Positions 1-64,000 of a stretch of 64,000 nucleotides of DNA are shown piece by piece (the stretch's first letter is position 1; every line of letters begins with the position of its first letter). This DNA comes from an uncultured Alphaproteobacteria bacterium (lineage in GTDB: Bacteria; Pseudomonadota; Alphaproteobacteria; RF32; CAG-239): positions 1 to 64,000 of the forward strand of contig CALXRP010000009.1 in NCBI GenBank assembly GCA_944390885.1, read 5' to 3'. The position numbers and the translations under genes are program-made. Below the pieces are notes generated by a model, which saw only the letters and a list, made by a program, of their open reading frames with translations, was not told where the DNA came from and did no database searches.

Positions 1-296
1 TCACATTTCAGGTAATGATCATCACGGGAACAAGTACCGACTTTAGCCTGATATTGCGGACATTCGCCGGAAGAATAGTAGGTATAGCCTTTCTCCTCGC
101 AATACTCAGTATCAGAGTTGATATTCATATTAATATCACCCTGAACAACATCTTCATCCATACAGTCGGGCAGAAAGCAAATACCGGCAGATGCATTGGA
201 AGGCGGAAGGAAGACGGCGAAAGCAGCGGCAACAGCAAGAACCGACACCGCAGAGTTAAGTTTCATGTGTAGCATATTTCTGTTAATGTTTTTCAT
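1..296 (-). CDS. Secreted Cys-rich protein, N-terminal part (cut by window edge)
   Basis: The reading frame opens at an ATG at 294-296 and stays open to the window edge, giving 98 codons. A strong Shine-Dalgarno (GGGGAGGAAG, 301-310 region) precedes the start. The product has a short polar N-terminus, a hydrophobic stretch and a small-residue cleavage site (ASA/G, near residue 37), which indicates a Sec signal peptide. The mature part begins with the motif FLPDCMDED and then carries regularly spaced cysteines. The same FLPDxM[DE]E motif directly follows the signal peptide of the 656-residue protein at 60154-62124, so the two look like members of one family. The function is unknown. The protein probably acts in the periplasm or at the surface, where disulfides can form. 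Confidence 0.75.
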   Translation of the reverse strand, partial: MKNINRNMLHMKLNSAVSVLAVAAAFAVFLPPSNASAGICFLPDCMDEDVVQGDINMNINSDTEYCEEKGYTYYSSGECPQYQAKVGTCSRDDHYLKC

Positions 297-860
297 CGGC
301 TTCCTCCCCAAGCAAGCGTGCTTGACCCGATCGATTGTCATCATTGTGCCAAAGCTTACGCGTTGCTCTTTTCTTTTTCTTGAGCAGCATTGTGCTCAGA
401 ATGGTTAATAAAAATTCTTTTCTGTATTGTCGTCCTTTTCCTTTGTCATTGCCGGGCGCTTTATTTTTTTTAGTCATTGCCGGGCTCTTTTTTCTTTCGT
501 CATCCCCGGGCTTGACCCGGGGATCCATTTGGCGTCACCCTAAGGGGGTGACCCGGCAATCCAAGTCAAATAAATCAACTTTACTGTCATTCTGGATCCC
601 CGGGCTCTTTTTTTTCTTTCGTCATCCCCGGGCTTCGACCCGGGGATCCATGCTTCAAAGCACCTTCAATCCCGTCATAGCAACGCGATCTCTTGAATAC
701 AGTGTATTCAATTCGCCGCGCGCCTGCCGTGCAGGTGGATTGCCGGATTAAGTCCGGCAATGACAAGTTGAGTAACAAGCCTCATAAGAACGACAATAAA
801 AATACTATAGCACAACAAAAGGCCCGTGTCAAGCCACGTTGAAAAATAGGATAGTAATTT
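297..860. repeat. Intergenic repeat cluster 1 (palindromic elements)
   Basis: This 560-base gap contains no convincing gene. It holds several copies of palindromic elements with the core TCATCCCCGGG-CTTGA-CCCGGGGATCCA (complete at 499-527 and, with one extra base, 621-650). A GC-variant reads GGATTGCCGGATTAAGTCC and continues GGCAATGAC (737-764). Half copies start with GTCATTGCCGGGC near 445 and 472. The module CCGCGCGCCTGCCGTGCAGG lies just before the last copy. The same elements recur near 6.5-7.1, 21.5-21.9, 27.2-27.4 and 54.4-54.7 kb. Open frames across this stretch come from the repeats and are not genes. Confidence 0.85.
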
Positions 861-898
861 TGGCAAAAGAAAACCCTGCACTAATAAAAGTGCAGGGT
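861..898 (-). terminator. Rho-independent terminator after the 947-1977 gene pair
   Basis: A perfect 9-bp stem (ACCCTGCAC/GTGCAGGGT, 873-881 and 890-898) has an 8-base loop. On the minus strand it is followed by TTTTCTTTT. Confidence 0.85.
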
Positions 899-946
899 GT
901 GTGTTTGGATTTTTAGATTCGGGTAAAGGCAAAAGAAATTGGTTGC

Positions 947-1426
947 TTACACTTCGGCATATTCATGCGATTTAATGGAAATTTCTTTGAGGTACTTTTG
1001 GATATATTTTGCTCTCGGGCGAGCCATATATCCTTCTATCCCTAATTCGTTGGAAGCCGAACAGCGGATGTTCAGCGTATCGGAAATTTCCAAATCACCG
1101 GTTTCTGGTGCCGAAAGAAGAATACCTTTTCCTTCGTCTTCTGCCATTGCTTTAGCCAAATCAATTGCCAGCATAATATTGTCGGCTGACAGAACAATCC
1201 GTTCCGGGAAAGGATTTTCCTCAATAACAACTTTTGCTGAGTCTAACCAATCCAATCCGTTTTTATGTCCTTTGTAAATTGCATTTGCAACCATACACAT
1301 ACGAACCTCTGTTCCTTCGTACGGTTCAAAACGCGGATCCTGTCGGAACATACAAATCCGGATTCTTAACAATTCTGGCAGAGTAGCCAATTCTTGTTCA
1401 CGACTTAATTTTTTAGAAGTACTCAT
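947..1426 (-). CDS. Conserved-looking hypothetical protein, 159 aa
   Basis: I do not recognise this protein. It is soluble, with no signal peptide or membrane segment. It is rich in charged residues and has an N-terminal helix-like region (residues 1-30, LSREQELATLPELLRIRI). It lies 32 bases downstream of the 172-residue gene on the same strand, and a good terminator follows, so the two probably form a two-gene operon. The ATG is followed by MSTSKKLSRE. Codon use resembles the neighbours and gives no sign of recent transfer. Confidence 0.7.
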   Translation of the reverse strand: MSTSKKLSREQELATLPELLRIRICMFRQDPRFEPYEGTEVRMCMVANAIYKGHKNGLDWLDSAKVVIEENPFPERIVLSADNIMLAIDLAKAMAEDEGKGILLSAPETGDLEISDTLNIRCSASNELGIEGYMARPRAKYIQKYLKEISIKSHEYAEV

Positions 1427-1458
1427 AATAAAAAAATTTTTTTAATTAATAACTATTT

Positions 1459-1977
1459 TTATTTACACTCCCCTTCAATACGGGCGTATTCATCTGAGTT
1501 TTTGTAAATGACGATTTCTTTTGCGTATTGGAAAGAACCAAGCGGCGAAATCGGCCATGGATCTGGCAGGCACATAGCCAGAAGATTATCAAAATCCGGC
1601 TTTTGCTGGGCATCGTTAAAATTAGCAATTGCCAAAGAAAAAGCAAAAGCTTTTTCGTCCACGTTTAACCCAAAACCTTTCACGAGTTTATCAAGAGTTT
1701 CCGGTGTAATGTCGCAGAAGTTACCTTTAGGATAACTCTTGCAAATTTTAAGAGCCGCCTGACAACAACTGAGGATCACCGCCCAAAAACGGATATCAAA
1801 ATCCTCGACATATTGTCGCATAAAGGCAATTCGATGCTGAAAATTTTTCGGCAGTTCACTAGTTTCCCGGATGAGCCGCTCTTTGTTTTCTTCAAATTCC
1901 TGTTTTCGGATTAATGATACACTCGCCAAGATATGACCGTAGAAATCATCTACTTCTTCTAATTTTAATGCTTTCAT
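1459..1977 (-). CDS. Hypothetical protein, 172 aa
   Basis: Unrecognised soluble protein, probably mainly alpha-helical. It has no signal peptide. Residues 75-90 hold a Cys-Cys pair (ILSCCQAALKIC) and the C-terminal half is acidic. It is the first gene of a likely two-gene operon with the 159-residue protein downstream. A 14-bp perfect palindrome (TGACAATTTTGTCA, 2002-2015) sits 25 bases upstream of the start codon and could be its operator. Confidence 0.7.
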   Translation of the reverse strand: MKALKLEEVDDFYGHILASVSLIRKQEFEENKERLIRETSELPKNFQHRIAFMRQYVEDFDIRFWAVILSCCQAALKICKSYPKGNFCDITPETLDKLVKGFGLNVDEKAFAFSLAIANFNDAQQKPDFDNLLAMCLPDPWPISPLGSFQYAKEIVIYKNSDEYARIEGECK

Positions 1978-2001
1978 AATCTATATATTAATAATTATTT
2001 T

Positions 2002-2015
2002 TGACAATTTTGTCA
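2002..2015. promoter_or_regulatory. Perfect 14-bp palindrome upstream of the 1459-1977 gene
   Basis: TGACAATTTTGTCA is a perfect inverted repeat. It lies in the short gap between the tyrS terminator and the start of the next minus-strand gene, where the promoter of that gene must lie. Its position and symmetry fit a dimeric repressor site. This is inference; no cognate regulator was identified. Confidence 0.3.
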
Positions 2016-2054
2016 TATATCATACTCTGCCAAAGAAAGCAAGCATTTTTTGCA

Positions 2055-2083
2055 TAAAAAAAGAGGAATCCGAAGATTCCTCT
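2055..2083 (-). terminator. Rho-independent terminator of tyrS
   Basis: A 9-bp stem AGAGGAATC/GATTCCTCT with loop CGAA is followed on the minus strand by seven T residues. Confidence 0.9.
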
Positions 2084-2105
2084 GTTGACATATATTAAAA
2101 TAAGG

Positions 2106-3362
2106 CTAAGCCACTTTAATCAAACCGTGTTTTTTCTTGCCTTGAGAAAGTTTGATTTGTCCATCCACCAGGTCGGCGGCAGAAAAGCGATAATTCTCGT
2201 CATTAATCACTTTATCGTTGATTTTCAAACCGTTCTGTTTCATCAACCGGCGGGCTTCGCCTTTGCTTTCGACAAAACCAAGCTGCAAAAAGGCATCCAA
2301 AACGCCAAGCCCGTCCACGCTGGCAACCTCAATACTGGGCAACTCTCCGCCAACGCCGCCTTGCTCAAAAGTCTTGATGGCGCTTTCCTGAGCCAAACGG
2401 GCATCATCTTCTCCGCGGCAGATTCGAGTCGCTTCAAAAGCCAGAATCTTTTTGGCCTCATTGATTTCTTGGTCTTTAAGAGCTTCCAGCCGGCGGATCT
2501 CATCCATCGGCAGATCGGTATAAATACGCAGACATTTGCCGACTTCGGCATCGCCGATATTACGAAAATACTGATAATAATCATAAGAAGAAAGTTTTTC
2601 TTCATTAATCCACACGGCATTACCTTCCGATTTTCCCATTTTTTTACCGGCAGAGTCGGTAATAATCGGGCTGGTAAAACCAAAAAGCTCCACATCATAA
2701 CGACGGCGTCCGAGTTCGGTTCCGGAAGTAATGTTGCCCCATTGGTCAGAACCGGCAATCTGCGCCCGGCAGCCGTATTTGTTGTATAAGACGCAAAAGT
2801 CGTAGCCTTGCAGCAGCATATAGTTAAATTCCAAAAAAGACATCGGCTGCTCGCGATCCAGACGCGATTTGACGCTTTCCATCGTTAACATACGGTTGAC
2901 GGAATAGCAGGTTCCGATATCGCGCAAAAATTCAAGATAATTAATATCCTTAAACCAGTCCCAGTTATCTACCATCAACGCATCGTTTGCACCGTCACCG
3001 AATTTAAGAAACTTGCTGAAAGATTTCTTCAGTCCCTTAATATTATGTTGTAAGGTTTCTTCATCCAAAAACGGGCGCAACTTGTCTTTGCCGGAAGGAT
3101 CACCGATTCGTGCGGTTGCCCCGCCCACCAGTGTAATCGGCTTATGCCCGCATTTCTGAAACCACCGCATCATCATCAGCGGCACAATATGTCCCACATG
3201 CAGACTGTCGCCGGTCGGATCTGAGCCCAGATAACCCACAGCCGGTTTCCCTGATTTTTCGCATTCATAAAGATAGGAGTCAAAGCCGTTTTCGTTAGTG
3301 CATTGATTGTAAAAACCGCGTTCGACCATCAGGTTAAAAAACTGTGATTTAAAATTACTCAT
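2106..3362 (-). CDS. tyrS: Tyrosyl-tRNA synthetase
   Basis: Class I aminoacyl-tRNA synthetase that charges tRNA-Tyr in the cytoplasm. At 418 residues it has the usual bacterial TyrRS length. The HIGH-type motif is HVGH at residues 55-58, after the typical GSDPTGDSLHVGH context. The KMSKS-type loop is KMGKS at residues 241-245. The tyrosine pocket region AGSDQWGNI follows residue 202. An S4 RNA-binding domain occupies roughly the last 65 residues. The ATG follows a good Shine-Dalgarno (AAAAGGAA). The gene is divergent from anmK, an arrangement I know from several alphaproteobacteria, with 91 bases between the start codons for both promoters. Confidence 0.97.
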   Translation of the reverse strand: MSNFKSQFFNLMVERGFYNQCTNENGFDSYLYECEKSGKPAVGYLGSDPTGDSLHVGHIVPLMMMRWFQKCGHKPITLVGGATARIGDPSGKDKLRPFLDEETLQHNIKGLKKSFSKFLKFGDGANDALMVDNWDWFKDINYLEFLRDIGTCYSVNRMLTMESVKSRLDREQPMSFLEFNYMLLQGYDFCVLYNKYGCRAQIAGSDQWGNITSGTELGRRRYDVELFGFTSPIITDSAGKKMGKSEGNAVWINEEKLSSYDYYQYFRNIGDAEVGKCLRIYTDLPMDEIRRLEALKDQEINEAKKILAFEATRICRGEDDARLAQESAIKTFEQGGVGGELPSIEVASVDGLGVLDAFLQLGFVESKGEARRLMKQNGLKINDKVINDENYRFSAADLVDGQIKLSQGKKKHGLIKVA

Positions 3363-3440
3363 TTCCTTTTCCTAAATTAAAAATATAACCAATTCTTAAC
3401 GGATACTAACATAATATTCAAACATTGCAATAAGGAAAGA

Positions 3441-3452
3441 ATGAATTTTTGA
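3441..3452 (+). other. Three-codon minicistron (Met-Asn-Phe-stop) before anmK
   Basis: The only strong Shine-Dalgarno ahead of anmK (TAAGGAAAGA, 3431-3440) is spaced poorly for the anmK ATG at 3454. It abuts ATG AAT TTT TGA at 3441-3452. The stop codon ends one base before the anmK ATG. Ribosomes could start here, stop, and restart at anmK; equally the SD may simply serve anmK at 15 bases. Confidence 0.3.
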
Positions 3453-3453
3453 G

Positions 3454-4554
3454 ATGGATTTGATAAAAAAAGTAAGAGCTTTGGGGCTGATGAGCGGAAC
3501 TTCGCTGGACGGAGTGGATATGGCCGCCATAACGACCGACGGTTTTGATGTTTACGACTTCGGCCCGTCGCGAACCGTGCCGTATGACGAACCCTTGCGG
3601 GAAAAAATCCGTGCCATTCTCGGTAAAAAGCCCGATAATGAGGCCAATGCTGCTCGGATTCGTGCTGTAGAGGAAGAAGTAACGCGTTTTCATGCCGATG
3701 CGGTAAAAGAATTTATTGCTGATACTGATGAAAAAATAGATGTCATCGGTTTTCATGGCCATACAATCCATCACGAGCCGCAAAACCGCTATACGCATCA
3801 GATCGGCGACGGGGCAATGTTGGCGCAAATGTCCGGAATCCGCGTTGTCTGCCGCTTTCGCAATGCCGATGTGGCGGCCGGCGGAGAAGGGGCACCGCTG
3901 GTGCCGGTGTTTCATAATGCTCTCTGTGCCAATATGGAAAAACCTGTCGGCGTACTGAATATCGGCGGCGTATCAAATATCACCTGGATCGGTTCTAACG
4001 GAGAAATGTTGGCTTTTGATACCGGCCCCGGCAATGCGCCGATCAACGACTGGGTGTTGAAACACGCCGGGCAGCATATGGATTATAACGGCAAACTGGC
4101 AGCATTGGGTAAGGTTAACGGCAAGGTTTTGGCGGCTCTGATGCGCCATAAATATTTTGCCCAGTATCCGCCCAAATCCATTGATCGCAACATTTTTCAG
4201 GATAAACTCGAGCATTTGGAAGGATTAAGCCTGGAGGACGGCGCAGCAACGGCCACGGCTTTTACGGCAGAGGCAATAGCTTATTCTTGCGCCATGTATC
4301 TGCCGGAGATGCCCAAAATGATTGCGGTTTGCGGCGGCGGCGCCAGAAACCCGACTTTAGTGCGTTTTATCCGTCAGCGATTGGAAAATGTTGAGGTCAG
4401 AACGGCCAATGATCTGGGGTGGAATGCTGATGAACTTGAGGCTCAGGCCTTTGCTTTTATGGCAGTCCGGCGGCTGTATAATCTGCCGATCAGTTTTCCG
4501 TCTACAACCGGCGTTCCGGAACCGATGATCGGTGGCGAGATTTTTGAACCCTGA
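3454..4554 (+). CDS. anmK: Anhydro-N-acetylmuramic acid kinase
   Basis: AnmK phosphorylates and opens 1,6-anhydro-N-acetylmuramic acid to MurNAc-6-phosphate, a cytoplasmic step in recycling the cell wall. The 366-residue product is full length. The family signature GLMSGTSLDG lies at residues 11-20. Further family motifs visible are VGFHGHTIHH-like (near 99), DTGPGN (near 189) and the ATP-site segment CGGGARNPTL (near 293). The start at 3454 gives the usual short N-terminus before GLMSGT. A three-codon minicistron with the better ribosome site precedes it directly. Confidence 0.96.
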   Translation: MDLIKKVRALGLMSGTSLDGVDMAAITTDGFDVYDFGPSRTVPYDEPLREKIRAILGKKPDNEANAARIRAVEEEVTRFHADAVKEFIADTDEKIDVIGFHGHTIHHEPQNRYTHQIGDGAMLAQMSGIRVVCRFRNADVAAGGEGAPLVPVFHNALCANMEKPVGVLNIGGVSNITWIGSNGEMLAFDTGPGNAPINDWVLKHAGQHMDYNGKLAALGKVNGKVLAALMRHKYFAQYPPKSIDRNIFQDKLEHLEGLSLEDGAATATAFTAEAIAYSCAMYLPEMPKMIAVCGGGARNPTLVRFIRQRLENVEVRTANDLGWNADELEAQAFAFMAVRRLYNLPISFPSTTGVPEPMIGGEIFEP

Positions 4555-4778
4555 ACAAGACTTTTTCGTTAAATAAACGGAATTTCCTTAAAAAATATAA
4601 TGCCGAAAAGCTCTATGACAAAATTTCCTTGTGTTGCGGGCAAATTTATGTTATACATCCTAACGTTAAGCTATTATTTTGTTCGATAATTATTTTTTTT
4701 TAAGACCGGTTAAAACCCGCCTTTCGGGCAAAATAAGCTTTATAAATTGTTTTGTTTAATAGTTAAAAATTTTTTATT

Positions 4779-5999
4779 ATGAACAGAGAATTAAAAAAAG
4801 TTAAGTTTGCCTTGCAGAGCATTGGTGTTGTTATTTTCTTGTTGCTTTGCACCGGTTGTTCCTCAAAGTCAGAATCCCGTCAAAATGTTGAAGAAAACGG
4901 TTTGACCCCAAAAACAGAAAATGTTTCGGGGCAGACAAGAGGCGTTTCGGCTTCAAAAGGTTTTTACCGGATTGAAGATAACAAAAAGTTCGGGATCATC
5001 AGTGACCGAAACGGCAGCCGGAAAATCATCGTTCCCGCAGAATACGATGAAATCATCTGGCGCAATTGGAAAACAGGGTCTGATTTGTATTTTATCGGAA
5101 ACAAGAACGGATTGTTTTCTTTGTTTTCGGAAAAAGGTGACAAACTGTTGTCAGATTATGAAGCAATAAGCTTTGAGAACAACGGCCGGAATTTTATCCG
5201 CATAAAAGTCAACGGAAAATACGGTGTTTTATCACCGGATTTGCAAACAATCCTTCCGCCGGAATATGACAGCCTCAGCAATTGGGTGAACGTATTGGCG
5301 CACGGAATGGGTTTTGGGTTTGAAAATACCGGACATATGGTGGTTTATCAAAATAAAAAGCTCGGCATTGTTCGTTTATCGGATGGCAAGTTTGTTGTGC
5401 CGATCAAATTTATTGATATTAACTACCATAACGGCGTTTTTATCGTAGAAGATGACAAGACGCGCTTCGGAGCATATTCTCTATCCGGGCAGGAGCTTAT
5501 GCCTGTTTGCTATCAGGCGCTCAGCAATTGGGATGAGAATGTTTTTGTTGTCTGCGAAAATGACAAATGCCGGATCGAAGACCGGAAAACGCAGAAAAAA
5601 ACGGAAATCGGCGGAGCAAACAAAAGGCTGCATGTCTATGGTTCATATCTTTTAACCAATGGAACAATCTTTGGAAAAGACGGAAAAAAATTGTATGATG
5701 ATGTAGACGATGCTTCGGAATTTACGGTTTATGACAGCCAAAAAAATCCGGTGAGCGCCAGCAGAGATACAATTGCCATTGCAAGTCACGGGCAGACATA
5801 TTTGATATGTGGATCTCAAAAATGGCCGGTTAAAGATTTTTATACCGGAGTTGAAGGTGCAGAATTCTGGACATCCGGCAGCAAGGCGCTAAGTGAGGAA
5901 GAGGCTTTGGATTATTGCCGGAAAGAAGGTATTCATACACTTGAGTATGATGAAGCTTTTAATCTCGGAGAGTTTAAAAACGCTTTTGATTACAAATAA
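4779..5999 (+). CDS. WG-repeat lipoprotein, 406 aa
   Basis: The N-terminus has a basic start, a hydrophobic segment and a lipobox-like LLLCTGC, with the acylated Cys near residue 26, so it is probably a lipoprotein anchored in a membrane. The body contains repeated units of about 45 residues of the type 'kFGiis...g..iippeYD.i', seen near residues 68-90, 145-165 and 190-215. This is the pattern of WG-containing repeat (KWG) proteins, which form beta-propeller-like folds. The molecular function of the family is not defined. The gene stands alone: a 224-base gap precedes it and a bidirectional terminator follows. The gap upstream is AT-rich and shows no gene. Confidence 0.8.
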   Translation: MNRELKKVKFALQSIGVVIFLLLCTGCSSKSESRQNVEENGLTPKTENVSGQTRGVSASKGFYRIEDNKKFGIISDRNGSRKIIVPAEYDEIIWRNWKTGSDLYFIGNKNGLFSLFSEKGDKLLSDYEAISFENNGRNFIRIKVNGKYGVLSPDLQTILPPEYDSLSNWVNVLAHGMGFGFENTGHMVVYQNKKLGIVRLSDGKFVVPIKFIDINYHNGVFIVEDDKTRFGAYSLSGQELMPVCYQALSNWDENVFVVCENDKCRIEDRKTQKKTEIGGANKRLHVYGSYLLTNGTIFGKDGKKLYDDVDDASEFTVYDSQKNPVSASRDTIAIASHGQTYLICGSQKWPVKDFYTGVEGAEFWTSGSKALSEEEALDYCRKEGIHTLEYDEAFNLGEFKNAFDYK

Positions 6000-6000
6000 G

Positions 6001-6036
6001 AAAAGGGCTTTATCCGTTTGAGGATAAGGCCCTTTT
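6001..6036. terminator. Bidirectional terminator between convergent genes
   Basis: A 15-bp stem with one mismatch (AAAAGGGCTTTATCC/GGATAAGGCCCTTTT) has a 6-base loop. A/T runs on both sides let it serve the lipoprotein gene and the convergent membrane-protein gene. Confidence 0.85.
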
Positions 6037-6040
6037 GCTT

Positions 6041-6388
6041 TCAAAACATTCGTTTCAGACGATAAATGCCGAAGAAAATGCCAAAACCGGACGCCACCAG
6101 GATCGCCAGTATAAAAACATTAAAACTTTCATCATGCGGCTCAAGATAATAGTTCAGAGCGCAAAACGCGGCAAAAATGGAAAGAACGATAATGCCGATG
6201 TTTTTGGCTGATTTTGCAAACCAGAAAAGCGCAATCGCCAGCAAAACCAAAATCGCCGAGGTCGCAATAACATGATCGCAAGCCCATTCATAAAAACGGT
6301 CAAGTTTTCCGCTTTCAATAAATACCCGGTATAAAAAGCCGCAAAAAGATGTGAGCATTTCCCAGCAAGTTTTTAAAAAATTTTCCAT
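6041..6388 (-). CDS. Small membrane protein, 115 aa, unknown function
   Basis: Three hydrophobic segments are visible (about residues 38-60, 63-82 and 90-110) after an amphipathic N-terminal region. The C-terminus is basic (YRLKRMF). No family is recognised. It is probably an inner-membrane protein. The ATG is preceded by an AT-rich region without a clear Shine-Dalgarno. It converges on the WG-repeat lipoprotein gene and shares its terminator. Confidence 0.65.
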   Translation of the reverse strand: MENFLKTCWEMLTSFCGFLYRVFIESGKLDRFYEWACDHVIATSAILVLLAIALFWFAKSAKNIGIIVLSIFAAFCALNYYLEPHDESFNVFILAILVASGFGIFFGIYRLKRMF

Positions 6389-6429
6389 ATAATATAATTT
6401 TAATAATAATTTTTAAGAGAACGCGAAAA

Positions 6430-7200
6430 TATAACAAAAGGCGGGCCGAGTCAAGATGTATGGTCAAATAGTAATAGGAAATCGTCTGCCTTTTGGCAGA
6501 AAACCCGGCCCTTCTTCTTTGTCATTGCCGGACTTGATCCGGCAATCCATTTGGCGTCACCCCTGGGCTGTGTTTTTTTTATGTCATCCCCGGGCATCGA
6601 CCCGGGGATCCAAATCAACAATAAAGCCAATTTATTAACGTGGATTCTCGGGTCAAGCCCGAGAATGACAGTACCTTTATGCCCTTCACAGTCCCCCGCC
6701 GGAGCAACGCGGGGTATACGGGGCACAATGGCGTCAATCCGCCGCGCGCCTGCCGTGCAGGTCATCCCCGGGCTTTTTATTTTTTTATGTCATCCCCGGG
6801 CATCGACCCGGGGATCCATATTTCAAAGCACAATCTTGACCATAAAAAACAATGGAGCAACGCGGTCTCTGTGGCACAATGCTGTCAACTTGCCGCGCGC
6901 CTGCCGTGCAGGTGGATTCTCGGGTCAAGCCCGAGAATGACATAAACTTCAAAGCACAAAGCCCTTCACAAACTCCGCCGGAGCAACGCGGTCTCTTGAG
7001 TACAGTGCATCCAACCGATCGCTCAGGCCGTTGCCTGTGGATTGCCGGATCAAGTCCGGCAATGACAGTTTCTTGTTCAATCCCTCATCCGGCACGATTG
7101 GGTGCCCTTAGCAAATGAGCGTAGGGCTGCTTTTTGCTTTTGTGGCTGCCGGCCTCCGGCCTTTTTGGCAGGCAAAAAGTAACAATAAAAAAATAAATAA
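6430..7200. repeat. Intergenic repeat cluster 2, the largest mosaic
   Basis: This 800-base gene-free stretch is a mosaic of at least three palindromic elements in both orientations. GTCATTGCCGGACTTGATCC... begins near 6521 and occurs reversed near 7036. GTCATCCCCGGGCATCGACCC... appears near 6583 and 6789. GGATTCTCGGGTCAAGCCCG... appears near 6641 and 6914. They alternate with a longer module running from 'GCCGGAGCAACGCGG' to 'CCGCGCGCCTGCCGTGCAGG' (6700-6762, 6850-6912 and a diverged copy 6974-7034). Open frames here are artefacts of the repeats. Confidence 0.85.
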
Positions 7201-7227
7201 AGGATGAATTCAGAGCGGAGGAAAGAA

Positions 7228-7539
7228 TTATTTAAGATGATCGCAAAACGGATTGTTTTTGATGATTTTCACACGGGTTTGATAGTCGCGGACAATTTTT
7301 TCTTTTTCAAAATCAGCTTCGGCAATAATAATGTATTCTGATTTTTTGAGGCTTTCCAAAATATCATCGTTCAGATAATCCAGCAGAATAACCTCATCCG
7401 GTCGGCGGTATAGGGTAGCATGTTTTCCGCCGTCATAAATCAGGCACGGATTTTCGGGCTCAATGCTGCGCTTTTTGATAACAAAGACCAAAATGCCTTC
7501 TTCTGTCCGGATAATTTCATAATCTTCGGCATGTTCCAT
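7228..7539 (-). CDS. Small protein family paralog 1 (PENP-YDGG type), 103 aa
   Basis: Unrecognised small soluble acidic protein. It is clearly homologous to the 105-residue protein at 46520-46837: both share PENPxxxYDGGxxAxLYR, then a hydrophobic stretch, and an IIAEAD/LIAEID segment followed by a basic VR/PLRIVK-like end. The start chosen is the ATG at 7537-7539, which has AAGGGA six bases upstream. An in-frame TTG at 7561-7563 overlaps the stop of the upstream gene and would add eight residues. The gene directly follows the 89-residue gene, so the two are probably co-transcribed. Confidence 0.7.
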   Translation of the reverse strand: MEHAEDYEIIRTEEGILVFVIKKRSIEPENPCLIYDGGKHATLYRRPDEVILLDYLNDDILESLKKSEYIIIAEADFEKEKIVRDYQTRVKIIKNNPFCDHLK

Positions 7540-7559
7540 TGCGCATCCCTTTCGGCCGC

Positions 7560-7829
7560 TCAAAGTTCTTTAATTTTTTTGCTTACGGATGACGAAGCTT
7601 TGTCGAGCTTGTCAAAAATGCCGGCCGACGCCTTTAGAACAATATCTTTTAATGGTGTTTTTCCAATGCCCCCGGCAAAAGCGTTGGTCATTTCGTTGAC
7701 ATAACCGCCTAAAACCGAGTCGGTAGCATGCAGCCCGTGCTTTGCTAAAACAGCACTCATCCCGGCAAAACCAAGAACGGTACGGCTGGCAATTTTGGCA
7801 GTTTCTTTACAAATTGTTCCGGCAGGCAT
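7560..7829 (-). CDS. Hypothetical protein, 89 aa
   Basis: Unrecognised small protein with many Ala and Gly in the first half (ASRTVLGFAGMSAVLAKHG) and a Lys/Ser-rich C-terminus (SSSVSKKIKEL). The moderately hydrophobic stretch at residues 12-30 could be an amphipathic helix and not necessarily a membrane span. The ATG follows TACAGGGAGAATAA, which contains a good Shine-Dalgarno (AGGGAG). Its stop codon is 20 bases ahead of the next gene on the same strand, so it is the first gene of a two-gene unit with paralog 1. Confidence 0.65.
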   Translation of the reverse strand: MPAGTICKETAKIASRTVLGFAGMSAVLAKHGLHATDSVLGGYVNEMTNAFAGGIGKTPLKDIVLKASAGIFDKLDKASSSVSKKIKEL

Positions 7830-7970
7830 AATTTATTCTCCCTGTAAAATGCTGATATGTCGTTAATATAGCATAAAATTTTTCGCAAATCAACAAAATT
7901 TTGTCAAATTTTGGATTCCGAAGGCATTTTGCTTGCGTATTGGCAAGATAAAATTTTTGCAAAAAAAAAC

Positions 7971-7999
7971 TTGACTAATAATTTTTATGCCATTATAAG
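7971..7999 (+). promoter_or_regulatory. Near-consensus sigma70 promoter of the orphan transcript
   Basis: TTGACT (7971-7976), a 17-base spacer and TATAAG (7994-7999). Eleven... no coding gene follows for over 400 bases, so the expected product is a non-coding RNA starting near 8006. Confidence 0.7.
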
Positions 8000-8005
8000 G
8001 GTCGG

Positions 8006-8356
8006 CGGTTTTTTCTATTTTTCTGTAGATTATTAATTTTATTTCGAACCTGTTATTAACACGATTTATGCAAAGCTGCTTGTTCTTTTGATGCTCTTTC
8101 CATAATGTCGTTAATAATTCTCAAAAGATGAGTGCGATTTTGCTAAAACTGTCACATTTGCAAATTTCGTAAAAGCGGTAGCATAAAAAGTGTTTTGCCG
8201 TATCGCATCACCTGTTGTCAGGCCATGCGTGGTTCGAAAACGTCAAGTTTGACGGGTTGATTTTTGCAGAATGTATATTTTAATTTAGTTTATTTCTGCA
8301 AAACACTGGCCGAAAAGCCTCTTTCCTGAAGAAAAAGGAAGAGGCTTTTCTTTTTT
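8006..8356 (+). ncRNA. Candidate structured non-coding RNA, about 350 nt
   Basis: The unit is bounded by a near-consensus promoter (7971-7999) and a strong intrinsic terminator (8313-8356) and contains no credible ORF. The 3' third shows clear pairing. A perfect 10-bp helix joins AGTGTTTTGC (8189-8198) with GCAAAACACT (8298-8307). A hairpin CGTCAA/TTGACG lies near 8241-8254. A competing perfect 10-bp helix joins TTTTGCAGAA (8262-8271) with TTCTGCAAAA (8294-8303). The two 10-bp helices share bases 8298-8303 and cannot form together. I looked for RNase P, tmRNA and SRP RNA core motifs and saw none, so the identity is open. It ends before the separate ileS promoter. Confidence 0.5.
8313..8356 (+). 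terminator. Strong terminator of the orphan transcript
   Basis: AAAAGCCTCTTTCCT pairs with AGGAAGAGGCTTTT with one bulged T, a short A-rich loop and a following CTTTTTT. Confidence 0.9.
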
Positions 8357-8376
8357 GTTCCAAACAATATAATGCC

Positions 8377-8405
8377 TTGACTCGCCCGGGTTATTGTATT
8401 AAATT
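8377..8405 (+). promoter_or_regulatory. Promoter of the ileS leader
   Basis: TTGACT (8377-8382), 17-base spacer and TAAATT (8400-8405). Transcription would start near 8412, about 25 bases before the leader-peptide ATG and 147 bases before ileS. Confidence 0.55.
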
Positions 8406-8430
8406 ATCTTTCAGTTTTTAAGAGAGAACA

Positions 8431-8500
8431 AAAAAGATGAACGTTTTTTACATATCACATATTCCTGCCATAATTATCCCCTAAGGGGATTCATCTTTTT
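8431..8500 (+). promoter_or_regulatory. Attenuator-like leader structure of ileS
   Basis: An inner hairpin ATCCCC/GGGGAT (8476-8481 and 8485-8490) with a 3-base loop spans the leader-peptide stop and is followed by TCATCTTTTT. An outer perfect 11-bp helix pairs AAAAAGATGAA (8431-8441, containing the leader ATG) with TTCATCTTTTT (8490-8500). A ribosome paused on the Ile codons at 8470-8478 would cover the inner hairpin, whereas a ribosome that finishes and leaves would allow it to form. Whether the switch acts on termination or translation cannot be read from the sequence. Confidence 0.5.
8437..8484 (+). CDS. Ile-rich leader peptide of ileS, 15 aa
   Basis: The reading frame encodes MNVFYISHIPAIIIP and a TAA stop. 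Five of 15 residues are Ile, including three consecutive codons (ATA ATT ATC, 8470-8478) just before the stop. It lies between a good promoter and ileS, on the same strand. A weak Shine-Dalgarno (AAGAGAG, 8420-8426) lies 10 bases upstream. The run of the cognate amino acid in front of its own synthetase gene is the hallmark of ribosome-mediated attenuation, as known for pheST and amino-acid biosynthetic operons. That it acts on ileS is inference. Confidence 0.6.
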   Translation: MNVFYISHIPAIIIP

Positions 8501-8558
8501 GCATACACATATTTTTTCAAAATCAATAAGTTTTTTAACCATTAACGGATATCGAAAA

Positions 8559-11500
8559 ATGAAACATTACGCTGAGGTCAAAGCCAAAGCCGACTTTGTC
8601 GGGCTCGAAAAAGAAGTCTTAAAATTTTGGGAAGAAGATAAAACTTTTGAAAAATCGGTGCACAACCGCGATGGTGCCGCTGAATTTGTCTTTTATGACG
8701 GCCCGCCGTTTGCCAACGGAACGCCGCACTATGGGCATATTATGGTGTCTTATGTCAAAGATGTTGTAGCACGTTTTCAGACCATGAACGGCAAAAAGGT
8801 TGAGCGCCGGCTGGGCTGGGATTGCCACGGCCTGCCTGCCGAAATGTCTGCCGAAAAGCAGTTGGGCGTTTCCGGTCGCAAACAAATTGAAGAATACGGC
8901 GTTGAAAAGTTTAACAATTTCTGCCGCCAGGATGTGCTCAAATATTCCGGCATCTGGGTCGATATGTTCAAACGCATTGGCCGCTGGGTTGACTTTACTC
9001 ATGATTATAAGACTATGAACCTGTCTTTTATGGAAAGCGTTATCCACAATTTCAAACAGCTTTATGACAAAGGGCTGGTTTATGAAGATTATCGCGTTCT
9101 GCCTTATTCCTGGGCGGCGGAAACTCCGCTCTCAAACTTTGAGGTCAACCAGGGCTATCAGGATAAGACCGACAATGCCATCACCGTCATGTTCAAGCTG
9201 GAAAACGGTATGAATATGCTGGTATGGACAACCACGCCGTGGACCCTGCCGTCAAACTTAATGCTGGCGGTCGGGCTGGATATTGACTATGCCGTTATGG
9301 AAGAAGACGGTCAAAAATATGTATTGGCGCAGGCTTTGCTCGGCCGTTATAAAAAGCAGCTCGAACATGCTGCCCAGGTCGGAACAATCAAAGGCAAAGA
9401 CCTTGTTGGGATGAGCTATGAGCCGATGTTCCCTTATTTCAAACATCTGAAAGACAAAGGCGCGTTTAAGGTTTTGAGTGGCGAATTCGTTTCCACCGAG
9501 GACGGTACCGGCATTGTCCATATTGCGCCGGGCTTTGGCCAGGACGACTTTGAGGCCTGCCGTGCTTATGATGAGAATTTCCCGGTTGTCTGCCCGGTTG
9601 ACGAAGCCGGCAAGTTTACCGCCGAAGTTCCTGATTATCAGGGTAAACAGGTTTTTGAGACCAATGAACCGATTATGCAGCTGCTGAAAGAAAAAGGCAT
9701 CTTGGTCAAAAAAGAACAATATACTCACTCTTATCCTTTCTGCTGGCGCACCGATACACCGCTGATTTATAAGGCAATGTCCAGCTGGTTTGTCAAAGTC
9801 ACCGATTTTCGCGATGAAATGGTCAAAAACAATCAGCAAATCAACTGGGTGCCGGAACATATCAAAGACGGCCGCTTCGGCAAATGGCTGGAAGGCGCCC
9901 GCGATTGGTCAATTTCGCGAAACCGTTTCTGGGGAACGCCGATTCCGGTATGGAAATCCGACAATCCGAAATTCCCGCGGGTAGATGTTTTTGGTTCTTT
10001 GCAGGAAATTAAGGAAAAAACCGGTTTTGAGGTTAAGGATTTGCATAAGCCTTATATTGACGAAGTTGTTTATCCCAACCCCGATGACCCGTCCGGACAA
10101 ACGATGATGCGCCGTGTTGGCGACGTCTTTGACTGCTGGTTTGAATCCGGCTCAATGCCGTATGCCCAGGTTCATTATCCTTTTGAAAACAAAGAATGGT
10201 TTGAAAATCATTTCCCGGCAGATTTCATTGTCGAGGCCATGGATCAGACCCGCGGCTGGTTTTATACGCTGACCGTGCTGGCCACGGCTTTGCACAATCG
10301 GCCGGCCTTCAAAAACTGTATCTGCACCGGTTTGCTGATGGCTGAAGGCGGACAGAAACTTTCCAAACGCCTGAAGAATTATCCCGATCCGAACGAGGTT
10401 TTGGATACCATCGGTTCCGATACCTTGCGCTGGTTTTTGGTTTCTTCACCGGTATTGAAAGGCGGTAATCTGGCCGTTGACAAAGAAGGCAAAGAGATTG
10501 CCAAAGCCGCCCGTGTTGCGCTCATTCCGCTCTGGAACGCGTTTTATTTCTTCACGCTCTATGCCAATGCCGAAGAATACAAAGCCAAAGAAATTTCTTC
10601 TTCTCCGGAGGCCATTGACAATTATATCTTGTCAAAGCTCAAACGCCTGCGCGATATTGTCAAACAAGGGATTGAAAATTATGACGTTGCCGTAGCAACC
10701 AATGAAGTTGCGTCTTTTATGGAGGTGCTGAACAACTGGTACATCCGCCGCACCCGCGATCGTTTCTGGGAAGGCGATGCCAACGCTTTTGATACCTTGT
10801 ACACGGTTTTGGTCAATGTTTGCAAAATCATTGCGCCGTTAATGCCTTTTGTAACGGAATATGTTTATAAAAAACTGACCGGTGAAGAGTCGGTGCACCT
10901 GGCGGATTATCCTGCTTTGGCCGATGTTAAATATAATGCCGAACTGGTCGAAGAGATGGATTTTGTGCAGGATTTGTGCTCGACCGGCAAGTTCATCCGT
11001 GAAGAAAAGAACCTGCGCAACCGTTTGCCTTTGGCCAGCCTGACGATCATCGGCGCCGAACTCGGAAAAGAGTATCAGGAAATTGTCAAAGATGAGTTGA
11101 ATGTCAAAGAAGTCAAATTTGATAATAAGTTAGAAAATTATGCTTCCAAAACAATTTATCTTTATACGCCGCTGCTCGGCAAGGCCCTCGGCAAAGATAT
11201 GGGGCCGGTAATGGGCGCCTATAAGCAAGGAAAATGGGAGCTCAATTCTGATGGAACGTTGAGTATCGCCGGCAAAACCCTGACACCGGATCTGTTTGAG
11301 GTTCGTCTGGAAATGAAAGACGGCGTTGCCGGAAAAGCTTTTGCCGATAACAAAGCCGTTGTAACGCTTGATACCAATGTAACGGACGAACTCCGCCGAG
11401 AAGGTATGGCGCGCGACTTTGTCCGTCTGGTTCAGACATTGCGCAAAGACAAGGAGTTTAACGTTTCTGACCGCATCGAGCTTTGCTATTCTACCGGTGA

Positions 11501-11645
11501 TGCCGAACTGGCCAAGGCTCTGGAAGAAAACAAGGCCTACATTGCCGAGCAGGTATTGGCCGTTAAACTCAACAATGGCTGCAGCGGAGGAACACAGGCT
11601 GATATTGAAGGCAGCGTCATCAATTTTGATGCCAAAGTTGCCTAA
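8559..11645 (+). CDS. ileS: Isoleucyl-tRNA synthetase (long, type 2-like)
   Basis: IleRS charges tRNA-Ile and edits mischarged valine. The 1028-residue length, HYGH at residues 57-60 and the KMSKS loop KLSKR at 600-604 are visible. Tryptophan-rich catalytic segments such as NRFWGTPIPVW (near 455) are also present. The C-terminal end (EGMARDFVRLVQTLRKDKEFNVSDR...) resembles the eukaryotic-like or type 2 IleRS class and lacks the Cys-rich zinc end of the E. coli type. Type 2 enzymes are known to be less sensitive to mupirocin; that is class knowledge, not shown here. The start is the ATG at 8559; an upstream in-frame TTG lies inside the leader structure. A terminator follows at 11678. Confidence 0.96.
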   Translation: MKHYAEVKAKADFVGLEKEVLKFWEEDKTFEKSVHNRDGAAEFVFYDGPPFANGTPHYGHIMVSYVKDVVARFQTMNGKKVERRLGWDCHGLPAEMSAEKQLGVSGRKQIEEYGVEKFNNFCRQDVLKYSGIWVDMFKRIGRWVDFTHDYKTMNLSFMESVIHNFKQLYDKGLVYEDYRVLPYSWAAETPLSNFEVNQGYQDKTDNAITVMFKLENGMNMLVWTTTPWTLPSNLMLAVGLDIDYAVMEEDGQKYVLAQALLGRYKKQLEHAAQVGTIKGKDLVGMSYEPMFPYFKHLKDKGAFKVLSGEFVSTEDGTGIVHIAPGFGQDDFEACRAYDENFPVVCPVDEAGKFTAEVPDYQGKQVFETNEPIMQLLKEKGILVKKEQYTHSYPFCWRTDTPLIYKAMSSWFVKVTDFRDEMVKNNQQINWVPEHIKDGRFGKWLEGARDWSISRNRFWGTPIPVWKSDNPKFPRVDVFGSLQEIKEKTGFEVKDLHKPYIDEVVYPNPDDPSGQTMMRRVGDVFDCWFESGSMPYAQVHYPFENKEWFENHFPADFIVEAMDQTRGWFYTLTVLATALHNRPAFKNCICTGLLMAEGGQKLSKRLKNYPDPNEVLDTIGSDTLRWFLVSSPVLKGGNLAVDKEGKEIAKAARVALIPLWNAFYFFTLYANAEEYKAKEISSSPEAIDNYILSKLKRLRDIVKQGIENYDVAVATNEVASFMEVLNNWYIRRTRDRFWEGDANAFDTLYTVLVNVCKIIAPLMPFVTEYVYKKLTGEESVHLADYPALADVKYNAELVEEMDFVQDLCSTGKFIREEKNLRNRLPLASLTIIGAELGKEYQEIVKDELNVKEVKFDNKLENYASKTIYLYTPLLGKALGKDMGPVMGAYKQGKWELNSDGTLSIAGKTLTPDLFEVRLEMKDGVAGKAFADNKAVVTLDTNVTDELRREGMARDFVRLVQTLRKDKEFNVSDRIELCYSTGDAELAKALEENKAYIAEQVLAVKLNNGCSGGTQADIEGSVINFDAKVA

Positions 11646-11677
11646 AATATAAAAGTTGCCAAAATAGAAAAAATATA

Positions 11678-11710
11678 GTACCCTGTAAAATAAAGACAGG
11701 GTACTTTTTT
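11678..11710 (+). terminator. Terminator of ileS
   Basis: Perfect 9-bp stem GTACCCTGT/ACAGGGTAC followed by six T residues. Confidence 0.9.
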
Positions 11711-11720
11711 AGAGGAAAAA

Positions 11721-13073
11721 ATGTCAGAAATCGAAGATATCCAACAGAAAATAAAAGATGTAAAACACGAGATCAGTTATGTAAAAACTTCTCTCGATGA
11801 TGTTAAACGTCGCTATGAGCGGGATAAAGATCTGATTTGGGAAGGATATCGGCAAAAGTCTGATGAGTTGGAGCGAAAGGTTTCTGATGCCCGTGGGAAA
11901 ATGAATTATTTTGAAAATGAGATTGAATGGCGAAAAGATAAAATTCGTGAATTGGAAAATCAGAACCGGGAACAGGAAAGAATTTTCAGCCACTCTAACC
12001 GTGAAATAGATCAAATGCGGGATGATGATATCCCTGATGGATATCAGGCTTACGATATTATGTTGCGCGGCCGCGAAGCAGACCTTGCCGACCGGCAAAA
12101 GGAGCTTAATGATAATGATATCCGCCGTTATGAAGAGGAAATTAATGACTTTAACAACAGATATTACTCAACGGAATCGGATATCGGCGATTATGATGGT
12201 CAGCAGGAGGCTTTAAGACAAGAAAACCGGGATAGATTATATCAGGCCAAAATATATTATAAAGATTTATCCGAAGCTGATCGGCAAAAAATGCGTGATC
12301 TTCTTCATCAGTTAGATATTTTGGAAGATGAGCTGAATGCCGCTTATCAGCGGGCGCACTTACGGGAAAAAGAACAAAAAAGTGAACATACGTCAGAAAG
12401 TTATAATTTTTATATCAATGATAAATTTCTGTCTGATGACAATGACTATGGCAAAAGAGAGCGCGATGATGGAGCCGATGGCACGGGCTATACTCTTGCC
12501 GATTTTGCAGGTCGTCCGCAGGAAGAATTTGATGAAAGCTCTTTGTGGCAGAAGGACGATGATGTTGAGACTTATTACAAACCGGCGCAGGAAGCCTTAA
12601 AATCTTATGCAAAAAGCAAAAAGACTGTCTTTCAAGAAACTGTCGGAAGACAAGGATATCAGGCTTCTGTCGGAAAAACAGACTACAATTATCTCAACAA
12701 AAATAAAGTTGAAATTATCAGCCGTGATGACAATAATCAAAAATCCGTTCCTTCTGTTGAGGACTTTGTTATGGCACTTCTTGTTGAAAAAAATAATGGC
12801 AAAAATGTTGTTACGATCAGCAAGGCCGATAGTGATGAATATCGTGCCCGGCTGATGATTGCCTGCCAAAAAGTCGGATTGCGGACAAGAGGATATACTA
12901 AAATTGAAGATGTTGACAATTTGGATGAAGATACTTGTGAAATGCTGAAAAGCATGCCAAGCGCGGAAAAGAATAAAGAATTATTGGAGCGTTTGCGCCA
13001 ACGTAAAAGTAAAAAAGCAGCCGTAGTATCGGATCGCCTTTTGCAGATGAAGAAAGATAACTATAGCCGCTAA
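11721..13073 (+). CDS. Coiled-coil protein with a small C-terminal domain, 450 aa
   Basis: Residues 1 to about 220 are highly charged with heptad-like spacing (IQQKIKDVKHEISYVKTSLD...), which indicates long coiled coils. The middle is acidic and low in complexity. Residues near 340-400 (FVMALLVEKNN... then RARLMIACQKVGLRTRGYTK) resemble the LPD7-type domain found in polyvalent mobile-element proteins: a hydrophobic helix, a short strand, and a conserved 'Gl..rGY'. That assignment is tentative. No signal peptide or membrane segment is visible. The gene sits between two terminators as a single unit with a good AGAGGA ribosome site. The function is unknown. Confidence 0.7.
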   Translation: MSEIEDIQQKIKDVKHEISYVKTSLDDVKRRYERDKDLIWEGYRQKSDELERKVSDARGKMNYFENEIEWRKDKIRELENQNREQERIFSHSNREIDQMRDDDIPDGYQAYDIMLRGREADLADRQKELNDNDIRRYEEEINDFNNRYYSTESDIGDYDGQQEALRQENRDRLYQAKIYYKDLSEADRQKMRDLLHQLDILEDELNAAYQRAHLREKEQKSEHTSESYNFYINDKFLSDDNDYGKRERDDGADGTGYTLADFAGRPQEEFDESSLWQKDDDVETYYKPAQEALKSYAKSKKTVFQETVGRQGYQASVGKTDYNYLNKNKVEIISRDDNNQKSVPSVEDFVMALLVEKNNGKNVVTISKADSDEYRARLMIACQKVGLRTRGYTKIEDVDNLDEDTCEMLKSMPSAEKNKELLERLRQRKSKKAAVVSDRLLQMKKDNYSR

Positions 13074-13088
13074 AAATTATGACCAAAT

Positions 13089-13115
13089 AAAAGCCCCGAG
13101 AATTTCGGGGCTTTT
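13089..13115. terminator. Bidirectional terminator between the coiled-coil gene and mlaC
   Basis: Perfect 11-bp stem AAAAGCCCCGA/TCGGGGCTTTT with a 5-base loop, serving both convergent genes. Confidence 0.9.
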
Positions 13116-13118
13116 GCT

Positions 13119-13724
13119 TTACATGGTTTTAACTTTGTTTTGCAAATTTTTTATTAAAGCTTCTACCCCGCCGGGGTTGTTTTTTATAAAACCGGCATAT
13201 TCATTACGGGCAGCAATAGCCAAACTGACATTCTCAATAACAATATCGACAATTTTAAATGTATCACCGGTTTGTTTAACCCTCCAGATAACTTTTGCCG
13301 GTTCGCCTTGATCCATAGCCACGGTAGAATTTACAAAGATCTGGTTGGCAGAATTAGACGGCGTTGTACCTTTAAATGTAAAGCTCTTGCCTTTGAATTC
13401 ATCAAAACGTTTTGACCAAGTTTTAGTATTTAACTCACGATAAACGGCAATAAAATCTTTGCGCTGCTGCGGCGTGGCTGTTCTCCATGCCCGCCCCAAA
13501 ACAAATTTTCCTATAAAATCCAAATCCAAAGCCTGATTGAATAATTTTTCAAAACGGGCATCTTTTTCTTGTTGGGAGATTTTTGCATTAATAATGTTTT
13601 CAATACCGTCATTAGTAACATCTTTTACAAAAGCCTCGGCTTTTGCAGCGCTAACTTCGGCACGAACATTTCCTGTAACCGCCAAAACCGCGGCAAAAGC
13701 TATGGCAAAAATATTTCTTTTCAT
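13119..13724 (-). CDS. mlaC: MlaC-family periplasmic phospholipid-binding protein
   Basis: MlaC carries phospholipid through the periplasm between the outer-membrane MlaA complex and the inner-membrane MlaFEDB transporter. The 201-residue product has a Sec signal peptide (MKRNIFAIAFAAVLAVTGNVRA, cleavage after residue 22) and the MlaC/Ttg2D fold signature with 'FVLGRAWRTATPQQRKDF' near residue 75, as well as a 'VIWRVKQTGDTFKIVDIVIENVSLA' region near 145 (two segments of it quoted separately in the family). It lies 28 bases downstream of mlaA on the same strand, so the two are an operon. The transporter genes are not in the window. Confidence 0.9.
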   Translation of the reverse strand: MKRNIFAIAFAAVLAVTGNVRAEVSAAKAEAFVKDVTNDGIENIINAKISQQEKDARFEKLFNQALDLDFIGKFVLGRAWRTATPQQRKDFIAVYRELNTKTWSKRFDEFKGKSFTFKGTTPSNSANQIFVNSTVAMDQGEPAKVIWRVKQTGDTFKIVDIVIENVSLAIAARNEYAGFIKNNPGGVEALIKNLQNKVKTM

Positions 13725-13752
13725 TTATATTTCTCCAAATCAATGGGTTAAA

Positions 13753-14541
13753 CTATTCAGCTTCCATTTCATCAAAAATCTCATCTTCATCTTCTATGCC
13801 AAAATCAAAGTCATAGGTCTGAACATTTTCATCATCTCGGCACCCCATGTTTTTACGATTTTGAAGATAAGCCGAACGCATGGTAGAATAAAAATCTACC
13901 GATCCTCTCTCCAATTCATTAAGCAACTCAATGTTCTGAGCCCTTAAAGAAATTGCTTCCAGAGCGGTATAGGTGTAACTAATTTTATCTTTTACGTTTG
14001 CATCATTCAAAGTTGCCCAATAAACCGGATCAGCAGCCATATCAAAAGCAAAAGCAACGGCAGCTCTCGGCGTGCTTGGCCCTAAAAACGGCAAAACAAT
14101 AAATGGCCCGTCAGGGATACACCATTTTGCAAATGTCTGATCAAAACGCGAATTCTCTCGCGAAATCCCCCAACCTTCGGCAACATCAAACATACCCCCC
14201 AAGCCTAATGTCGTGTTAATTGCAAAACGTGATAATGATATTCCCGAATATTTAAAATTCCCTTGCAAAAGATTATTTATAAAATATAAAGGTTCTTTCA
14301 TATTGAGGAATATATTACTGATACGATTTCTGACTGCTTCGGGTGTAATATCTCGATATCCTTCGGCAATAGGTTTAAGAACATATTTATCTACTTGATA
14401 GTTAAATTTAAAGACAGCGCGGTTATAACTTTCCAGGCTGTCATTATCTTCATGCGGATTAGTATTTCCGGTTGTGGCACAGGAGGCTGTCGTAAATAGC
14501 AAAGCAGCCATTACCGGAAACAAAATCGACTTTTTAATCAC
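13753..14541 (-). CDS. mlaA: MlaA (VacJ) outer-membrane lipoprotein
   Basis: MlaA sits in the inner leaflet of the outer membrane and removes misplaced phospholipids, passing them to MlaC. The 262-residue product has a lipoprotein signal (TTASC, Cys near residue 21). VacJ motifs follow: 'YNRAVFKFNYQVDKYVLKP' near 40, 'NLLQGNF' near 89, 'RFAINTTLGLGGMFDVA' near 102 and 'GPFIVLPFLGPSTPR' near 144. The C-terminus is very acidic. The start codon is GTG at 14541; AAAGG lies about ten bases upstream. It leads the mlaA-mlaC operon. The 271-base gap to the divergent aminotransferase gene must hold both promoters. Confidence 0.93.
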   Translation of the reverse strand: MIKKSILFPVMAALLFTTASCATTGNTNPHEDNDSLESYNRAVFKFNYQVDKYVLKPIAEGYRDITPEAVRNRISNIFLNMKEPLYFINNLLQGNFKYSGISLSRFAINTTLGLGGMFDVAEGWGISRENSRFDQTFAKWCIPDGPFIVLPFLGPSTPRAAVAFAFDMAADPVYWATLNDANVKDKISYTYTALEAISLRAQNIELLNELERGSVDFYSTMRSAYLQNRKNMGCRDDENVQTYDFDFGIEDEDEIFDEMEAE

Positions 14542-14812
14542 TTCTTAGACCTTTCATTTTACTAATTCTGCCGCAGAATATAGCATTGTTGTTTAATAAA
14601 GGCAACAGTTATTTATAACTTATGAATAAAATGGTACGAAAAAAACATGTGCTGATTCAAAGAGTTGAATATTAAAAGTGATTTCTTGAAGATAAAATGG
14701 AATGAAGTTTTTTCTTTTTGTTACAAATAAGAAATCTTTTGTGTTTTGCGTCCCGAAATTTTTTGCTTTAATATCGCTGTCAGTTAAACAATTTATGTAA
14801 GGACAAACAAAG

Positions 14813-15973
14813 ATGACTGATAAACCTTCAAAACCGATAAATCTTTTTGACTGCTTAACATCTCAAAAAATCATCGGCCAGGAAAAATTTCTGGAAGCTT
14901 TTAAGAATATTTTGAATCACGGTGCATTTTGCCAAGGGCCGGAAACTCATGAGCTGGAAAACAAACTGGCGGCATATTCTGGTGTCAAACATTGTGTAAC
15001 TTGTGCTTCCGGTACTGATGCTCTGATTTTGCCGTTAATGGCAATGGGGGTTAAGCCGGGTGATGCCGTATTTGTATCATCTTTCACTTTTGTCGCCTCA
15101 GCTGAAGCTCCGGTCATTTTGGGCGCAACACCGATCTTCGTAGATTCCGATCCCAAAACTTTCAATATGGATCCGGCTGATTTGGAAAAAGCGATTGCCG
15201 AAGTCAAAAAAGAAGGAAAACTGAATCTGAAAGCCGTTATTGCTGTTGATATTTTCGGCAGCCCGGCAGATTATGACAAGATTTTGGAAATCGCTCATAA
15301 AAACGGCATGAAGGTATTGTCCGATTCTGCTCAGAGCTATGGCTCTGTTTACAAAGGCAAAAAAGCCGGCAGCATTGCTGATATGACGGCCACATCTTTC
15401 TATCCGACCAAACCTTTGGCCGGTTATGGTGACGGCGGTGCGGCTTTTGCCAATACCGATGAAGAATATGATCTGATGGTTTCCTGCCGTGTTCATGGTA
15501 TGAGCAAAACAGATCGTTACGACAACATCCGCATGGGATTAAATTCCCGCATGGATTCTTTCCAAGGTGCTGTCTTGCTGCAAAAACTCACGGTTTTTGA
15601 TCAGGAGCTGAAAGACCGCTATACTATTGCCAAACGTTATGATGACAATTTGAACAGTTACTATGGCAAACAGCAAATTTTGGATGGTTGCAAATCCGCC
15701 TATGCGCTGTATACCGTTACTTGTGAAGACCGCGATGAGGCTTTGGCCTTCTTGAAAGAAAAAGGCATTCCTTGCGGCGCTTACTATCCGCGCCCGGTCA
15801 ATACCCAGACGGCTTATGCACAGTGGAACACCCGTTCTCTGCCGGTCTGCGAGAAACTGTCAAAAACTGTTTTGAGCATCCCGATGCATCCGTATTTGGA
15901 TAAAGAAACACAGGATTATATTATCAATTGCATGAATGAATTTGCCTCTAAAAAAAATTCTAAAGCTGCGTAA
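14813..15973 (+). CDS. DegT/DnrJ/EryC1 family PLP-dependent sugar aminotransferase
   Basis: Members transfer an amino group to nucleotide-linked keto-sugars used in O-antigen, capsule or glycoprotein glycans. The 386-residue length is typical. ASGTDAL (65-71) is the PLP phosphate-binding segment. DSAQSYG (171-177) contains the Asp/Gln cofactor contacts. FYPTKPLAGYGDGGA (196-210) contains the Schiff-base Lys200. The sequence around Lys200 resembles WbpE/WlbC-type enzymes that act on UDP-3-keto-hexuronates, but the substrate cannot be fixed from sequence. The gene is monocistronic with its own terminator, away from any visible polysaccharide cluster. Confidence 0.9.
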   Translation: MTDKPSKPINLFDCLTSQKIIGQEKFLEAFKNILNHGAFCQGPETHELENKLAAYSGVKHCVTCASGTDALILPLMAMGVKPGDAVFVSSFTFVASAEAPVILGATPIFVDSDPKTFNMDPADLEKAIAEVKKEGKLNLKAVIAVDIFGSPADYDKILEIAHKNGMKVLSDSAQSYGSVYKGKKAGSIADMTATSFYPTKPLAGYGDGGAAFANTDEEYDLMVSCRVHGMSKTDRYDNIRMGLNSRMDSFQGAVLLQKLTVFDQELKDRYTIAKRYDDNLNSYYGKQQILDGCKSAYALYTVTCEDRDEALAFLKEKGIPCGAYYPRPVNTQTAYAQWNTRSLPVCEKLSKTVLSIPMHPYLDKETQDYIINCMNEFASKKNSKAA

Positions 15974-15988
15974 TTGATAATATTTTGA

Positions 15989-16020
15989 AAACAGCCTGAT
16001 GTTAATCAGGCTGTTTTTTT
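15989..16020 (+). terminator. Terminator of the sugar aminotransferase gene
   Basis: AACAGCCTGAT/ATCAGGCTGTT stem with loop GTTA, followed by a T run. Confidence 0.92.
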
Positions 16021-16082
16021 ATTGATAAATAAAAAAGATTAAACATAATAACTTAACCTTAATTTTATTTTCGGAGAGAAAT

Positions 16083-16622
16083 GTGTCTTATTCCTCTTAT
16101 TACGATTCGCCGGTCGGCAGACTTTTGCTTGCTTCAGACGGCATTTCTTTGACAGGCCTTTGGATTGCCGGGCAGAAATATTATGCCGATACGATAACCG
16201 AAAATATTTGTGAAAAAAAAGACTTGCCGATTTTTATAAAAACAAAAGAATGGCTCGACAAATATTTTTCCGGCCAAAAGCCTGAAAAAGCAGAGCTGTC
16301 TTTGGCGCCGGCCGGCAGTGCTTTTCGGCAAATGGTTTGGCAGATTTTATGCGAAATTCCGTTCGGACAGGTATGGACTTATGGCGATATTGCCAAGATA
16401 GCTGCCCGCAAACTCGGAAAAAAGACAATGTCGGCACAGGCCGTCGGCGGCGCAGTAGGGCATAATCCCATATCAATCATCATCCCCTGTCACCGGGTTG
16501 TCGGAACAAACGGCAGTCTGACCGGTTACGCCGGCGGACTGGATATTAAAATCCGTTTGCTGAAATTGGAAGGGGCGGATATGTCCCAATTATTCCGCCC
16601 GAAAAAGGGAACGGCATTATAG
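16083..16622 (+). CDS. ogt: Methylated-DNA-protein-cysteine methyltransferase (Ogt type)
   Basis: A suicide repair enzyme that removes alkyl groups from O6-alkylguanine onto its own cysteine. The 179-residue product has an N-terminal Ogt domain, the helix-turn-helix region FGQVWTYGDIAKIAAR (95-109) and the acceptor motif IPCHRVV with Cys136. The preferred start is GTG at 16083, reached from GGAGAGAAAT; an ATG two bases earlier is out of frame. A second, shorter member of the same superfamily follows after 17 bases. Confidence 0.93.
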   Translation: MSYSSYYDSPVGRLLLASDGISLTGLWIAGQKYYADTITENICEKKDLPIFIKTKEWLDKYFSGQKPEKAELSLAPAGSAFRQMVWQILCEIPFGQVWTYGDIAKIAARKLGKKTMSAQAVGGAVGHNPISIIIPCHRVVGTNGSLTGYAGGLDIKIRLLKLEGADMSQLFRPKKGTAL

Positions 16623-16639
16623 TTAAGAAAAGGTGCAGA

Positions 16640-16948
16640 ATGTCAAAGATATTAACGGAAGGGCTGATTTATGAAATCTTGTCCGCGGTTGAAGAAATCC
16701 CGGAAGGCAAAGTTGCTTCTTACGGTCAGATTGCAAGGCTGATCGGCCGGAACAAAAATGCCCGGCTGGTCGGAAAAGTTTTGAGCATGTCGCATTATTA
16801 CGGCGATTACCCCTGCCATCGGGTTGTCAATCATGCCGGCCGTCTTGCGCCGTGTTTCTTCAACCAGAAAAAACTGCTGGAGGAAGAAGGCGTTACTTTT
16901 TGCAATGACGATTGTGTGGATATGAAAAAGTATCAGTGGGATTATTAA
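16640..16948 (+). CDS. Short MGMT-superfamily protein with an intact PCHRV motif
   Basis: The 102-residue protein consists only of the DNA-binding/active-site domain of O6-alkylguanine transferases. It shows an IPEGKVASYGQIARLIG helix-turn-helix and YPCHRVV with Cys59. Its size and lack of the N-terminal domain match alkyltransferase-like (ATL/YbaZ) proteins, which flag lesions for excision repair. Classical ATLs, however, have Trp where this protein has Cys, so it may keep methyl-transfer activity. It lies 17 bases after ogt with its own AAGGTGCAG ribosome site, and the ruvAB-ybgC-tol run continues after it. Confidence 0.85.
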   Translation: MSKILTEGLIYEILSAVEEIPEGKVASYGQIARLIGRNKNARLVGKVLSMSHYYGDYPCHRVVNHAGRLAPCFFNQKKLLEEEGVTFCNDDCVDMKKYQWDY

Positions 16949-17054
16949 AGCGGGAAAGAACGGAACAGACGGGGGATTATACGGTAAAAAAGATTGCAGA
17001 ATGTCGCGGACTTGTGTAAGGTGCAATAAAGAATTATATAGATAAGGTGCAGGA

Positions 17055-17711
17055 ATGATTGCAAAATTAAAAGGCATAATAGATACGATCGGCGAAGACT
17101 GGTGCATTATTGATGTCAACGGCGTCGGCTATCTGGTTTCTGCCTCGTCAAAAACGCTGGGAAAACTGGTCAGGGGCGGCACGGCCTCTTTGCTGATTGA
17201 AACGGTCGTCCGTGAAGACAGCATCTCGTTGTTCGGTTTTTTTGACGCTTGGGAAAAAGAATGGTTCAACACGCTGACAAAAGTTCAGGGTGTCGGCAAC
17301 AAAGTCTGCCTCAGCATCTTGTCTGTTTTGAGCCCGGCTCAGCTTTCGCAGGCGGTTTCTGCACAGGATAAAAACTCTTTCACCCGAGCCAGCGGCGTCG
17401 GTCCCAAACTGGCGGCGCGCATTGTAACGGAGCTGAAAGACAAGATTGTAACTGTCCCGATAACCGAATTTTCTAAGGAGATTGAGATGAATCCGACCGA
17501 GGAAACTGCAAGCTACGAGGATAGCGTTGCCATAATGAACGCCGCCGAAAATCCCGATACGATGGAAGACGCCATTTCGGCTTTGGTCAATTTGGGGTAT
17601 CAGCGTCTGGAAGCATATAAGGCCGTCAACAAAGCGGCAAAAAACAAACCGGACGCCGGCGTTTCGGACTTGATTAAACTGGCATTAAGAGAATTTGCCC
17701 AAAAGGATTGA
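17055..17711 (+). CDS. ruvA: Holliday junction DNA helicase subunit RuvA
   Basis: RuvA binds four-way DNA junctions and recruits the RuvB motor for branch migration. The 218-residue protein starts with the OB-fold MIAKLKGIIDTI. It carries paired helix-hairpin-helix motifs (VQGVGNKVCLSIL near 77 and ASGVGPKLAARIVTELK near 111) and ends with domain III, which contacts RuvB. ruvB follows after three bases. The ruvC gene that often precedes ruvA is absent here; two MGMT genes take that place. Confidence 0.96.
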   Translation: MIAKLKGIIDTIGEDWCIIDVNGVGYLVSASSKTLGKLVRGGTASLLIETVVREDSISLFGFFDAWEKEWFNTLTKVQGVGNKVCLSILSVLSPAQLSQAVSAQDKNSFTRASGVGPKLAARIVTELKDKIVTVPITEFSKEIEMNPTEETASYEDSVAIMNAAENPDTMEDAISALVNLGYQRLEAYKAVNKAAKNKPDAGVSDLIKLALREFAQKD

Positions 17712-17714
17712 TAG

Positions 17715-18770
17715 ATGGACGAAGAAAGACTGGTCAGCACCAAAAGAACGGCCGAAGACGAAGAGCAGGGGATAAACGCCCCGGTAAATCTGCGCCCGAC
17801 ATCTTTGGCAGATTTCGTGGGGCAGAAACAGGTATGCGAAAATTTAAAAATTTTTATTGAAGCGGCCAAAAAACGCGGCGAGGCTTTGGATCACGTCTTG
17901 CTGTTCGGCCCGCCGGGTCTGGGAAAAACAACCCTGGCCTCGATTATTGCCAAAGAGCTCGGCGTCGGCTTTCGCGCAACTTCTGCGCCGATGATTTCAA
18001 AATCGGGTGATCTGGCGGCAATCCTGACCAACCTGGAGCCGAATGACGTTTTGTTTATTGATGAAATCCACCGCCTGAACCCCGCGATTGAAGAAGTCCT
18101 TTATTCCGCAATGGAGGATTTTCAGCTGGATCTGATTATCGGAGAAGGACCGTCGGCAAGATCTGTCCGCATTGACCTGCAGCCATTCACGCTGGTCGGT
18201 GCCACCACGCGTTCCGGCATGCTGTCGACCCCGTTGCGCGAAAGATTCGGCATTCCGCTCCGATTGGATTTTTATTCTCCGGAAGATTTGAAGAAAATTG
18301 TTACCCGCGGCGCTCATCTGCTGGGCATGCCGCTGTCGGACAAAGGCGCGATGGAAATAGCCAAACGTTCCCGGGGCACGCCGCGTGTTGCCGGCCGTCT
18401 GTTGCGCCGTGTGCGCGATTTTGGTATTGTCAGCAACGCCGAGGAAATAGACAACCAGATTGCCGATACGGCTTTGCGCCGCTTGGATGTTGACAATTAC
18501 GGGCTTGACGCGTTTGACCGCCGTTATCTGCAATGCATTGTCCAGAATTACGGCGGCGGCCCGGTCGGAGCCGACACACTGGCAGCGGCTTTGTCGGAAG
18601 AACGCGATACAATAGAAGAAGTGATAGAGCCGTTTTTGCTCAAATTGGGCTTTTTGCAGCGCACGCCGCGCGGCCGCGTCATCTCGGACTTGGGCTGCGA
18701 ATATCTGGGCGTTGCCAAACTGCGTAAAAACACCAAACAATTTGATTTGCTTGAAGGAATAGAGGACTAA
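17715..18770 (+). CDS. ruvB: Holliday junction helicase motor RuvB
   Basis: An AAA+ ATPase that forms hexameric rings driving branch migration with RuvA. At 351 residues it is full length. Walker A is GPPGLGKTT (65-73) and Walker B is FIDEIHRL (near 112-119). The sensor-1 region [18 protein letters not shown] and the C-terminal winged helix ([12 protein letters not shown]) are also present. The ATG follows AAAAGGATTGATAG. It sits three bases after ruvA and three bases before the thioesterase gene, so all are one operon. Confidence 0.97.
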
Positions 18771-18773
18771 AAA

Positions 18774-19214
18774 ATGCAAGACAATCTGCCCCGTGATATT
18801 TCCGCTGACGGAACTTTTGTAATGCCGGTGCGTGTTTATTATGAAGACACCGATGCCGGCGGCATTGTGTATTATGCCAATTATCTGAAATTTGCCGAAC
18901 GCGCCCGCAGTGAATATATCCGGACGCTCGGGTTTGACCAGCAGGCGGAATTGTCTTCGGAAGACCGGATCGGTTTTGCCGTCCGCCATTGCGAGATTGA
19001 TTATCTAAAACCGGCAGTGCTGGACGATTTGCTGACGGTTTCCTGCAAAATCGTCGAATACGGCGGCGCTTCTGCGCAAATGCATCAGGAGATTCGGCGC
19101 GGTGAAGAAATCCTGGTTGTTTTGGATGTAAAAGTCGCTTGTCTGAACCTCATCAAAAAGCGTCCGGTACGAATGCCTGCCTCTCTGGTACAAAAGATTG
19201 AAAAATATATTTAA
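18774..19214 (+). CDS. ybgC: YbgC-type acyl-CoA thioesterase of the Tol-Pal cluster
   Basis: A hot-dog-fold thioesterase, 146 residues, with the signature YYEDTDAGGIVYYANYLKF (22-40) including the catalytic Asp. YbgC proteins hydrolyse short or acyl-ACP-linked thioesters and are encoded at the head of tol-pal clusters in many proteobacteria, as here. It lies three bases after ruvB with GAGGACTAA as its ribosome site. A 93-base gap precedes tolQ and may hold an extra promoter. Confidence 0.92.
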   Translation: MQDNLPRDISADGTFVMPVRVYYEDTDAGGIVYYANYLKFAERARSEYIRTLGFDQQAELSSEDRIGFAVRHCEIDYLKPAVLDDLLTVSCKIVEYGGASAQMHQEIRRGEEILVVLDVKVACLNLIKKRPVRMPASLVQKIEKYI

Positions 19215-19307
19215 ATTAATTGAATTTTTAATATTTTATGCTACAGTCCGGTTCAGATTTTCAAGTTTCCGGAATAATCCGTTTTTACAATAAGGTGGAA
19301 AAACACA

Positions 19308-20054
19308 ATGAATACAGAAACAATGACAGATGTTGCCAATGCCGCTCAGGCTATGTCCATGTGGGATCTGGTCTGGGCTTCCGACACCGTAACCAAAGTC
19401 GTGATGATCGGTCTGATTGCCGCATCGGTTTGGTCTTGGGCGATTATCATTGAAAAGCTCGGCACGTTGCGCCAGGTCAAGCAGCGCTCCCGTAAATTTG
19501 AAGAACGTTTTTGGTCGGGCGGTTCTCTGGATCGTTTGTACGATGCCATCGGCACCCACCCGTCCGATCCGATGTCCGCCATGTTTGTTGCGGCCATGAA
19601 AGAATGGAAACGGACGAATATTATGAAGTCCAAAACCGATCGCGGGCTGCGCGGCGTTTCTCTGCAGCAGCGTATTGAAAAAGCCATGACCGTTTCAATG
19701 GACAAGGAAGTCGAGGCGCTGGATACACGGATGGGCTTTTTGGCGTCGACGGGTTCCGTTGCGCCGTTGGTCGGCTTGTTTGGCACGGTATGGGGAATTA
19801 TCAACAGCTTTAATGCCATTGCTGCCACACAGAGCAATTCTTTGTCGGCTATGGCCCCCGGTATTGCCGAGGCCCTGTTTACAACGGCATTCGGGCTGAT
19901 TGCCGCCATTCCGGCCGTTGTGGCCTATAACAAAATCACGTCGGATATTGACCGCTATGCCAAACGCCTGGAGAATTTTATGGTCGAATTTTCCAGCATC
20001 TTATCGCGTGAGATTGACGATACCGCCATCAAAGCGGAAATGGCAGGAGAATAA
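19308..20054 (+). CDS. tolQ: TolQ proton-channel subunit
   Basis: TolQ with TolR forms the inner-membrane motor that uses the proton gradient to energise TolA and pull the outer membrane during division. The 248-residue protein has an N-terminal membrane segment (near 25-45), a large cytoplasmic loop, and two further spans. These include FLASTGSVAPLVGLFGTVWG (140-160 region) and AEALFTTAFGLIAAIPAVVAYN (near 185-207), the classical MotA/TolQ/ExbB signatures. Three bases separate it from tolR. The ribosome site is AAGGTGG. Confidence 0.95.
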   Translation: MNTETMTDVANAAQAMSMWDLVWASDTVTKVVMIGLIAASVWSWAIIIEKLGTLRQVKQRSRKFEERFWSGGSLDRLYDAIGTHPSDPMSAMFVAAMKEWKRTNIMKSKTDRGLRGVSLQQRIEKAMTVSMDKEVEALDTRMGFLASTGSVAPLVGLFGTVWGIINSFNAIAATQSNSLSAMAPGIAEALFTTAFGLIAAIPAVVAYNKITSDIDRYAKRLENFMVEFSSILSREIDDTAIKAEMAGE

Positions 20055-20056
20055 GG

Positions 20057-20506
20057 ATGACATATTACTATCAGCAAAACCAAACGCGCCGCGATGCCCG
20101 CTGCAGCCGCCGCAATGCCGACATCAACATGACCAATCTGATGGATGTGATGATGGTTTTGCTGGTTGTTTTTATGGTCGCCGCGCCGCTGATGACCTCA
20201 GGCATTGCGTTGGATTTGCCGAAAGTCGGAGGCAAAGCGTTGGAGGGTGAAGAAACCTCGGTAAACATCAGCGTTGACAAAGAGGGCTATTATTACATTG
20301 GCCAGACCGAAATTCCGGCGGATAAGATTGTGGAAAAACTCAAAGCCATCCGCGGAGAAAATGCCCAATTGAGCGTTACCATATCGGGAGATACCGGCGC
20401 GGAATACGGCCGGGTTATCGGCCTGATGGCAATTTTGAAAGAGGCCGGATTTGAAAAAGTCGGCCTGAAAACCGAACCCAAACCCCGGATGGTAAAGAAA
20501 AAATAA
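20057..20506 (+). CDS. tolR: TolR, ExbD-family motor subunit
   Basis: The 149-residue protein has one N-terminal membrane span with the functional Asp (NLMDVMMVLLVVFMVAAPL, Asp near residue 31) and a periplasmic ExbD/TolR domain. It starts with a short basic cytoplasmic tail that is unusually rich in Gln and Arg (YYYQQNQTRRDARCSRR). It is a partner of TolQ in the same operon. The ATG follows AGGAGAATAAGG, a strong ribosome site at the end of tolQ. Confidence 0.94.
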   Translation: MTYYYQQNQTRRDARCSRRNADINMTNLMDVMMVLLVVFMVAAPLMTSGIALDLPKVGGKALEGEETSVNISVDKEGYYYIGQTEIPADKIVEKLKAIRGENAQLSVTISGDTGAEYGRVIGLMAILKEAGFEKVGLKTEPKPRMVKKK

Positions 20507-20511
20507 CACCG

Positions 20512-21450
20512 ATGAAGCAGGCACTTAAAAAATCAATCGCATTACACCTGCTGGTCTTTTTCCTTTTCTGGATAGACCTGCCGCTGTTTTGGTCAAACAA
20601 AATGACCTTAAACCAGGTGCCGATTATCGTTGATTTGCAAGATGTCAAAATCTCGGAAATGACCAATCTGCCGCCCAAAGCAAAATTTGGTAAAGAAGAC
20701 AAACCTGCCACACAAAAGCAAAAGAAGGCAGAGAACAGCTATTCCAAAGACGAGCCGGAAGAAGCACCGCAGCAAAAACCTAAAGAAACAGCTAAAGAAA
20801 AGGCAGAAGCAAAAGAAGAGGCTCCGAAAGAAATCAAAAAAGATTTTCTGGTTGCGCCGCAGCCCCGCAAGCCCAAAGTGCCGCAGGCAAAGCCTCAGCC
20901 TAAAAAAGAAGCCCCAAAACCCAAGGCAGAACCCAAAAAACAACCTCCAAAACCGGAGGACAAATCAAAACCAAAGCTGGCCAATCCGTTAAAGAGCTTG
21001 TTGGCCTCGGTTGATGAGATGGAAAAGAATTTGGGGGCGGAAGATGAAGAAGCCACCATCAAAGAAGGAACCAAAGTCCAAAATATGGGTGTGGAAGGCG
21101 GTACCGGCGGAAACTACTTTAGCGAACTGAGTATCTCGGAAATGGATGCTCTGGCCGGACGCTTGCGGGCTTGTTGGAATCTCGACCCTGGTGCCATGGG
21201 CATTGAAAATATGATTATTGAAATCCGCGCAACGTTGAATCAGGACGGCAGCGTCCGCAATGTGGACATTCTGGATATGTCACGCTATAATTCGGACAGC
21301 TTTTTCCGCTCGGTGGCAGATAGCGCCAGACGTGCTGTCTATATCTGCGAACCGGCATATAAGATACTGTCGGAGAAATATCCGGAGAAATATGATAAAT
21401 GGCAAACCATGTTGCTAAGATTCAATCCGTTGAATAAACAAATCAATTAG
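20512..21450 (+). CDS. tolA: TolA-like envelope-spanning protein
   Basis: The 312-residue product follows tolR by five bases. An N-terminal membrane span (about residues 8-26) leads to a long low-complexity region (60-165). That region is rich in Lys, Glu, Pro and Ala and should span the periplasm. The C-terminal domain of about 100 residues (from LSISEMDALAGRLRACWNLDPG) resembles TolA/TonB C-terminal domains that contact TolB/Pal. A terminator overlapping the stop codon ends the operon; tolB and pal are not here. Confidence 0.88.
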   Translation: MKQALKKSIALHLLVFFLFWIDLPLFWSNKMTLNQVPIIVDLQDVKISEMTNLPPKAKFGKEDKPATQKQKKAENSYSKDEPEEAPQQKPKETAKEKAEAKEEAPKEIKKDFLVAPQPRKPKVPQAKPQPKKEAPKPKAEPKKQPPKPEDKSKPKLANPLKSLLASVDEMEKNLGAEDEEATIKEGTKVQNMGVEGGTGGNYFSELSISEMDALAGRLRACWNLDPGAMGIENMIIEIRATLNQDGSVRNVDILDMSRYNSDSFFRSVADSARRAVYICEPAYKILSEKYPEKYDKWQTMLLRFNPLNKQIN

Positions 21451-21473
21451 GCCGTTGCAAGCGGCCTTTTTTT
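21449..21473 (+). terminator. Terminator of the ruv-ybgC-tol operon
   Basis: AGGCCG/CGGCCT stem overlapping the tolA stop codon, followed by seven T residues. Confidence 0.8.
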
Positions 21474-21477
21474 ATTT

Positions 21478-21865
21478 TGTCCCGCAGGCACTTTGTTTTT
21501 TATTGTTATCCCGGACTTCGTTTTTTTTAGTCATCCCTGGGCTTTCTTTTCTTGTGTCATTGCCGGGTTGTGTTTTTTATGTCATCCCCGGGCTTTCTTT
21601 TCTTGTGTCATTGCCGGGTTGTGTTTTTATGTCATCCCCGGGCTTCGACCCGGGGATCCAGATCAACAATAAAGCCAATTTATTAATTTGGATTCTCGGG
21701 TCAAGCCCGAGAATGACAGTACCTTTACACTCTTCACAAACCCCCACCGGAGCAACGCGGCCTCTGCAGCACAGAGCTGTCAATTTGCCGCGCGCCTGCC
21801 GTGCAGGTCATCCCCAGACTCCTTTTTTATAGTCATTGCTGGGCTTGACCTGGCAATCCATTTCG
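21478..21865. repeat. Intergenic repeat cluster 3
   Basis: Contains half copies of the GTCATTGCCGGG and GTCATCCCCGGGC elements separated by runs such as TTTCTTTTCTTGT (21500-21625). A full GTCATCCCCGGGCTTCGACC... copy lies near 21632-21661 and a GGATTCTCGGGTCAAGCCCG... copy near 21690. The GGAGCAACGCGG to CCGCGCGCCTGCCGTGCAGG module covers 21750-21810, and a diverged TCATTGCTGGGCTTGACC... copy ends near 21861. The last copy lies inside the reading frame of the small gene at 21780-22103. Confidence 0.85.
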
Positions 21866-22103
21866 CGTCGATGAGTTTTATTTCCATGACCTTATCCAGA
21901 AATGAAAACAAATATACATATTCTTCCATTCTCACATGGCAGGTGTTTCTTCTCAGTTTTTCTATCCGACCTTTCATAAAGTTTATATGGTTGGATAATT
22001 CGTTGTTGGTCAGCCCTTTTTCCGTCATCATCCGGTCTAACTCCGCATTACAATAACTCCGGAAAGTCTTGAACCATTCTTTTCTATATTTTCTTGATAA
22101 CAT
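21780..22103 (-). CDS. HTH-like small protein, copy A, with repeat-derived C-terminus
   Basis: Residues 1-81 match the protein at 54101-54361 almost residue for residue (both begin MLSRKYRKEWFKTFRSYCNA, then roughly eight substitutions). The segment KGLTNNELSNHINFMKGRIEKLRR and the following YVYLFSFLDKVMEIKL look like an XRE/Cro-type helix-turn-helix, which would make it a small DNA- or RNA-binding regulator; this is inference. The native end (DAKDYPWQ in copy B) is replaced after Asp-Ala-Lys by about 26 residues translated from palindromic repeats (WIARSSPAMT and onward). The ATG follows AAGGAGCGAAAGAA. A conserved structured leader lies directly upstream. Confidence 0.75.
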   Translation of the reverse strand: MLSRKYRKEWFKTFRSYCNAELDRMMTEKGLTNNELSNHINFMKGRIEKLRRNTCHVRMEEYVYLFSFLDKVMEIKLIDAKWIARSSPAMTIKKESGDDLHGRRAAN

Positions 22104-22327
22104 TTCTTTCGCTCCTTAAATTTGTTAAAAACAAAACCGCCGGAAGTTTTCTTCCTGGCGGTGGAGCTCAAAAACTGTACGGTACAGTCGTGGCTATTCG
22201 TCGTGCAGGCACGCTTATATCGGATACTCCGCCGAAGCGGAATAGTTTACAAGATGTTTTCTAGACACCACAACCGGTCTCCTGGCTGCGGGTATTATAT
22301 TAATGCAATATAAGGATTTTGCAAGCG
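22104..22327 (-). ncRNA. Structured leader RNA, copy A
   Basis: This 220-base region matches 53886-54100. It starts just after the uup stop with TTGCAA, 19 bases and TATAAT, then shows a series of hairpins on the minus strand. They are CCGCAGCC/GGTTGTGG with loop AGGAGACC; TCCGC/GCGGA with a TTCG loop; CGTGC/GCACG; and ACTGTA/TACAGT. A terminator-like stem follows (CCGCC-GGAAG arms, AAAA loop, then TTTTGTTTTT), about 20 bases before the ATG. Loops and stems differ from copy B while pairing is kept. It is either an attenuating 5' leader or a separate small RNA. Confidence 0.6.
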
Positions 22328-22333
22328 GATTTT

Positions 22334-24145
22334 CTATGCGTTTTCCAGCTCTTCTTTAAGAATCTGAATTTCCAGCCATTCGTTTTCTTTTGTTTCGATT
22401 TCGTTTTGCAAAGCGGCCAGTCTGGCGCTCAGTTCGGCAAAACGTGCCGGATTTTTGGCATATAAATCCGGATCGGACAATTCGTTTTCGCAAAGGCTGA
22501 TTTCTTCTTCGGCTTTGGCAATTTCCTGCGGCAAAACCTCCAGCAAACGCTGCTGTTTATAGCTCAGTTTTGCCGTTTTTTTATTTTCCGGTTCCGGCTT
22601 TTTTTCAACCTTTTTGACGACTGTTTTTTTCTCCGGCATACGTTCGGCTTTTTCCTGCAGCTTTTGCAGCAGCTCGGAATAACTTCCGGCGTGCTCATAA
22701 ACCGTTCCGTCGCCTTTCATATAAATCACCGAGCTGACCACCCGGTCAAGAAAATCGCGGTCGTGGCTGACAATCAGCACCGTGCCCTGATAATCGTCCA
22801 ACACCTCTTGCAGCAAATCGAGCGTATCCATATCCAGATCATTGGTCGGCTCGTCCAAAACCAGAAAATTTGACGGCTTGGCCAGCGATACGGCCAGCAT
22901 CAGCCGGTTTTTCTCTCCGCCCGACAATGCCGAAACCGGACAATTTGCCTGATCTGGCCGAAAGAGAAAATCTTTCAGATAAGCCACAACATGGCGATAC
23001 TGCCCGTGCACAAAAATATGGTCGCCTTTGTCGCACAAGGTCTGCCACAGGGTTTTGTTCAAATCAAGCGTCATACGGTTTTGGTCAAAATAAACTTCCT
23101 CAAGATTTTTGCCGATCCGCACCGAGCCGCTGTCAGGTTCCAGACGTTTGGTCAACAGCTTGATTAACGTTGTTTTTCCAGCGCCGTTCGGGCCGACAAT
23201 ACCGATTTTGTTGCCTTTGATAATGCGGGTGGAAAAGTCTTTAACAATCTCGCGGCTGCCAAAAGATTTATACAAATGCTTGGCCTCAATAACCATTTTG
23301 GAGCGAAAACTGCCTTCTTCCACATTCAGATTAACGCTGCCGATCTGCTTAATCTGCTCCCGGCGCTCCTGCCGCAGCTGCTGCAACCGGCGCAGTCTGC
23401 CCATATTGCGTTTGCGGCGGGCGGTTACGCCTTTGTGCAGCCATTCGGTTTCTTCCTCGATTTTTTTGTTCAGATATTTTTGCTCGATAATCTCCTGGTC
23501 AATGACCTGATTTTGCCATTCTTCAAAAAACTTAAAACCTTTGTTGTTGCGGCGGAGAATACCTCTGTCCAGCCAAAAGGTTGTTTGCGAAACATTGCTC
23601 AAAAACATCCGGTCATGAGAAATCAGCACAACGGCGCCGGCAAAATTTTTGATGATTTTTTCAAGCTTTTCAATTGTGGCAATGTCAAGATGATTGGTCG
23701 GCTCGTCCAGCAGCAAGATATCCGGTTCGCCGATAAGCGCCTTAGCCAGGGCGGCTTTTCTGCGCTCGCCTCCGGAAGACTGCTCTGGATGTTGCGACTC
23801 GGCAATTCCGAACTCGCCAATCAGGATATCGGCCTTATAATCCAGGTTTTCGTCATTTTGCGGCAGGCCGGATTTGACCACGTCGCGCAAGGTCTGATAA
23901 CCGGAAAAATCCGGCTCCTGCGGCATATAAGCGATTTTGATGCCGGGCTGAATGAAGATTTCGCCCGAATCCGGCTCAAGCACGCCGGAAATGACTTTTA
24001 AGAGCGTCGATTTTCCCGAGCCGTTGCGCCCGACCAAAGAGATTTTGTCGCCGCGGTTGATATACAGGTCAACGTTGCTAAACAGCTGATTGGCACCAAA
24101 GCTGAGCGCAGCGCCTTTTATGGTATAAACAGGAGCTTCGGCCAT
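22334..24145 (-). CDS. uup: ABC-F ATPase, Uup-like
   Basis: A 603-residue protein with two ABC ATPase domains and no membrane segments. Walker A motifs are GRNGSGKST (near 38) and GPNGAGKTT (near 318). The signatures are SSGGERRK and LSGGEKNR, and both Walker B motifs run into DEPTNHLD / DEPTNDLD. The C-terminal 90 residues are Lys/Glu-rich coiled coil, the hallmark of Uup. ABC-F proteins act on ribosomes, and Uup is linked to precise excision of transposons and to branched-DNA binding. It lies 15 bases downstream of the TerB-like gene's stop... on the same strand orientation, and the copy A RNA unit begins seven bases after its stop. Confidence 0.9.
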   Translation of the reverse strand: MAEAPVYTIKGAALSFGANQLFSNVDLYINRGDKISLVGRNGSGKSTLLKVISGVLEPDSGEIFIQPGIKIAYMPQEPDFSGYQTLRDVVKSGLPQNDENLDYKADILIGEFGIAESQHPEQSSGGERRKAALAKALIGEPDILLLDEPTNHLDIATIEKLEKIIKNFAGAVVLISHDRMFLSNVSQTTFWLDRGILRRNNKGFKFFEEWQNQVIDQEIIEQKYLNKKIEEETEWLHKGVTARRKRNMGRLRRLQQLRQERREQIKQIGSVNLNVEEGSFRSKMVIEAKHLYKSFGSREIVKDFSTRIIKGNKIGIVGPNGAGKTTLIKLLTKRLEPDSGSVRIGKNLEEVYFDQNRMTLDLNKTLWQTLCDKGDHIFVHGQYRHVVAYLKDFLFRPDQANCPVSALSGGEKNRLMLAVSLAKPSNFLVLDEPTNDLDMDTLDLLQEVLDDYQGTVLIVSHDRDFLDRVVSSVIYMKGDGTVYEHAGSYSELLQKLQEKAERMPEKKTVVKKVEKKPEPENKKTAKLSYKQQRLLEVLPQEIAKAEEEISLCENELSDPDLYAKNPARFAELSARLAALQNEIETKENEWLEIQILKEELENA

Positions 24146-24160
24146 CTCGTCCCCAAAAAA

Positions 24161-24577
24161 CTAAATGTCTTCTTCAACCAGGCGGTTGCCTTCAATCTGC
24201 CATTCCAGCCCTTTGGCCGCCCAAAGAAAAAAGTCGTCCACTTTCTCGGGCTTTATGTCGATAGCTGCACAAATGTCATAAATATTGTGCATTTCAGAAT
24301 CGGTCAGGTCATGGTCGGCCAGCGTCATCAAAATCATATCGCGGACAATAAAGCGCTTGATTTTGATATTGTGAATCTGCCCGAGCATGGCAATCAGCTC
24401 TTCCGATGTCTTTACTTTTTTTATCTGCGCCAAAGGGATTTTTACCTCGCGAGCCTTGTTTTTCATAAACTCGCGGCGCTGTTCGCTTTTGGTATCTCCG
24501 GTTGTCAGCACATAAGACAAAGCCGCAAGATATATCTGTTTTTCTTTTTCATTCCAGGCATTCAGCAGTTGATTCAT
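24161..24577 (-). CDS. TerB-like helical protein, 138 aa
   Basis: The protein begins MNQLLNAWNEKEKQIYLAAL. The start is the ATG at 24575-24577 with AGGGAAGAA upstream; a longer open frame continues over flbT on the opposite strand and is not believed. Residues 75-130 (RDMILMTLADHDLTDSEMHNIYDICAAIDIKPEKVDDF) have the pattern of TerB/DjlA-N domains, with helices joined by an acidic 'aDg.lsd.E' loop that can bind metal. This assignment is moderate. It is divergent from flbT and precedes uup by 15 bases, so it is probably co-transcribed with uup. Confidence 0.7.
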   Translation of the reverse strand: MNQLLNAWNEKEKQIYLAALSYVLTTGDTKSEQRREFMKNKAREVKIPLAQIKKVKTSEELIAMLGQIHNIKIKRFIVRDMILMTLADHDLTDSEMHNIYDICAAIDIKPEKVDDFFLWAAKGLEWQIEGNRLVEEDI

Positions 24578-24715
24578 ATTTCTTCCCTTTTTTGCTATAA
24601 CATAAGTTCCCTTATAACAAATAAAATAAAGATTTGCAAAAAAAATAATTTTATTATAGTTTATTAATAATTGATTAAGCGAAAAGCTTAAAATAACACT
24701 ATAAGGGAGAACGCC

Positions 24716-25117
24716 ATGCCTTTGAAAATCGAACTTAAGCCGCATGAGAGCATTATCATCGGCGCATCGCTGATTACCAATGACGGGGAAAGAACCCGCT
24801 TTTATATTGACGGCAATGTGCCCATCTTGCGTGAAAAGTTTATTATGCGCGAAAAAGAGGCCAACACACCGTCCAAACGCGTTTATTTTGTGGTACAGCA
24901 GATGTATCTGGAAAAGGGCAACCGGGAGCTGCAGAATTTGTATGTGGAATATGTCCGCGATCTGCAAAACGCTGCGCCGAGTCTGATTCCGTATATTATG
25001 CCGATTAGCGAGAATATTTTGAAAAACGAGTATTACGCCGCCATCAAATGCGCCGGTAAACTGGTGGAAAAAGAAAACGAATTTTTTGGCGAGACATTGA
25101 GCGGCACGCAAAAATAA
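24716..25117 (+). CDS. flbT: FlbT, flagellin mRNA regulator
   Basis: FlbT is an alphaproteobacterial protein that binds the 5' untranslated region of flagellin mRNA and couples its translation or decay to flagellar assembly. The 133-residue product shows family features: MPLKIELKPHE at the start, LREKFIMREKEANTPSKRVYF (quoted in two parts: LREKFIM and TPSKRVYF) near 38-60, and QQMYLEKGN near 63. The ATG follows ATAAGGGAGAACGCC. An inverted repeat TTAAGC/GCTTAA lies about 30 bases upstream. The flagellin gene follows at 25461; flaF, often a neighbour, is not seen. Confidence 0.88.
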   Translation: MPLKIELKPHESIIIGASLITNDGERTRFYIDGNVPILREKFIMREKEANTPSKRVYFVVQQMYLEKGNRELQNLYVEYVRDLQNAAPSLIPYIMPISENILKNEYYAAIKCAGKLVEKENEFFGETLSGTQK

Positions 25118-25148
25118 CCGGTTTCTCCTTTATGCAAGGACTGCAGGG

Positions 25149-25178
25149 GCCCTGATTTTTTGTCAGGGCTTTTTTTTT
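25149..25178 (+). terminator. Terminator of flbT
   Basis: GCCCTGA/TCAGGGC stem followed by nine T residues. Confidence 0.92.
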
Positions 25179-25257
25179 ACCGTGCGACTCCGGAAAACTA
25201 GCCGAAATATTAGCTATATATTAATAAATTTCCGTTATCTTTTTAGGCAGATTAGAT

Positions 25258-25460
25258 TTCTTCGACCGAGTCGGAGAAAAATAATTTGGTTGTCATCTAC
25301 TTGAAATATCTTGATAAAATCTTATATCCGATTCTATCGGGGTAGAAACAGGTTGATAAAACCCCAAATTTATGATATATTAAACCTTGTATTGTCAGAA
25401 AGACAATCACATGGTTTTAACCTAAACACAATATGTGTTCCAAAGAATTGGAGAAAAACA
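25258..25460 (+). promoter_or_regulatory. Promoter region and structured 5' UTR of flagellin
   Basis: A 9-bp hairpin with one G-U pair (25258-25266 with 25270-25278) is followed by a possible sigma70 promoter TTGAAA, 16 bases, TATATC (25301-25328). Two hairpins lie in the presumed leader: TTGTC/GACAA (25392-25406) and AACACA/TGTGTT (25425-25439), the latter 15 bases before the ribosome site TTGGAG. The FlbT family is known to bind such leaders; the assignment of any of these hairpins as the FlbT site is inference. No sigma54 or sigma28 consensus was found. Confidence 0.4.
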
Positions 25461-26873
25461 ATGGCTGATATTTCACTTACTGCAAGTATGCGTTCTAACC
25501 TGCTGTCCTTGCAACAAACCCAGGATTTGATGGACCAAACTCAGGAACGGTTGTCTACCGGTAAAAAGGTAAACTCCGCGATTGATAATCCGTCTTCTTA
25601 TTATACCGCACAATCCTTGACTAACCGCGCTTCTGACTTGTCCTCTTTGTTGGACAGCATGGGTCAGGGTATTCAGACGATTCAGGCTGCCAACGAGGCG
25701 ATTGAATCCATTACCTCTTTTGCCGAGCAGTTAAAATCTATTGCCAACTCTGCCCGCGATATTTCTAACAACATGAAAACCAAAGTTTCAACGGCTAAAG
25801 AACCGAGCGGAGAAACAAAAGAAGCCGGAAATATCTATATTGATACTCGTACAAATATGGAAGAGGTCAATATTACGGCAGCAGCCAGTAGTGCTGCTGG
25901 AAAAGGCGAACTGACTTTGGTTGTTGACGGTAAAGAACATAAAATAACTTTTGATCAAGGTGCCAGTGCCAATGCGGCCACTAATGCAGGGCTTATTAAA
26001 GCCGCGATTGATGATCTGAACCTTGGCCTCACAGTTACTGATGGCGGTTCCGGCGCATTGAAAATTAGCGGCGAAGGCAAAACGATTTCCGTTGCTGCTG
26101 CTGATACGGTTGCAACCGGCGCTGAAAAAGCTACGGCAATAAAAATTGATGCAAATTCCGATGTTAATGCAATTATGGAAAAGATTAATGGAAATGCCAA
26201 TGTTAAGGCTTCGCTTGAAAACGGTAAATTAGTCGTTACGGCTAAAGAAACCGGAGCGGCAGCCACGGCGGAACAACCGATTGTCGTATTCGGCGATGAT
26301 GCTGTTGACGAAGTTCTCGGTTCTTCTTTCGGCGGTACGATTGATACGAAAGTTACTGATGAAGAAGCTATTGCCGAACGTAACAAATATGTTGAACAAT
26401 ACAACGAAGTTCTGGAGCAGATTGACGCTTTGGCTAAAGATGCTTCCTACAAAGGTATTAACCTGTTGCAGGAAAACGATCTGAAAGTCATTTTCAATGA
26501 AGATCGTTCTTCTTCTATTGAAATTAAAGGTGTTGATGCTTCTTCCAAAGGTCTTGGTCTTGAGATGGTTGAAAAAGGTGGCTGGAATGTAGATACGGCC
26601 ATTGATGACGCGATTACGCAAGTTGAAGGCGCAATTAGGGAACTGCGTTCGATGGCCAGCGACTTTGGTAACAACTACTCCATCGTTCAAACCCGTGAAG
26701 ACTTTACGGAAAACCTGATTAACGTATTGGAAGAAGGTGCAGACAAACTGACCTTGGCCGATATGAACGAAGAAGGTGCAAACATGCTGGCACTGCAGAC
26801 CAGACAGCAGCTGGCGGTCAACTCTTTGAGTTTGGCTTCTCAGGCTTCTCAGGCTGTATTGCAACTGTTCTAA
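25461..26873 (+). CDS. Flagellin
   Basis: The filament subunit, 470 residues. The N-terminal D0/D1 domain (about 1-120, with NLLSLQQTQDLMDQTQERLS and the typical SGKKVN..DNPSSYYTAQSL region) and the C-terminal helix (from about 400, ending SLASQASQAVLQLF) are both present. The central region (130-330) is Ala/Gly/Thr-rich and fits the variable surface domain. The start is the ATG at 25461 with GGAGAAAAACA upstream; a 50-codon upstream extension lies in the leader and is rejected. No export signal peptide is expected, because flagellins leave through the flagellar type III route. Confidence 0.95.
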   Translation: MADISLTASMRSNLLSLQQTQDLMDQTQERLSTGKKVNSAIDNPSSYYTAQSLTNRASDLSSLLDSMGQGIQTIQAANEAIESITSFAEQLKSIANSARDISNNMKTKVSTAKEPSGETKEAGNIYIDTRTNMEEVNITAAASSAAGKGELTLVVDGKEHKITFDQGASANAATNAGLIKAAIDDLNLGLTVTDGGSGALKISGEGKTISVAAADTVATGAEKATAIKIDANSDVNAIMEKINGNANVKASLENGKLVVTAKETGAAATAEQPIVVFGDDAVDEVLGSSFGGTIDTKVTDEEAIAERNKYVEQYNEVLEQIDALAKDASYKGINLLQENDLKVIFNEDRSSSIEIKGVDASSKGLGLEMVEKGGWNVDTAIDDAITQVEGAIRELRSMASDFGNNYSIVQTREDFTENLINVLEEGADKLTLADMNEEGANMLALQTRQQLAVNSLSLASQASQAVLQLF

Positions 26874-26895
26874 TTTTCGTAAGAAAATTAAAGGG

Positions 26896-26923
26896 AAAGG
26901 GGGAACTTGTTTCCCCCTTTTTC
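26896..26923 (+). terminator. Terminator of flagellin
   Basis: AAAGGGGGAA/TTTCCCCCTTT stem and loop followed by T residues. Confidence 0.88.
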
Positions 26924-27032
26924 ATATCCCCCGAGGGAGATTTTTTCTTTCCTGTTTCTTGTTTTTTACTGAGGTATTTGTTTTCGCTACTTCTGTCATG
27001 CTACAAAAGTAGCCCAAAAAAGCTAGCCCTGA

Positions 27033-27150
27033 ACTCGTTTTCTAAGTCTTCGTGAAAAAGTTCAGGCCGTCTAAGCGCAAGGCTAAGACGGCAAGAAGGC
27101 ATATAGTGTTTTTAATTTCTTCTTTTTCACAAAGACTAAGAAGTACTCGT
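27033..27150. repeat. Long imperfect inverted repeat (MITE-like)
   Basis: The left arm (27033-27060) ends CTTCGTGAAAAAG and the right arm (27119-27150) begins CTTCTTTTTCACAAAGAC. About 20 positions are complementary with two or three mismatches. A second inverted pair, GCCGTCT/AGACGGC (27067 and 27085 regions), lies inside. A hairpin CCCCCTCTT/AAAGAGGGGG sits just outside near 27176-27197. No ORF is present, so it resembles a non-autonomous element or a folded RNA. Confidence 0.4.
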
Positions 27151-27215
27151 TAAAGGGCATTTCTAACTCCCCCTATCCCCCTCTTAGCAAAGAGGGGGAA
27201 CTGTTTTTAAGCACC

Positions 27216-27400
27216 GTCATTGCCGGGCTTTTTTTCTAATGTCATTGCCGGACTTGATCCGGCAATCCACGTTAATAAATTGGCTTTATTATTGACCCGG
27301 CAATCCACATTAATAAATTAGCTTTATTATTAACCTGGATCCCCGGGTCGAAGCCCGGGGATGACTAAAAAATAAAGTGCCCGGGGATGACTAAAAAAGA
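27216..27400. repeat. Intergenic repeat cluster 4
   Basis: Contains GTCATTGCCGGACTTGATCC... (27240-27268) and tandem segments 'CCGGCAATCCAC(G/A)TTAATAAATT' repeated at 27260 and 27298. The reverse of the CCCCGGG element follows (GGATCCCCGGGTCGAAGCCC..., 27335-27364). The whole gap 26924-27440 has no gene. Confidence 0.8.
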
Positions 27401-27440
27401 AAAGACCCCGAAAATAACAAAAGAAAAATATCAGGAAAAT

Positions 27441-27469
27441 AAAAAAGGGAGGAACAAATCCTCCCTTTT
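27441..27469 (-). terminator. Terminator of adhE
   Basis: AAAGGGAGGA/TCCTCCCTTT stem with loop ACAAA; T-rich on the minus-strand exit side. Confidence 0.9.
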
Positions 27470-27486
27470 AGCATCTTACGGACGAA

Positions 27487-30114
27487 TTACGCTTTGCCGT
27501 AATAAGCGTTCAGATACATTTGTTTGATTTCCGAAATCAGCGGATAAGCCGGGTTGGCTCCGGTGCATTGGTCATCAAACGCCAGTTCTGACAATTCATC
27601 CAAATTGTCAAGAAAAGTCTTCTCATCAACGCCCCATTCTTTAATGGAAGCCGGGATGCTGATGCTCTTCTTTAATTTTTCAACGGCCTTGATCAGGTTG
27701 GCAACTTTCTCGTCGTCATTCTTACCGCCCAAATTCAGGAATTCAGCCACTTTGGCGTATCTTCTCTTGCCTTCCGGATAGTGATACTGTGAGAAAGTTC
27801 CTTGTTTGGTCGGCTTGTCATTGGCGTTGAATTTGATGACTTCGCTGATCATCAACGCGTTGGCAATACCATGCGGAATATTATAAGCACTGCCGAGTTT
27901 GTGAGCCATCGAGTGGCAAACGCCGAGGAAGGCCTGAGCAAATGCCATACCGGCCATCGTTGCGGCATAATGCATATTCTCGCGGGCTTTCGGATTGTTG
28001 GCACCGTCGTTGACCGAGAGTTCCAGATTGTCAAAAATCAGACGGATGGCTTCATAAGCAATACCATCGGTAAACGGCGTTGCCATAATGGAGGCCAAAG
28101 CTTCCAGAGCATGGGTCAGCGCGTCAATACCGGAGGCGGCAGCCAAACCGCGCGGCATGGTCAAAACCAAATCCGGGTCGATAATGGACATATTCGGCGT
28201 CAGAGCATAATCGGCAATCGGATATTTGATGTGGGTATTGGAGTCCGTAATAACGGCAAACGGCGTAACTTCCGAGCCGGTACCGGATGTGGTCGGAATG
28301 GCGACCATATAAGCTTTAGAACCCAAATCCGGGAACATGCAGACGCGTTTACGAATATCCATAAAGCGCATGGCCAGATTCTCAAACTGAACTTCCGGAT
28401 GCTCATACATCAGCCAAACGATTTTGGCTGCATCCATCGGAGAACCGCCACCGAGTGCAATAATAACATCCGGTTCAAAGCTGCGACACATAACCAGAGC
28501 GCGGTTAACGGTATCCGTATCCGGATCCGGCGCAACTTCGGAGAAAATCTGGTACGCAATGCCCATATCTTCCAGAACGGAAGTAATTTTGTTGGTATAA
28601 CCGAGCTGGAACAAGGGTTTGTCAGTAATAATCAACGCCTTCTTTTTACCGCAGAGCTCACGCAGCGCAAAACCAACAGCGCCTTGTTTGAAGTAAATTT
28701 TCGGGGGAACTCTGAACCAGAGCATATTTTCGCGTCTTTCCGCAACATTTTTAATATTCAACAAGTGTTTTACTCCTACGTTTTCGCTGGCTGCATTACC
28801 GCCCCAGGAACCGCAGCCCAAAGTGAGCGACGGGTCAAGGCGGAAGTTGTACAAATCACCGATACCGCCTTGTGAAGACGGGGTGTTAACAAGCATACGT
28901 CCGGTTTCGATAACTTCGCTGAAACGGGCGATACGGTCTTTGTTATGATCGGCCGTATAGAGCACGGAAGTGTGCCCCGGTCCGGCAAAATTAACCAGAT
29001 CACGCGCCATAAAGACAGCTTGTTCAAAATCTTTGGCTTTGTACATGGCCAGAACCGGCGACAGTTTTTCATAAGAAAATTCTTCTTCTTTGCCGATTTT
29101 TTCAACTTCGCCGATAAGGACTTTCGTTTCCTGCGGAACTTTAACGCCGGCCATTTCGGCAATCTTATAAGCCGGCTGTCCGACGATTTTCGAGTTCAGT
29201 TTGCCGTCAATAACAATCGTCTGGGCAACTTTTTCTTTTTCCTTTTTGTTCAGGATATAAGCACCGCGATATTGCAGCTCTTCTTTAACGGCGTCATAAA
29301 TGTCTTTGTGAACGATAATAGATTGTTCGGAAGCGCAAATCATGCCGTTGTCAAAGGTTTTGCTCATCAAAACGGAGCTGACGGCCATTTTAATATCGGC
29401 CGTTTCATCAATAATGGCCGGAACGTTTCCTGCGCCGACGCCAAGAGCCGGTTTACCGGAAGAATAAGCCGATTTGACCATGCCCGGACCGCCGGTTGCC
29501 AAAATCAGGTCAATGCCGTCATGGCTCATCAAATGCTGCGTAAGTTCAATCGTCGGATCTGTAATCCAGCCGATAATGTTATCAGGCGCACCGGCCTTAA
29601 CGGCGGCTTCCAGCATCAGGCGGGCTGTCTCAACCGTGCATCTCTTGGCACGCGGGTGCGGCGAAAAAATGATACCGTTACGGGTCTTGAGGGCAATCAT
29701 GCTTTTGAAAATGGCGGTAGACGTCGGATTGGTCGTCGGAATAACACCGGCAATAACGCCGAGCGGCTCGGCAATTTTGGTAATGCCGTTGGTTGCGTCA
29801 TGTTCGATAACGCCGCAGGTCTTTGTATGACGGTATTTGTTATAAACCTCTTCGGCAGCAAAATGGTTTTTAATCACCTTATCTTCCACAATACCCATAC
29901 CGGTTTCTTCCACAGCCATTTTTGCCAGCGGAATACGGTGGCTGTTGGCGGCAATCGCCATGGCCTCGACAATCTTGTCCACCTGTTCTTGGCTGAACGT
30001 TGCCATAATTTTCTGAGCCTCGCTGACTCTGGCAATCAAAGCATTCAAATCGTCAATGCTTTGGGCGCCGTTGTCAAACTTTCTTTCAGTATTCGCAACA
30101 ACTTCTTTTTTCAT
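27487..30114 (-). CDS. adhE: Bifunctional aldehyde-alcohol dehydrogenase
   Basis: AdhE reduces acetyl-CoA to acetaldehyde and then ethanol, reoxidising two NADH in fermentation, and forms spirosomes. The 875-residue product contains an N-terminal aldehyde dehydrogenase domain whose catalytic Cys lies in FDNGMICASEQS. A linker and a C-terminal iron-dependent alcohol dehydrogenase domain follow, with GGGSPMDAAK, the metal-binding IDALTHALEA and HSMAHKLGSAYNIPHG. The start chosen is the ATG at 30112-30114 with AAAGGGG upstream; a longer form beginning at 30162 would start inside the likely -10 element. It is transcribed alone between a promoter at about 30166 and a terminator at 27441. Confidence 0.96.
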   Translation of the reverse strand: MKKEVVANTERKFDNGAQSIDDLNALIARVSEAQKIMATFSQEQVDKIVEAMAIAANSHRIPLAKMAVEETGMGIVEDKVIKNHFAAEEVYNKYRHTKTCGVIEHDATNGITKIAEPLGVIAGVIPTTNPTSTAIFKSMIALKTRNGIIFSPHPRAKRCTVETARLMLEAAVKAGAPDNIIGWITDPTIELTQHLMSHDGIDLILATGGPGMVKSAYSSGKPALGVGAGNVPAIIDETADIKMAVSSVLMSKTFDNGMICASEQSIIVHKDIYDAVKEELQYRGAYILNKKEKEKVAQTIVIDGKLNSKIVGQPAYKIAEMAGVKVPQETKVLIGEVEKIGKEEEFSYEKLSPVLAMYKAKDFEQAVFMARDLVNFAGPGHTSVLYTADHNKDRIARFSEVIETGRMLVNTPSSQGGIGDLYNFRLDPSLTLGCGSWGGNAASENVGVKHLLNIKNVAERRENMLWFRVPPKIYFKQGAVGFALRELCGKKKALIITDKPLFQLGYTNKITSVLEDMGIAYQIFSEVAPDPDTDTVNRALVMCRSFEPDVIIALGGGSPMDAAKIVWLMYEHPEVQFENLAMRFMDIRKRVCMFPDLGSKAYMVAIPTTSGTGSEVTPFAVITDSNTHIKYPIADYALTPNMSIIDPDLVLTMPRGLAAASGIDALTHALEALASIMATPFTDGIAYEAIRLIFDNLELSVNDGANNPKARENMHYAATMAGMAFAQAFLGVCHSMAHKLGSAYNIPHGIANALMISEVIKFNANDKPTKQGTFSQYHYPEGKRRYAKVAEFLNLGGKNDDEKVANLIKAVEKLKKSISIPASIKEWGVDEKTFLDNLDELSELAFDDQCTGANPAYPLISEIKQMYLNAYYGKA

Positions 30115-30160
30115 GTTGCCACTACCCCTTTCGTTACTGTTAAAATCACAATTCTCTGCC

Positions 30161-30166
30161 ATTATA
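30161..30166 (-). promoter_or_regulatory. -10 element of the adhE promoter
   Basis: TATAAT on the minus strand, 47 bases upstream of the chosen adhE start. No good -35 hexamer is visible at the usual distance. Confidence 0.4.
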
Positions 30167-30227
30167 TAACAGAAATCTCCAAAGATTAGTTAATTTTTTT
30201 ATACCTGCGGATTTATCCCGATACATT

Positions 30228-31640
30228 TTATTTCAAATTCTTACAAACTTCTTCATGGTCGCTGAAATGAAAAATCTGCCCGTTGATATATTGTCCGGTT
30301 TCATGCCCTTTGCCGGCAATAATCAGAATATCATCTTTTTGCAGGGCGGCCATGGCGGTTTTGATTGCTTCGGCCCGATTCCCGATATTAATGCCGCGCG
30401 GGCAGGCAGCCATAATCTGCGAACGGATTTTTTTGGCATCCTCGGTTCTGGGATTATCATCCGTCACATATACGACATCGGCCAGATCATTGGCGATTTT
30501 TCCCATAATCGGACGTTTGCCGGCATCACGGTCGCCGCCGCAGCCGAACAAAACGTGCAGTTTGCCGCGGCAATGAGAACGCATGGCACGGATAACGTTT
30601 TCCAAAGCGTCGGGCGTATGGGCATAGTCAATATAAACGGCCGCTCCGTCAGCTGTTCTGCCGGCCAGATCGAGCCTTCCTTTGGCGCCGTGGATCTGGC
30701 TGATATGTCCTAAAACTTCCCCGGGCTTTCCTGTCAGTTCAGAAGCCATGCCCAAAGCACAGAGCACATTCATCGCCTGAAATTCTCCGGCCAGAGGAAC
30801 AAATATCTCCTTCTCTTCTCCATAAAAAACAAGCCTTAATTTTTGTCCGTCAATGGTCGGAACGGCTTGCAAAAGCTTCAATTCTTTGCCGTTGTGCCCG
30901 TAAGTTATGATGCGTTTTCCGCGTTCTTCGCAAACCTTGCGCAAATGCTCAAAAACCTCAATATCGGCATTCAAAACGGCTGTCCCGCCGGGAACAAGCA
31001 CTTCCCGGAACAAAATTTCTTTGGCAGCCAGATAGTTTTCAAAAGTCTTGTGATAGTCAAGATGGTCGCGGGTCAGATTGGTAAAGCCGGCCACTTTCAC
31101 ATTATGAACGCCGCCCGTACGATATTGGCATAAACCGTGGCTCGACATTTCCATAACCGCATAGTCATAACCTTCTTTTTTCAGCCCGGCGAGTTCTTCG
31201 GCAATTACGGCGGCGTTCGGCGTCGTGTTGGGAGAAGGAATGGGCGCTTCACGGCCTTTAATCAGTCCGAGCGTTCCCATGCTTGCCGCTTTAAGATTCA
31301 TCATGGTCAGAATTTGGCGGACAAAATCGGCAATCGATGTCTTGCCGTTGGTCCCGGTAACCGCTGCAATATTTTCCGGTTGCGGGCCGTAAAATTCGGC
31401 GGCTGTTTCGGCAAAAGCCTTGTTCGGATTCTCTTTTGCAATAAATTTAACCTTCGGATAAGTCTTCTCGTCAACATATTCCGGTTTGCAGATAATAACC
31501 GCCGCACCGTTTTGCACGGCCGACGGAATATATGCCGATGCCGGGGCTTTCTCGCTGTCTTGCGCCCCGAAGAGATATCCCGGCTTAATCAGGCGGGAGT
31601 CCGTCGACAAGCCTTTAATTTCGATTCCGGCAATCTTCAT
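30228..31640 (-). CDS. murE: UDP-MurNAc-tripeptide synthetase MurE
   Basis: MurE adds the third amino acid to UDP-MurNAc-L-Ala-D-Glu in the cytoplasm. The 470-residue protein has the Mur-ligase P-loop TGTNGKTS (95-102), the central YDYAVMEMSSHGL region and the DNPRTED motif in the C-terminal domain, where DNPR selects meso-diaminopimelate. This fits a Gram-negative wall. The gene stands alone here, whereas murE usually lies in the dcw cluster between ftsI and murF. The ATG follows AAAGGACAGAAAAATC. The next gene in the same direction, adhE, is only 114 bases away but has its own -10. Confidence 0.95.
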   Translation of the reverse strand: MKIAGIEIKGLSTDSRLIKPGYLFGAQDSEKAPASAYIPSAVQNGAAVIICKPEYVDEKTYPKVKFIAKENPNKAFAETAAEFYGPQPENIAAVTGTNGKTSIADFVRQILTMMNLKAASMGTLGLIKGREAPIPSPNTTPNAAVIAEELAGLKKEGYDYAVMEMSSHGLCQYRTGGVHNVKVAGFTNLTRDHLDYHKTFENYLAAKEILFREVLVPGGTAVLNADIEVFEHLRKVCEERGKRIITYGHNGKELKLLQAVPTIDGQKLRLVFYGEEKEIFVPLAGEFQAMNVLCALGMASELTGKPGEVLGHISQIHGAKGRLDLAGRTADGAAVYIDYAHTPDALENVIRAMRSHCRGKLHVLFGCGGDRDAGKRPIMGKIANDLADVVYVTDDNPRTEDAKKIRSQIMAACPRGINIGNRAEAIKTAMAALQKDDILIIAGKGHETGQYINGQIFHFSDHEEVCKNLK

Positions 31641-31767
31641 GATTTTTCTGTCCTTTACTTCGATTCTTTTATCAAGAGTCTGAAATAAAAAAATGAAAGA
31701 AGCGTTTAAAATTAGGGTTATTAAAAAATTAATATTTATTCTTCATAGTTAACTAAAGGAGAGAGTA

Positions 31768-33060
31768 ATGAAACTCAATTTAAGCATAATATTTTTAGTC
31801 TGGTTGGGATTGTTTGCTTTACCGGTGCAAGCCGAAGAAACGGCAGAAAGTCAAGCACGCTCGAAAATAGCTTTCCAACGTCTGGATGATATAATAAATA
31901 GAAATCCTTTTCCGGAATTTAATGGTCTATTAGAACAATTCTATAGAGAACATGATTATGAAAAAAGAATGCATATCGTCGACAATATATTATACCGCTG
32001 GGCGAGTGCGGAAAATATTGCGCCGGAAAGCAGAAAGCCGACAAGCCTGAAAGAAAATCCGATGGATGCCCGCCAGCTGGCTGCTGTTGAATATGCAGTG
32101 GGCAGAAAATATCATAATAAACATTGGGAACACGATGAACCGCAAAATCCCCGCCCTGAAGCCGCACGATATCTAAAAAGAGCATATTCTGATTTAAGAA
32201 ATTCAGCTTATCTCCGTCTTCTTTCTCAGGAATATGAGTTCAGAACTCTGGCAGAAATAATCGTTTTTAAATATGATCCGACAGAGGAAAAATGGAAAAC
32301 CAATATTTCTGAAGCGGTAAAGTATCTGGAACATCAATATGCCAAAAGAGATTTTACATCTGGACAGATTCTGTTGCAGGATTTTGAAAACCTGATTCTA
32401 AACTATTTTGGAGCCAAAATATTGCTTGAAGCTTTTCCACAATATGCCCAGAACAATCCGGGAGGGCCGCTGAAAAATTATTTTGCCAACATCGGTAAAA
32501 ATAAGCCGATGATAACGCTGGAAGACGATACGGTTGAAGGAACGGCTAAAGACGATTTTATAAACGCTTATGCCGGTAACGATACCATATACGGACGAGA
32601 CGGCAACGATTTTATTGTGGGAGGAAGCGGAGATGACAGACTGTTTGGAGGAGCCGGAAATAATGTTTATTCTTTTGAAGTAGACTGGGGAAAAGACATT
32701 GTCAACGACTGTTATGAGTCGGAAGCAGGAGTTAAAAAAAGTGTTATTTTGTTTGAAGAAGGTGTGTCTCCGCAGGATATAAGCGTCTTTCGCAGCAATA
32801 ACGACTACATTTTGCAAAACACTGCAACCGGCGATGAGATTAACATTAATTCCTTTTTCGGCCGGGATAAAAGCTGCCGGATTTCCGAGGTTCGCTTTGC
32901 TGACAAAACCGTTTGGACAGCTGATGAACTTGAAAATAAATATTCTTATGTCCGGTATTTATGGCAAAAGTTTACCGGCGGCGTAAAATATTGCTGGGAT
33001 ACAATCGGCAATTTCTTTGGTAATATAATCTACAATACAATAAATATGATAATGGGATAA
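31768..33060 (+). CDS. Secreted protein with RTX-type calcium-binding repeats, 430 aa
   Basis: A clear Sec signal peptide (MKLNLSIIFLVWLGLFALPVQA, cleavage near residue 22) is followed by a helical region (25-245) of unknown fold. Residues 254-305 carry nonapeptide repeats of the GGxGxDxUx type (AGNDTIYGRDGNDFIVGGSG and so on) that bind calcium in a beta-roll. The following domain ('ILFEEGVSPQDISVFRSNND..') is typical of RTX-associated C-terminal domains. Classic RTX proteins leave through type I secretion without a Sec signal, so this combination points to a periplasmic or outer-membrane protein. The ribosome site is AAAGGAGAGAGTA. Confidence 0.82.
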   Translation: MKLNLSIIFLVWLGLFALPVQAEETAESQARSKIAFQRLDDIINRNPFPEFNGLLEQFYREHDYEKRMHIVDNILYRWASAENIAPESRKPTSLKENPMDARQLAAVEYAVGRKYHNKHWEHDEPQNPRPEAARYLKRAYSDLRNSAYLRLLSQEYEFRTLAEIIVFKYDPTEEKWKTNISEAVKYLEHQYAKRDFTSGQILLQDFENLILNYFGAKILLEAFPQYAQNNPGGPLKNYFANIGKNKPMITLEDDTVEGTAKDDFINAYAGNDTIYGRDGNDFIVGGSGDDRLFGGAGNNVYSFEVDWGKDIVNDCYESEAGVKKSVILFEEGVSPQDISVFRSNNDYILQNTATGDEININSFFGRDKSCRISEVRFADKTVWTADELENKYSYVRYLWQKFTGGVKYCWDTIGNFFGNIIYNTINMIMG

Positions 33061-33062
33061 AT

Positions 33063-33506
33063 ATGAAAGAACATTACACTGCAGAAGACTTAAAAGAAAT
33101 GGAAATCACATACGAGGCTTTGAACAAGTCCCGTATTCAGGAGCTGATAAATTATGCCAAAGGAATGGGATACCGGCGGATTGGCATTGCCAACTGTATT
33201 TGTATGCAAAAATATATTCCGAAACTGATAAACCTGCTGTCTGCCGGTGGGTTGGAGGTCTTTCACGTCAATTGCCGGGAAGGCGGATTGGATTTGTGTG
33301 ACTTTACCAAAGACCATAAAGGCTCAAGCTGCGACCCGGCGTTTCAGGCCGATTATCTCAACTCTATGAATACCGATTTAAATGTCAATGTCGGGCTTTG
33401 CCTCGGACATGGTCTGATTTTTCAAAAACATTCCAAGGCCCCGGTGACCACGCTGATTGTCAAAGATTTTGCCACCGGACATAGCCCATTGGCTAACCTT
33501 GAATAA
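33063..33506 (+). CDS. DUF1847-family Cys-rich protein
   Basis: The 147-residue product matches the C-terminal core of DUF1847 proteins as I know them: GYRRIGIANCI near 36, a cluster of cysteines (Cys43, Cys45, then VNCREGGLDLCDF), NVNVGLCLGHGLIFQKHSKAPVTT (cited as NVNVGLCLGH and SKAPVTTLIVKD) and a terminal GHSPLANL. The family is suggested to bind metal; its reaction is not known. Other members carry an extra N-terminal Cys motif that is missing here. It starts three bases after the RTX-type gene, so they are probably co-transcribed. Confidence 0.8.
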   Translation: MKEHYTAEDLKEMEITYEALNKSRIQELINYAKGMGYRRIGIANCICMQKYIPKLINLLSAGGLEVFHVNCREGGLDLCDFTKDHKGSSCDPAFQADYLNSMNTDLNVNVGLCLGHGLIFQKHSKAPVTTLIVKDFATGHSPLANLE

Positions 33507-33557
33507 CTTGTTTCCCTGCTTACTTATGAAAAAAAGTAATTTTGCAGGGAGAAGAAG

Positions 33558-34013
33558 ATGGATAAGAAAAAGACAGGAATATATGCTGCCGGCGGCATTT
33601 TGCTGTTTCTGGCAGGAGTCGGTTTTTCACAATTGTTTATGTTTGCCGCTTCGGGCCGGGTAGACCCGCAGCAGATTGTCGTCGCTTTCAAAAATCCGGT
33701 CTGCACGGCGCCGACTGTCATCAACTGCCCGCCTATCCGAAAACTTCCGGAAATGCGTCCGAATAGAGTACAGCCGGAAAGAAGAATGCCCCGTCCGACA
33801 ATCTGCGGCTGCCCTGAGCAGGGGAGAACAATGCCGTCCGGATGCTGTGGAAAGGCCAAAGCAGAAATGTCTCCGTTGCCCAAATGTGATTGTTCTTCCG
33901 GCGCCGGGATAAAAAATCGCTTCTGTGGCGGGCCTCAGGCTTCGGTCTGGCCGGAACCGGATGCGGATTCTGCCAGTCTTCTTCATTTAAAATCCAAACG
34001 CCGTACCGCCTGA
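33558..34013 (+). CDS. Membrane-anchored Cys/Pro-rich protein, 151 aa
   Basis: Unrecognised. An N-terminal membrane segment (residues 8-30, YAAGGILLFLAGVGFSQLF) is followed by a Pro- and Cys-rich soluble part with about ten cysteines (ICGCPEQ, GCCGK, CDCSS). This suggests disulfides or metal binding outside the cytoplasm. The C-terminus is basic. A good ribosome site (CAGGGAGAAGAAG) supports the start. Several reading frames in this segment are open because of its base composition; the plus-strand frame is preferred because of the ribosome site and membrane anchor. Confidence 0.55.
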   Translation: MDKKKTGIYAAGGILLFLAGVGFSQLFMFAASGRVDPQQIVVAFKNPVCTAPTVINCPPIRKLPEMRPNRVQPERRMPRPTICGCPEQGRTMPSGCCGKAKAEMSPLPKCDCSSGAGIKNRFCGGPQASVWPEPDADSASLLHLKSKRRTA

Positions 34014-34108
34014 TCCGAGCAACAAACAAAAGATACCGAAATTCTGATAGTTATAAGGCGTAGATAGCGCTTTACTTCTGAAATGTGATATGCTATCAAG
34101 CGGTTATT

Positions 34109-35947
34109 ATGATAGACATTAACGACATAACCGTCAGGATAGGAGCCAAAACGCTGCTGGAGAATGCATCGGCGCATATTGCCGATGGCTGGAAAGTCGG
34201 TTTGGTCGGGGCCAACGGCTGCGGAAAATCAACGCTCTTCCGCGTGTTAAAAGGAGAGCTGGAAACCGAACACGGCGATATATCTTTTCCGTCCGGCAGC
34301 CGGGTTGTATTTGTGGAGCAGGAATTATCCGGGCTGGATATGCCCCTTTTGGATTTTGTGCTGGCTCAGGATAAGGAACGCAGCATGCTGCTGGCACGCT
34401 TGGAAAATGCCGGGGCGGAAGAGGCGGCGGAAATCCATGAAAGGTTAAACGTGTTGGGTGCCTCAGCGGCATCGGCCCGCGCTGCGGAAATTTTAAGCGG
34501 CCTTGGTTTTAAGCAGGAAGATTTAACGCGTCCGGTAAAAGAATTTTCCGGCGGCTGGCGGATGAGGGTAGCCCTGGCGGCCGCATTGTTTCAGCCGTCC
34601 GATATCTTGCTGCTGGACGAGCCGACCAATCACCTGGATTTGGAGTCCGGTATATGGCTGGAAAGCCATTTGCGCAAATATCGCGGCACCTTGTTGATTA
34701 TCAGCCACGACCGGAATATTCTGAATTCGTTGTGCAATTATATTATCCATTTCGATAACAAGCATCTGATAACCTATGCCGGAAATTATGACACTTTTCA
34801 AACCACCCGCGCTCTGCAGCAACAAGTGCAGGCTCGCCGGGCAGAAAAAATTGAGCAGCGTCGCCGTCATCTGCAGTCTTTTGTTGACCGTTTTCGATAT
34901 AAGGCAACTAAGGCCAAGCAGGCGCAAAGCCGGATAAAAATGCTGGAAAAGCTGGAAACGGTGGAACTGGTGGAAGACGCCGCCGCGACGGTTTTTGACT
35001 TTCCGGAACCCGACGAGCTCCCGCCGCCGCTTTTGACAATTGAAAACGGAACAGTCGGTTATGACGGCATTCCGGTCTTAAAAAGGCTGAACTTACAAAT
35101 CGTCGACAATGACCGGATTGCCTTGCTCGGCGCCAACGGCAACGGAAAATCAACCTTGGCAAAACTGTTGTCCGGGCGGTTGCCGCTGATGGAAGGCAGC
35201 GAACGCCGACTGGGAAAATTAAAGGTCGGTTATTTTGCCCAGCACCAGGCGGAAGAATTGCCGATGGAACAAACGGCACTGGAATTTATGACAACTCTAA
35301 TGCCGCAGGAGCACGAAACCAAAATCCGTGCTCACCTGGCCAGATTCGGATTAGGGCAGGAAAAAGCCCTGACACAGATTTCCCGTTTGTCCGGCGGAGA
35401 GAAAGCCCGCCTGCTTTTTGCCGCCATGACGGTTGAACGCCCGGGATTGCTGATTTTGGATGAGCCGACCAATCATCTTGATATTGACGGGCGTGAAGCT
35501 TTGATAAGGGCGTTAAACGAATATAAAGGCTCGGTCATCTTAATCACGCATGACATTCACCTGATTGAACTGATTGCCGACAATTTGTGGCTGGTCAAAA
35601 ATCATACCTGCAAGCCGTATGATGGAGATTTGGAAGATTATAAAAAATTGTTGTTTGAAGGAGATACGTTTAAAAAAGCGTCCAAAACCGCAGCCAAACC
35701 GACTGAACCCAAAATTGATGCCCGCCGGTTAAAAAAAGACCTTTCCTCCCGCCTGCGCAGCATTGAACGCGAGCTTGAAAAGCTAAACCGGCAAAAAACC
35801 GAAATTGAAAACTCTTTTCAGAACCGTATGTCAACCGACGAATTGATAACCCGGCAAAAAGAGCTGTCCCGCCTGGAAAATCAGATTGCCGGATTTGAAA
35901 GCGAATGGCTGGAAACAAGCGAGAAACTGGAAGAAATGGAGAAATGA
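34109..35947 (+). CDS. ABC-F ATPase (second paralog)
   Basis: A 612-residue protein with two ABC domains: GANGCGKST (near 36) and GANGNGKST (near 338), signatures FSGGWRMR and LSGGEKAR, and DEPTNHLD twice. A C-terminal Lys/Glu-rich coiled coil (540-612) is present. It is distinct from the Uup-like protein at 22.3 kb and resembles the YheS branch of ABC-F translation factors. The start is the ATG at 34109; a GTG at 34085 would add eight residues. The EamA-type gene starts one base after its stop. Confidence 0.88.
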   Translation: MIDINDITVRIGAKTLLENASAHIADGWKVGLVGANGCGKSTLFRVLKGELETEHGDISFPSGSRVVFVEQELSGLDMPLLDFVLAQDKERSMLLARLENAGAEEAAEIHERLNVLGASAASARAAEILSGLGFKQEDLTRPVKEFSGGWRMRVALAAALFQPSDILLLDEPTNHLDLESGIWLESHLRKYRGTLLIISHDRNILNSLCNYIIHFDNKHLITYAGNYDTFQTTRALQQQVQARRAEKIEQRRRHLQSFVDRFRYKATKAKQAQSRIKMLEKLETVELVEDAAATVFDFPEPDELPPPLLTIENGTVGYDGIPVLKRLNLQIVDNDRIALLGANGNGKSTLAKLLSGRLPLMEGSERRLGKLKVGYFAQHQAEELPMEQTALEFMTTLMPQEHETKIRAHLARFGLGQEKALTQISRLSGGEKARLLFAAMTVERPGLLILDEPTNHLDIDGREALIRALNEYKGSVILITHDIHLIELIADNLWLVKNHTCKPYDGDLEDYKKLLFEGDTFKKASKTAAKPTEPKIDARRLKKDLSSRLRSIERELEKLNRQKTEIENSFQNRMSTDELITRQKELSRLENQIAGFESEWLETSEKLEEMEK

Positions 35948-35948
35948 A

Positions 35949-36362
35949 ATGTGGATTTTGTTTGCCGTATTGTCAGCGTTTTTTGCAGCTTTGACTTCTA
36001 TTCTGGCCAAAATCGGTATTGAAGGCGTCAACTCAAATCTGGCAACGGCAATCAGAACCGTTGTTATTTTGATAATGGCCTGGGGAATTGTCTGGCTCAC
36101 CGGCGTACATCATCAACTCGGCAGCATTACGCAAAAAAGCTGGACGTTTCTGATATTGTCCGGAATAGCAACCGGTGCTTCCTGGCTGTTTTTCTTCAAA
36201 GCACTGCAAATCGGCGACGCGTCAAAAGTCGTTCCGGTTGATAAATTCAGTGTTGTGCTCACTATTTTGATGGCCTTTGTCTTTTTGCATGAAACGGTCA
36301 GTCTGAAAGTCCTTGTCGGCGGCGGACTGATAACGCTCGGAACCTTGATTATGGTTTTATAA
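35949..36362 (+). CDS. EamA-type small membrane transporter, 137 aa
   Basis: Four hydrophobic segments are visible, ending in an EamA/DMT pattern (DASKVVPVDKFSVVLTILMAF, cited in two parts: DASKVVPVDK and SVVLTILMAF; then FLHETVSLKVLVGGGLI). At 137 residues it is one EamA repeat, so it would act as a dimer, as in the small DMT/EmrE-like branch. The substrate is unknown. The ATG at 35949 lies one base after the ABC-F stop with GGAGAAATGAA as ribosome site, which suggests translational coupling. Confidence 0.82.
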   Translation: MWILFAVLSAFFAALTSILAKIGIEGVNSNLATAIRTVVILIMAWGIVWLTGVHHQLGSITQKSWTFLILSGIATGASWLFFFKALQIGDASKVVPVDKFSVVLTILMAFVFLHETVSLKVLVGGGLITLGTLIMVL

Positions 36363-36434
36363 ATTGTCAGACTTGACAAAAAAAGATTTTTTCATAAAAT
36401 AAAATACCAAAATTAATTATTAAATTTTACGCAT

Positions 36435-37226
36435 ATGGAAGAAAAATATTATTTTGTTATCGGAGAAAGAAATATTGTAGTTGCCGAAACAATTAAAGTT
36501 TTGGAAAGTTGCGGCGCGGCATTCCGGTTGCTTGAAAAGCCTTATATTTTTACCCGGGATGAAGAAGAAAAACTACTGGAGCAAGGTTTCAAACCTGTTT
36601 ACATCGGGGTTTCATACCGCTCGGATACAGCAGAATATAATCGTGTGGAAGATTCTGTTTTGTATAAAGCTTTGCAATATGCCAAAAAAGAATTTTCCAT
36701 CAACGATTGGCAATATATGGTCATGGAATACTATCTTGGCCGATTCCATTTGGATTGGTCATGCAATTTGCGCAAGCTGATTGCTGCCGGAAATAGCAGA
36801 AAAGAGATTGTCAAACTGCAGCGGCAAAATCGGGAAGCCATTGGTTTTGATGAAGAGGCCGAAAAATCTGCGCAGGTTGCTGTTGACGAAGCGCTGAACA
36901 CGGCAGGCCGGAGAAACGACTTTCTGGTGATTAAATGGAATTATCAAACTGAAGACAGCGATTTTGAAAACTGGCTTCCGATATTGGATCGGGTTTTTTG
37001 GATTCAGAATTTTGTAAATGTTTTGATAATCACGCCGTATAATGCAGCTTATTACGGTTATGGCAGCATAGCTTTTCAGATTATCGCTTGTTGCAATTCA
37101 ACCGGTTGTGCCAGCGGCAATATGGCAGAGTTTCTTTATCCGTTATCCAAAGATGATATTCTGAGGACAATACGTTTTTTGAAAAAAGAAAGCTCAACTC
37201 TGCGCAAAGAGGGGCTTTTATGGTAA
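36435..37226 (+). CDS. Hypothetical protein, 263 aa
   Basis: Unrecognised soluble protein with no signal peptide. It is acidic and rich in aromatic residues, with a helical middle (KLQRQNREAIGFDEEAEKSAQ) and a Cys pair in CCNSTGC near residue 220. The AT-rich 70-base gap upstream (36363-36434) presumably holds its promoter. The gene is alone on its strand, with 160 bases to queH. Confidence 0.7.
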   Translation: MEEKYYFVIGERNIVVAETIKVLESCGAAFRLLEKPYIFTRDEEEKLLEQGFKPVYIGVSYRSDTAEYNRVEDSVLYKALQYAKKEFSINDWQYMVMEYYLGRFHLDWSCNLRKLIAAGNSRKEIVKLQRQNREAIGFDEEAEKSAQVAVDEALNTAGRRNDFLVIKWNYQTEDSDFENWLPILDRVFWIQNFVNVLIITPYNAAYYGYGSIAFQIIACCNSTGCASGNMAEFLYPLSKDDILRTIRFLKKESSTLRKEGLLW

Positions 37227-37385
37227 CAAACTTAAAAAAGGGCAGTTTTTACTGCTCTTTTTTTAATATAAGCCCATCAAAAAAAGTAATCATAATTCAC
37301 GGTGCTGAAATTTAATGCCGAGATTGACAAGTCTATGCGTTTATGGCAGTTTGAGAAAAATATTTACCAGGAAGGATTCTGAAAA

Positions 37386-37937
37386 ATGCAGCCGGACAAA
37401 AACTCAAAATTTCTTTTGCTTTCATGTTGTGCGCCATGCTCTTGCGCGGTTATCAAAACACTGGCAGAACAATTTTATGATTTCAGCGTTGTGTTTTACA
37501 ATCCAAATGTCCGGCCTCATGCGGAATATTGCAAACGTCGTGAAGAAAACCGCCGGATATGCAGCCTTTATCAGATTCCCTTTATCGAGTTGGAATATGA
37601 CAACGATCATTGGTGCGAAATGACCAAAGGGCTGGAAAACGAGCCCGAGCGCGGAGCCAGATGCTCTGTTTGTTTTTATATGCGCTTAAAAAGGGTGATG
37701 GAATACGCCAAAGCAAATGGTTTTGCAGGCGTTGCTTCAGTCTTGGGCGTTTCGCGTTATAAAAACCTGGCTCAGGTTAATGCAGCGGCAGATAAAGCCT
37801 CGTCCGAAACCGGCGTGCCGTATTTTGATATAGAGGGACGCAAACATGGCATGCAGGAACTGCGCTGCCGGCTGATAAAAGAACTTGATTTGTATAATCA
37901 AAATTATTGCGGCTGTCGTCCTCGGACGGATAAATAA
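37386..37937 (+). CDS. queH: Epoxyqueuosine reductase QueH
   Basis: QueH (DUF208) carries out the last step of queuosine formation in tRNA anticodons and replaces the cobalamin-dependent QueG. The 183-residue protein shows the expected cysteine layout: SCCAPCSC (13-20), the motif FYNPNVRPHAEYCKR (near 37-51), GARCSVCFYMRL (near 95-106) and GVSRYKN (near 119), with a late CGC. These coordinate an iron-sulfur cluster and a further metal. The ATG at 37386 is preceded by AGGAAGG at a rather long distance. A bidirectional terminator follows. Confidence 0.92.
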   Translation: MQPDKNSKFLLLSCCAPCSCAVIKTLAEQFYDFSVVFYNPNVRPHAEYCKRREENRRICSLYQIPFIELEYDNDHWCEMTKGLENEPERGARCSVCFYMRLKRVMEYAKANGFAGVASVLGVSRYKNLAQVNAAADKASSETGVPYFDIEGRKHGMQELRCRLIKELDLYNQNYCGCRPRTDK

Positions 37938-37940
37938 ACA

Positions 37941-37975
37941 AAAAAGCCTTGCTCCGTAACAGAGCAAAGCTTTTA
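37941..37975. terminator. Bidirectional terminator between queH and the J-domain gene
   Basis: AAAAGC-TTGCTC/GAGCAA-GCTTTT stem with one internal mismatch, AT-rich on both sides. Confidence 0.8.
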
Positions 37976-38521
37976 AATTTTCTCCGAAAAATAATCATAA
38001 GCCTCGGCCAAAAGTTTAAACTTTTCTTCCATGATCCTGTTGCCGGGATTTTTATCGGGATGATACATCTTTGCCAGCCGTCGGTAATTTTTCTTTAAAT
38101 TTTCCTGACTAAGAGTTTGACGGGACAATTCCAGGATTTGCAAATATTGTTCTTCTTTGTCGGCAGCTGTTGGCCTTTTGTAGCTTTGTCGCTGTTCGCC
38201 GGAAAAAGAACTTTCTCCGGAAGCCGAGCCGGAATTTTCAAATCCGTGATTTGTATTTTCTTGTCGCGCCTCTCTGCCGGCATAAGAACTTTCTGTCTGA
38301 CGTTCGTTTGATCTTCTGTTGGAAAAATATTGCCAGATTTCGCTTCCCAGTCCAAACAGAAAAGCTCCGATATAAAATATACACCGAAACGGAAAACTTA
38401 CAACCTGCCAAATAATCCGCAATATCCCCAAAAATATGAGAATACCATTCCAGATAATAACCAAAAGAAAATATAAAATAACGCCGAAAAGAATAATGCT
38501 GATAATAACGCCGATATCCAT
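37973..38521 (-). CDS. Membrane-anchored J-domain protein, 182 aa
   Basis: Two hydrophobic segments fill residues 4-60. A polar Ser/Glu-rich linker follows, and a C-terminal J domain (about 122-182) with the invariant HPD in [10 protein letters not shown] near 153. J domains stimulate DnaK ATPase, so this protein should recruit DnaK to the inner membrane. The layout (membrane part first, J domain last) is that of DjlA- or Tim14-like co-chaperones, but the middle lacks a TerB domain, so it is not DjlA itself. Confidence 0.85.
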
Positions 38522-38659
38522 AAAATAATTGATTTATAATATTTTTTACCGGCAAAGATAAACATGAGCGGAGAAGAATGTCAATAAAAAACAAACAGGT
38601 TGCTTTTTGTCGCTTCGGATTTATGATAAAATAAATTTTTTAATAAACGGAAAAACAAA

Positions 38660-39250
38660 ATGACGGAAGATATAACGGATTTGGCAGGAAAGAACCAACT
38701 CAAAGCCAAACAAGTCATAAAGGATTGCAAAATTATCGAGGCTTGGCAAAGCATTGGAGCCGAAATCAATCTTGTCGGCTCGCTGCGGATGGGGCTGCTG
38801 ATAACGCATCGCGATATTGATTTTCACATTTATACTCCCCGGTTAGATATTGCGGAAAGTTTTAACGCTATGGCACAAATTGCCCAATCTCCCGGAATTG
38901 AAAAAATAGTTTACGGAAATCTTCTGGCAGAAGAAGATGCCTGTCTGGAATGGCATGCTTGGTATCGTGATAATGAAGAAAATTTGTGGCAGATTGACAT
39001 GATGCATATTCGCCGCGGATCCGAATATGACGGTTTTTTTGAAAAACAGGCCGAACGAATTTGCGCCGTTATGACTCCGGCACAAAAAGAAACGATTCTC
39101 CGCCTGAAATATGAAACGCCGGCAGAAGAAAAAATCGGCGGCATTGAATATTATATGGCTGTAATTCGCGATGGGGTGAAAGATTGGAAAGAATTTTCTC
39201 TCTGGCGCAAAAACAATCCGCAAACCGGCATAATCCGGTGGATGCCCTGA
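38660..39250 (+). CDS. Nucleotidyltransferase-fold protein, 196 aa
   Basis: The motif GSLRMGLLITHRDIDFHIY (residues 41-59) matches the polymerase-beta-type nucleotidyltransferase signature, Gly-Ser followed by Asp-x-Asp, which binds metal and nucleotide. A third acidic residue may lie in QIDMMHI near 112. The target is unknown; such small proteins can modify small molecules, tRNA or toxin partners. The ATG follows ACGGAAAAACAAA. No antitoxin-like partner lies adjacent; the next gene encodes a small basic protein 75 bases away. Confidence 0.7.
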   Translation: MTEDITDLAGKNQLKAKQVIKDCKIIEAWQSIGAEINLVGSLRMGLLITHRDIDFHIYTPRLDIAESFNAMAQIAQSPGIEKIVYGNLLAEEDACLEWHAWYRDNEENLWQIDMMHIRRGSEYDGFFEKQAERICAVMTPAQKETILRLKYETPAEEKIGGIEYYMAVIRDGVKDWKEFSLWRKNNPQTGIIRWMP

Positions 39251-39325
39251 AAAAGCTTGCTTTAGAGATATTTTTTTATTAAAATGACAACACTTTTTAA
39301 TATTATTATAAATTAAATTTTTTTA

Positions 39326-39655
39326 ATGCTTATGAAATTATTGACAATGATTTCGCGCTATAACTTGAAAAAAGAGCGCAAAAAACAAATCCTGGGTAAA
39401 AAACTTTGGTGGAAATTGAATGAACAACTGCCGCAGGCCTATGGCGCAATAGAAAATGACCGGCAGAGAATAGACGCGTTCAAACTTATTTGGCCAACGT
39501 TGAATAAGAGGGAAAAAGAAGCCTTAAAAGCATGGTTAAAAGCAGAAATTTATGATTTGGAACATAATTCCTGTGAGTTTTTAACCTGCAGGGAAGAGGC
39601 GTATGAGAGCCGATTAAGGCAAATTTATGAAATGCATCTTGCGGCAGTCTCGTAA
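39326..39655 (+). CDS. Hypothetical basic protein, 109 aa
   Basis: Unrecognised. The N-terminal third is strongly basic (NLKKERKKQILGKK) and the rest is helical, with many Trp, Lys and Glu (FKLIWPTLNKREKEALKAWLKAEIYDLEH; cited in two parts: FKLIWPTLNKREKEAL and AWLKAEIYDLEH). It has no signal peptide. Starts at 39326 or at the Met two codons later are both possible; neither has a clear ribosome site. A bidirectional terminator follows. Confidence 0.6.
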   Translation: MLMKLLTMISRYNLKKERKKQILGKKLWWKLNEQLPQAYGAIENDRQRIDAFKLIWPTLNKREKEALKAWLKAEIYDLEHNSCEFLTCREEAYESRLRQIYEMHLAAVS

Positions 39656-39661
39656 ATTTTT

Positions 39662-39690
39662 AAAAACAGCATTTTTCAAAATGCTGTTTT
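39662..39690. terminator. Bidirectional terminator
   Basis: AAACAGCATTTT/AAAATGCTGTTT stem with loop TC and T run, shared by convergent genes. Confidence 0.9.
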
Positions 39691-39691
39691 T

Positions 39692-40045
39692 TTAGTCTGT
39701 TTCCATTTGTTTTTCAATCCAGGCCATAAGCAGATCAACAATATCTTTCTGTTGTTCGGGCGTCAGCTCTGTTCCGGGACGGATACCGTGCCATTTGTAA
39801 AGGCATTGCCGACAGCAGCAGGCCGTGGCATGTTGTGCAATAAATACCGGATGATTACGCATCGGTGTTTGTTTTCCGTCATTTTCAATAACCGCAGGAG
39901 CCAGTCGGCGGGCAATAAAATCTTCGGCATGGCGGCGGATTTCTGCTTTCCCTTTCTGGCGCACATAATCTTTATATTTTTTTGTTAATTTAAAACTGCT
40001 GCGAAACTTTGACTTTTCCAGCTTTTCCAAAATTTCTTTTTCCAT
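39692..40045 (-). CDS. DUF4186 family protein
   Basis: The 117-residue protein matches DUF4186: SKFRSSFKLTKKY near 12-24, HAEDFIARRLAPA near 39-51, NDGKQTPMRNHPVFIAQHAT (55-74) and the CCCRQCLYKWH segment near 76-86. The invariant His and Cys residues suggest a metal site. The function of the family is not known. The ATG follows AGAGGAAAAAC. It is divergent from hydE with 89 bases between starts. Confidence 0.85.
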   Translation of the reverse strand: MEKEILEKLEKSKFRSSFKLTKKYKDYVRQKGKAEIRRHAEDFIARRLAPAVIENDGKQTPMRNHPVFIAQHATACCCRQCLYKWHGIRPGTELTPEQQKDIVDLLMAWIEKQMETD

Positions 40046-40134
40046 GTTTTTCCTCTGCCGGAATTATAAAACATCATTTTTCCGTTGCAAATAAAAAAAC
40101 AAAAGTTAGACTTCGTGCAAGAAGGAAAAATATA

Positions 40135-41127
40135 ATGGATTTGACTAAAGCGGAAATTATTGCTTTGTTGGCGGACGAAGCAAACGAGCAAAATTTATTT
40201 AAGAAGGCAGATGAGATTCGCCGAAAAAATGTCGGAGATGAAGTGCACTTGCGCGGACTGATAGAATTTTCCAACATCTGCCGCAACAATTGTTTGTATT
40301 GCGGCATCCGCAAAGACAACAAACACGCCTGTCGCTACCGGATGGAACCGGAAGAAGTGATTCGGACGGCCCGAAATGCTGCCGATATGGGATTTAAGAC
40401 AATTGTCATGCAGTCCGGAGAAGATATGTACTACAATCAGGAACGGATGTGCCATATTATAAGCGAGATCAAAAAATTTGACGTCGCGGTTACGTTAAGT
40501 ATCGGTGAACGCAGCTATGCGGATTATAAAGCCTTTCGCGAGGCCGGTGCCGACCGCTATCTGATGCGCATAGAAACAACGGACAAAGAATTATATCATC
40601 GGCTTGATCCGCAAATGAGCTGGCAGCATCGCTATGAATGCTTGCTGATGATAAAGGAACTTGGTTATGAGCTTGGATCGGGCATTATGGTCGGCCTTCC
40701 GGGACAAACGCTTGAATCCATTGCAAACGATTTGCTTTTTTTGCAAGAGTTGGAAATCGACATGGCCGGCATAGGCCCTTTTATTCCGCATCCCGACACT
40801 CCATTGTCTAAAGAAAAGGGTGAAACATTGGAATTGGCTTTGCGGACAATGGCCGTGATGCGGATAATGCTCCCGGATATTAATATTCCGGCAACAACGG
40901 CAATGGAAAGCCTGCATCCGGATGGAAGAATGGCCGCATTGCGAGCCGGCGCAAATGTAGTAATGCCGAATGTGACGGAAGGGGAGTATCGCAGGCTCTA
41001 TGAACTTTATCCGGGAAAAGCCGGAGCAGATGAAATCCCAGCACATAGCCGCAGCATGCTGGCACAAAAGATATTAAGTCTGGGACGAACCATAGGAACG
41101 GACTATGGCAGTCATATCCGAAAATAG
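40135..41127 (+). CDS. hydE: [FeFe]-hydrogenase maturase HydE (radical SAM)
   Basis: HydE is a radical-SAM enzyme that helps build the diiron subcluster of [FeFe] hydrogenase with HydG and HydF. The 330-residue product has the CxxxCxxC cluster motif (Cys49, Cys53, Cys56) within FSNICRNNCLYCG. Further features are YRMEPEEV, MQSGED near 98 and GIMVGLPGQT near 183. The ATG at 40135 has AAGGAAAAA upstream; a longer frame over the divergent promoter region is rejected. Homology to BioB and PylB is a possible confusion, but the 'LRGLIEFSNICRNNCLYCGIR' context (cited in part) and the HydF gene at 56 kb favour HydE. Confidence 0.9.
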   Translation: MDLTKAEIIALLADEANEQNLFKKADEIRRKNVGDEVHLRGLIEFSNICRNNCLYCGIRKDNKHACRYRMEPEEVIRTARNAADMGFKTIVMQSGEDMYYNQERMCHIISEIKKFDVAVTLSIGERSYADYKAFREAGADRYLMRIETTDKELYHRLDPQMSWQHRYECLLMIKELGYELGSGIMVGLPGQTLESIANDLLFLQELEIDMAGIGPFIPHPDTPLSKEKGETLELALRTMAVMRIMLPDINIPATTAMESLHPDGRMAALRAGANVVMPNVTEGEYRRLYELYPGKAGADEIPAHSRSMLAQKILSLGRTIGTDYGSHIRK

Positions 41128-41191
41128 TCAGTTGACAAATATCGGCTAAAGTGTTAAGAACCATGCCCAACATCAAATTATTATTTGTATT

Positions 41192-42037
41192 ATGAATATT
41201 TCAGATTTAGCAACAGCAAACCGAATGATTCCGATAGGAAACAGACGGGCATGGAGAGGGGATGGACGATTGGGCCAAAATTTTTATTCTGGCATCCTTC
41301 CCGGTGATTATCTTTTAAAAGATAACAGTGTATCAATATCCACCCAGTGGGATCAGGAAAAAGGAATTTTGATAGATTCCTCGGGAAATTATTTGTCGTT
41401 GATTAATTTTCCTTGTTTTGCCGTATCAGGCGCAGAAGCTTTAGGGTATTGTAAGGCCGTCGGCGTCCAGCTGCCGTCCAAAGAAAGTTTAAAAACGCTG
41501 GGAGATGTTCTTCCTGCCGTCAACCAAAGCTTAAAATGCGTCGGACTGGATAACATGCTGATACCGCAAAATCCTGTTCAGAATTGTTGGTCAAAAGAAG
41601 ATGTAATTGACGGAAAAACAGGCATAAGAAGGATTGTTGTCATTGAAAAGGCTGTAAAATTTCATTTTTGTGATTTGAACGTACAAGGATCGTCAGGGCC
41701 GGAATTTTCAAATAGCATCGGAATTGAGGCAATTAGTTATAATTATAACGATCCTGTGTGGCTGTTACAGAAAATAGGCCCATGGTATTATGTACTGGAA
41801 AGTCGGTGTAAATTCTACGCCTACCAAAAAGATGATCGTTCTGAAAACGGAAGCTTCTATTTGGAAGGGGATCAGCTTGTTGTTGAAAATCCGACGGGAG
41901 AAACGTTTTATGAAAAAAACGTCAGATATGCAAAAACCGTAAAAGATTATTTCAAAAAAGATCAATACGGCCTCTATCGAAAAGTCGGAAGCGCAGAAGG
42001 AGCGGTGTGGAACCCTCATAGATATGAGGATGATTAA
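41192..42037 (+). CDS. Hypothetical protein, 281 aa
   Basis: Unrecognised. It has no obvious signal peptide or membrane segment. It is rich in aromatic residues and Gly. The segment FAVSGAEALGYCKAVGVQLPSKESLK (near 77-102; cited as SGAEALGYCKAVGVQLPS) recalls the formylglycine-enzyme-type or C-type-lectin fold 'A..yC...g.rLPteaEw', seen also in bacterial surface proteins; that is suggestive only. The start ATG at 41192 lacks a clear ribosome site. A terminator follows at 42057. Confidence 0.6.
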   Translation: MNISDLATANRMIPIGNRRAWRGDGRLGQNFYSGILPGDYLLKDNSVSISTQWDQEKGILIDSSGNYLSLINFPCFAVSGAEALGYCKAVGVQLPSKESLKTLGDVLPAVNQSLKCVGLDNMLIPQNPVQNCWSKEDVIDGKTGIRRIVVIEKAVKFHFCDLNVQGSSGPEFSNSIGIEAISYNYNDPVWLLQKIGPWYYVLESRCKFYAYQKDDRSENGSFYLEGDQLVVENPTGETFYEKNVRYAKTVKDYFKKDQYGLYRKVGSAEGAVWNPHRYEDD

Positions 42038-42056
42038 CCGCCTTTAAAAATTTTGA

Positions 42057-42090
42057 AAAGCCAAAGGTATATAACGCCTTTGGCTTTTTT
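42057..42090 (+). terminator. Terminator of the 281-residue gene
   Basis: AAAAGCCAAAGG/CCTTTGGCTTTT stem followed by a T run. Confidence 0.92.
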
Positions 42091-42113
42091 GTAACTTGTA
42101 ACAAATTAATTAC

Positions 42114-42138
42114 AAAAAACCCCGGAAATTCCGGGGTT
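42114..42138 (-). terminator. Terminator of the DUF2934-like gene
   Basis: Perfect 8-bp stem AACCCCGG/CCGGGGTT with T run on the minus-strand exit side. Confidence 0.88.
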
Positions 42139-42162
42139 GCAACACTTTAAAAGAAGCTCAGC

Positions 42163-42390
42163 CTATTTTTTTGTTTTTTTGCTGGAAGCTTTTTTTACGG
42201 AAGTTTTGCTGGAGCAAGCTTTGCTGCTGGATTTTGTGGAGCAGGAAGATTTGCTGGAGCAGCTGATTTTGCTGGACAATTGTTGAATGGCAGCATTCCA
42301 GTTTTGCAAATCCGTACCGTTTTGGCAGCCGTTGTTCAGCCAGTTATAGTAAGCAGCAACACGAATATCATTTTCAGTATAGTTTTTCAT
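42163..42390 (-). CDS. DUF2934-like small protein with Ser/Lys/Cys tail, 75 aa
   Basis: Residues 4-38 (ENDIRVAAYYNWLNNGCQNG, then DLQNWNAAIQQL) fit the DUF2934 pattern 'I...Ay..We..G.p.g.d..hW..A...l'. The second half is low-complexity, made almost only of Ser, Lys, Cys, Thr and Ala, ending KKASSKKTKK. Such Lys-rich tails often bind nucleic acid; five cysteines here are unusual. The ATG at 42388-42390 has GAGGA upstream; a GTG one codon earlier is equally close. It has its own terminator. Confidence 0.7.
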   Translation of the reverse strand: MKNYTENDIRVAAYYNWLNNGCQNGTDLQNWNAAIQQLSSKISCSSKSSCSTKSSSKACSSKTSVKKASSKKTKK

Positions 42391-42750
42391 CACTTGTAGT
42401 CCTCAAAAAGTAAAAATTACCAAATACAACTATAGAATATAAGCAAAGTGTTAAAACTTGTTTAATTTATTGATTCAGCATGAAAATAATTTTTTTTATC
42501 ATGCTTCGGGAAAGCTAATTTGTCTATTTGTGGGGAAAATATTTTTGAAAAAATGACTCGTGTTGTAGAACGCATAAAGGATAAATGAAATTTTATGATT
42601 TTTTGTTTTTGGTAAAATTTGGCATAAAATAAAACATTTTTATAGGATAAAATAGAAAAATTTAATGATAAACAGGCAAAAAAAATATCTTGACTTAGAG
42701 GGTACTTTAAAAGTTATGCTGATAACATCTTAAATAACGGGAGAAAAAAG
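42391..42750. other. AT-rich intergenic region, 360 bases
   Basis: No ORF with a ribosome site is visible. TTGACT at 42690-42695 followed 17 bases later by a poor -10 (GTTATG) may promote the DUF362 gene on the plus strand. The rest is A/T-rich and must also include the promoter for the divergent DUF2934-like gene. No repeats from the palindromic family occur here. Confidence 0.5.
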
Positions 42751-43707
42751 ATGAATCGCAGAGATTTTTGCAAATTGTCTGTCAGCGCCGTTGTCGCCGG
42801 TATTTGGGGAAAAGCGTTTGGCATAAGCACGGCCGGAGCAGCACTGCCGGAAAAGCAGGAAAAAGCCAAAGTCTATTTTATCCGGGATATAACGCCGGAA
42901 AATCTGGTAAAGCTTTATGAAAAAGTAAATCAGAACATCAAAGGCAAAACAGCCATAAAACTCCATACCGGAGAACCTCACGGTCCGAATCTGCTCCCGC
43001 GGGAACTGGCCAAAGCATTGCAGGCCAAAATTCCAGAAAGTACGATTGTGGAATGTAATGTTTTATATCCGAGCCCCCGTCGAACCACGGAAGGCCACTT
43101 GGAAACCTTAAAAACAAACGGCTGGACATTCTGCCCGGTAGATATAATGGATGCTGACGGTGATATTTATTTGCCGGTCAAAGGTGGAAAACGCTTAAAA
43201 GAAGTGGCTGTCGGCAAACATCTTGAAAATTATGATTCCATGGTTGTTTACACACATTTTAAAGGCCATGCAATGGGCGGTTTCGGCGGCTCGTTAAAAA
43301 ATATTGCCATCGGCTGCGCTTCTGGAAAAAAGGGAAAAGCTCAGTTGCACGGTGCCGGTTGGCCGCTCGGCAAGCCTTTTCTGGAAAGAATGGTAGAAGG
43401 CGGAAAAGCGGTTTGTGATCATTTTGGCAAACAGATTACTTATATTAATGTATTAAAAAATATTTCGGTTGACTGTGATTGCGACGCCCATGGTTCCAAG
43501 CCAACTTGCCCCGATCTCGGAATTTTGGCGTCAACAGACATTCTGGCCATCGACCAGGCGTCGGTTGATATGGTTTATGCACTGCCGGAAAAAGATAAAC
43601 ATGATATAATTGAGCGCATAGAATCACGCAAGGGTCTTCACCAGTTGGAATATATGGATGCGCTGAAAATGGGAAATCGTCAGTATGAGCTGATTGAAAT
43701 TGTTTAA
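42751..43707 (+). CDS. DUF362 domain protein with a Tat-like signal
   Basis: The 318-residue product starts MNRRDFCKLSVSAVVAGIWG, a twin-arginine-type signal (RRDF followed by a hydrophobic stretch), so it may be exported folded with a cofactor. The body has DUF362 features: AIKLHTGEPHGPNLLPREL near 70-88, VYTHFKGHAMGGFGGSLKNI (near 168-187) and conserved Cys near DCDCDAHGSKPTCPDLG (near 246-262). DUF362 proteins are often linked to iron-sulfur clusters and anaerobic metabolism, but this one lacks a C-terminal ferredoxin domain. The ribosome site GGGAGAAAAAAG is good. Confidence 0.85.
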   Translation: MNRRDFCKLSVSAVVAGIWGKAFGISTAGAALPEKQEKAKVYFIRDITPENLVKLYEKVNQNIKGKTAIKLHTGEPHGPNLLPRELAKALQAKIPESTIVECNVLYPSPRRTTEGHLETLKTNGWTFCPVDIMDADGDIYLPVKGGKRLKEVAVGKHLENYDSMVVYTHFKGHAMGGFGGSLKNIAIGCASGKKGKAQLHGAGWPLGKPFLERMVEGGKAVCDHFGKQITYINVLKNISVDCDCDAHGSKPTCPDLGILASTDILAIDQASVDMVYALPEKDKHDIIERIESRKGLHQLEYMDALKMGNRQYELIEIV

Positions 43708-43734
43708 GTGATAATATAAACAGGCAGAGAAAAA

Positions 43735-44874
43735 ATGTTAATGTGGTATATCATTCTGGCTATTACAATCATTTTAACCGGAAGCGGATTGATTTATGTC
43801 GGTAACCGGGTGAGCAAATTCGGATTCGCGGAAAAATTCAGCCGTGGCAGCCGGACGCGCCGCAATTTGATTGGTGCCGTAGTCGTTTTGTTGGTTTTCT
43901 TTATTCTTAGTTTGACGCTCAACTTAATGAACGCCGTCATCTGCCTGTTGCATTTTATGGTTCTCTGGCTGTTATGTGATTTTGTTTTTTATGTTGCACA
44001 AAAAATAAGAAAACAACCGTTTAAGCGTTATTATGCCGGAGGGACGGCCATTATTCTCAGCATTTTTGCTTTGGCGGCCGGCTGGTATCTTGATCATCAT
44101 GTCTGGACGACTTCTTATGTTATTGAATCTGACAAGGTCTCTAAAAATTTGCGGATTATTCTGTTTGCAGATTCTCATATCGGAACAACTTTTGACAGCA
44201 AGGGATTTGCCGGGCTTTTGGAGCAAATGCAGCAGCAAAAACCGGATATTGTCGTAATTGCCGGAGACTTTGTTGATGACGGAACAAAACGTGCTGAAAT
44301 GCTTGCCGCTTGTCAGGCTCTGGGAAAACTAAAAACCGCTTACGGGGTTTATTTTGCTTTCGGAAACCATGACAAAGGTTATTACAGTCCGGAGCTCCGC
44401 GGATTTACCGGCAGTGAGCTGATTGCCGAGTTGGAAAAAAACAATATTAAAGTTCTGCAGGATGAAAACGTTCTGATCGGAAAAGATTTTTATATCATCG
44501 GCCGAAAAGATATGTCAGAGTTACAGCGCGGCAGCTCCCGGGCAAAGATGAAGGAGTTGTTGAACGGGTTGGATAAAAACAAAATGACAATAGTCTTAGA
44601 TCATCAGCCCGGTGACTATGATAATCAGACCGCTGCAGAAGTTGATCTGGTACTTTCAGGCCATACCCACGGCGGCCAACTTTTTCCGTTAAACAAGGTT
44701 GGCGAATGGATTGGGGCAAATGATCTGACTTATGGCTTTGAACAACGGAGAAAAAGCCGTTTTATTGTTACTTCCGGTCTTTCCAATTGGGCAATGAAAT
44801 TTAAAACCGGCACAAAATCAGAGTTTGTTATTATTGATATCCTCAAAAAGCAAAAAGAAAAACAGGCTGATTAG
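43735..44874 (+). CDS. Membrane-anchored metallophosphoesterase, 379 aa
   Basis: Four hydrophobic segments (about 5-22, 45-62, 66-86 and 102-120) precede a calcineurin-type phosphoesterase domain. All metal-binding motifs are present: FADSHIG (near 143), GDFVDDG (near 177), GNHDKG (near 211) and GHTHGGQ (near 305). The arrangement is that of YkuE/YaeI-like enzymes, which act on phospholipid or lipid-linked phosphates; the substrate is not determined. It starts 27 bases after the DUF362 gene, so they may be co-transcribed. A terminator overlaps the stop. Confidence 0.88.
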   Translation: MLMWYIILAITIILTGSGLIYVGNRVSKFGFAEKFSRGSRTRRNLIGAVVVLLVFFILSLTLNLMNAVICLLHFMVLWLLCDFVFYVAQKIRKQPFKRYYAGGTAIILSIFALAAGWYLDHHVWTTSYVIESDKVSKNLRIILFADSHIGTTFDSKGFAGLLEQMQQQKPDIVVIAGDFVDDGTKRAEMLAACQALGKLKTAYGVYFAFGNHDKGYYSPELRGFTGSELIAELEKNNIKVLQDENVLIGKDFYIIGRKDMSELQRGSSRAKMKELLNGLDKNKMTIVLDHQPGDYDNQTAAEVDLVLSGHTHGGQLFPLNKVGEWIGANDLTYGFEQRRKSRFIVTSGLSNWAMKFKTGTKSEFVIIDILKKQKEKQAD

Positions 44875-44886
44875 CAGCCTGTTTTC
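44861..44886 (+). terminator. Terminator of the metallophosphoesterase gene
   Basis: AACAGGCTG/CAGCCTGTT stem overlapping the stop codon, followed by TTTC. Confidence 0.75.
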
Positions 44887-44944
44887 GGCTTGTAAAACAG
44901 CAACATAAAAATCGTAATAGCTTTCTCTTGCTCTCAAGTTTCAT

Positions 44945-44972
44945 TTGACATCACGCATATAGATGCTACTAT
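44945..44972 (+). promoter_or_regulatory. Promoter of a short transcript
   Basis: TTGACA (44945-44950, perfect -35), 16-base spacer and TACTAT (44967-44972). Transcription would start near 44980. Confidence 0.55.
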
Positions 44973-45000
44973 CACAACATAAAACTTATAGGAGAGAAAT

Positions 45001-45084
45001 ATGATTCTTTTTAGTCGAAGTCAGCGGAATTTATTCTTTATGATTGATTCTCCACATAATATTTCTCTCCTGCCTCTACATTAA
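45001..45084 (+). CDS. Small ORF, 27 aa, with hidden ribosome site
   Basis: ATG to TAA encodes MILFSRSQRNLFFMIDSPHN and seven more residues (ISLLPLH). The ribosome site TAGGAGAGAAAT is nearly ideal but is locked in a 12-bp helix with 45059-45070, inside the ORF itself. The peptide is not a convincing membrane helix, so a typical type I toxin is not clearly supported. Confidence 0.35.
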   Translation: MILFSRSQRNLFFMIDSPHNISLLPLH

Positions 45085-45086
45085 CC

Positions 45087-45119
45087 AAACCTTTGCCGCC
45101 CACCTGGCAAAGGTTTTGT
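45087..45119 (+). terminator. Terminator of the short transcript
   Basis: Perfect 10-bp stem AACCTTTGCC/GGCAAAGGTT followed by TTGTC. Confidence 0.88.
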
Positions 45120-45149
45120 CGTATATAAAAGCTATTTCAGGAGTCAAGG

Positions 45150-46149
45150 ATGAGCAGAATTAAATCAATTATACAGAAGTTATTTCCTCCCAAACAGAAA
45201 GTGCTGAATATTTTCAAAATTACTTATCTGGTTTTGTTGATCATTTCTTTACCGGAAATCTTTGTATATGTTGGTGGTGAAGCCGTATTGGGAATCTGGA
45301 ATACTCTTGCCTGGTTTGCATTATGGGCTGTCTTTATAGTCTTTATGCTTGCATTGCCAATGTATTATAAAAGCAAAAAAAAGAGACATAGTTTTTATAC
45401 CACTACTTGCCCTTTTAATATATTTATATTTTATTGCAGTAAAATCACATCGCTATACTGCAGGCTTGTTGGATATTTTTTATTTTTTTCCAGTTTTAAT
45501 AACCTTCATCCTTTGGAATAAAAAATCAGCAAACCCTACTCGTAACTTGATTATATTTCTGGCGGTTCCTTTTTCTCTTATAGCGTTTGATAAAATTGTC
45601 ACTTTAGGGTTTCAGTTAAGTTGTCCTTTCACAACCCCTGACGCTGAATATAATCCGATTTATCTGCCAAAGCGTTTTTTTCATGAGGAAGATGGAAAAC
45701 TCGTTCCTAATATTCAAGAGGTTAGTAAATACGGAACTTTTAAAGAATATAGATACGAACGGGTTAAATATGCAATTCCTGATACGAATAATACAATATT
45801 TATGTATACCCGTTGTACTTTGCAAGATATTGATATAACGGATAAACTTTTAGAAAAAGGGAATATTGTTCTTTGTCAAAATATCCATTTCTTAGATATA
45901 AATTACCAAAAAGTAATTGATAGTTTCGTTGCCACTATTGAGAAAATGGAAAGAGGTGGTCAAAAAGTAAAGATTGCAACATTACATTCAAAAATTTTGA
46001 ATAAAAAATATGAAAAGTATTGGCTTCGATATTCGTCGAAAAGCTATTGTAGCTTCGGTAATATATTTGGAGAAAATGATGCTCAATTTAGAGCCAAGGA
46101 ATTGGATTATACAAATTATATTAAATTATTGGATAAGGAAGCGCAATAA
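45150..46149 (+). pseudogene. Membrane protein gene split by a frameshift at an A8 run
   Basis: Two overlapping plus-strand frames join into one protein if one base is skipped in the run of eight A at 45375-45382. The first frame (from 45150, ATG with TCAGGAGTCAAGG upstream) gives two membrane spans (near 24-42 and 50-70) and reaches MYYKSKK. The second continues RDIVFIPLLALLIYLYFIAV with three more spans and a soluble domain to 46149. The first frame alone runs into a nonsense tail and stops at 45521. The whole protein would have about 332 residues. The cause could be a true mutation, polymerase slippage that restores the frame in some transcripts, or a sequencing error. The family is not recognised. 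Confidence 0.7.
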
Positions 46150-46234
46150 AACTAAGCTTTTGGAGAAATCTTAGCACAATAAACAAAAGTTATAATAGAA
46201 ATTGAACATGTTCTCGGGCTCGAATCCCGATATT

Positions 46235-46267
46235 ACAAAAAAAGACCTCTAATAAATAGAGATCTTT
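46235..46267 (-). terminator. Terminator of tRNA-Lys
   Basis: AAAGACCTCTA/TAGAGATCTTT stem with one mismatch; seven T residues on the minus-strand exit side. Confidence 0.75.
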
Positions 46268-46271
46268 GAAA

Positions 46272-46347
46272 TGGTGAGCGCGTCGGGATTCGAACCCGAG
46301 ACCCTTTGATTAAAAGTCAAATGCTCTACCAACTGAGCTACGCACCC
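46272..46347 (-). tRNA. tRNA-Lys (UUU)
   Basis: The minus strand folds into a complete 76-nt tRNA. The acceptor GGGTGCG pairs with CGCGCTC with two G-U pairs. The D-arm is AGCTCAGTTGGTAGAGC and the anticodon arm is TTTGA-CTTTTAA-TCAAA with anticodon TTT. The T-arm is CTCGGGTTCGAATCCCGAC (with one flanking base), and the 3' ACCA is encoded in the gene. Confidence 0.96.
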
Positions 46348-46519
46348 TTATCTGAATACGAAGGTATGTATAAGGGATAAAAGAACGATAGTCAATAAAA
46401 AAATCAAAAAAAAATAAAAAAATTAAAATTGTGCTGTATTTATTAATAATTATATGTTAACATCACTCCAAACTGAAAATATCAGAAGATTGCAGAATAA
46501 TAAATTTATGAGGAAAGTC

Positions 46520-46837
46520 ATGGCTGATAATACAATTTCAGAACAAGAAGGTAGATACGATATTTTACAAAACGGTGCCGGAGAAATTCTGATCATCATC
46601 AAATACCGTAACGGCGGCCCTGAGAATCCGCGTATGGTATATGATGGCGGCGATGTTGCTCTTTTGTACCGCAGCCGCGAAAGTGCACTGTTTTTGGATG
46701 CAATTAATGAAAAAGCCAGAGCCCCGCTAAAATCTGTGGACGAGGTTCTGATTGCAGAGATTGACGGGGATGAAGTCGCCCGCGAATACAAAGTGCCGCT
46801 TCGGATTGTTAAAAGCTTGGAAGCTTTGGCAAAATAG
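46520..46837 (+). CDS. Small protein family paralog 2 (PENP-YDGG type), 105 aa
   Basis: Homologous to the protein at 7228-7539. Shared positions include PENPRMVYDGGDVALLYR, then VDEVLIAEIDGDEVAREY and PLRIVKS, versus IIIAEADFEKEKIVRDY and RVKIIKN in paralog 1. It is a soluble acidic protein of unknown function, probably one small alpha/beta domain. The chosen start is the ATG at 46520 with AGGAAAGTC upstream; earlier in-frame ATGs at 46454 and 46508 exist. It is monocistronic with a terminator at 46863. Confidence 0.72.
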   Translation: MADNTISEQEGRYDILQNGAGEILIIIKYRNGGPENPRMVYDGGDVALLYRSRESALFLDAINEKARAPLKSVDEVLIAEIDGDEVAREYKVPLRIVKSLEALAK

Positions 46838-46862
46838 GTTTTATACACAGTCAGAATAAAAT

Positions 46863-46888
46863 AAGGGCTTTAAAAGCCCTTGTTTTTT
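46863..46888 (+). terminator. Terminator before the nuo-like genes
   Basis: AAGGGCTT/AAGCCCTT stem with loop TAA followed by TGTTTTTTG. Confidence 0.8.
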
Positions 46889-46927
46889 GTTATATTGGTC
46901 GCAGTTAAATGGCTTAAGACAAATAAG

Positions 46928-48592
46928 ATGTTGGTAAACTTGTTTATATTGCTGTCTTTGCTGGGCGGAATTTCTTTTTTTCTCCCAAAAGACAAATATT
47001 CCCGATTCTTTTCGGCAATTCTGTTTGCGGTAACGGCGGGTTATGCCTTACAGCTTGTACCGGCATATCAGGTCGGCGCGGCAGAACCGTTTGTTTTTCA
47101 TTGGATACAATATAAGAGTTTGCATATTGACATAAATCTTTCGGCCAATCAACGCAACTTTACCGGTCTGTTGCCGCTGGGCATTGTGCTTTTGTTTGCC
47201 CTGTTTGGCAATATTTTTTCCCGGCAGGAAACACGCCGTCTGCGTTTGGGCGGTTTAATGTGTGTTAATTTGGCTTTTTTGCTGCTGCTGTTGTGCGCCA
47301 ACAATCTGATTGTCCTGATGATGAGTGCTCTTCTGATCGGCATAACAACCCTTTACGTCATTAATGATTACGAAGCCAAAAAAACATATATTTTTTATGA
47401 CCTGATTTCCGACATGGCCTTGTTTACGGCTTTTGCTGTCATTTACAGCCAGTTTCACCAGGTCGAATTGTCCGTTTTGACCCGCTATGCTCGGGAAGGC
47501 GAGCACATTCCTCTGGTCGCAGGATTGCTTTTGTTAAGTTTGTTAATAAAAAACGGATTGTTTTTGTTTCATAATCAGCTTTTGAGTTTTCGCGATCTAA
47601 ACTTTAACCGTTTGATTTTTTTGAGCTTTAGCAGCCTTCCGGTCGTCGGAATATTGATTTATGAAAAAGCGCTGCCGTTATTGTCTGCTTTTGAATACAG
47701 CCGTTTGATCATTGCATCTGCGGTAGTGCTCTCGGCGGTATATGCGCTGGGCGGAACATTGATCTATGATGACATAAAAGAAAAAACGCTCTGCTTTAAC
47801 ATGCTTTTTTGGGCGTTTTTATATGCTTTGTCTTTATCAACGCCTCAGTTTTCTTTTTCGGCCTGTTTCCCGCTTTTCCTGCTGATGCTATCGTTAAACG
47901 GGCTGATACATGCTCTGTCTGCCGCGGCATCTGACGAAATTTACATGTCCCGAATGGGGGGATTTTATAAAAAATTATGGCTTTTGCTTTTGTTTTTTAT
48001 ATTTTGGTTTGCCGTTTTTTCGGCAGAGATCCTTTCTTGGAAGACATTGTCGCCGCTTGTACGGTTTGAGCAAATCTTGTTTGTTTTTGCAATGGCGCTG
48101 GCATTGTCGCACTTTCTGCGGGAAGCCTTTTTCGGCGTAACCCAAGCGGACGAAATTGTCAGCGCCCGGTTAAAGATATTGCCGTATGTTGACTGCTGGC
48201 TGCCGGCGGTGCTGGTTTGCGGCTGGTATGCTTTTTTCCGGCCGGAGATTCCTTTTTCTTTTCTGATAATGTTTGCAGTGTTTCTGCTGTTGCTGGTTCT
48301 ACATCCGCTGCGCCGCTTGGCACACTATTATGCCGACGAAGAACTGCAGCTTTCCGAATTTTTTAAACGTTTTTACGAGCTTGTCCTTTTAACGCCGATA
48401 ACTGTTTTGGGGCGGATTCTGTGGCTGACGATAGATTTTGTGATTATAGAACGCACCATAATCAATTCGCTTTCGGATGTTATAAAGTTTTTAATCCGAA
48501 TTTCGCAAAAAATCCATCAGTCATCGTTGCTGAATTATATTTTATTGGCCTTATGCGGCCTTGGTATTATTTTTCTTTATGTGGGGAGATAG
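46928..48592 (+). CDS. Divergent NuoL-like antiporter subunit
   Basis: A 554-residue, highly hydrophobic protein with about 14 membrane segments and a long amphipathic C-terminal part. It precedes NuoM- and NuoN-like genes. Position and topology indicate a relative of complex I subunit NuoL. It is shorter than usual. In the span where NuoL has the conserved Glu (E. coli Glu144) this protein reads NNLIVLMMSALLIGIT (125-140) with no acidic residue. Lys208 (SLLIKNGLF) may match the TM7 Lys, but the following HAATMV-type His motif is missing. If it forms a complex, its proton path must differ. The ATG at 46928 has a weak ribosome site. Confidence 0.7.
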   Translation: MLVNLFILLSLLGGISFFLPKDKYSRFFSAILFAVTAGYALQLVPAYQVGAAEPFVFHWIQYKSLHIDINLSANQRNFTGLLPLGIVLLFALFGNIFSRQETRRLRLGGLMCVNLAFLLLLLCANNLIVLMMSALLIGITTLYVINDYEAKKTYIFYDLISDMALFTAFAVIYSQFHQVELSVLTRYAREGEHIPLVAGLLLLSLLIKNGLFLFHNQLLSFRDLNFNRLIFLSFSSLPVVGILIYEKALPLLSAFEYSRLIIASAVVLSAVYALGGTLIYDDIKEKTLCFNMLFWAFLYALSLSTPQFSFSACFPLFLLMLSLNGLIHALSAAASDEIYMSRMGGFYKKLWLLLLFFIFWFAVFSAEILSWKTLSPLVRFEQILFVFAMALALSHFLREAFFGVTQADEIVSARLKILPYVDCWLPAVLVCGWYAFFRPEIPFSFLIMFAVFLLLLVLHPLRRLAHYYADEELQLSEFFKRFYELVLLTPITVLGRILWLTIDFVIIERTIINSLSDVIKFLIRISQKIHQSSLLNYILLALCGLGIIFLYVGR

Positions 48593-48595
48593 GAA

Positions 48596-50029
48596 ATGAG
48601 CAGCAATTTTTATCTGTTGTCAGTAATTATTACCCTGCCGTTTCTGGGCATGCTCTTTGTCCTGTCTGCCAAAAATGATGAAAAAACCGGTGGCAGAAAT
48701 GTCTATAATGTCAGCTTGTTTACGGTTATAGCCAATATTGTGCTGATTTTGCGGCTGTTTTCAAGATTAGATGTCAAATCTTCCGCGCTGCAGCTGGTAG
48801 AACGTTTTACCTGGTTAGAAAATCCGCGGATTGATATTGTTTTGGGGGTTGATGTTTTTTCGGCGCTTTTGCTGCTGTCAATTCATATTGCCTTTATCAT
48901 CGGCTTTATTGCGGTTCGGCACAACCGGATTCAGCAAAAGTCGATGATGGTTTTTGCTTTGTTGTTTTTAAGCCAGCTGACGGGTTTTTTGGTTGCAGCG
49001 GATATTTTCTCTTTTTATATTTTCTTTGAAGCCATGCTTTTTCCGGTATTTATGCTGATCGGCATTTTCGGAGATATCCGCCGGCAGGGAATAATGTATC
49101 GTTTCTTTTTGTATAACTTTTTGGGCGCTGTCGTTTTGTTTCTGGCAACCATAATTTTATACAATTACCAAAACGGCGCGGTTGAAATCTCCAAAGTTGC
49201 AAGCCTGTCGTTTAACGGCAAAATAGAACATTTTATGTGGGCGTCGATTCTGATTTCCTTTTTATCGCGCATTCCTGTCTGGCCGTTTCATTTTTGGATT
49301 TCAAGCGTCAGCTCCAGCATTAAAAATCCGCTGGTGTTTATAATCGTAAACCTGATTCCTCTGACCGGCATTTACGGACTGATTCGCTTTTTGCCGCAGA
49401 CTTTTCCTGCATCGGCGGCTTTTTACATAACGGCATTGGAGATTATCGGCGTTGTGACCATGCTGTTTATTGCTTTAATCGGCTTCATCAACCGGGATAC
49501 TCAATACAAATTTTTCTCTTATATAACGGTCTATTATATCATGTATATGCTGGGATTGTTGTCTAAAAACAATTTGATAATGCTAAATGTCGGATTTTCT
49601 TTTTTCAGCTATCTGATTATTGTTGCCGGTCTTGAATTTGTTTCGAGCTATATCCGCAGTCAGCAGGAGAAATTAGAATTGGGAACGGAAGGGCTTCTTT
49701 GTCCGGTTCCCCGCTTGGCATTTGTATATTCTTTTTTGGTTTTGGCGGCAATCGGGCTTCCGGTATCATCATTGTTTCTGAACAATTTTCTGATTATTTC
49801 AAGCCTGCTTGGAAATAATTTTAGCTTGGGAATAACGGTTGTATGTGCATTGGTTCTCTCTTCGGGGGCATTGCTGGGAGATCTGTACCGGTTAAAAGAC
49901 AACTCGGCTTTTTGTCCGGAAAAAGGCTGTATCATGGATATTTCCAAGCCATATTTTTTCTTTATGGCATTTATCATTTTTGTTCTGATTGCGTCATTTA
50001 TCAGACCGCTGTGGTTTTTAGGCATGTAG
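48596..50029 (+). CDS. Divergent NuoM-like antiporter subunit
   Basis: A 477-residue protein with about 14 membrane spans, similar in layout to NuoM. The TM5 Glu is kept (FFEAMLFPVFMLIG, Glu145). The region that normally reads 'KVP..P.HTWLPDAHVEAPT' is SRIPVWPFHFWISSVSSSIK (224-243), so the pumping Lys is an Arg and the DAHVEAPT motif is lost. The next Lys (usually LLKxGxYG) is absent in NLIPLTGIYGLIRF. It starts three bases after the NuoL-like gene with GGAGATAGGAA, so the three genes are one operon. Confidence 0.75.
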   Translation: MSSNFYLLSVIITLPFLGMLFVLSAKNDEKTGGRNVYNVSLFTVIANIVLILRLFSRLDVKSSALQLVERFTWLENPRIDIVLGVDVFSALLLLSIHIAFIIGFIAVRHNRIQQKSMMVFALLFLSQLTGFLVAADIFSFYIFFEAMLFPVFMLIGIFGDIRRQGIMYRFFLYNFLGAVVLFLATIILYNYQNGAVEISKVASLSFNGKIEHFMWASILISFLSRIPVWPFHFWISSVSSSIKNPLVFIIVNLIPLTGIYGLIRFLPQTFPASAAFYITALEIIGVVTMLFIALIGFINRDTQYKFFSYITVYYIMYMLGLLSKNNLIMLNVGFSFFSYLIIVAGLEFVSSYIRSQQEKLELGTEGLLCPVPRLAFVYSFLVLAAIGLPVSSLFLNNFLIISSLLGNNFSLGITVVCALVLSSGALLGDLYRLKDNSAFCPEKGCIMDISKPYFFFMAFIIFVLIASFIRPLWFLGM

Positions 50030-50039
50030 GAGGAAAGCA

Positions 50040-51455
50040 ATGCTGATAACGTTTTTGCCCGAAATAATTTTATTCTGCTGCCTGCCGGTAATGGTTTTGG
50101 TTCGCATTTTTCGAACCTCAGCCACGCCGAAAACCTATTTTACCTTGTCAAAATATTTTATGCTGTTTTCCGTTTTGCTGAGCATTATCCTTTATAACAA
50201 AAGCGAACTGCCGGAAATTTATGATAACAGCCGATATACGACCCTGTTTAAAAGCCTGGTATTTTTGTTTTCTTTTGTTTGGTTCTTTTTGGCCTATCGT
50301 TGGTTTTTGCATGAAGAACGTTCTTCATTCCGCTATTTCATGCTGGGCATTTGTTCGTTGATTTGCCTGAATGTCATAATTTCCGCGCATAATTTTGCCT
50401 TGCTTTGGGGAGCCTTGGCCATAAATGCCGTCATGGTTTATTTTCTGATTCTGCGGCGTTTGGATGAAGAACGGATCTTTGTCGTGGCGCATCGATATGC
50501 CGGGTTTGCGGCCTTCTTTCTTGTGTTGATGGCTGCTGGCATGGCAATTTTTTATCACCGGCTTGGAAACCTGAATTACCGGGATGTCTTTTCCTTTTTG
50601 CACCAAAGCACAGACATTCCGCAGCTTTATCTTTATGCCTCGGCCATGATCTTGTCCGGAATGTTGTTCTTCATGGCTGTTGCGCCGTTTCATTTTTGGT
50701 TTTTGGATGTTGTCCGCTATTCTATTCTGCCGGTGGGAGGATATCTGACCCTTGTCCCCGGCCTGGCTTATTTTGCGGCATTTTGCGCCATGATCGTCAA
50801 TGTCTTTTTTCCGATATACGGACATTTTCAGCAGCCGCTGATTATTTTTGCCGTTGCCTCGCTGTTTTTGGGAGCCGTTGGCGCAAACGGAGAAAAAAAT
50901 ATTCTGCGCCTGTTTGCTTACGGCAGCGTTTTTAATATCGGATTTATTTTAATCAGCCTGATAACTTTTAGCGCCGACAGTCTATTCAGTTCCTTTGTAT
51001 ATTTGTTGGTTTACCTGATGTCCATGCTGGGAATATACACGGTTTTTCTCGGCTTCAAAAGCCAGGGACGTTATGTTTTTGAGTTGAGGGAGTTTGCGGG
51101 GATCGCCAAGTTAAAAGCCTATTTGGCGGCTGCTTTTCTGATGTTTCTTGTTTCTTTAATCGGCTCTCCGCCGATGTTGGGATTTTTGGGCAAATTATCC
51201 GTCATCAACAATCTGGTGCTCGAACATCATTTCTATCTGGTTGCCGTAACGCTGCTGTCTTTGATCTTGATGGCAAACGCTTATCTGATAGTTGTTAAAA
51301 CGGTTTATTTCGATTCGCCGATTATGAATTTTGACCGGATAGACAAGAGTATTTATATTTGCCTGACGCTTAATTTGATTTTGGTTGTCATCAGCCTGGT
51401 ACAGCCGCGCTTTTTGATGAGCGGTTTTGAACGAATGCCGATAAGAGTATTTTAG
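50040..51455 (+). CDS. Divergent NuoN-like antiporter subunit
   Basis: A 471-residue protein with about 14 membrane spans, in the nuoN position. The conserved TM5 Glu is not seen: NFALLWGALAINAVMVYFL (118-136). The Lys before 'APFH.W..D' is replaced (GMLFFMAVAPFHFWFLD, 207-223), although the APFHFW element itself is kept. Thus the family is recognisable but key charged residues are lost. The ATG has an ideal ribosome site (AGGAGG). birA follows eight bases after its stop, as in many alphaproteobacteria. Confidence 0.75.
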   Translation: MLITFLPEIILFCCLPVMVLVRIFRTSATPKTYFTLSKYFMLFSVLLSIILYNKSELPEIYDNSRYTTLFKSLVFLFSFVWFFLAYRWFLHEERSSFRYFMLGICSLICLNVIISAHNFALLWGALAINAVMVYFLILRRLDEERIFVVAHRYAGFAAFFLVLMAAGMAIFYHRLGNLNYRDVFSFLHQSTDIPQLYLYASAMILSGMLFFMAVAPFHFWFLDVVRYSILPVGGYLTLVPGLAYFAAFCAMIVNVFFPIYGHFQQPLIIFAVASLFLGAVGANGEKNILRLFAYGSVFNIGFILISLITFSADSLFSSFVYLLVYLMSMLGIYTVFLGFKSQGRYVFELREFAGIAKLKAYLAAAFLMFLVSLIGSPPMLGFLGKLSVINNLVLEHHFYLVAVTLLSLILMANAYLIVVKTVYFDSPIMNFDRIDKSIYICLTLNLILVVISLVQPRFLMSGFERMPIRVF

Positions 51456-51463
51456 GAGGAAAA

Positions 51464-52186
51464 ATGTCAGAATTTGAGGGCTGGTATTGGCAGGATAAAG
51501 CGGAAACCGGCAGCACCAATGACGATGCCAAACTCCTGGCGCATAATCCGCCGGCAGAAAAATTTGTTGCAACGGCTGTTTGCCAAAATGCCGGAAGAGG
51601 GCGCCGAGGTCGGAACTGGATCGGTATGGACGGCAATTTATTCATGTCTCTGGGGATTAAAGAAGAATTAAAAAATCTGGGACAATTGGTCTTTGTCGTT
51701 TCGCTGAGTCTGGCCGACGTAATCTCCACCCTGGGAGCAGATGTAAAAATAAAATGGCCGAACGATGTCTTGGCCCGTGGCGGAAAAATTTCCGGCATTC
51801 TGATGGAAAATGCCGAAAACGGCTATATTATCATCGGCATCGGCGTCAATATCAAAGCTGCCCCGCAATTGAGCACTTTGCTCTATCGATCAACCAGCTT
51901 AAAAGAAAACGGCATTGAAATCGAACGTCTGGATTTTCTTCGGTTATATCTGAAAAAATTTGACGAGAACCGCAATCTGTGGCATAAAGACGGCTTTGAA
52001 GATATCCGCCGCCGGTGGCTGCAGAGAGCAAAAGGTTTGGGAGAAGAGATCCGTGTAATGACGGAAAAAGGCGAGGAGAGCGGCGTGTTTGCCGGTGTGG
52101 ATAATAATGGATTGTTATTGTTGCAAAAAGGTGATATAGTACAAAAAATTTATGCCGGAGATGTATTTTACAAAGAAGATAAATAA
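51464..52186 (+). CDS. birA: Biotin--[acetyl-CoA-carboxylase] ligase
   Basis: BirA activates biotin with ATP and attaches it to the Lys of AccB. The 240-residue protein is the catalytic form without the N-terminal DNA-binding domain, so it should not act as a repressor. GRGRRGRNW (44-52) is the biotinyl-AMP loop. KIKWPNDVL (near 92-100) and GGKISGILME (near 104-113) complete the active site, and GIGVNI follows. It lies eight bases after the NuoN-like gene with AGGAGG, and RNase J follows after 15 bases. Its target AccB lies at the right edge of the window. Confidence 0.95.
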   Translation: MSEFEGWYWQDKAETGSTNDDAKLLAHNPPAEKFVATAVCQNAGRGRRGRNWIGMDGNLFMSLGIKEELKNLGQLVFVVSLSLADVISTLGADVKIKWPNDVLARGGKISGILMENAENGYIIIGIGVNIKAAPQLSTLLYRSTSLKENGIEIERLDFLRLYLKKFDENRNLWHKDGFEDIRRRWLQRAKGLGEEIRVMTEKGEESGVFAGVDNNGLLLLQKGDIVQKIYAGDVFYKEDK

Positions 52187-52201
52187 GGAAAATAATAATA
52201 A

Positions 52202-53881
52202 ATGAACGAATTTAATAAAGAGGGAATATACTTTTTTGCCTTAGGCGGGGCGGAAGAGGTCGGATTTAATATGTACGCCTATGCCGTAGATGGAAAAATT
52301 ATTGTTGTTGATGCCGGGTATGGTTTTTTGAATGATGATTTCCCCGGAATAGAAATGGGATTGGCTGATCCGTCTTTTTTAGAAAATTATCAGGAAGATA
52401 TTGAAGCAATTTTCATCACCCATGCGCATGAAGACCACTTTGGCGCCATTGCCCATATCTGGCCCAAACTCCGTTGCCCCGTATATGCCACGGATTTCAC
52501 GCTTGGGCATATTGCTTACCGTTTAAGGGAATATAAGCTGGAAAATGAAGTCGAACTTCATTCTGCCACAGATCATCCTCGGATCAAACTGCAAAATTTT
52601 GATGTTGAGTTTGCCGGACTGGTTCATTCAACGCTGGAAAGCTGCGGGCTGATTATCCGCACCAAATACGGCAATGTCGTTCATGCAACCGATTGGCGTT
52701 TTGATGACGGACAAAATGAATTGTCGGTAACCGATTATAAGGCGCTGCATGAGGTTGCCAAAGAAGGAGTTGCGCTTTATGTCGGAGATTCGACCAATAT
52801 GCGTGAAACCGCCCCTTCGCCGTCAGAAATGGAAATTCGCGAAAGTCTGATAAAATTGGTGCCGACATTCAAAAATACGTTGGTTGCCACCTGCTTTGCC
52901 TCCAACATCACCCGAATGGAAAGCCTGATTTTAGCTGCTCATGCCGCCGACCGGACGCCGGTTATTGCCGGAATGAGCCTGATCCAGAATATGAACATTG
53001 CCAAGGACTGCGGTTTTTTAAAAGATATTCCGTCTTATGTCGAAGCCAAGCAGGCAATGGATATCCCGTTGGATAAAATGTTGTATATCTGTGCCGGTTC
53101 GCAAGGAAATTACCGTAGCGGGCTGACCCGTATCGTTAACGGCGAAAACAAAAATATCAGCCTGGGCAAAGGTGATGCCATTATTTTCTCATCCAAGATT
53201 ATTCCCGGAAATGAAGAAAAAATTGAGCGGATGCAGGAAAAACTGCGCGATGCCGGCGTCGATGTCATTACCAGTGAGGAATATGCCGTTCATACAACGG
53301 GACACGGCGGCAAAGACGAAATCAAAGCCATGTACGAATTGTTAAAACCCCGGCTGGTTATTCCGGTCCATGGTGACAAACGCAATATTCGCGAGCAAAG
53401 ACGTTTTGCTTTGGAATGCGGTGTCAAAGAAGTCACACAGGTTCATAATGGCGATGTTCTGCTGATCAACAAAGACGGTTATGAGTTTGTCGGCGTTGTT
53501 CCGACCGACATTCTCGGAGTTGACCGCAAACAGCTGACCAGCCTCGGATCACAGCTGATCAAAAATCGCAAACGCATTGCTTATAATTGCAGCGTGTTTA
53601 TCAGTGCTTTTTTTGATGAAAAATGGCAGCTGGAAGATTTGCAGATAAGCTCAATTGATATTTTGGAAGAAAATGCTTGGAACGAATTGAGCGAAGAAAT
53701 CAAACAGGATATGATAAAATCCATTCCGGGCGAAATTGTCAAATTAAACTACCGCGAAAGCGCCATTGAGGAATATATCCGCGCTAAAATTCGTAAAAAA
53801 ATTTATGCGGCAACGGATATTAAACCGGTTGTCTTCATGCATTTTTTCAAAAAGCCGGATACGGATGTTGTTCCGCTGTAA
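52202..53881 (+). CDS. rnj: Ribonuclease J
   Basis: RNase J is a metallo-beta-lactamase/beta-CASP nuclease with 5'-3' exo- and endonuclease activity, used in RNA decay and rRNA maturation in alphaproteobacteria. The 559-residue length is typical. The zinc motif THAHEDHFG lies at 73-81. Further metal residues are seen in GLVHSTLESCGL (near 140) and ATDWRFD (near 163), and the beta-CASP and late motif VHTTGHGGKDE and PVHGDKRN are present. It ends the nuoLMN-birA operon. Copy B of the structured RNA unit begins five bases after the stop. Confidence 0.95.
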   Translation: MNEFNKEGIYFFALGGAEEVGFNMYAYAVDGKIIVVDAGYGFLNDDFPGIEMGLADPSFLENYQEDIEAIFITHAHEDHFGAIAHIWPKLRCPVYATDFTLGHIAYRLREYKLENEVELHSATDHPRIKLQNFDVEFAGLVHSTLESCGLIIRTKYGNVVHATDWRFDDGQNELSVTDYKALHEVAKEGVALYVGDSTNMRETAPSPSEMEIRESLIKLVPTFKNTLVATCFASNITRMESLILAAHAADRTPVIAGMSLIQNMNIAKDCGFLKDIPSYVEAKQAMDIPLDKMLYICAGSQGNYRSGLTRIVNGENKNISLGKGDAIIFSSKIIPGNEEKIERMQEKLRDAGVDVITSEEYAVHTTGHGGKDEIKAMYELLKPRLVIPVHGDKRNIREQRRFALECGVKEVTQVHNGDVLLINKDGYEFVGVVPTDILGVDRKQLTSLGSQLIKNRKRIAYNCSVFISAFFDEKWQLEDLQISSIDILEENAWNELSEEIKQDMIKSIPGEIVKLNYRESAIEEYIRAKIRKKIYAATDIKPVVFMHFFKKPDTDVVPL

Positions 53882-53885
53882 AAAG

Positions 53886-54100
53886 CGCTTGCAAAATCTT
53901 TCCTTTGCTTTAATATAATACCCGCAACCAGGAGACCGGTTGTGGTGTCTCAAAAACATCTTATAAGAAATCCGCTCAAGGCGGAGTGCCGGAAATAAGT
54001 GTGCTTGCACAACGAATAACGGTGACTGATCTTATACAGTTTTTGAGCTCCGCCACCCTTTATCGGGTGGTTTTGTTTTAACAAATTCAAGGAGCGAGAA
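53886..54100 (+). ncRNA. Structured leader RNA, copy B
   Basis: Homologous to 22104-22327 (minus strand). It starts with TTGCAA (53889-53894), 19 bases and TATAAT (53914-53919). Then come hairpin 1 CCGCAACC/GGTTGTGG (53922-53929 and 53938-53945, loop AGGAGACC), hairpin 2 TCCGC/GCGGA (53971-53975 and 53981-53985), hairpin 3 TGTGC/GCACA (54000-54004 and 54007-54011), and a short ACTG/CAGT pair. A terminator-like CCACCC/GGGTGG stem (54053-54058 and 54065-54070) follows, with TTTTGTTTT. The HTH-like gene starts 22 bases later behind AAGGAGCGAGAA. Confidence 0.62.
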
Positions 54101-54361
54101 ATGTTATCAAGAAAATATAGAAAAGAATGGTTCAAGACTTTCCGGAGTTATTGCAATGCGGAATTAGACCGGATAATGACTGAAAGAGGACTGACCAGCA
54201 GTGAATTATCCAACCATATAAACTTCATGGAAGGTCGGATAGAAAAACTAAGAAGAAACACTTGTCATATAAGAATGGAAGAATACGTATATCTGTTTTC
54301 ATTTCTGGATAAGGTCTTGGAAATAAAACTCATCGACGCCAAAGACTACCCTTGGCAATAA
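54101..54361 (+). CDS. HTH-like small protein, copy B, 86 aa
   Basis: The intact member of the duplicated pair (see 21780-22103). It is basic at the N-terminus (MLSRKYRKEWFKTFRSYC). RGLTSSELSNHINFMEGRIE and the later YVYLFSFLDKVLEIKLI resemble an XRE-type helix-turn-helix with its fifth helix; the recognition-helix part is short, so nucleic-acid binding is plausible but unproven. It ends DAKDYPWQ. Palindromic repeats begin about 25 bases after the stop. The conserved structured leader with a terminator lies immediately upstream, which suggests that expression is controlled by readthrough, possibly by the protein itself. Confidence 0.78.
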   Translation: MLSRKYRKEWFKTFRSYCNAELDRIMTERGLTSSELSNHINFMEGRIEKLRRNTCHIRMEEYVYLFSFLDKVLEIKLIDAKDYPWQ

Positions 54362-54385
54362 TATTTTTTGCAATCATTTTCCTTA

Positions 54386-54715
54386 TGTCATTGCCGGACT
54401 TGATCCGACAATCCACCCTTCAAAGCACAAAGCCCTTCACAGAAAATGCCGGAGCAACGCGGTCTCTTGAGCACAATGTTGCCGATTGAGCGCCACCGGT
54501 CGTACCGGTCATCCCCGGGCTTCGACCCGGGGATCCAAGTCAATCATAAAGTCAATTTATTAACGTGGATTCTCGGGTCAAGCCCGAGAATGACATAGGA
54601 AAAGAAAGCCCGAGAATGACAGTACTTTTATACCCTTCACAACCCCGCCGGGTGTGCCGCACACCTGCCGTGCATGTCAAGCCTGAGAATGCCGGGGCTT
54701 AAAAACAGTTCCCTT
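54386..54715. repeat. Intergenic repeat cluster 5
   Basis: Contains GTCATTGCCGGACTTGATCC... (54386-54414), 'GCCGGAGCAACGCGGTCTC' (54450 region), GTCATCCCCGGGCTTCGACC... (54507-54537), GGATTCTCGGGTCAAGCCCG... (54567-54594) and degraded pieces to about 54700. No gene is present in 54362-54725. Confidence 0.82.
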
Positions 54716-54725
54716 TTTTTTCAAA

Positions 54726-55316
54726 CTAATAAGCCGGACGATAAATGGCTTTTCCATCCAAAATATCTTTAACAATTTCCAGATTTGGCATGACCATTCT
54801 GACTTCACTGTCAGAAAACTTGGTGTCTTTTGTATCTTTATACATCGCGGTCTGCTCATCAATCATCGCCATAATATTGCGTGTCATTTCCGGATCTGTC
54901 GTTTGAGCCAGCTGATTTTCCAGCGAGCGAATAACCTTATCGCTTCCTTGTTTACGCACAATATAAACAATAATGGCCCGCAAACGCTTTTCTATTTCAA
55001 AGAACCGATCCACATCCCAACCTTCGTTTTCAATCCATTTTAATGTCGTATGCGGAAAAGCTTTTCTGGGTTTATCAATATGATAATCAATCTTTTTCTT
55101 GCCATCGAGATGATATTTTTTGGTAATAAACTTAGACCATGTTTCCAAAAAGCGGTTTAGCTCGTCAAAGGTAATCACATTTTCTTTAGAGAGCAATTCC
55201 GGCAGAGCAGAACGCTTGAGCATTTCTTTTTGAGGATTATAAAACGGAATGGCCACAAAAACCACCGCCAGAACAACGGCAATCAAAATGACGGGAAGTT
55301 TATCTTTATAATTCAT
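54726..55316 (-). CDS. Membrane-anchored hypothetical protein, 196 aa
   Basis: One N-terminal membrane segment (residues 7-26, LPVILIAVVLAVVFVAIPFY) is followed by a soluble, mainly helical and charged domain on the outer side. No family is recognised. It starts two bases after the stop of the HAD-like gene, with the ribosome site GAGGTGG inside that gene, so the two are translationally coupled. The C-terminal region near 165-185 has a conserved-looking SEVRMVMPNLEIVKDIL. Confidence 0.7.
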   Translation of the reverse strand: MNYKDKLPVILIAVVLAVVFVAIPFYNPQKEMLKRSALPELLSKENVITFDELNRFLETWSKFITKKYHLDGKKKIDYHIDKPRKAFPHTTLKWIENEGWDVDRFFEIEKRLRAIIVYIVRKQGSDKVIRSLENQLAQTTDPEMTRNIMAMIDEQTAMYKDTKDTKFSDSEVRMVMPNLEIVKDILDGKAIYRPAY

Positions 55317-55317
55317 A

Positions 55318-56187
55318 TTACCACCTCAAATTAGAAATCACATAATCAGGATAAGCGTCATAGTTAATGGAAATTTCCCTTGTTTTTGCCACGTCGGGAA
55401 TATATCCTTCTCCCAGATAATTAACATGAACACCTTTAGAAATCAAAACGCAGTGCAGTCCGGCAAGATTAGCTGCCCGAATATCCGAGGTAATGTTATC
55501 CCCGATAAGCAAGGTCTGCTCCGGTGCAAAATGCGGAATGTCTTCCAAGGCATAAGAAAGAATTTTCTGGTCAGGTTTTCCGACTGTTATAACCCGGCCT
55601 CCAAGAGCGGCATATTGCTCGGCAATAGCTCCGGCAGCCAGACAAATTTCACCATCAAGATAAGTTGAAGAATCATTTCCGGCGGCAGCCATCGGAATAG
55701 ACATGCTCGCCGCCTGTTCCAAAAGGGGCAGATAAGTTTCAATATTATCGTCAGGACTTTTTACGCTGCCGATAAAAATAAAATCGGCCTGCGACAGAGA
55801 GAAAACTTCATGATAATCTGCCAGCCCGAAAAAAACAGAAGCATCATCGGGATTCCCCGCAAGATAATAATTCCGCCCGAGTTTGGCCAGAGAACTTTCC
55901 GGAGATTTAAACATATAATGCATAATCTCACCGGAAGAAATAATGCTTGAAAATATTTCCGGCGGAAGTTTGTTGCGGCGAAACAAATCGGCAATCTCAG
56001 CCGTCCGCTTGGCCGAACTGGTCAGCAACACAAGATTTTTTCCTGATTTCTTAATGTTAATCAGCGCGTTAACGGCATCAACTTTTACCGAATTTCCCGC
56101 ACAAATAACGCCTTCCAAACCAACCACAACCGTCTCATAAGCATTTATGATTTTTGAAATATTGACGATTGGTTTAATCATTTTCAT
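55318..56187 (-). CDS. HAD-IIA-like protein lacking the nucleophile Asp
   Basis: A 289-residue protein with the layout of HAD subfamily IIA sugar- or nucleotide-phosphatases. The Thr/Ser motif II is LLTSSAKR (near 53), the Lys motif III is TVGKPDQKIL (near 204), and the acidic motif IV is LIGDNITSDIRAANLAG (near 225). Motif I, normally DxDGV with the nucleophile Asp, reads VVGLEGVICAG (21-31): Gly replaces the nucleophile and Glu the second Asp. The protein may therefore be a binding protein and not a phosphatase. It is the first gene of a pair with the membrane-anchored protein. Confidence 0.82.
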   Translation of the reverse strand: MKMIKPIVNISKIINAYETVVVGLEGVICAGNSVKVDAVNALINIKKSGKNLVLLTSSAKRTAEIADLFRRNKLPPEIFSSIISSGEIMHYMFKSPESSLAKLGRNYYLAGNPDDASVFFGLADYHEVFSLSQADFIFIGSVKSPDDNIETYLPLLEQAASMSIPMAAAGNDSSTYLDGEICLAAGAIAEQYAALGGRVITVGKPDQKILSYALEDIPHFAPEQTLLIGDNITSDIRAANLAGLHCVLISKGVHVNYLGEGYIPDVAKTREISINYDAYPDYVISNLRW

Positions 56188-56277
56188 TTTCTTTACTTCA
56201 CCCTTGCTGACTAAGAACCTGATTACAAATCAGTTTAACCGCAACACCTTAAAGAAAATTTAACATTCCGGGTTATC

Positions 56278-57492
56278 TCAACCGTTTTTTGCCTTTTTAT
56301 AGCTTTTCCAAATCTCGCCGAAAGGTTCCAGAATCCGGGGCAGAACGTTTTTCATCTCCGATATGGCAATGCCGTAATTGGTAATCGGAACGCCGCAGCT
56401 TTCACAGATGCCGATGCGAGATAAAATCTCCCGTCGCCCGAACATACAGCCGCCGCATTGGATAACCAGTTTATAAGCTGATAGGTTTTCCGGAAAATCG
56501 CGCCCGGAACAAAAATCAATCTGCAGATTTTTGCCGGTCTTTTCTTTCAGCCAGCGGGGAATTTTAACTTTGCCGATGTCGTCTTCCACGGCGTGATGGG
56601 TGCAGCATTCGGCCACCAAAACTTTGTCGCCGTTTTCCAGCCGGCTGATTGCCGCCGCTCCTTCGGCAAATTTTGCCAGATCACCCTTTAGCCGGGCAAA
56701 CAGCGTGGAAAAAGTTGTACATTTGATTTCCGGCGGCGTTTGGGCAGCCATAAGATCTACGACCTGAGAGTCGCAAATTACCAGGTCGGGCGCTTTTTTG
56801 CAGGCAGCCAAAGCTTCGGCATAGCGTTTTTCCGTAACGATATTGACAATCAGGTTATAATCAAGCCCTTCCCGGATAGCCTGAACCTGCGGCATAATAA
56901 GCCGTCCCTTGGGGGCTTCCTTGTCGATGGGCACGAGCAAAAGTACAAAACCGCCTTGCGGAACCAGATCGCCGAACAATGGCGGCGTATGAATAAACTC
57001 ATCAGGGCAGATATTGAGCAGAGCAGATTTTAATTGTCCGAGCACCTTATTGCGCGAGGCTTTGTCCAGGGAGTTGACCGCAATGCCGTCTGTCGGAGCG
57101 GAATAAGTATCGGCTTTATTGTAAATTTTTATCAAAGGCAAACGGCGTTTTTGTGCTTCGGCAATAACAAACTGCTCTTCGTCGCCGGGCGATGGGGCAT
57201 CAAGAACCAGCACGATAACGTCCGCACGGTCAAAGGCCTTGCGGGTCTTTCCGATTCTTTGGGCGCTGAGTTCCGTATTGTCGCCAAAACCGGCGGTATC
57301 CAGCCAGGTAACCGGACCAATCGGCAGGAGCTCTTGATTCTTTTCTACAATATCGGTTGTTGTTCCGGGAACAGCAGAGGCAATGGCCGTTTCTTGTCCG
57401 GTAACCAAATTCAGAAAACTTGATTTTCCGGCATTAACCTTTCCCATCAGGGCGATTTGCAATCGCAGAGCTTTGGGGGCAGCAAGAGGCAT
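56278..57492 (-). CDS. hydF: [FeFe]-hydrogenase maturation GTPase HydF
   Basis: HydF is the scaffold on which the diiron subcluster is built before transfer to HydA. The 404-residue protein has an N-terminal GTPase domain: GKVNAGKSS (17-25), TTTDIVEK switch I, DTAGFGD (near 59-65) and NKAD (near 120). The C-terminal cluster domain contains CTHH (near 286-289) and QCGGCMFGRRE followed by CESCGVPITNYG. Canonical HydF has His where this one has Gln before CGGC. It is 12 bases downstream of tcdA and forms an operon with tatD and tcdA. HydG and the hydrogenase are not in the window. Confidence 0.93.
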   Translation of the reverse strand: MPLAAPKALRLQIALMGKVNAGKSSFLNLVTGQETAIASAVPGTTTDIVEKNQELLPIGPVTWLDTAGFGDNTELSAQRIGKTRKAFDRADVIVLVLDAPSPGDEEQFVIAEAQKRRLPLIKIYNKADTYSAPTDGIAVNSLDKASRNKVLGQLKSALLNICPDEFIHTPPLFGDLVPQGGFVLLLVPIDKEAPKGRLIMPQVQAIREGLDYNLIVNIVTEKRYAEALAACKKAPDLVICDSQVVDLMAAQTPPEIKCTTFSTLFARLKGDLAKFAEGAAAISRLENGDKVLVAECCTHHAVEDDIGKVKIPRWLKEKTGKNLQIDFCSGRDFPENLSAYKLVIQCGGCMFGRREILSRIGICESCGVPITNYGIAISEMKNVLPRILEPFGEIWKSYKKAKNG

Positions 57493-57504
57493 AATTTTTT
57501 CCTT

Positions 57505-58245
57505 TCATTTTGAAAAATGAGCAATTTGCTTAATGGCTTCGTTGGCAATTATCAGTCCGAAAATGGCCGTAATGGTCGGCAGCGAACCGAGCGTATTGCG
57601 CACACGCCCGCCGGCGGTTTCGCCTTCTTCGTTTTCAATAAAACCGCCGTCAACCTGTTCTTCGGAAGAAACGCAGAAAATTTTATTCAAGTCAAGGCCG
57701 CGTTTCTTCAAACGCTTGCGGATAAACTTTGCCAGACCGCAGTTTTTTGTGGCGCCGAGCTTGCCGTATTTTATTTTCGCCGGGTCGGTTTTTAAGGCCG
57801 CACCCATTGAAGAAATAAACGGAATTTGCGCATGATAAAGCGCCTCAATCAGACAGCACTTGGGATTAAGAGCATCAATCGCGTCAACCACAAAATCAGG
57901 TTTTTCGGCCAGCAAGGCGGGCAGGGTGTCAGCATTGACAAAAACGTCTTTGACAACAACCTTGCAGTCGGGATTGATTTCTGCCACCCGGCATCTGGCA
58001 GCTTCGGTTTTTTTTATGCCGATTGTCGATTCGAGTGCCAAAATCTGACGATTGATATTGCTGCGGTCAAAAACGTCAAAGTCAACCAGCATCAGCGTGC
58101 CGATTCCGGCTCGAGCCAAAGCCTCCAACGCATAACCGCCGACCGCTCCGAGACCGACAACCATTACCCGCGCATTTTTCAGACATTCCATACCGTCTTC
58201 GCCGAGCAAAATCTCAGTGCGCATAAATCTCTCATTTTGTGACAT
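57505..58245 (-). CDS. tcdA: tRNA threonylcarbamoyladenosine dehydratase TcdA
   Basis: TcdA (CsdL/YgdL) uses ATP to cyclise the t6A37 modification of tRNAs. The 246-residue protein has the E1-like/ThiF fold: VVGLGAVGGYALEALARAG (31-49), the adenylation residues DFDVFDRSNINRQ (near 56-68), and AIDALNPK (near 124). It lacks the CxxC pair of ThiF/MoeB, as expected for TcdA. The ATG at 58245 is preferred over a TTG six bases upstream. Its start overlaps the end of tatD by 14 bases, so the genes are coupled. Confidence 0.9.
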   Translation of the reverse strand: MSQNERFMRTEILLGEDGMECLKNARVMVVGLGAVGGYALEALARAGIGTLMLVDFDVFDRSNINRQILALESTIGIKKTEAARCRVAEINPDCKVVVKDVFVNADTLPALLAEKPDFVVDAIDALNPKCCLIEALYHAQIPFISSMGAALKTDPAKIKYGKLGATKNCGLAKFIRKRLKKRGLDLNKIFCVSSEEQVDGGFIENEEGETAGGRVRNTLGSLPTITAIFGLIIANEAIKQIAHFSK

Positions 58246-58981
58246 GGACAAACTCTAATGAATTCTCGTAGATTTTCTGAACCAGATCTTCAGTGCCTTC
58301 TCCGCGCAGAGCGGCAATTTCGGCCGCCAGCTCCGGCAGGTTCTCGGGATAAACTTCTTGTCCGTGCACCGGCCCTTGATACGGGCCGTCGGTCTCCAGC
58401 AGGATTCGGTCTGCCGGAACGCTTTGCAAAACCTCTTGTCGGGCCGGATTTTTCAAAATAGAAAAATTAAAGCCGACATATCCGCCTTGTTTAATAATTT
58501 TTTTCAAAAATTCCGGCTTGCCGTTATAAGAGTGAATAACAAATTTTTTGGGCATATATCCCCAAAACATCTCTATTTCCTGCTGAGCTTTAACGGCATG
58601 AATCAGAACCGGACGCTTGTATTTATTAGCCAGCCGCAGCTGTTCGGCAAAAATTCTCTGCTGCACTTCTCTGTCCGGATTATGATAAAAATCCAACCCG
58701 GCCTCGCCGATCAAAGCCGTCGGATAATCCTGCAGATATTTTTCCAAAAGTTTTTCCCAACCGGGTTCCGCCTCAAAAGTATTCCACGGATGCAGCCCGA
58801 AAGCCGGAACGATCGTATCGGGATAAGTCCGGAACAATGCCGCAATAGTCGGCCAGTCATGCTCGGTAACGGCGGCGCAGATAAGTTTTTTCACACCGGC
58901 TTTTTTGGCCCCGGCGATAATATCTGTTGCACATCTTTGTTTAAAATCTTGCAAATGTATGTGGCTGTCCATAAACTGCAT
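58232..58981 (-). CDS. TatD-family metal-dependent hydrolase
   Basis: A TIM-barrel amidohydrolase-superfamily protein of 249 residues. DSHIHL at the start holds the first metal ligands, and GEAGLDFYHNPDREVQ (near 94) the carboxylate ligand. HAVKAQQE and VIHSYNG provide further His, and LLETDGPY the final Asp. TatD proteins are 3'-5' DNA exonucleases or nucleotide/aminoacyl hydrolases with roles in DNA quality control. The ATG at 58981 was chosen; an upstream TTG (58996) is possible. It is divergent from alr, with 39 bases between starts. Confidence 0.9.
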   Translation of the reverse strand: MQFMDSHIHLQDFKQRCATDIIAGAKKAGVKKLICAAVTEHDWPTIAALFRTYPDTIVPAFGLHPWNTFEAEPGWEKLLEKYLQDYPTALIGEAGLDFYHNPDREVQQRIFAEQLRLANKYKRPVLIHAVKAQQEIEMFWGYMPKKFVIHSYNGKPEFLKKIIKQGGYVGFNFSILKNPARQEVLQSVPADRILLETDGPYQGPVHGQEVYPENLPELAAEIAALRGEGTEDLVQKIYENSLEFVHVTK

Positions 58982-59020
58982 GGTAATAACTTTCAAAATT
59001 TATCAGGATTTTACAAACAA

Positions 59021-60106
59021 ATGACAATTTTTACAAGACCGATTTTAGAAATTAACCTGCAAAATTTGCTTGCCAATTACAAGTTGTTGTCAAAACTGGC
59101 GCCAAAGAGCATTTCAGCGGCGGTTGTCAAAGATGATGCCTATGGTCTCGGTGCAAAAAAAGTTGCCGAATTTTTATACCGGGAAGGCGGCTGCCGCAGC
59201 TTTTTTGTTGCACACGGTGTGGAAGGCGCAATTGTCCGCAGCGTGGCGCCGGAGGCAGAAATTTATGTTTTACAGGGGATGGGCGAAGACAGTCTCAAAG
59301 ATTTTCAGAAATGCCGTCTGACACCGGTCATCAGCTGTCCGCAACAGTTGGAATTTTGGAAAAAACACCGTCTGGACGGCATTCGTCCGGTCATTCATAT
59401 TGAAACCGGATTAAACCGCCTCGGCTTTCGGGAAAATGAACTCGCCGCCCTTTCGGCAGAAGACAAAAACGAATTTTCTTATGTCATGTCGCATCTGGCC
59501 TGCGCCGATGAGCAGGGACATTTTATGAATGCCCGCCAGCTGGAAAACTTCCGCCGCCTGACGGCAAAGTATTTTCCCGGTTTGCCGGCTTCTTTGTCGG
59601 CTTCCGACGGTGTATTTCTCGGAACAGAGTTCCAGTTTGATATGGTTCGCCTCGGCGCGGCGATGTACGGCATCAATACGGCTCCGTACCGCGAAAATCG
59701 GATGCAGAGCCTGATAACGGTAACGGCGCCGGTTTTGCAGGTCGAGGATTTACCGGAAGGCGAGTTCGTCGGCTATTCCGCTACATATCGCGCCAATTCG
59801 CGGCGCCGGATTGCCATAGTGTCAATCGGATACGGCGACGGACTGCCGCGCTCGCTCTCAAATGTCGGCAAGGTATTTTTCAAAAACGGCAAAACCCGGT
59901 TCGAGGCACGCATAATCGGACGGATTTCCATGGATAACGTTATCTGCGACATTACCGGCATTCCTGATGTTTGCCCCGGAGATTGGGCCTTTTTGCTGGA
60001 TGAAAATTATACGCTGGACGATATGGGACGAGACGCCGGAACCATAGCTTATGAGGTTGTTTCCCGGCTTGGCAAAAATCCCCGGTTTGATCGTCGGTAT
60101 AAATAA
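59021..60106 (+). CDS. alr: Alanine racemase
   Basis: Alr converts L- to D-alanine with PLP, supplying the D-Ala of peptidoglycan. The 361-residue product is full length. The PLP Lys is Lys37 in AAVVKDDAYGLG; most family members read KANAYGHG there, so this is a variant. SIGYGDGLPRS (near 267) contains the second catalytic Tyr, and GRISMDNVICDIT (near 299) follows. The ATG at 59021 gives the usual start close to the barrel; the longer open frame upstream covers tatD antisense and is rejected. Confidence 0.94.
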   Translation: MTIFTRPILEINLQNLLANYKLLSKLAPKSISAAVVKDDAYGLGAKKVAEFLYREGGCRSFFVAHGVEGAIVRSVAPEAEIYVLQGMGEDSLKDFQKCRLTPVISCPQQLEFWKKHRLDGIRPVIHIETGLNRLGFRENELAALSAEDKNEFSYVMSHLACADEQGHFMNARQLENFRRLTAKYFPGLPASLSASDGVFLGTEFQFDMVRLGAAMYGINTAPYRENRMQSLITVTAPVLQVEDLPEGEFVGYSATYRANSRRRIAIVSIGYGDGLPRSLSNVGKVFFKNGKTRFEARIIGRISMDNVICDITGIPDVCPGDWAFLLDENYTLDDMGRDAGTIAYEVVSRLGKNPRFDRRYK

Positions 60107-60138
60107 AAAAAACTCCCGGATAAGTTCACCGGGAGTTT
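60104..60138 (-). terminator. Terminator of the 656-residue Cys-rich protein gene
   Basis: Perfect 10-bp stem AAACTCCCGG/CCGGGAGTTT with a long T run on the minus-strand exit side; it may also stop alr transcripts. Confidence 0.85.
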
Positions 60139-60153
60139 GCAGACCGTTATCTT

Positions 60154-62124
60154 CTAAATGGCAAAGACTTTTCCGCAATAATAGGTTTTTCCTTTATCGC
60201 CGCAGTCTCCGCAGCCCGGACGCCATTCATGGGAGTCATCGCCGCGGCAATTTTTGGCAGAGTCGTTAAACTTGTCTTTCTTTCCGCCGCGATTATGCGT
60301 TACCCATTGGAAACCGCCGGTATCGCCGAACTCATAGCTTCTTTCTTCGCCAAATTTCATTGAGGCAAAACCGCCGCCGTCAGCCGTAGCAGAAAAAGTA
60401 CTGTTGGCTTTAAGGCAAAGGCATACGCGTTTTCCTTTACCGGCAATGTCTTTGGCTTTGAAAGTTCCGCCGGAACTTGCACCGGCATGAGATTCTTGCA
60501 GCATCAGGTCATAATTTGCGTTAATTGTTCCTCCCGAAGCAAGGATATAGGAAGAAGATTTTGCAAATATTCTCTGAGCGTTAACCGTTGCGCCGGAGTT
60601 TACTTTTAATTTCGAGCCGCTCAGTAGAGCAATACTCGAGCCGCAATTGGTACCGCTGCAATTTTCAACTTGTGTAAACGTCCCTTGACTTGTTGCTTTC
60701 AATGTTGATGAGTAAAGGGTCATCTTGGCATTGTTGTTTAACTGCAGCCAATCAACGGTAATATTGCCGTATACGGAAGAATAAGATGATCCGGAAATTT
60801 TAATACTCGGAACATTAATGCTGCTTTTAGACGAGCTGGAAAGCAGGTTGACGCTTCCGGTCATGTCCAAAGTCGGCGTTGTGCCGCTAATGCCGCCGGT
60901 AATGGTAGAGCCGTTGGATAAAGACAGATAAGAGCCTTTGATCTGGGACGAACTTCCCAAGGTCAAAGCCGTGCTGTCAAGAGAAAGGCTTCCGGTAAAT
61001 TTGCCGTTCAGCTTAACGTTCAAATCGCGGATAATGGACGGGTTTCCGCCACTGGTTGTCAGAGTAGGTTTGGTATTGGGGCAAACGGAAACATTCTTGC
61101 CCATATTTTTCAAATATTCCCTGGCACTGGTAACAATAACGTTAGGCAGAGAAGAAACCGTCCCGTCGTTAATCACGACAATCCTGTTGGATTGTGACGG
61201 AACCTGAACAACTTTTTGACCGTCGAGCTCTTTAAATTCACCAATGGCATAAAGAGTGCTCAAACAAGTTGCCGTACATTTTCTTTTGGTCTTATCATCG
61301 GGGCAAAGTGTTTCTGTTTCATATTTTCCGCAGGAGGCAGAAGAATACCCTTGGCAAATATTACCAGGCTTTTCTGGCTCTTGAGGCTCATCCGGAGTAT
61401 CCGGCTCTGTCGGAATAGTAGGAGCATCTGGTTTGTTTTCTGGAGAGACGGGTTTGCTGGGTGTATTTTCCGGCTCGGAATTGTCGCAGCAAATTCGCGT
61501 TCCCGAGCATCCGTCAGAGCAAGTCTTTGTTTTTTTGCATCCTGTTTCATCAGCAAGCGGCTGACATTTTGGTGAGCAGGAAACACAGGATTTTTGATTA
61601 AAATCGTTTGTTCCTCCGGAAGGGGTAGCATCTTCGTTTGCGCCGCAACTGGTCGTACAGTCATTACCGTAACGGCAGACATAACAGGTTTCGCCGCAGC
61701 CGGTAGAGGATGTATAGTCCGTAACATAAGGATAAGAACAAGGAGACTGAGATCCTTCTTTACAGCGGGTATCACAACATTCCTTATATTTTCCGTCACA
61801 AGATACACCGACCCCGCGATAAGGTGATGTGCAAGTCTGGCTATATTCGCTCGGGCAATAGCATTCCGAAATCCAGTCACTGTTATGGGGACAGGTCTTG
61901 TCATAAACTTTTGGGGTTGGGCATTTTATGTTTCCCGGAGCATAATGATAAACCGGATCAGTTGATCTCCGGCAGAGGTTTTCATCTTCTCCGCCGTCAA
62001 ATTTCATCGGTTCTTCCATATAGTCCGGCAAAAAAGTAGTCCTGGCCTGTGCCGGAAAAACCGCAAATAACAATGCGGCCAAAATGACAGGCAGCATTTT
62101 AGGTGTTCTGCAAAACTTGGGCAT
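60154..62124 (-). CDS. Large secreted Cys-rich protein with beta-solenoid-like domain, 656 aa
   Basis: A signal peptide (cleavage after QAR/A near residue 28) is followed by TFLPDYMEEP, the motif shared with the truncated protein at 1-296. Residues 45-220 hold more than 30 cysteines. A Pro/Glu/Asn-rich linker (about 220-255) follows, then a Cys-poor Ser/Thr/Gly/Asn-rich region (350-590) in which each 15-25 residues repeat hydrophobic-x-hydrophobic strands such as LSLDSTALTLGSSSQIKGSY. This is typical of a beta-solenoid or adhesin passenger. The C-terminus is again Cys-rich (CGDCGDKGKTYYCG). Probable surface protein. No autotransporter barrel or sorting motif was recognised. Confidence 0.75.
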   Translation of the reverse strand: MPKFCRTPKMLPVILAALLFAVFPAQARTTFLPDYMEEPMKFDGGEDENLCRRSTDPVYHYAPGNIKCPTPKVYDKTCPHNSDWISECYCPSEYSQTCTSPYRGVGVSCDGKYKECCDTRCKEGSQSPCSYPYVTDYTSSTGCGETCYVCRYGNDCTTSCGANEDATPSGGTNDFNQKSCVSCSPKCQPLADETGCKKTKTCSDGCSGTRICCDNSEPENTPSKPVSPENKPDAPTIPTEPDTPDEPQEPEKPGNICQGYSSASCGKYETETLCPDDKTKRKCTATCLSTLYAIGEFKELDGQKVVQVPSQSNRIVVINDGTVSSLPNVIVTSAREYLKNMGKNVSVCPNTKPTLTTSGGNPSIIRDLNVKLNGKFTGSLSLDSTALTLGSSSQIKGSYLSLSNGSTITGGISGTTPTLDMTGSVNLLSSSSKSSINVPSIKISGSSYSSVYGNITVDWLQLNNNAKMTLYSSTLKATSQGTFTQVENCSGTNCGSSIALLSGSKLKVNSGATVNAQRIFAKSSSYILASGGTINANYDLMLQESHAGASSGGTFKAKDIAGKGKRVCLCLKANSTFSATADGGGFASMKFGEERSYEFGDTGGFQWVTHNRGGKKDKFNDSAKNCRGDDSHEWRPGCGDCGDKGKTYYCGKVFAI

Positions 62125-62250
62125 AAGTTTTCTCCTGTTGTCGTTCCAATGTAAATATTATGACATATTACAATAGCTTATACAATAAAATATATCCGCG
62201 ACAAAACGAAATATCATAAAACTGTAATAATTTTATTAAATTTACATATA

Positions 62251-62282
62251 AAAAATACCTTTCGAGATCGAAAGGTATTTTT
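62251..62282 (-). terminator. Terminator of the accBC operon
   Basis: A nearly perfect palindrome (AAAATACCTTTCGA/TCGAAAGGTATTTT) with T run on the minus-strand exit side. Confidence 0.9.
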
Positions 62283-62300
62283 CTAAACATTCCATGCAAC

Positions 62301-63653
62301 TTATGCCGCCTTATTTTTTTTGGCATCCATAAAATGTTCCAGCCAGTGAATGTTATACTGCCCGTCAATATATTCTGCTTGAGAAATAATTTCCTGATGA
62401 AGAGGAATTGTTGTCTTAACTCCTTCAATCACAAATTCTTCCAAAGCCCGGCGCAAACGCATCAATGCCGCATTACGGGTTTTTCCGTGAACAATCAATT
62501 TGGCAATCATACTGTCATAAAAAGGCGGAATGCTATATCCGGAATAAATTTCGGAATCAACACGAACACCCAGTCCGCCCGGAGCGTGCCATTCTGTAAT
62601 TTTTCCGGGGCAGGGAGCAAAAGTATCCGGATCTTCTGCATTGATTCGACATTCGATTGCATGGCCGCTGAATAGAATGTCATCCTGCGTATATCCCAGT
62701 GTTGCGCCGCTGGCAATACGAATTTGTTCACGGACAATATCAATACCGGTAACAGCTTCGGTAATCGGATGCTCCACTTGCAGGCGGGTATTCATTTCCA
62801 TAAAATAAAAATGACCGTCTTCATACAAAAACTCCAGAGTCCCGGCATTAGTGTATCCGATCTTTTCAATAGCTTTACGAACAATCTCGCCGATTTCATG
62901 GCGCTGTTCGGCATTCAGAGCAGGAGAAGGCGTTTCTTCAATAACTTTTTGATTGTTTCTCTGAATTGAACAGTCCCTCTCTCCCAAGTGAACAACATGA
63001 CCGTATTTGTCGGCCAGAACCTGCATCTCAATATGGCGGGGTTTTTGCAAATATTTTTCCATATAAACCACATCACTGGTAAAAGCAGCTTTTGCTTCTG
63101 CCCGAGCCATGGTATACGCCTCTTCCATTTCCTGATCGTTAAACGCAATTTTCATGCCTTTGCCGCCGCCGCCGGCAGTAGCTTTGACAATAACCGGATA
63201 CCCGATTTTATTGGCCCATTCTTTGGCGTGTTCAATACTTTCAAGAGCAGGACTTCCCGGAGTAATCGGCAGGCCGGCTTCCTGAGCGGCTTTGCGGGCG
63301 GTAATTTTATCACCCATCAGACGCATTTGCTCCGCGGTCGGCCCGATAAATGTAATACCGTGAGCTTCAACCATTTCTGCAAAATCGGCATTCTCCGATA
63401 AAAAACCAAACCCCGGATGGATGGCATCAGCTCCGGTAATTAAGGCAGCAGAAATAATTGCCGACTTGTTCAAATAAGAATCAGAAGAACGAGCCGGTCC
63501 GATGCAAACGGCTTCATCAGCCAAACGGACATGCATGGCATTGGCATCAGCTTCCGAATGAACGGCAACTGTACGAATACCCATCTCCCTACAGGCGCGA
63601 TGAATACGAAGGGCAACTTCTCCGCGGTTGGCAATCAACACTTTTTCAAACAT
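62301..63653 (-). CDS. accC: Biotin carboxylase subunit of acetyl-CoA carboxylase
   Basis: AccC carboxylates the biotin on AccB using ATP and bicarbonate, the first half-reaction of fatty-acid synthesis. The 450-residue product has [16 protein letters not shown] at its start and GGGGKGM in the ATP-grasp loop (near 163). [20 protein letters not shown] (near 200) and [10 protein letters not shown] (near 291) hold the catalytic Arg/Glu. It is 32 bases downstream of accB, the usual operon order. The start has AGGATGATACA upstream, and a terminator follows. Confidence 0.97.
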
Positions 63654-63685
63654 TGTATCATCCTAAAAAATTATGCAAAACAGGC

Positions 63686-64000
63686 TTATTCGATAACGAT
63701 CAATGGTTCGCCGTATTCTACCGGATCACCGCTGGCAACCAGGATTTTCGTAACTTTTCCGCCCTTATGAGCCTTAACCGGATTAAATGTCTTCATTGCT
63801 TCAATCAAGCAGACAGTATCACCCTCGGCAACTGTGTCCCCCGGTTTAACATAATCCGGCGTATTGGGATCAGCAGAAAGATAAACAACGCCAACCATCG
63901 GAGATTTGACGGCATTCGGATCTTTGCTGTAGTCAACATCAGCAGCCGGAGCCGCTTCTGCAACAGGAGCAGGAGCAGCAGGAGCAGCAGCGGGAGCAGC
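63686..64000 (-). CDS. accB: Biotin carboxyl carrier protein, C-terminal part (cut by window edge)
   Basis: The frame is open to the window edge. The visible 104 residues comprise an Ala/Pro-rich linker (AAPAAAPAAPAPVAEAAPAA) and the biotinyl domain. KSPMVGVVYLS is its first strand and EAMKTFNPV contains the Lys that BirA modifies. The end PVEYGEPLIVIE is typical. An unusual PNTPDYVKPGDTV segment fits the thumb region. The gene precedes accC in an operon. The N-terminus lies outside the window. Confidence 0.96.
   Translation of the reverse strand, partial: AAPAAAPAAPAPVAEAAPAADVDYSKDPNAVKSPMVGVVYLSADPNTPDYVKPGDTVAEGDTVCLIEAMKTFNPVKAHKGGKVTKILVASGDPVEYGEPLIVIE

Follow-up and report, generated by a model that had tools for sequence, protein, structure and literature searches.

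A putative C4-type antisense RNA leader, distantly related to sRNA-Xcc1, expanded on the chromosomes of a bacterial family

What kind of element is a promoter, structured RNA and small gene that recur together behind different housekeeping genes? The 64,000-nucleotide stretch of DNA analyzed here (the window), part of a 1.7-Mb genome (G000), carries two copies of such a unit (copies A and B, Table 1). As the original prediction had proposed, both copies are present with a shared promoter, 5′ hairpin and small open reading frame (ORF). In each, a TTGCAA-19-TATAAT promoter-like site is followed by the 5′ hairpin, a structured leader, a terminator-like hairpin, a Shine-Dalgarno sequence and an ORF encoding a small helix-turn-helix (HTH)-like protein. 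The paired change noted in the third stem is also seen (TGTGC/GCACA in one copy and CGTGC/GCACG in the other) and corresponds to the inner stem of hairpin P2, while the final stem, said to lie at the same place with different bases, was found in both copies as the terminator. The named neighbors rnj and uup were recognized as an RNase J family gene before copy B and a Uup-type ABC-F gene before copy A, both scoring under the NCBIfam cut-offs. We propose that the unit is probably a C4-type antisense RNA module that has expanded on the chromosomes of this bacterial family, where it precedes several gene families.

Table 1. Positions in the window of the two units and their parts.
Feature	Position	Strand	Remarks
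Copy B, whole unit	53886-54361	+	starts after stop of RNase J family gene
Copy B, promoter-like site TTGCAA-19-TATAAT	53889..53919	+	conserved in most copies; predicted from sequence
Copy B, 5′ hairpin GCAACC/GGTTGT	53924..53943	+	100% of cells paired; two-sided change in 5/6 pairs
Copy B, hairpin Pa	53944..53960	+	loop is a1 (CUCAAAAA, 53949-53956); structure-alignment pair count
Copy B, b1 segment UAUAAGA	53962..53968	+	pairs with b′; 7/7 pairs covary
Copy B, C4-like domain P1-P2-P3 followed by ACC, 78 nt	53980..54057	+	release by RNase P predicted; processing putative
Copy B, b′ (UCUUAUA), P3 loop	54030..54036	+	structure-alignment pair count
Copy B, a′ (UUUUUGAG), between P3 and P1 3′ strand	54040..54047	+	structure-alignment pair count
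Copy B, terminator-like hairpin CCACCC/GGGTGG and T-run	54053..54079	+	first bases overlap P1 3′ strand
Copy B, Shine-Dalgarno AGGAGC region	54090..54096	+	complementary to GCUCC in a′/P1 3′ strand; duplex not significant for copy B alone
Copy B, HTH-like protein gene, 86 aa	54101..54361	+	Pfam, structure model, fold search
Copy A, whole unit	21780-22327	-	starts after stop of Uup-type ABC-F gene
Copy A, promoter and leader RNA	22127..22327	-	both long-range pairings (a1/a′, b1/b′) disrupted; decayed
Copy A, HTH gene with altered C-terminus, 107 aa	21780..22103	-	sequence comparison

The two copies differ in state: copy A shows decay, whereas copy B remains intact. The long-range a1b1 pairing energy is -18.7 kcal/mol in copy B versus -9.4 kcal/mol in copy A, and the end of the copy A ORF has been replaced by flanking repeat sequence. 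The proposal that structure rather than sequence is conserved therefore stands for the leaders as a set, among which compensatory change is evident (see below), but the comparison of copies A and B on which it was based overstates conservation because copy A is degenerate. Strong a1b1 pairing was found only in copy B and L002 among the six G000 leaders compared, suggesting that this set of RNAs is declining in the window genome. A scan of the window with Rfam returned no family at the gathering cutoff except a tRNA, and hence no known riboswitch. Matches to WsnRNA46 and MIR5512 in the flanks were rejected since they arise from palindromic repeats. Positions 21500-21720 and 54400-54660 are occupied by closely packed REP-like palindromes (GTCATCCCCGGGCTTGACCCGGGGATCC and its variants) together with a shared mosaic (CTTCAAAGCACAAAGCC...); such sequences adjoin or closely trail the right ends of many copies and may drive recombination.

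Repetition of the unit above chance, as anticipated, was borne out well beyond these two copies. The HTH protein has matches at seven places in the window genome, one of them to the last 32 residues only, and the RNA has matches at ten, several of which are only fragments. In the sister species G005, the protein matches number 12, of which 11 span the full length with 74-87% identity and one has 30%, and the RNA matches number 27. Two leader models, R1 and R2, were run within 101 genomes of the family and matched 91 and 99 of them, respectively; fuller leader counts are 27 in G005, 64 in G032 and at least 119 in G022, a 1.6-Mb genome. Neither model matched G018 (99% complete) or G020 (59% complete), which provide a negative control within the search. 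Genes behind the leaders (cargo) encode HTH, pilin-like, lipoprotein and secreted proteins. All 20 of the leaders fetched from G022 (L132-L151) precede pilin-like genes; one of the encoded proteins was scanned and matched Bundlin above the cutoff and PilS and N_methyl below it. Among the leaders listed for G032, the cargo is mostly predicted secreted proteins or no clear ORF.

The leader structure was drawn and scored across copies, with a separate model for each of the two alpha subtypes because a joint alignment misaligned P2. In this drawing, a1 in the Pa loop pairs with a′, the strand just 5′ of the P1 3′ strand, and b1 pairs with b′ in the P3 loop. Since both pairings interleave with P1, the drawing represents a pseudoknot, or else the pairings alternate. 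The hairpins had been recognized from the sequence of the window alone, but these two long-range pairings and the complementarity to the ribosome-binding site (RBS) described below had been missed. Across 18 leaders of the window subtype, 92.8% of cells are paired, compared to 81.4% when shuffled and 38-50% when slid. The same alignment contains 112 two-sided changes versus 38.6 in shuffled controls; these fall in 24 pairs, including all seven b1/b′ pairs. RNAalifold, given 14 subtype sequences and no structure, recovered the P1-P2-P3 junction and the terminator. A P1-closed three-way junction with P2 and P3 of the sRNA-Xcc1 type is thus present in the RNAalifold result, in the drawn structure and in the L031 alignment, and the 78-nt domain of copy B folds into the junction on its own (z of -2.6 against mononucleotide shuffles).

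The 20 paralogous G022 leaders behave similarly, with 96.6% of cells paired, 108 two-sided changes versus 29.5 in shuffled alignments and covariation in 7/7 b1/b′ pairs. Among their paired columns, variability is highest in b1/b′ (identity 0.56-0.59, versus 0.91-0.97 for the P1, Pa and P3 stems). The ends of the domain also carry recognizable signs: of 60 loci, 39 have GG as the first two bases of the match and 39 have RCC after the P1 3′ strand. These signs resemble those of RNase P substrates and suggest processing by this enzyme 5′ of P1. At the level of comparative sequence analysis, the leader structure, its expansion and the private pairing described next are established.

The strand formed by the P3 loop and a′ is complementary to the upstream a1/b1, as is expected of a C4 RNA; most loci also show complementarity between this strand and the RBS of the leader's own gene. 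A perfect complement of at least 7 nt to the own RBS was found in 64% of 22 phylum loci, compared to 7% for the RBSs of other loci and 7% for shuffled sequences. The corresponding values in the alpha set are 71%, 38% and 7%; the 38% reflects the same Shine-Dalgarno sequence being common to many loci, and the alpha RBS signal is therefore partly shared. The RBS claim rests on this exact-run test, since the RBS signal was weak when long windows were compared in a duplex test. Taken by itself, copy B shows no significant antisense/RBS duplex, 7.8% of shuffles being equally good. Pairing between a1b1 and the antisense strand is specific within genomes. Cognate versus non-cognate energies are -19.6 versus -9.1 in G022 (cognate best in 18/20), -23.5 versus -10.9 in G032 (20/20) and -20.2 versus -11.3 in G005 (10/11). 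Thus, a and b sequences vary from copy to copy within a single genome and are still complementary, amounting to a private code for most copies in the sets tested, including most of the 20 leaders before pilin-like genes. This pattern suggests that the antisense RNAs may silence in trans and regulate privately. It also means that candidate orthogonal antisense pairs occur naturally by the dozen within one genome.

Comparison with known RNA families does not support the original suggestion of an unnamed type standing alone. Rfam cmscan aligns copy B with sRNA-Xcc1 (RF02221) from end to end (53980-54062; E=0.0066) at 26.9 bits, missing the gathering cutoff of 53 bits. Searches with RF02221 matched 24 of 57 relatives at about 31-47 bits (top score 46.7) and none of 14 control genomes. 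They also matched 57 of 398 Pseudomonadota genomes, 39 of these above the cutoff, and scores in phylum and phage loci reach 83.1 bits. With intermediate relatives spanning the gap in scores, the leader RNA is, as judged from these alignments, a distant, subthreshold relative of sRNA-Xcc1 with C4-like workings.

The sRNA-Xcc1 loci read across the phylum usually have a gene close behind the RNA. Nine of ten proteins selected from the phylum set for a Pfam scan had matches (Bro-N, 3; Phage_pRha, 2; SymE_toxin, 2; KilA-N, 1; P22_AR_N, 1). Strong sRNA-Xcc1 matches often lie immediately upstream of phage antirepressor genes (Bro-N, KilA-N, P22_AR_N or Rha) or of symE, and the RNA directly precedes an annotated ant gene in Pasteurella phage Pmp2 (65.7 bits) and Mannheimia phage 3927AP1 (62.8 bits). 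Previously, sRNA-Xcc1 was detected as a free 88-nt RNA (PMC2996969) and was located ahead of symE within integron cassettes of Xanthomonas (PMC12444791). Our literature search, which was incomplete in coverage, found no paper joining 'sRNA-Xcc1' with 'antirepressor'. The published description is of a trans-acting, virulence-linked sRNA rather than a leader's own antisense RNA, and the Rfam model, while aligning end to end with P1-P2-P3 of the window RNA, contains neither a1/b1 nor an RBS target. The context seen here makes it testable whether sRNA-Xcc1 is a C4-type antisense leader belonging to phage antirepressor genes and symE. In a genomic island of Xylella fastidiosa Temecula1, five sRNA-Xcc1 copies lie ~381-386 bases apart (coordinates from PMC12189769), a spacing that would fit a tandem array of leader and small-gene units.

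A C4-type mechanism would operate as follows. The leader transcript carries a1 and b1, then the P1-P2-P3 RNA with antisense segments b′ and a′, the terminator-like hairpin and finally the RBS of the gene. Cleavage by RNase P 5′ of P1 would release an antisense RNA of ~78 nt, and this freed RNA, or the uncleaved leader, would block translation of its own gene by pairing with that gene's RBS region. The terminator would restrict read-through. The silenced gene would be a small HTH regulator in the window and an antirepressor in phages. That the leader is self-regulating, as was originally suggested, hence appears likely. The a1/b1 copy would pair with the same antisense strand, setting private specificity or timing; in phage P1, a1/b1 plays a role in C4 control.

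The published C4 RNA of phages P1 and P7 (c4/ant; RF01695, c4-2, clan CL00128) resembles these leaders in several respects. It sits upstream of the gene it silences and folds into P1-P2-P3 over ~77 nt, with GG at the 5′ end of P1, where RNase P cuts at GGW (PMC5320573, PMC2864571). Its b′ segment covers the RBS and its a′ segment confers specificity (PMC5320573), a logic also set out in a review (PMC12197685), and the c4-a1b1 motif upstream was listed by Weinberg et al. (PMC2864571). In contrast to P1/P7 C4, leaders of the window subtype carry an intrinsic-type terminator after P1, and the leaders described here are chromosomal, occur in up to ~119 copies and are associated with HTH, pilin-like and surface-protein genes rather than ant. 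The window cargo is small and HTH-like and not a phage antirepressor; antirepressors are the cargo in other loci. Rfam C4 covariance models gave no match in the alpha loci at E≤1 and no match to these RNAs in the gamma loci. The leader RNA is therefore C4-like in logic yet outside the Rfam C4 families by model test. The one C4 match in the gamma loci is a separate, subthreshold c4-2 RNA (34.8 bits; L071, 2890-2958, minus strand) in a locus that also bears an sRNA-Xcc1/P22_AR_N unit, so one prophage may hold two C4-type systems.

Two further systems invite comparison. The sar RNA of P22, also found here in phage CUS-3, similarly exerts antisense control of a P22-type antirepressor, but it lies on the opposite strand and belongs to a different Rfam family and fold. 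The group 1 C4-derived sRNAs of Acinetobacter baumannii are likewise multi-copy, chromosomal and C4-like with a variable a′ region, but were described as free sRNAs whose targets are not known (PMC5320573), whereas the leaders here precede their own genes with covarying private pairs.

Alternatively, the leader could act only in cis, as a pseudoknotted attenuator or a riboswitch: P1, the a1/b1 pairing and the terminator would together switch a single transcript, and no free antisense RNA would be made. A single transcript does hold all of the pairings, the P1 3′ strand both overlaps the terminator and includes the anti-Shine-Dalgarno segment, and the P2 internal loop is conserved. However, we consider this explanation unlikely, given that the cargo genes are unrelated, which argues against a single ligand, and that the b1/b′ columns are the most variable and yet remain complementary, as antisense specificity would predict. 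The detection of sRNA-Xcc1 itself as a free RNA and the phage antirepressor context also speak for a C4-type module.

Could the RNA structure instead serve the spread of a small, non-autonomous MITE-like element rather than gene control? The mobility raised in the original prediction has a sound part, dispersal. The rnj site is empty in the sister species G001 and G006, where only a plain terminator-like hairpin follows an RNase J gene product that is 96% identical, and copy B was thus gained in the G000 lineage or lost in theirs. The gene at window positions 20512-21450 has a unit behind it in G005 and none in the window; the same left edge (AAAATCCGCTTGCAAAA) appears behind different genes; and internal-deletion and 5′-only fragments of the unit exist. 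Inspection of the copies by eye, however, revealed heterogeneous right edges and no clear inverted termini or target-site duplications. A candidate terminal inverted repeat, a loose likeness between the left edge and TTTTTTGCAATCATTTT located after four G000 copies, was rejected because it is absent in G005. Moreover, 5 of 11 sites are common to G000 and G005, indicating that many copies are old, and other subtypes retain the RNA with different gene families. We judge such an element to be very improbable as a full account. A type-I-like toxin-antitoxin unit comparable to SymE units, with a small harmful protein kept silent by the antisense RNA, appears equally far-fetched. The protein is small, the copies are several and sRNA-Xcc1 relatives occur 5′ of SymE_toxin genes both here and in Xanthomonas integrons (PMC12444791), but the window protein weakly resembles Xre HTH regulators and is unlike any known toxin, and the alpha cargo seen is mostly regulators or surface proteins.

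Taking the unit as a C4-type module, the expansion presents an sRNA-Xcc1-type RNA that has become numerous on bacterial chromosomes, where it is a candidate switch for individual genes. More speculatively, and with some doubt, we raise the possibility that surface-protein and regulator genes of the family are run as complete repertoires, with up to ~119 leaders in 1.6 Mb, by C4-type antisense RNAs that carry individual codes and are related to phage immunity RNAs. Every gene might be silenced by its own RNA, with the shared anti-Shine-Dalgarno segment allowing cross-talk; pilin-like and other surface proteins could then be expressed one at a time or in combinations.

The 86-aa protein of copy B weakly resembles Xre/Cro-type HTH proteins. 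It matches HTH_26 under the Pfam cutoff (E=0.002), and its predicted structure has four helices (mean pLDDT 72.8) with HipB, SinR and C.Esp1396I as nearest folds, at E-values that are not significant. Searches of NCBIfam gave no match and those of PHROGs nothing firm. The named records that encode this protein are metagenome assemblies from deer rectum that carry the label Alphaproteobacteria. A second HTH family (MGKFYYHTTA..., ~113 aa) lies behind the same leader in G005 and G006 (L175-L186), and L016 in G000 is a seemingly broken member of it, with a stop after 19 codons. At L052, the gene behind the leader encodes an EcoRI-type adenine methyltransferase (Pfam E of 2.6e-38). In G002 and G004, more distant members of the genus, a different leader of similar kind (GAGGTCTGAAAGCCT ... 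GGAGGATGGGTCG) lies a few hundred bases past rnj (L210 and L211).
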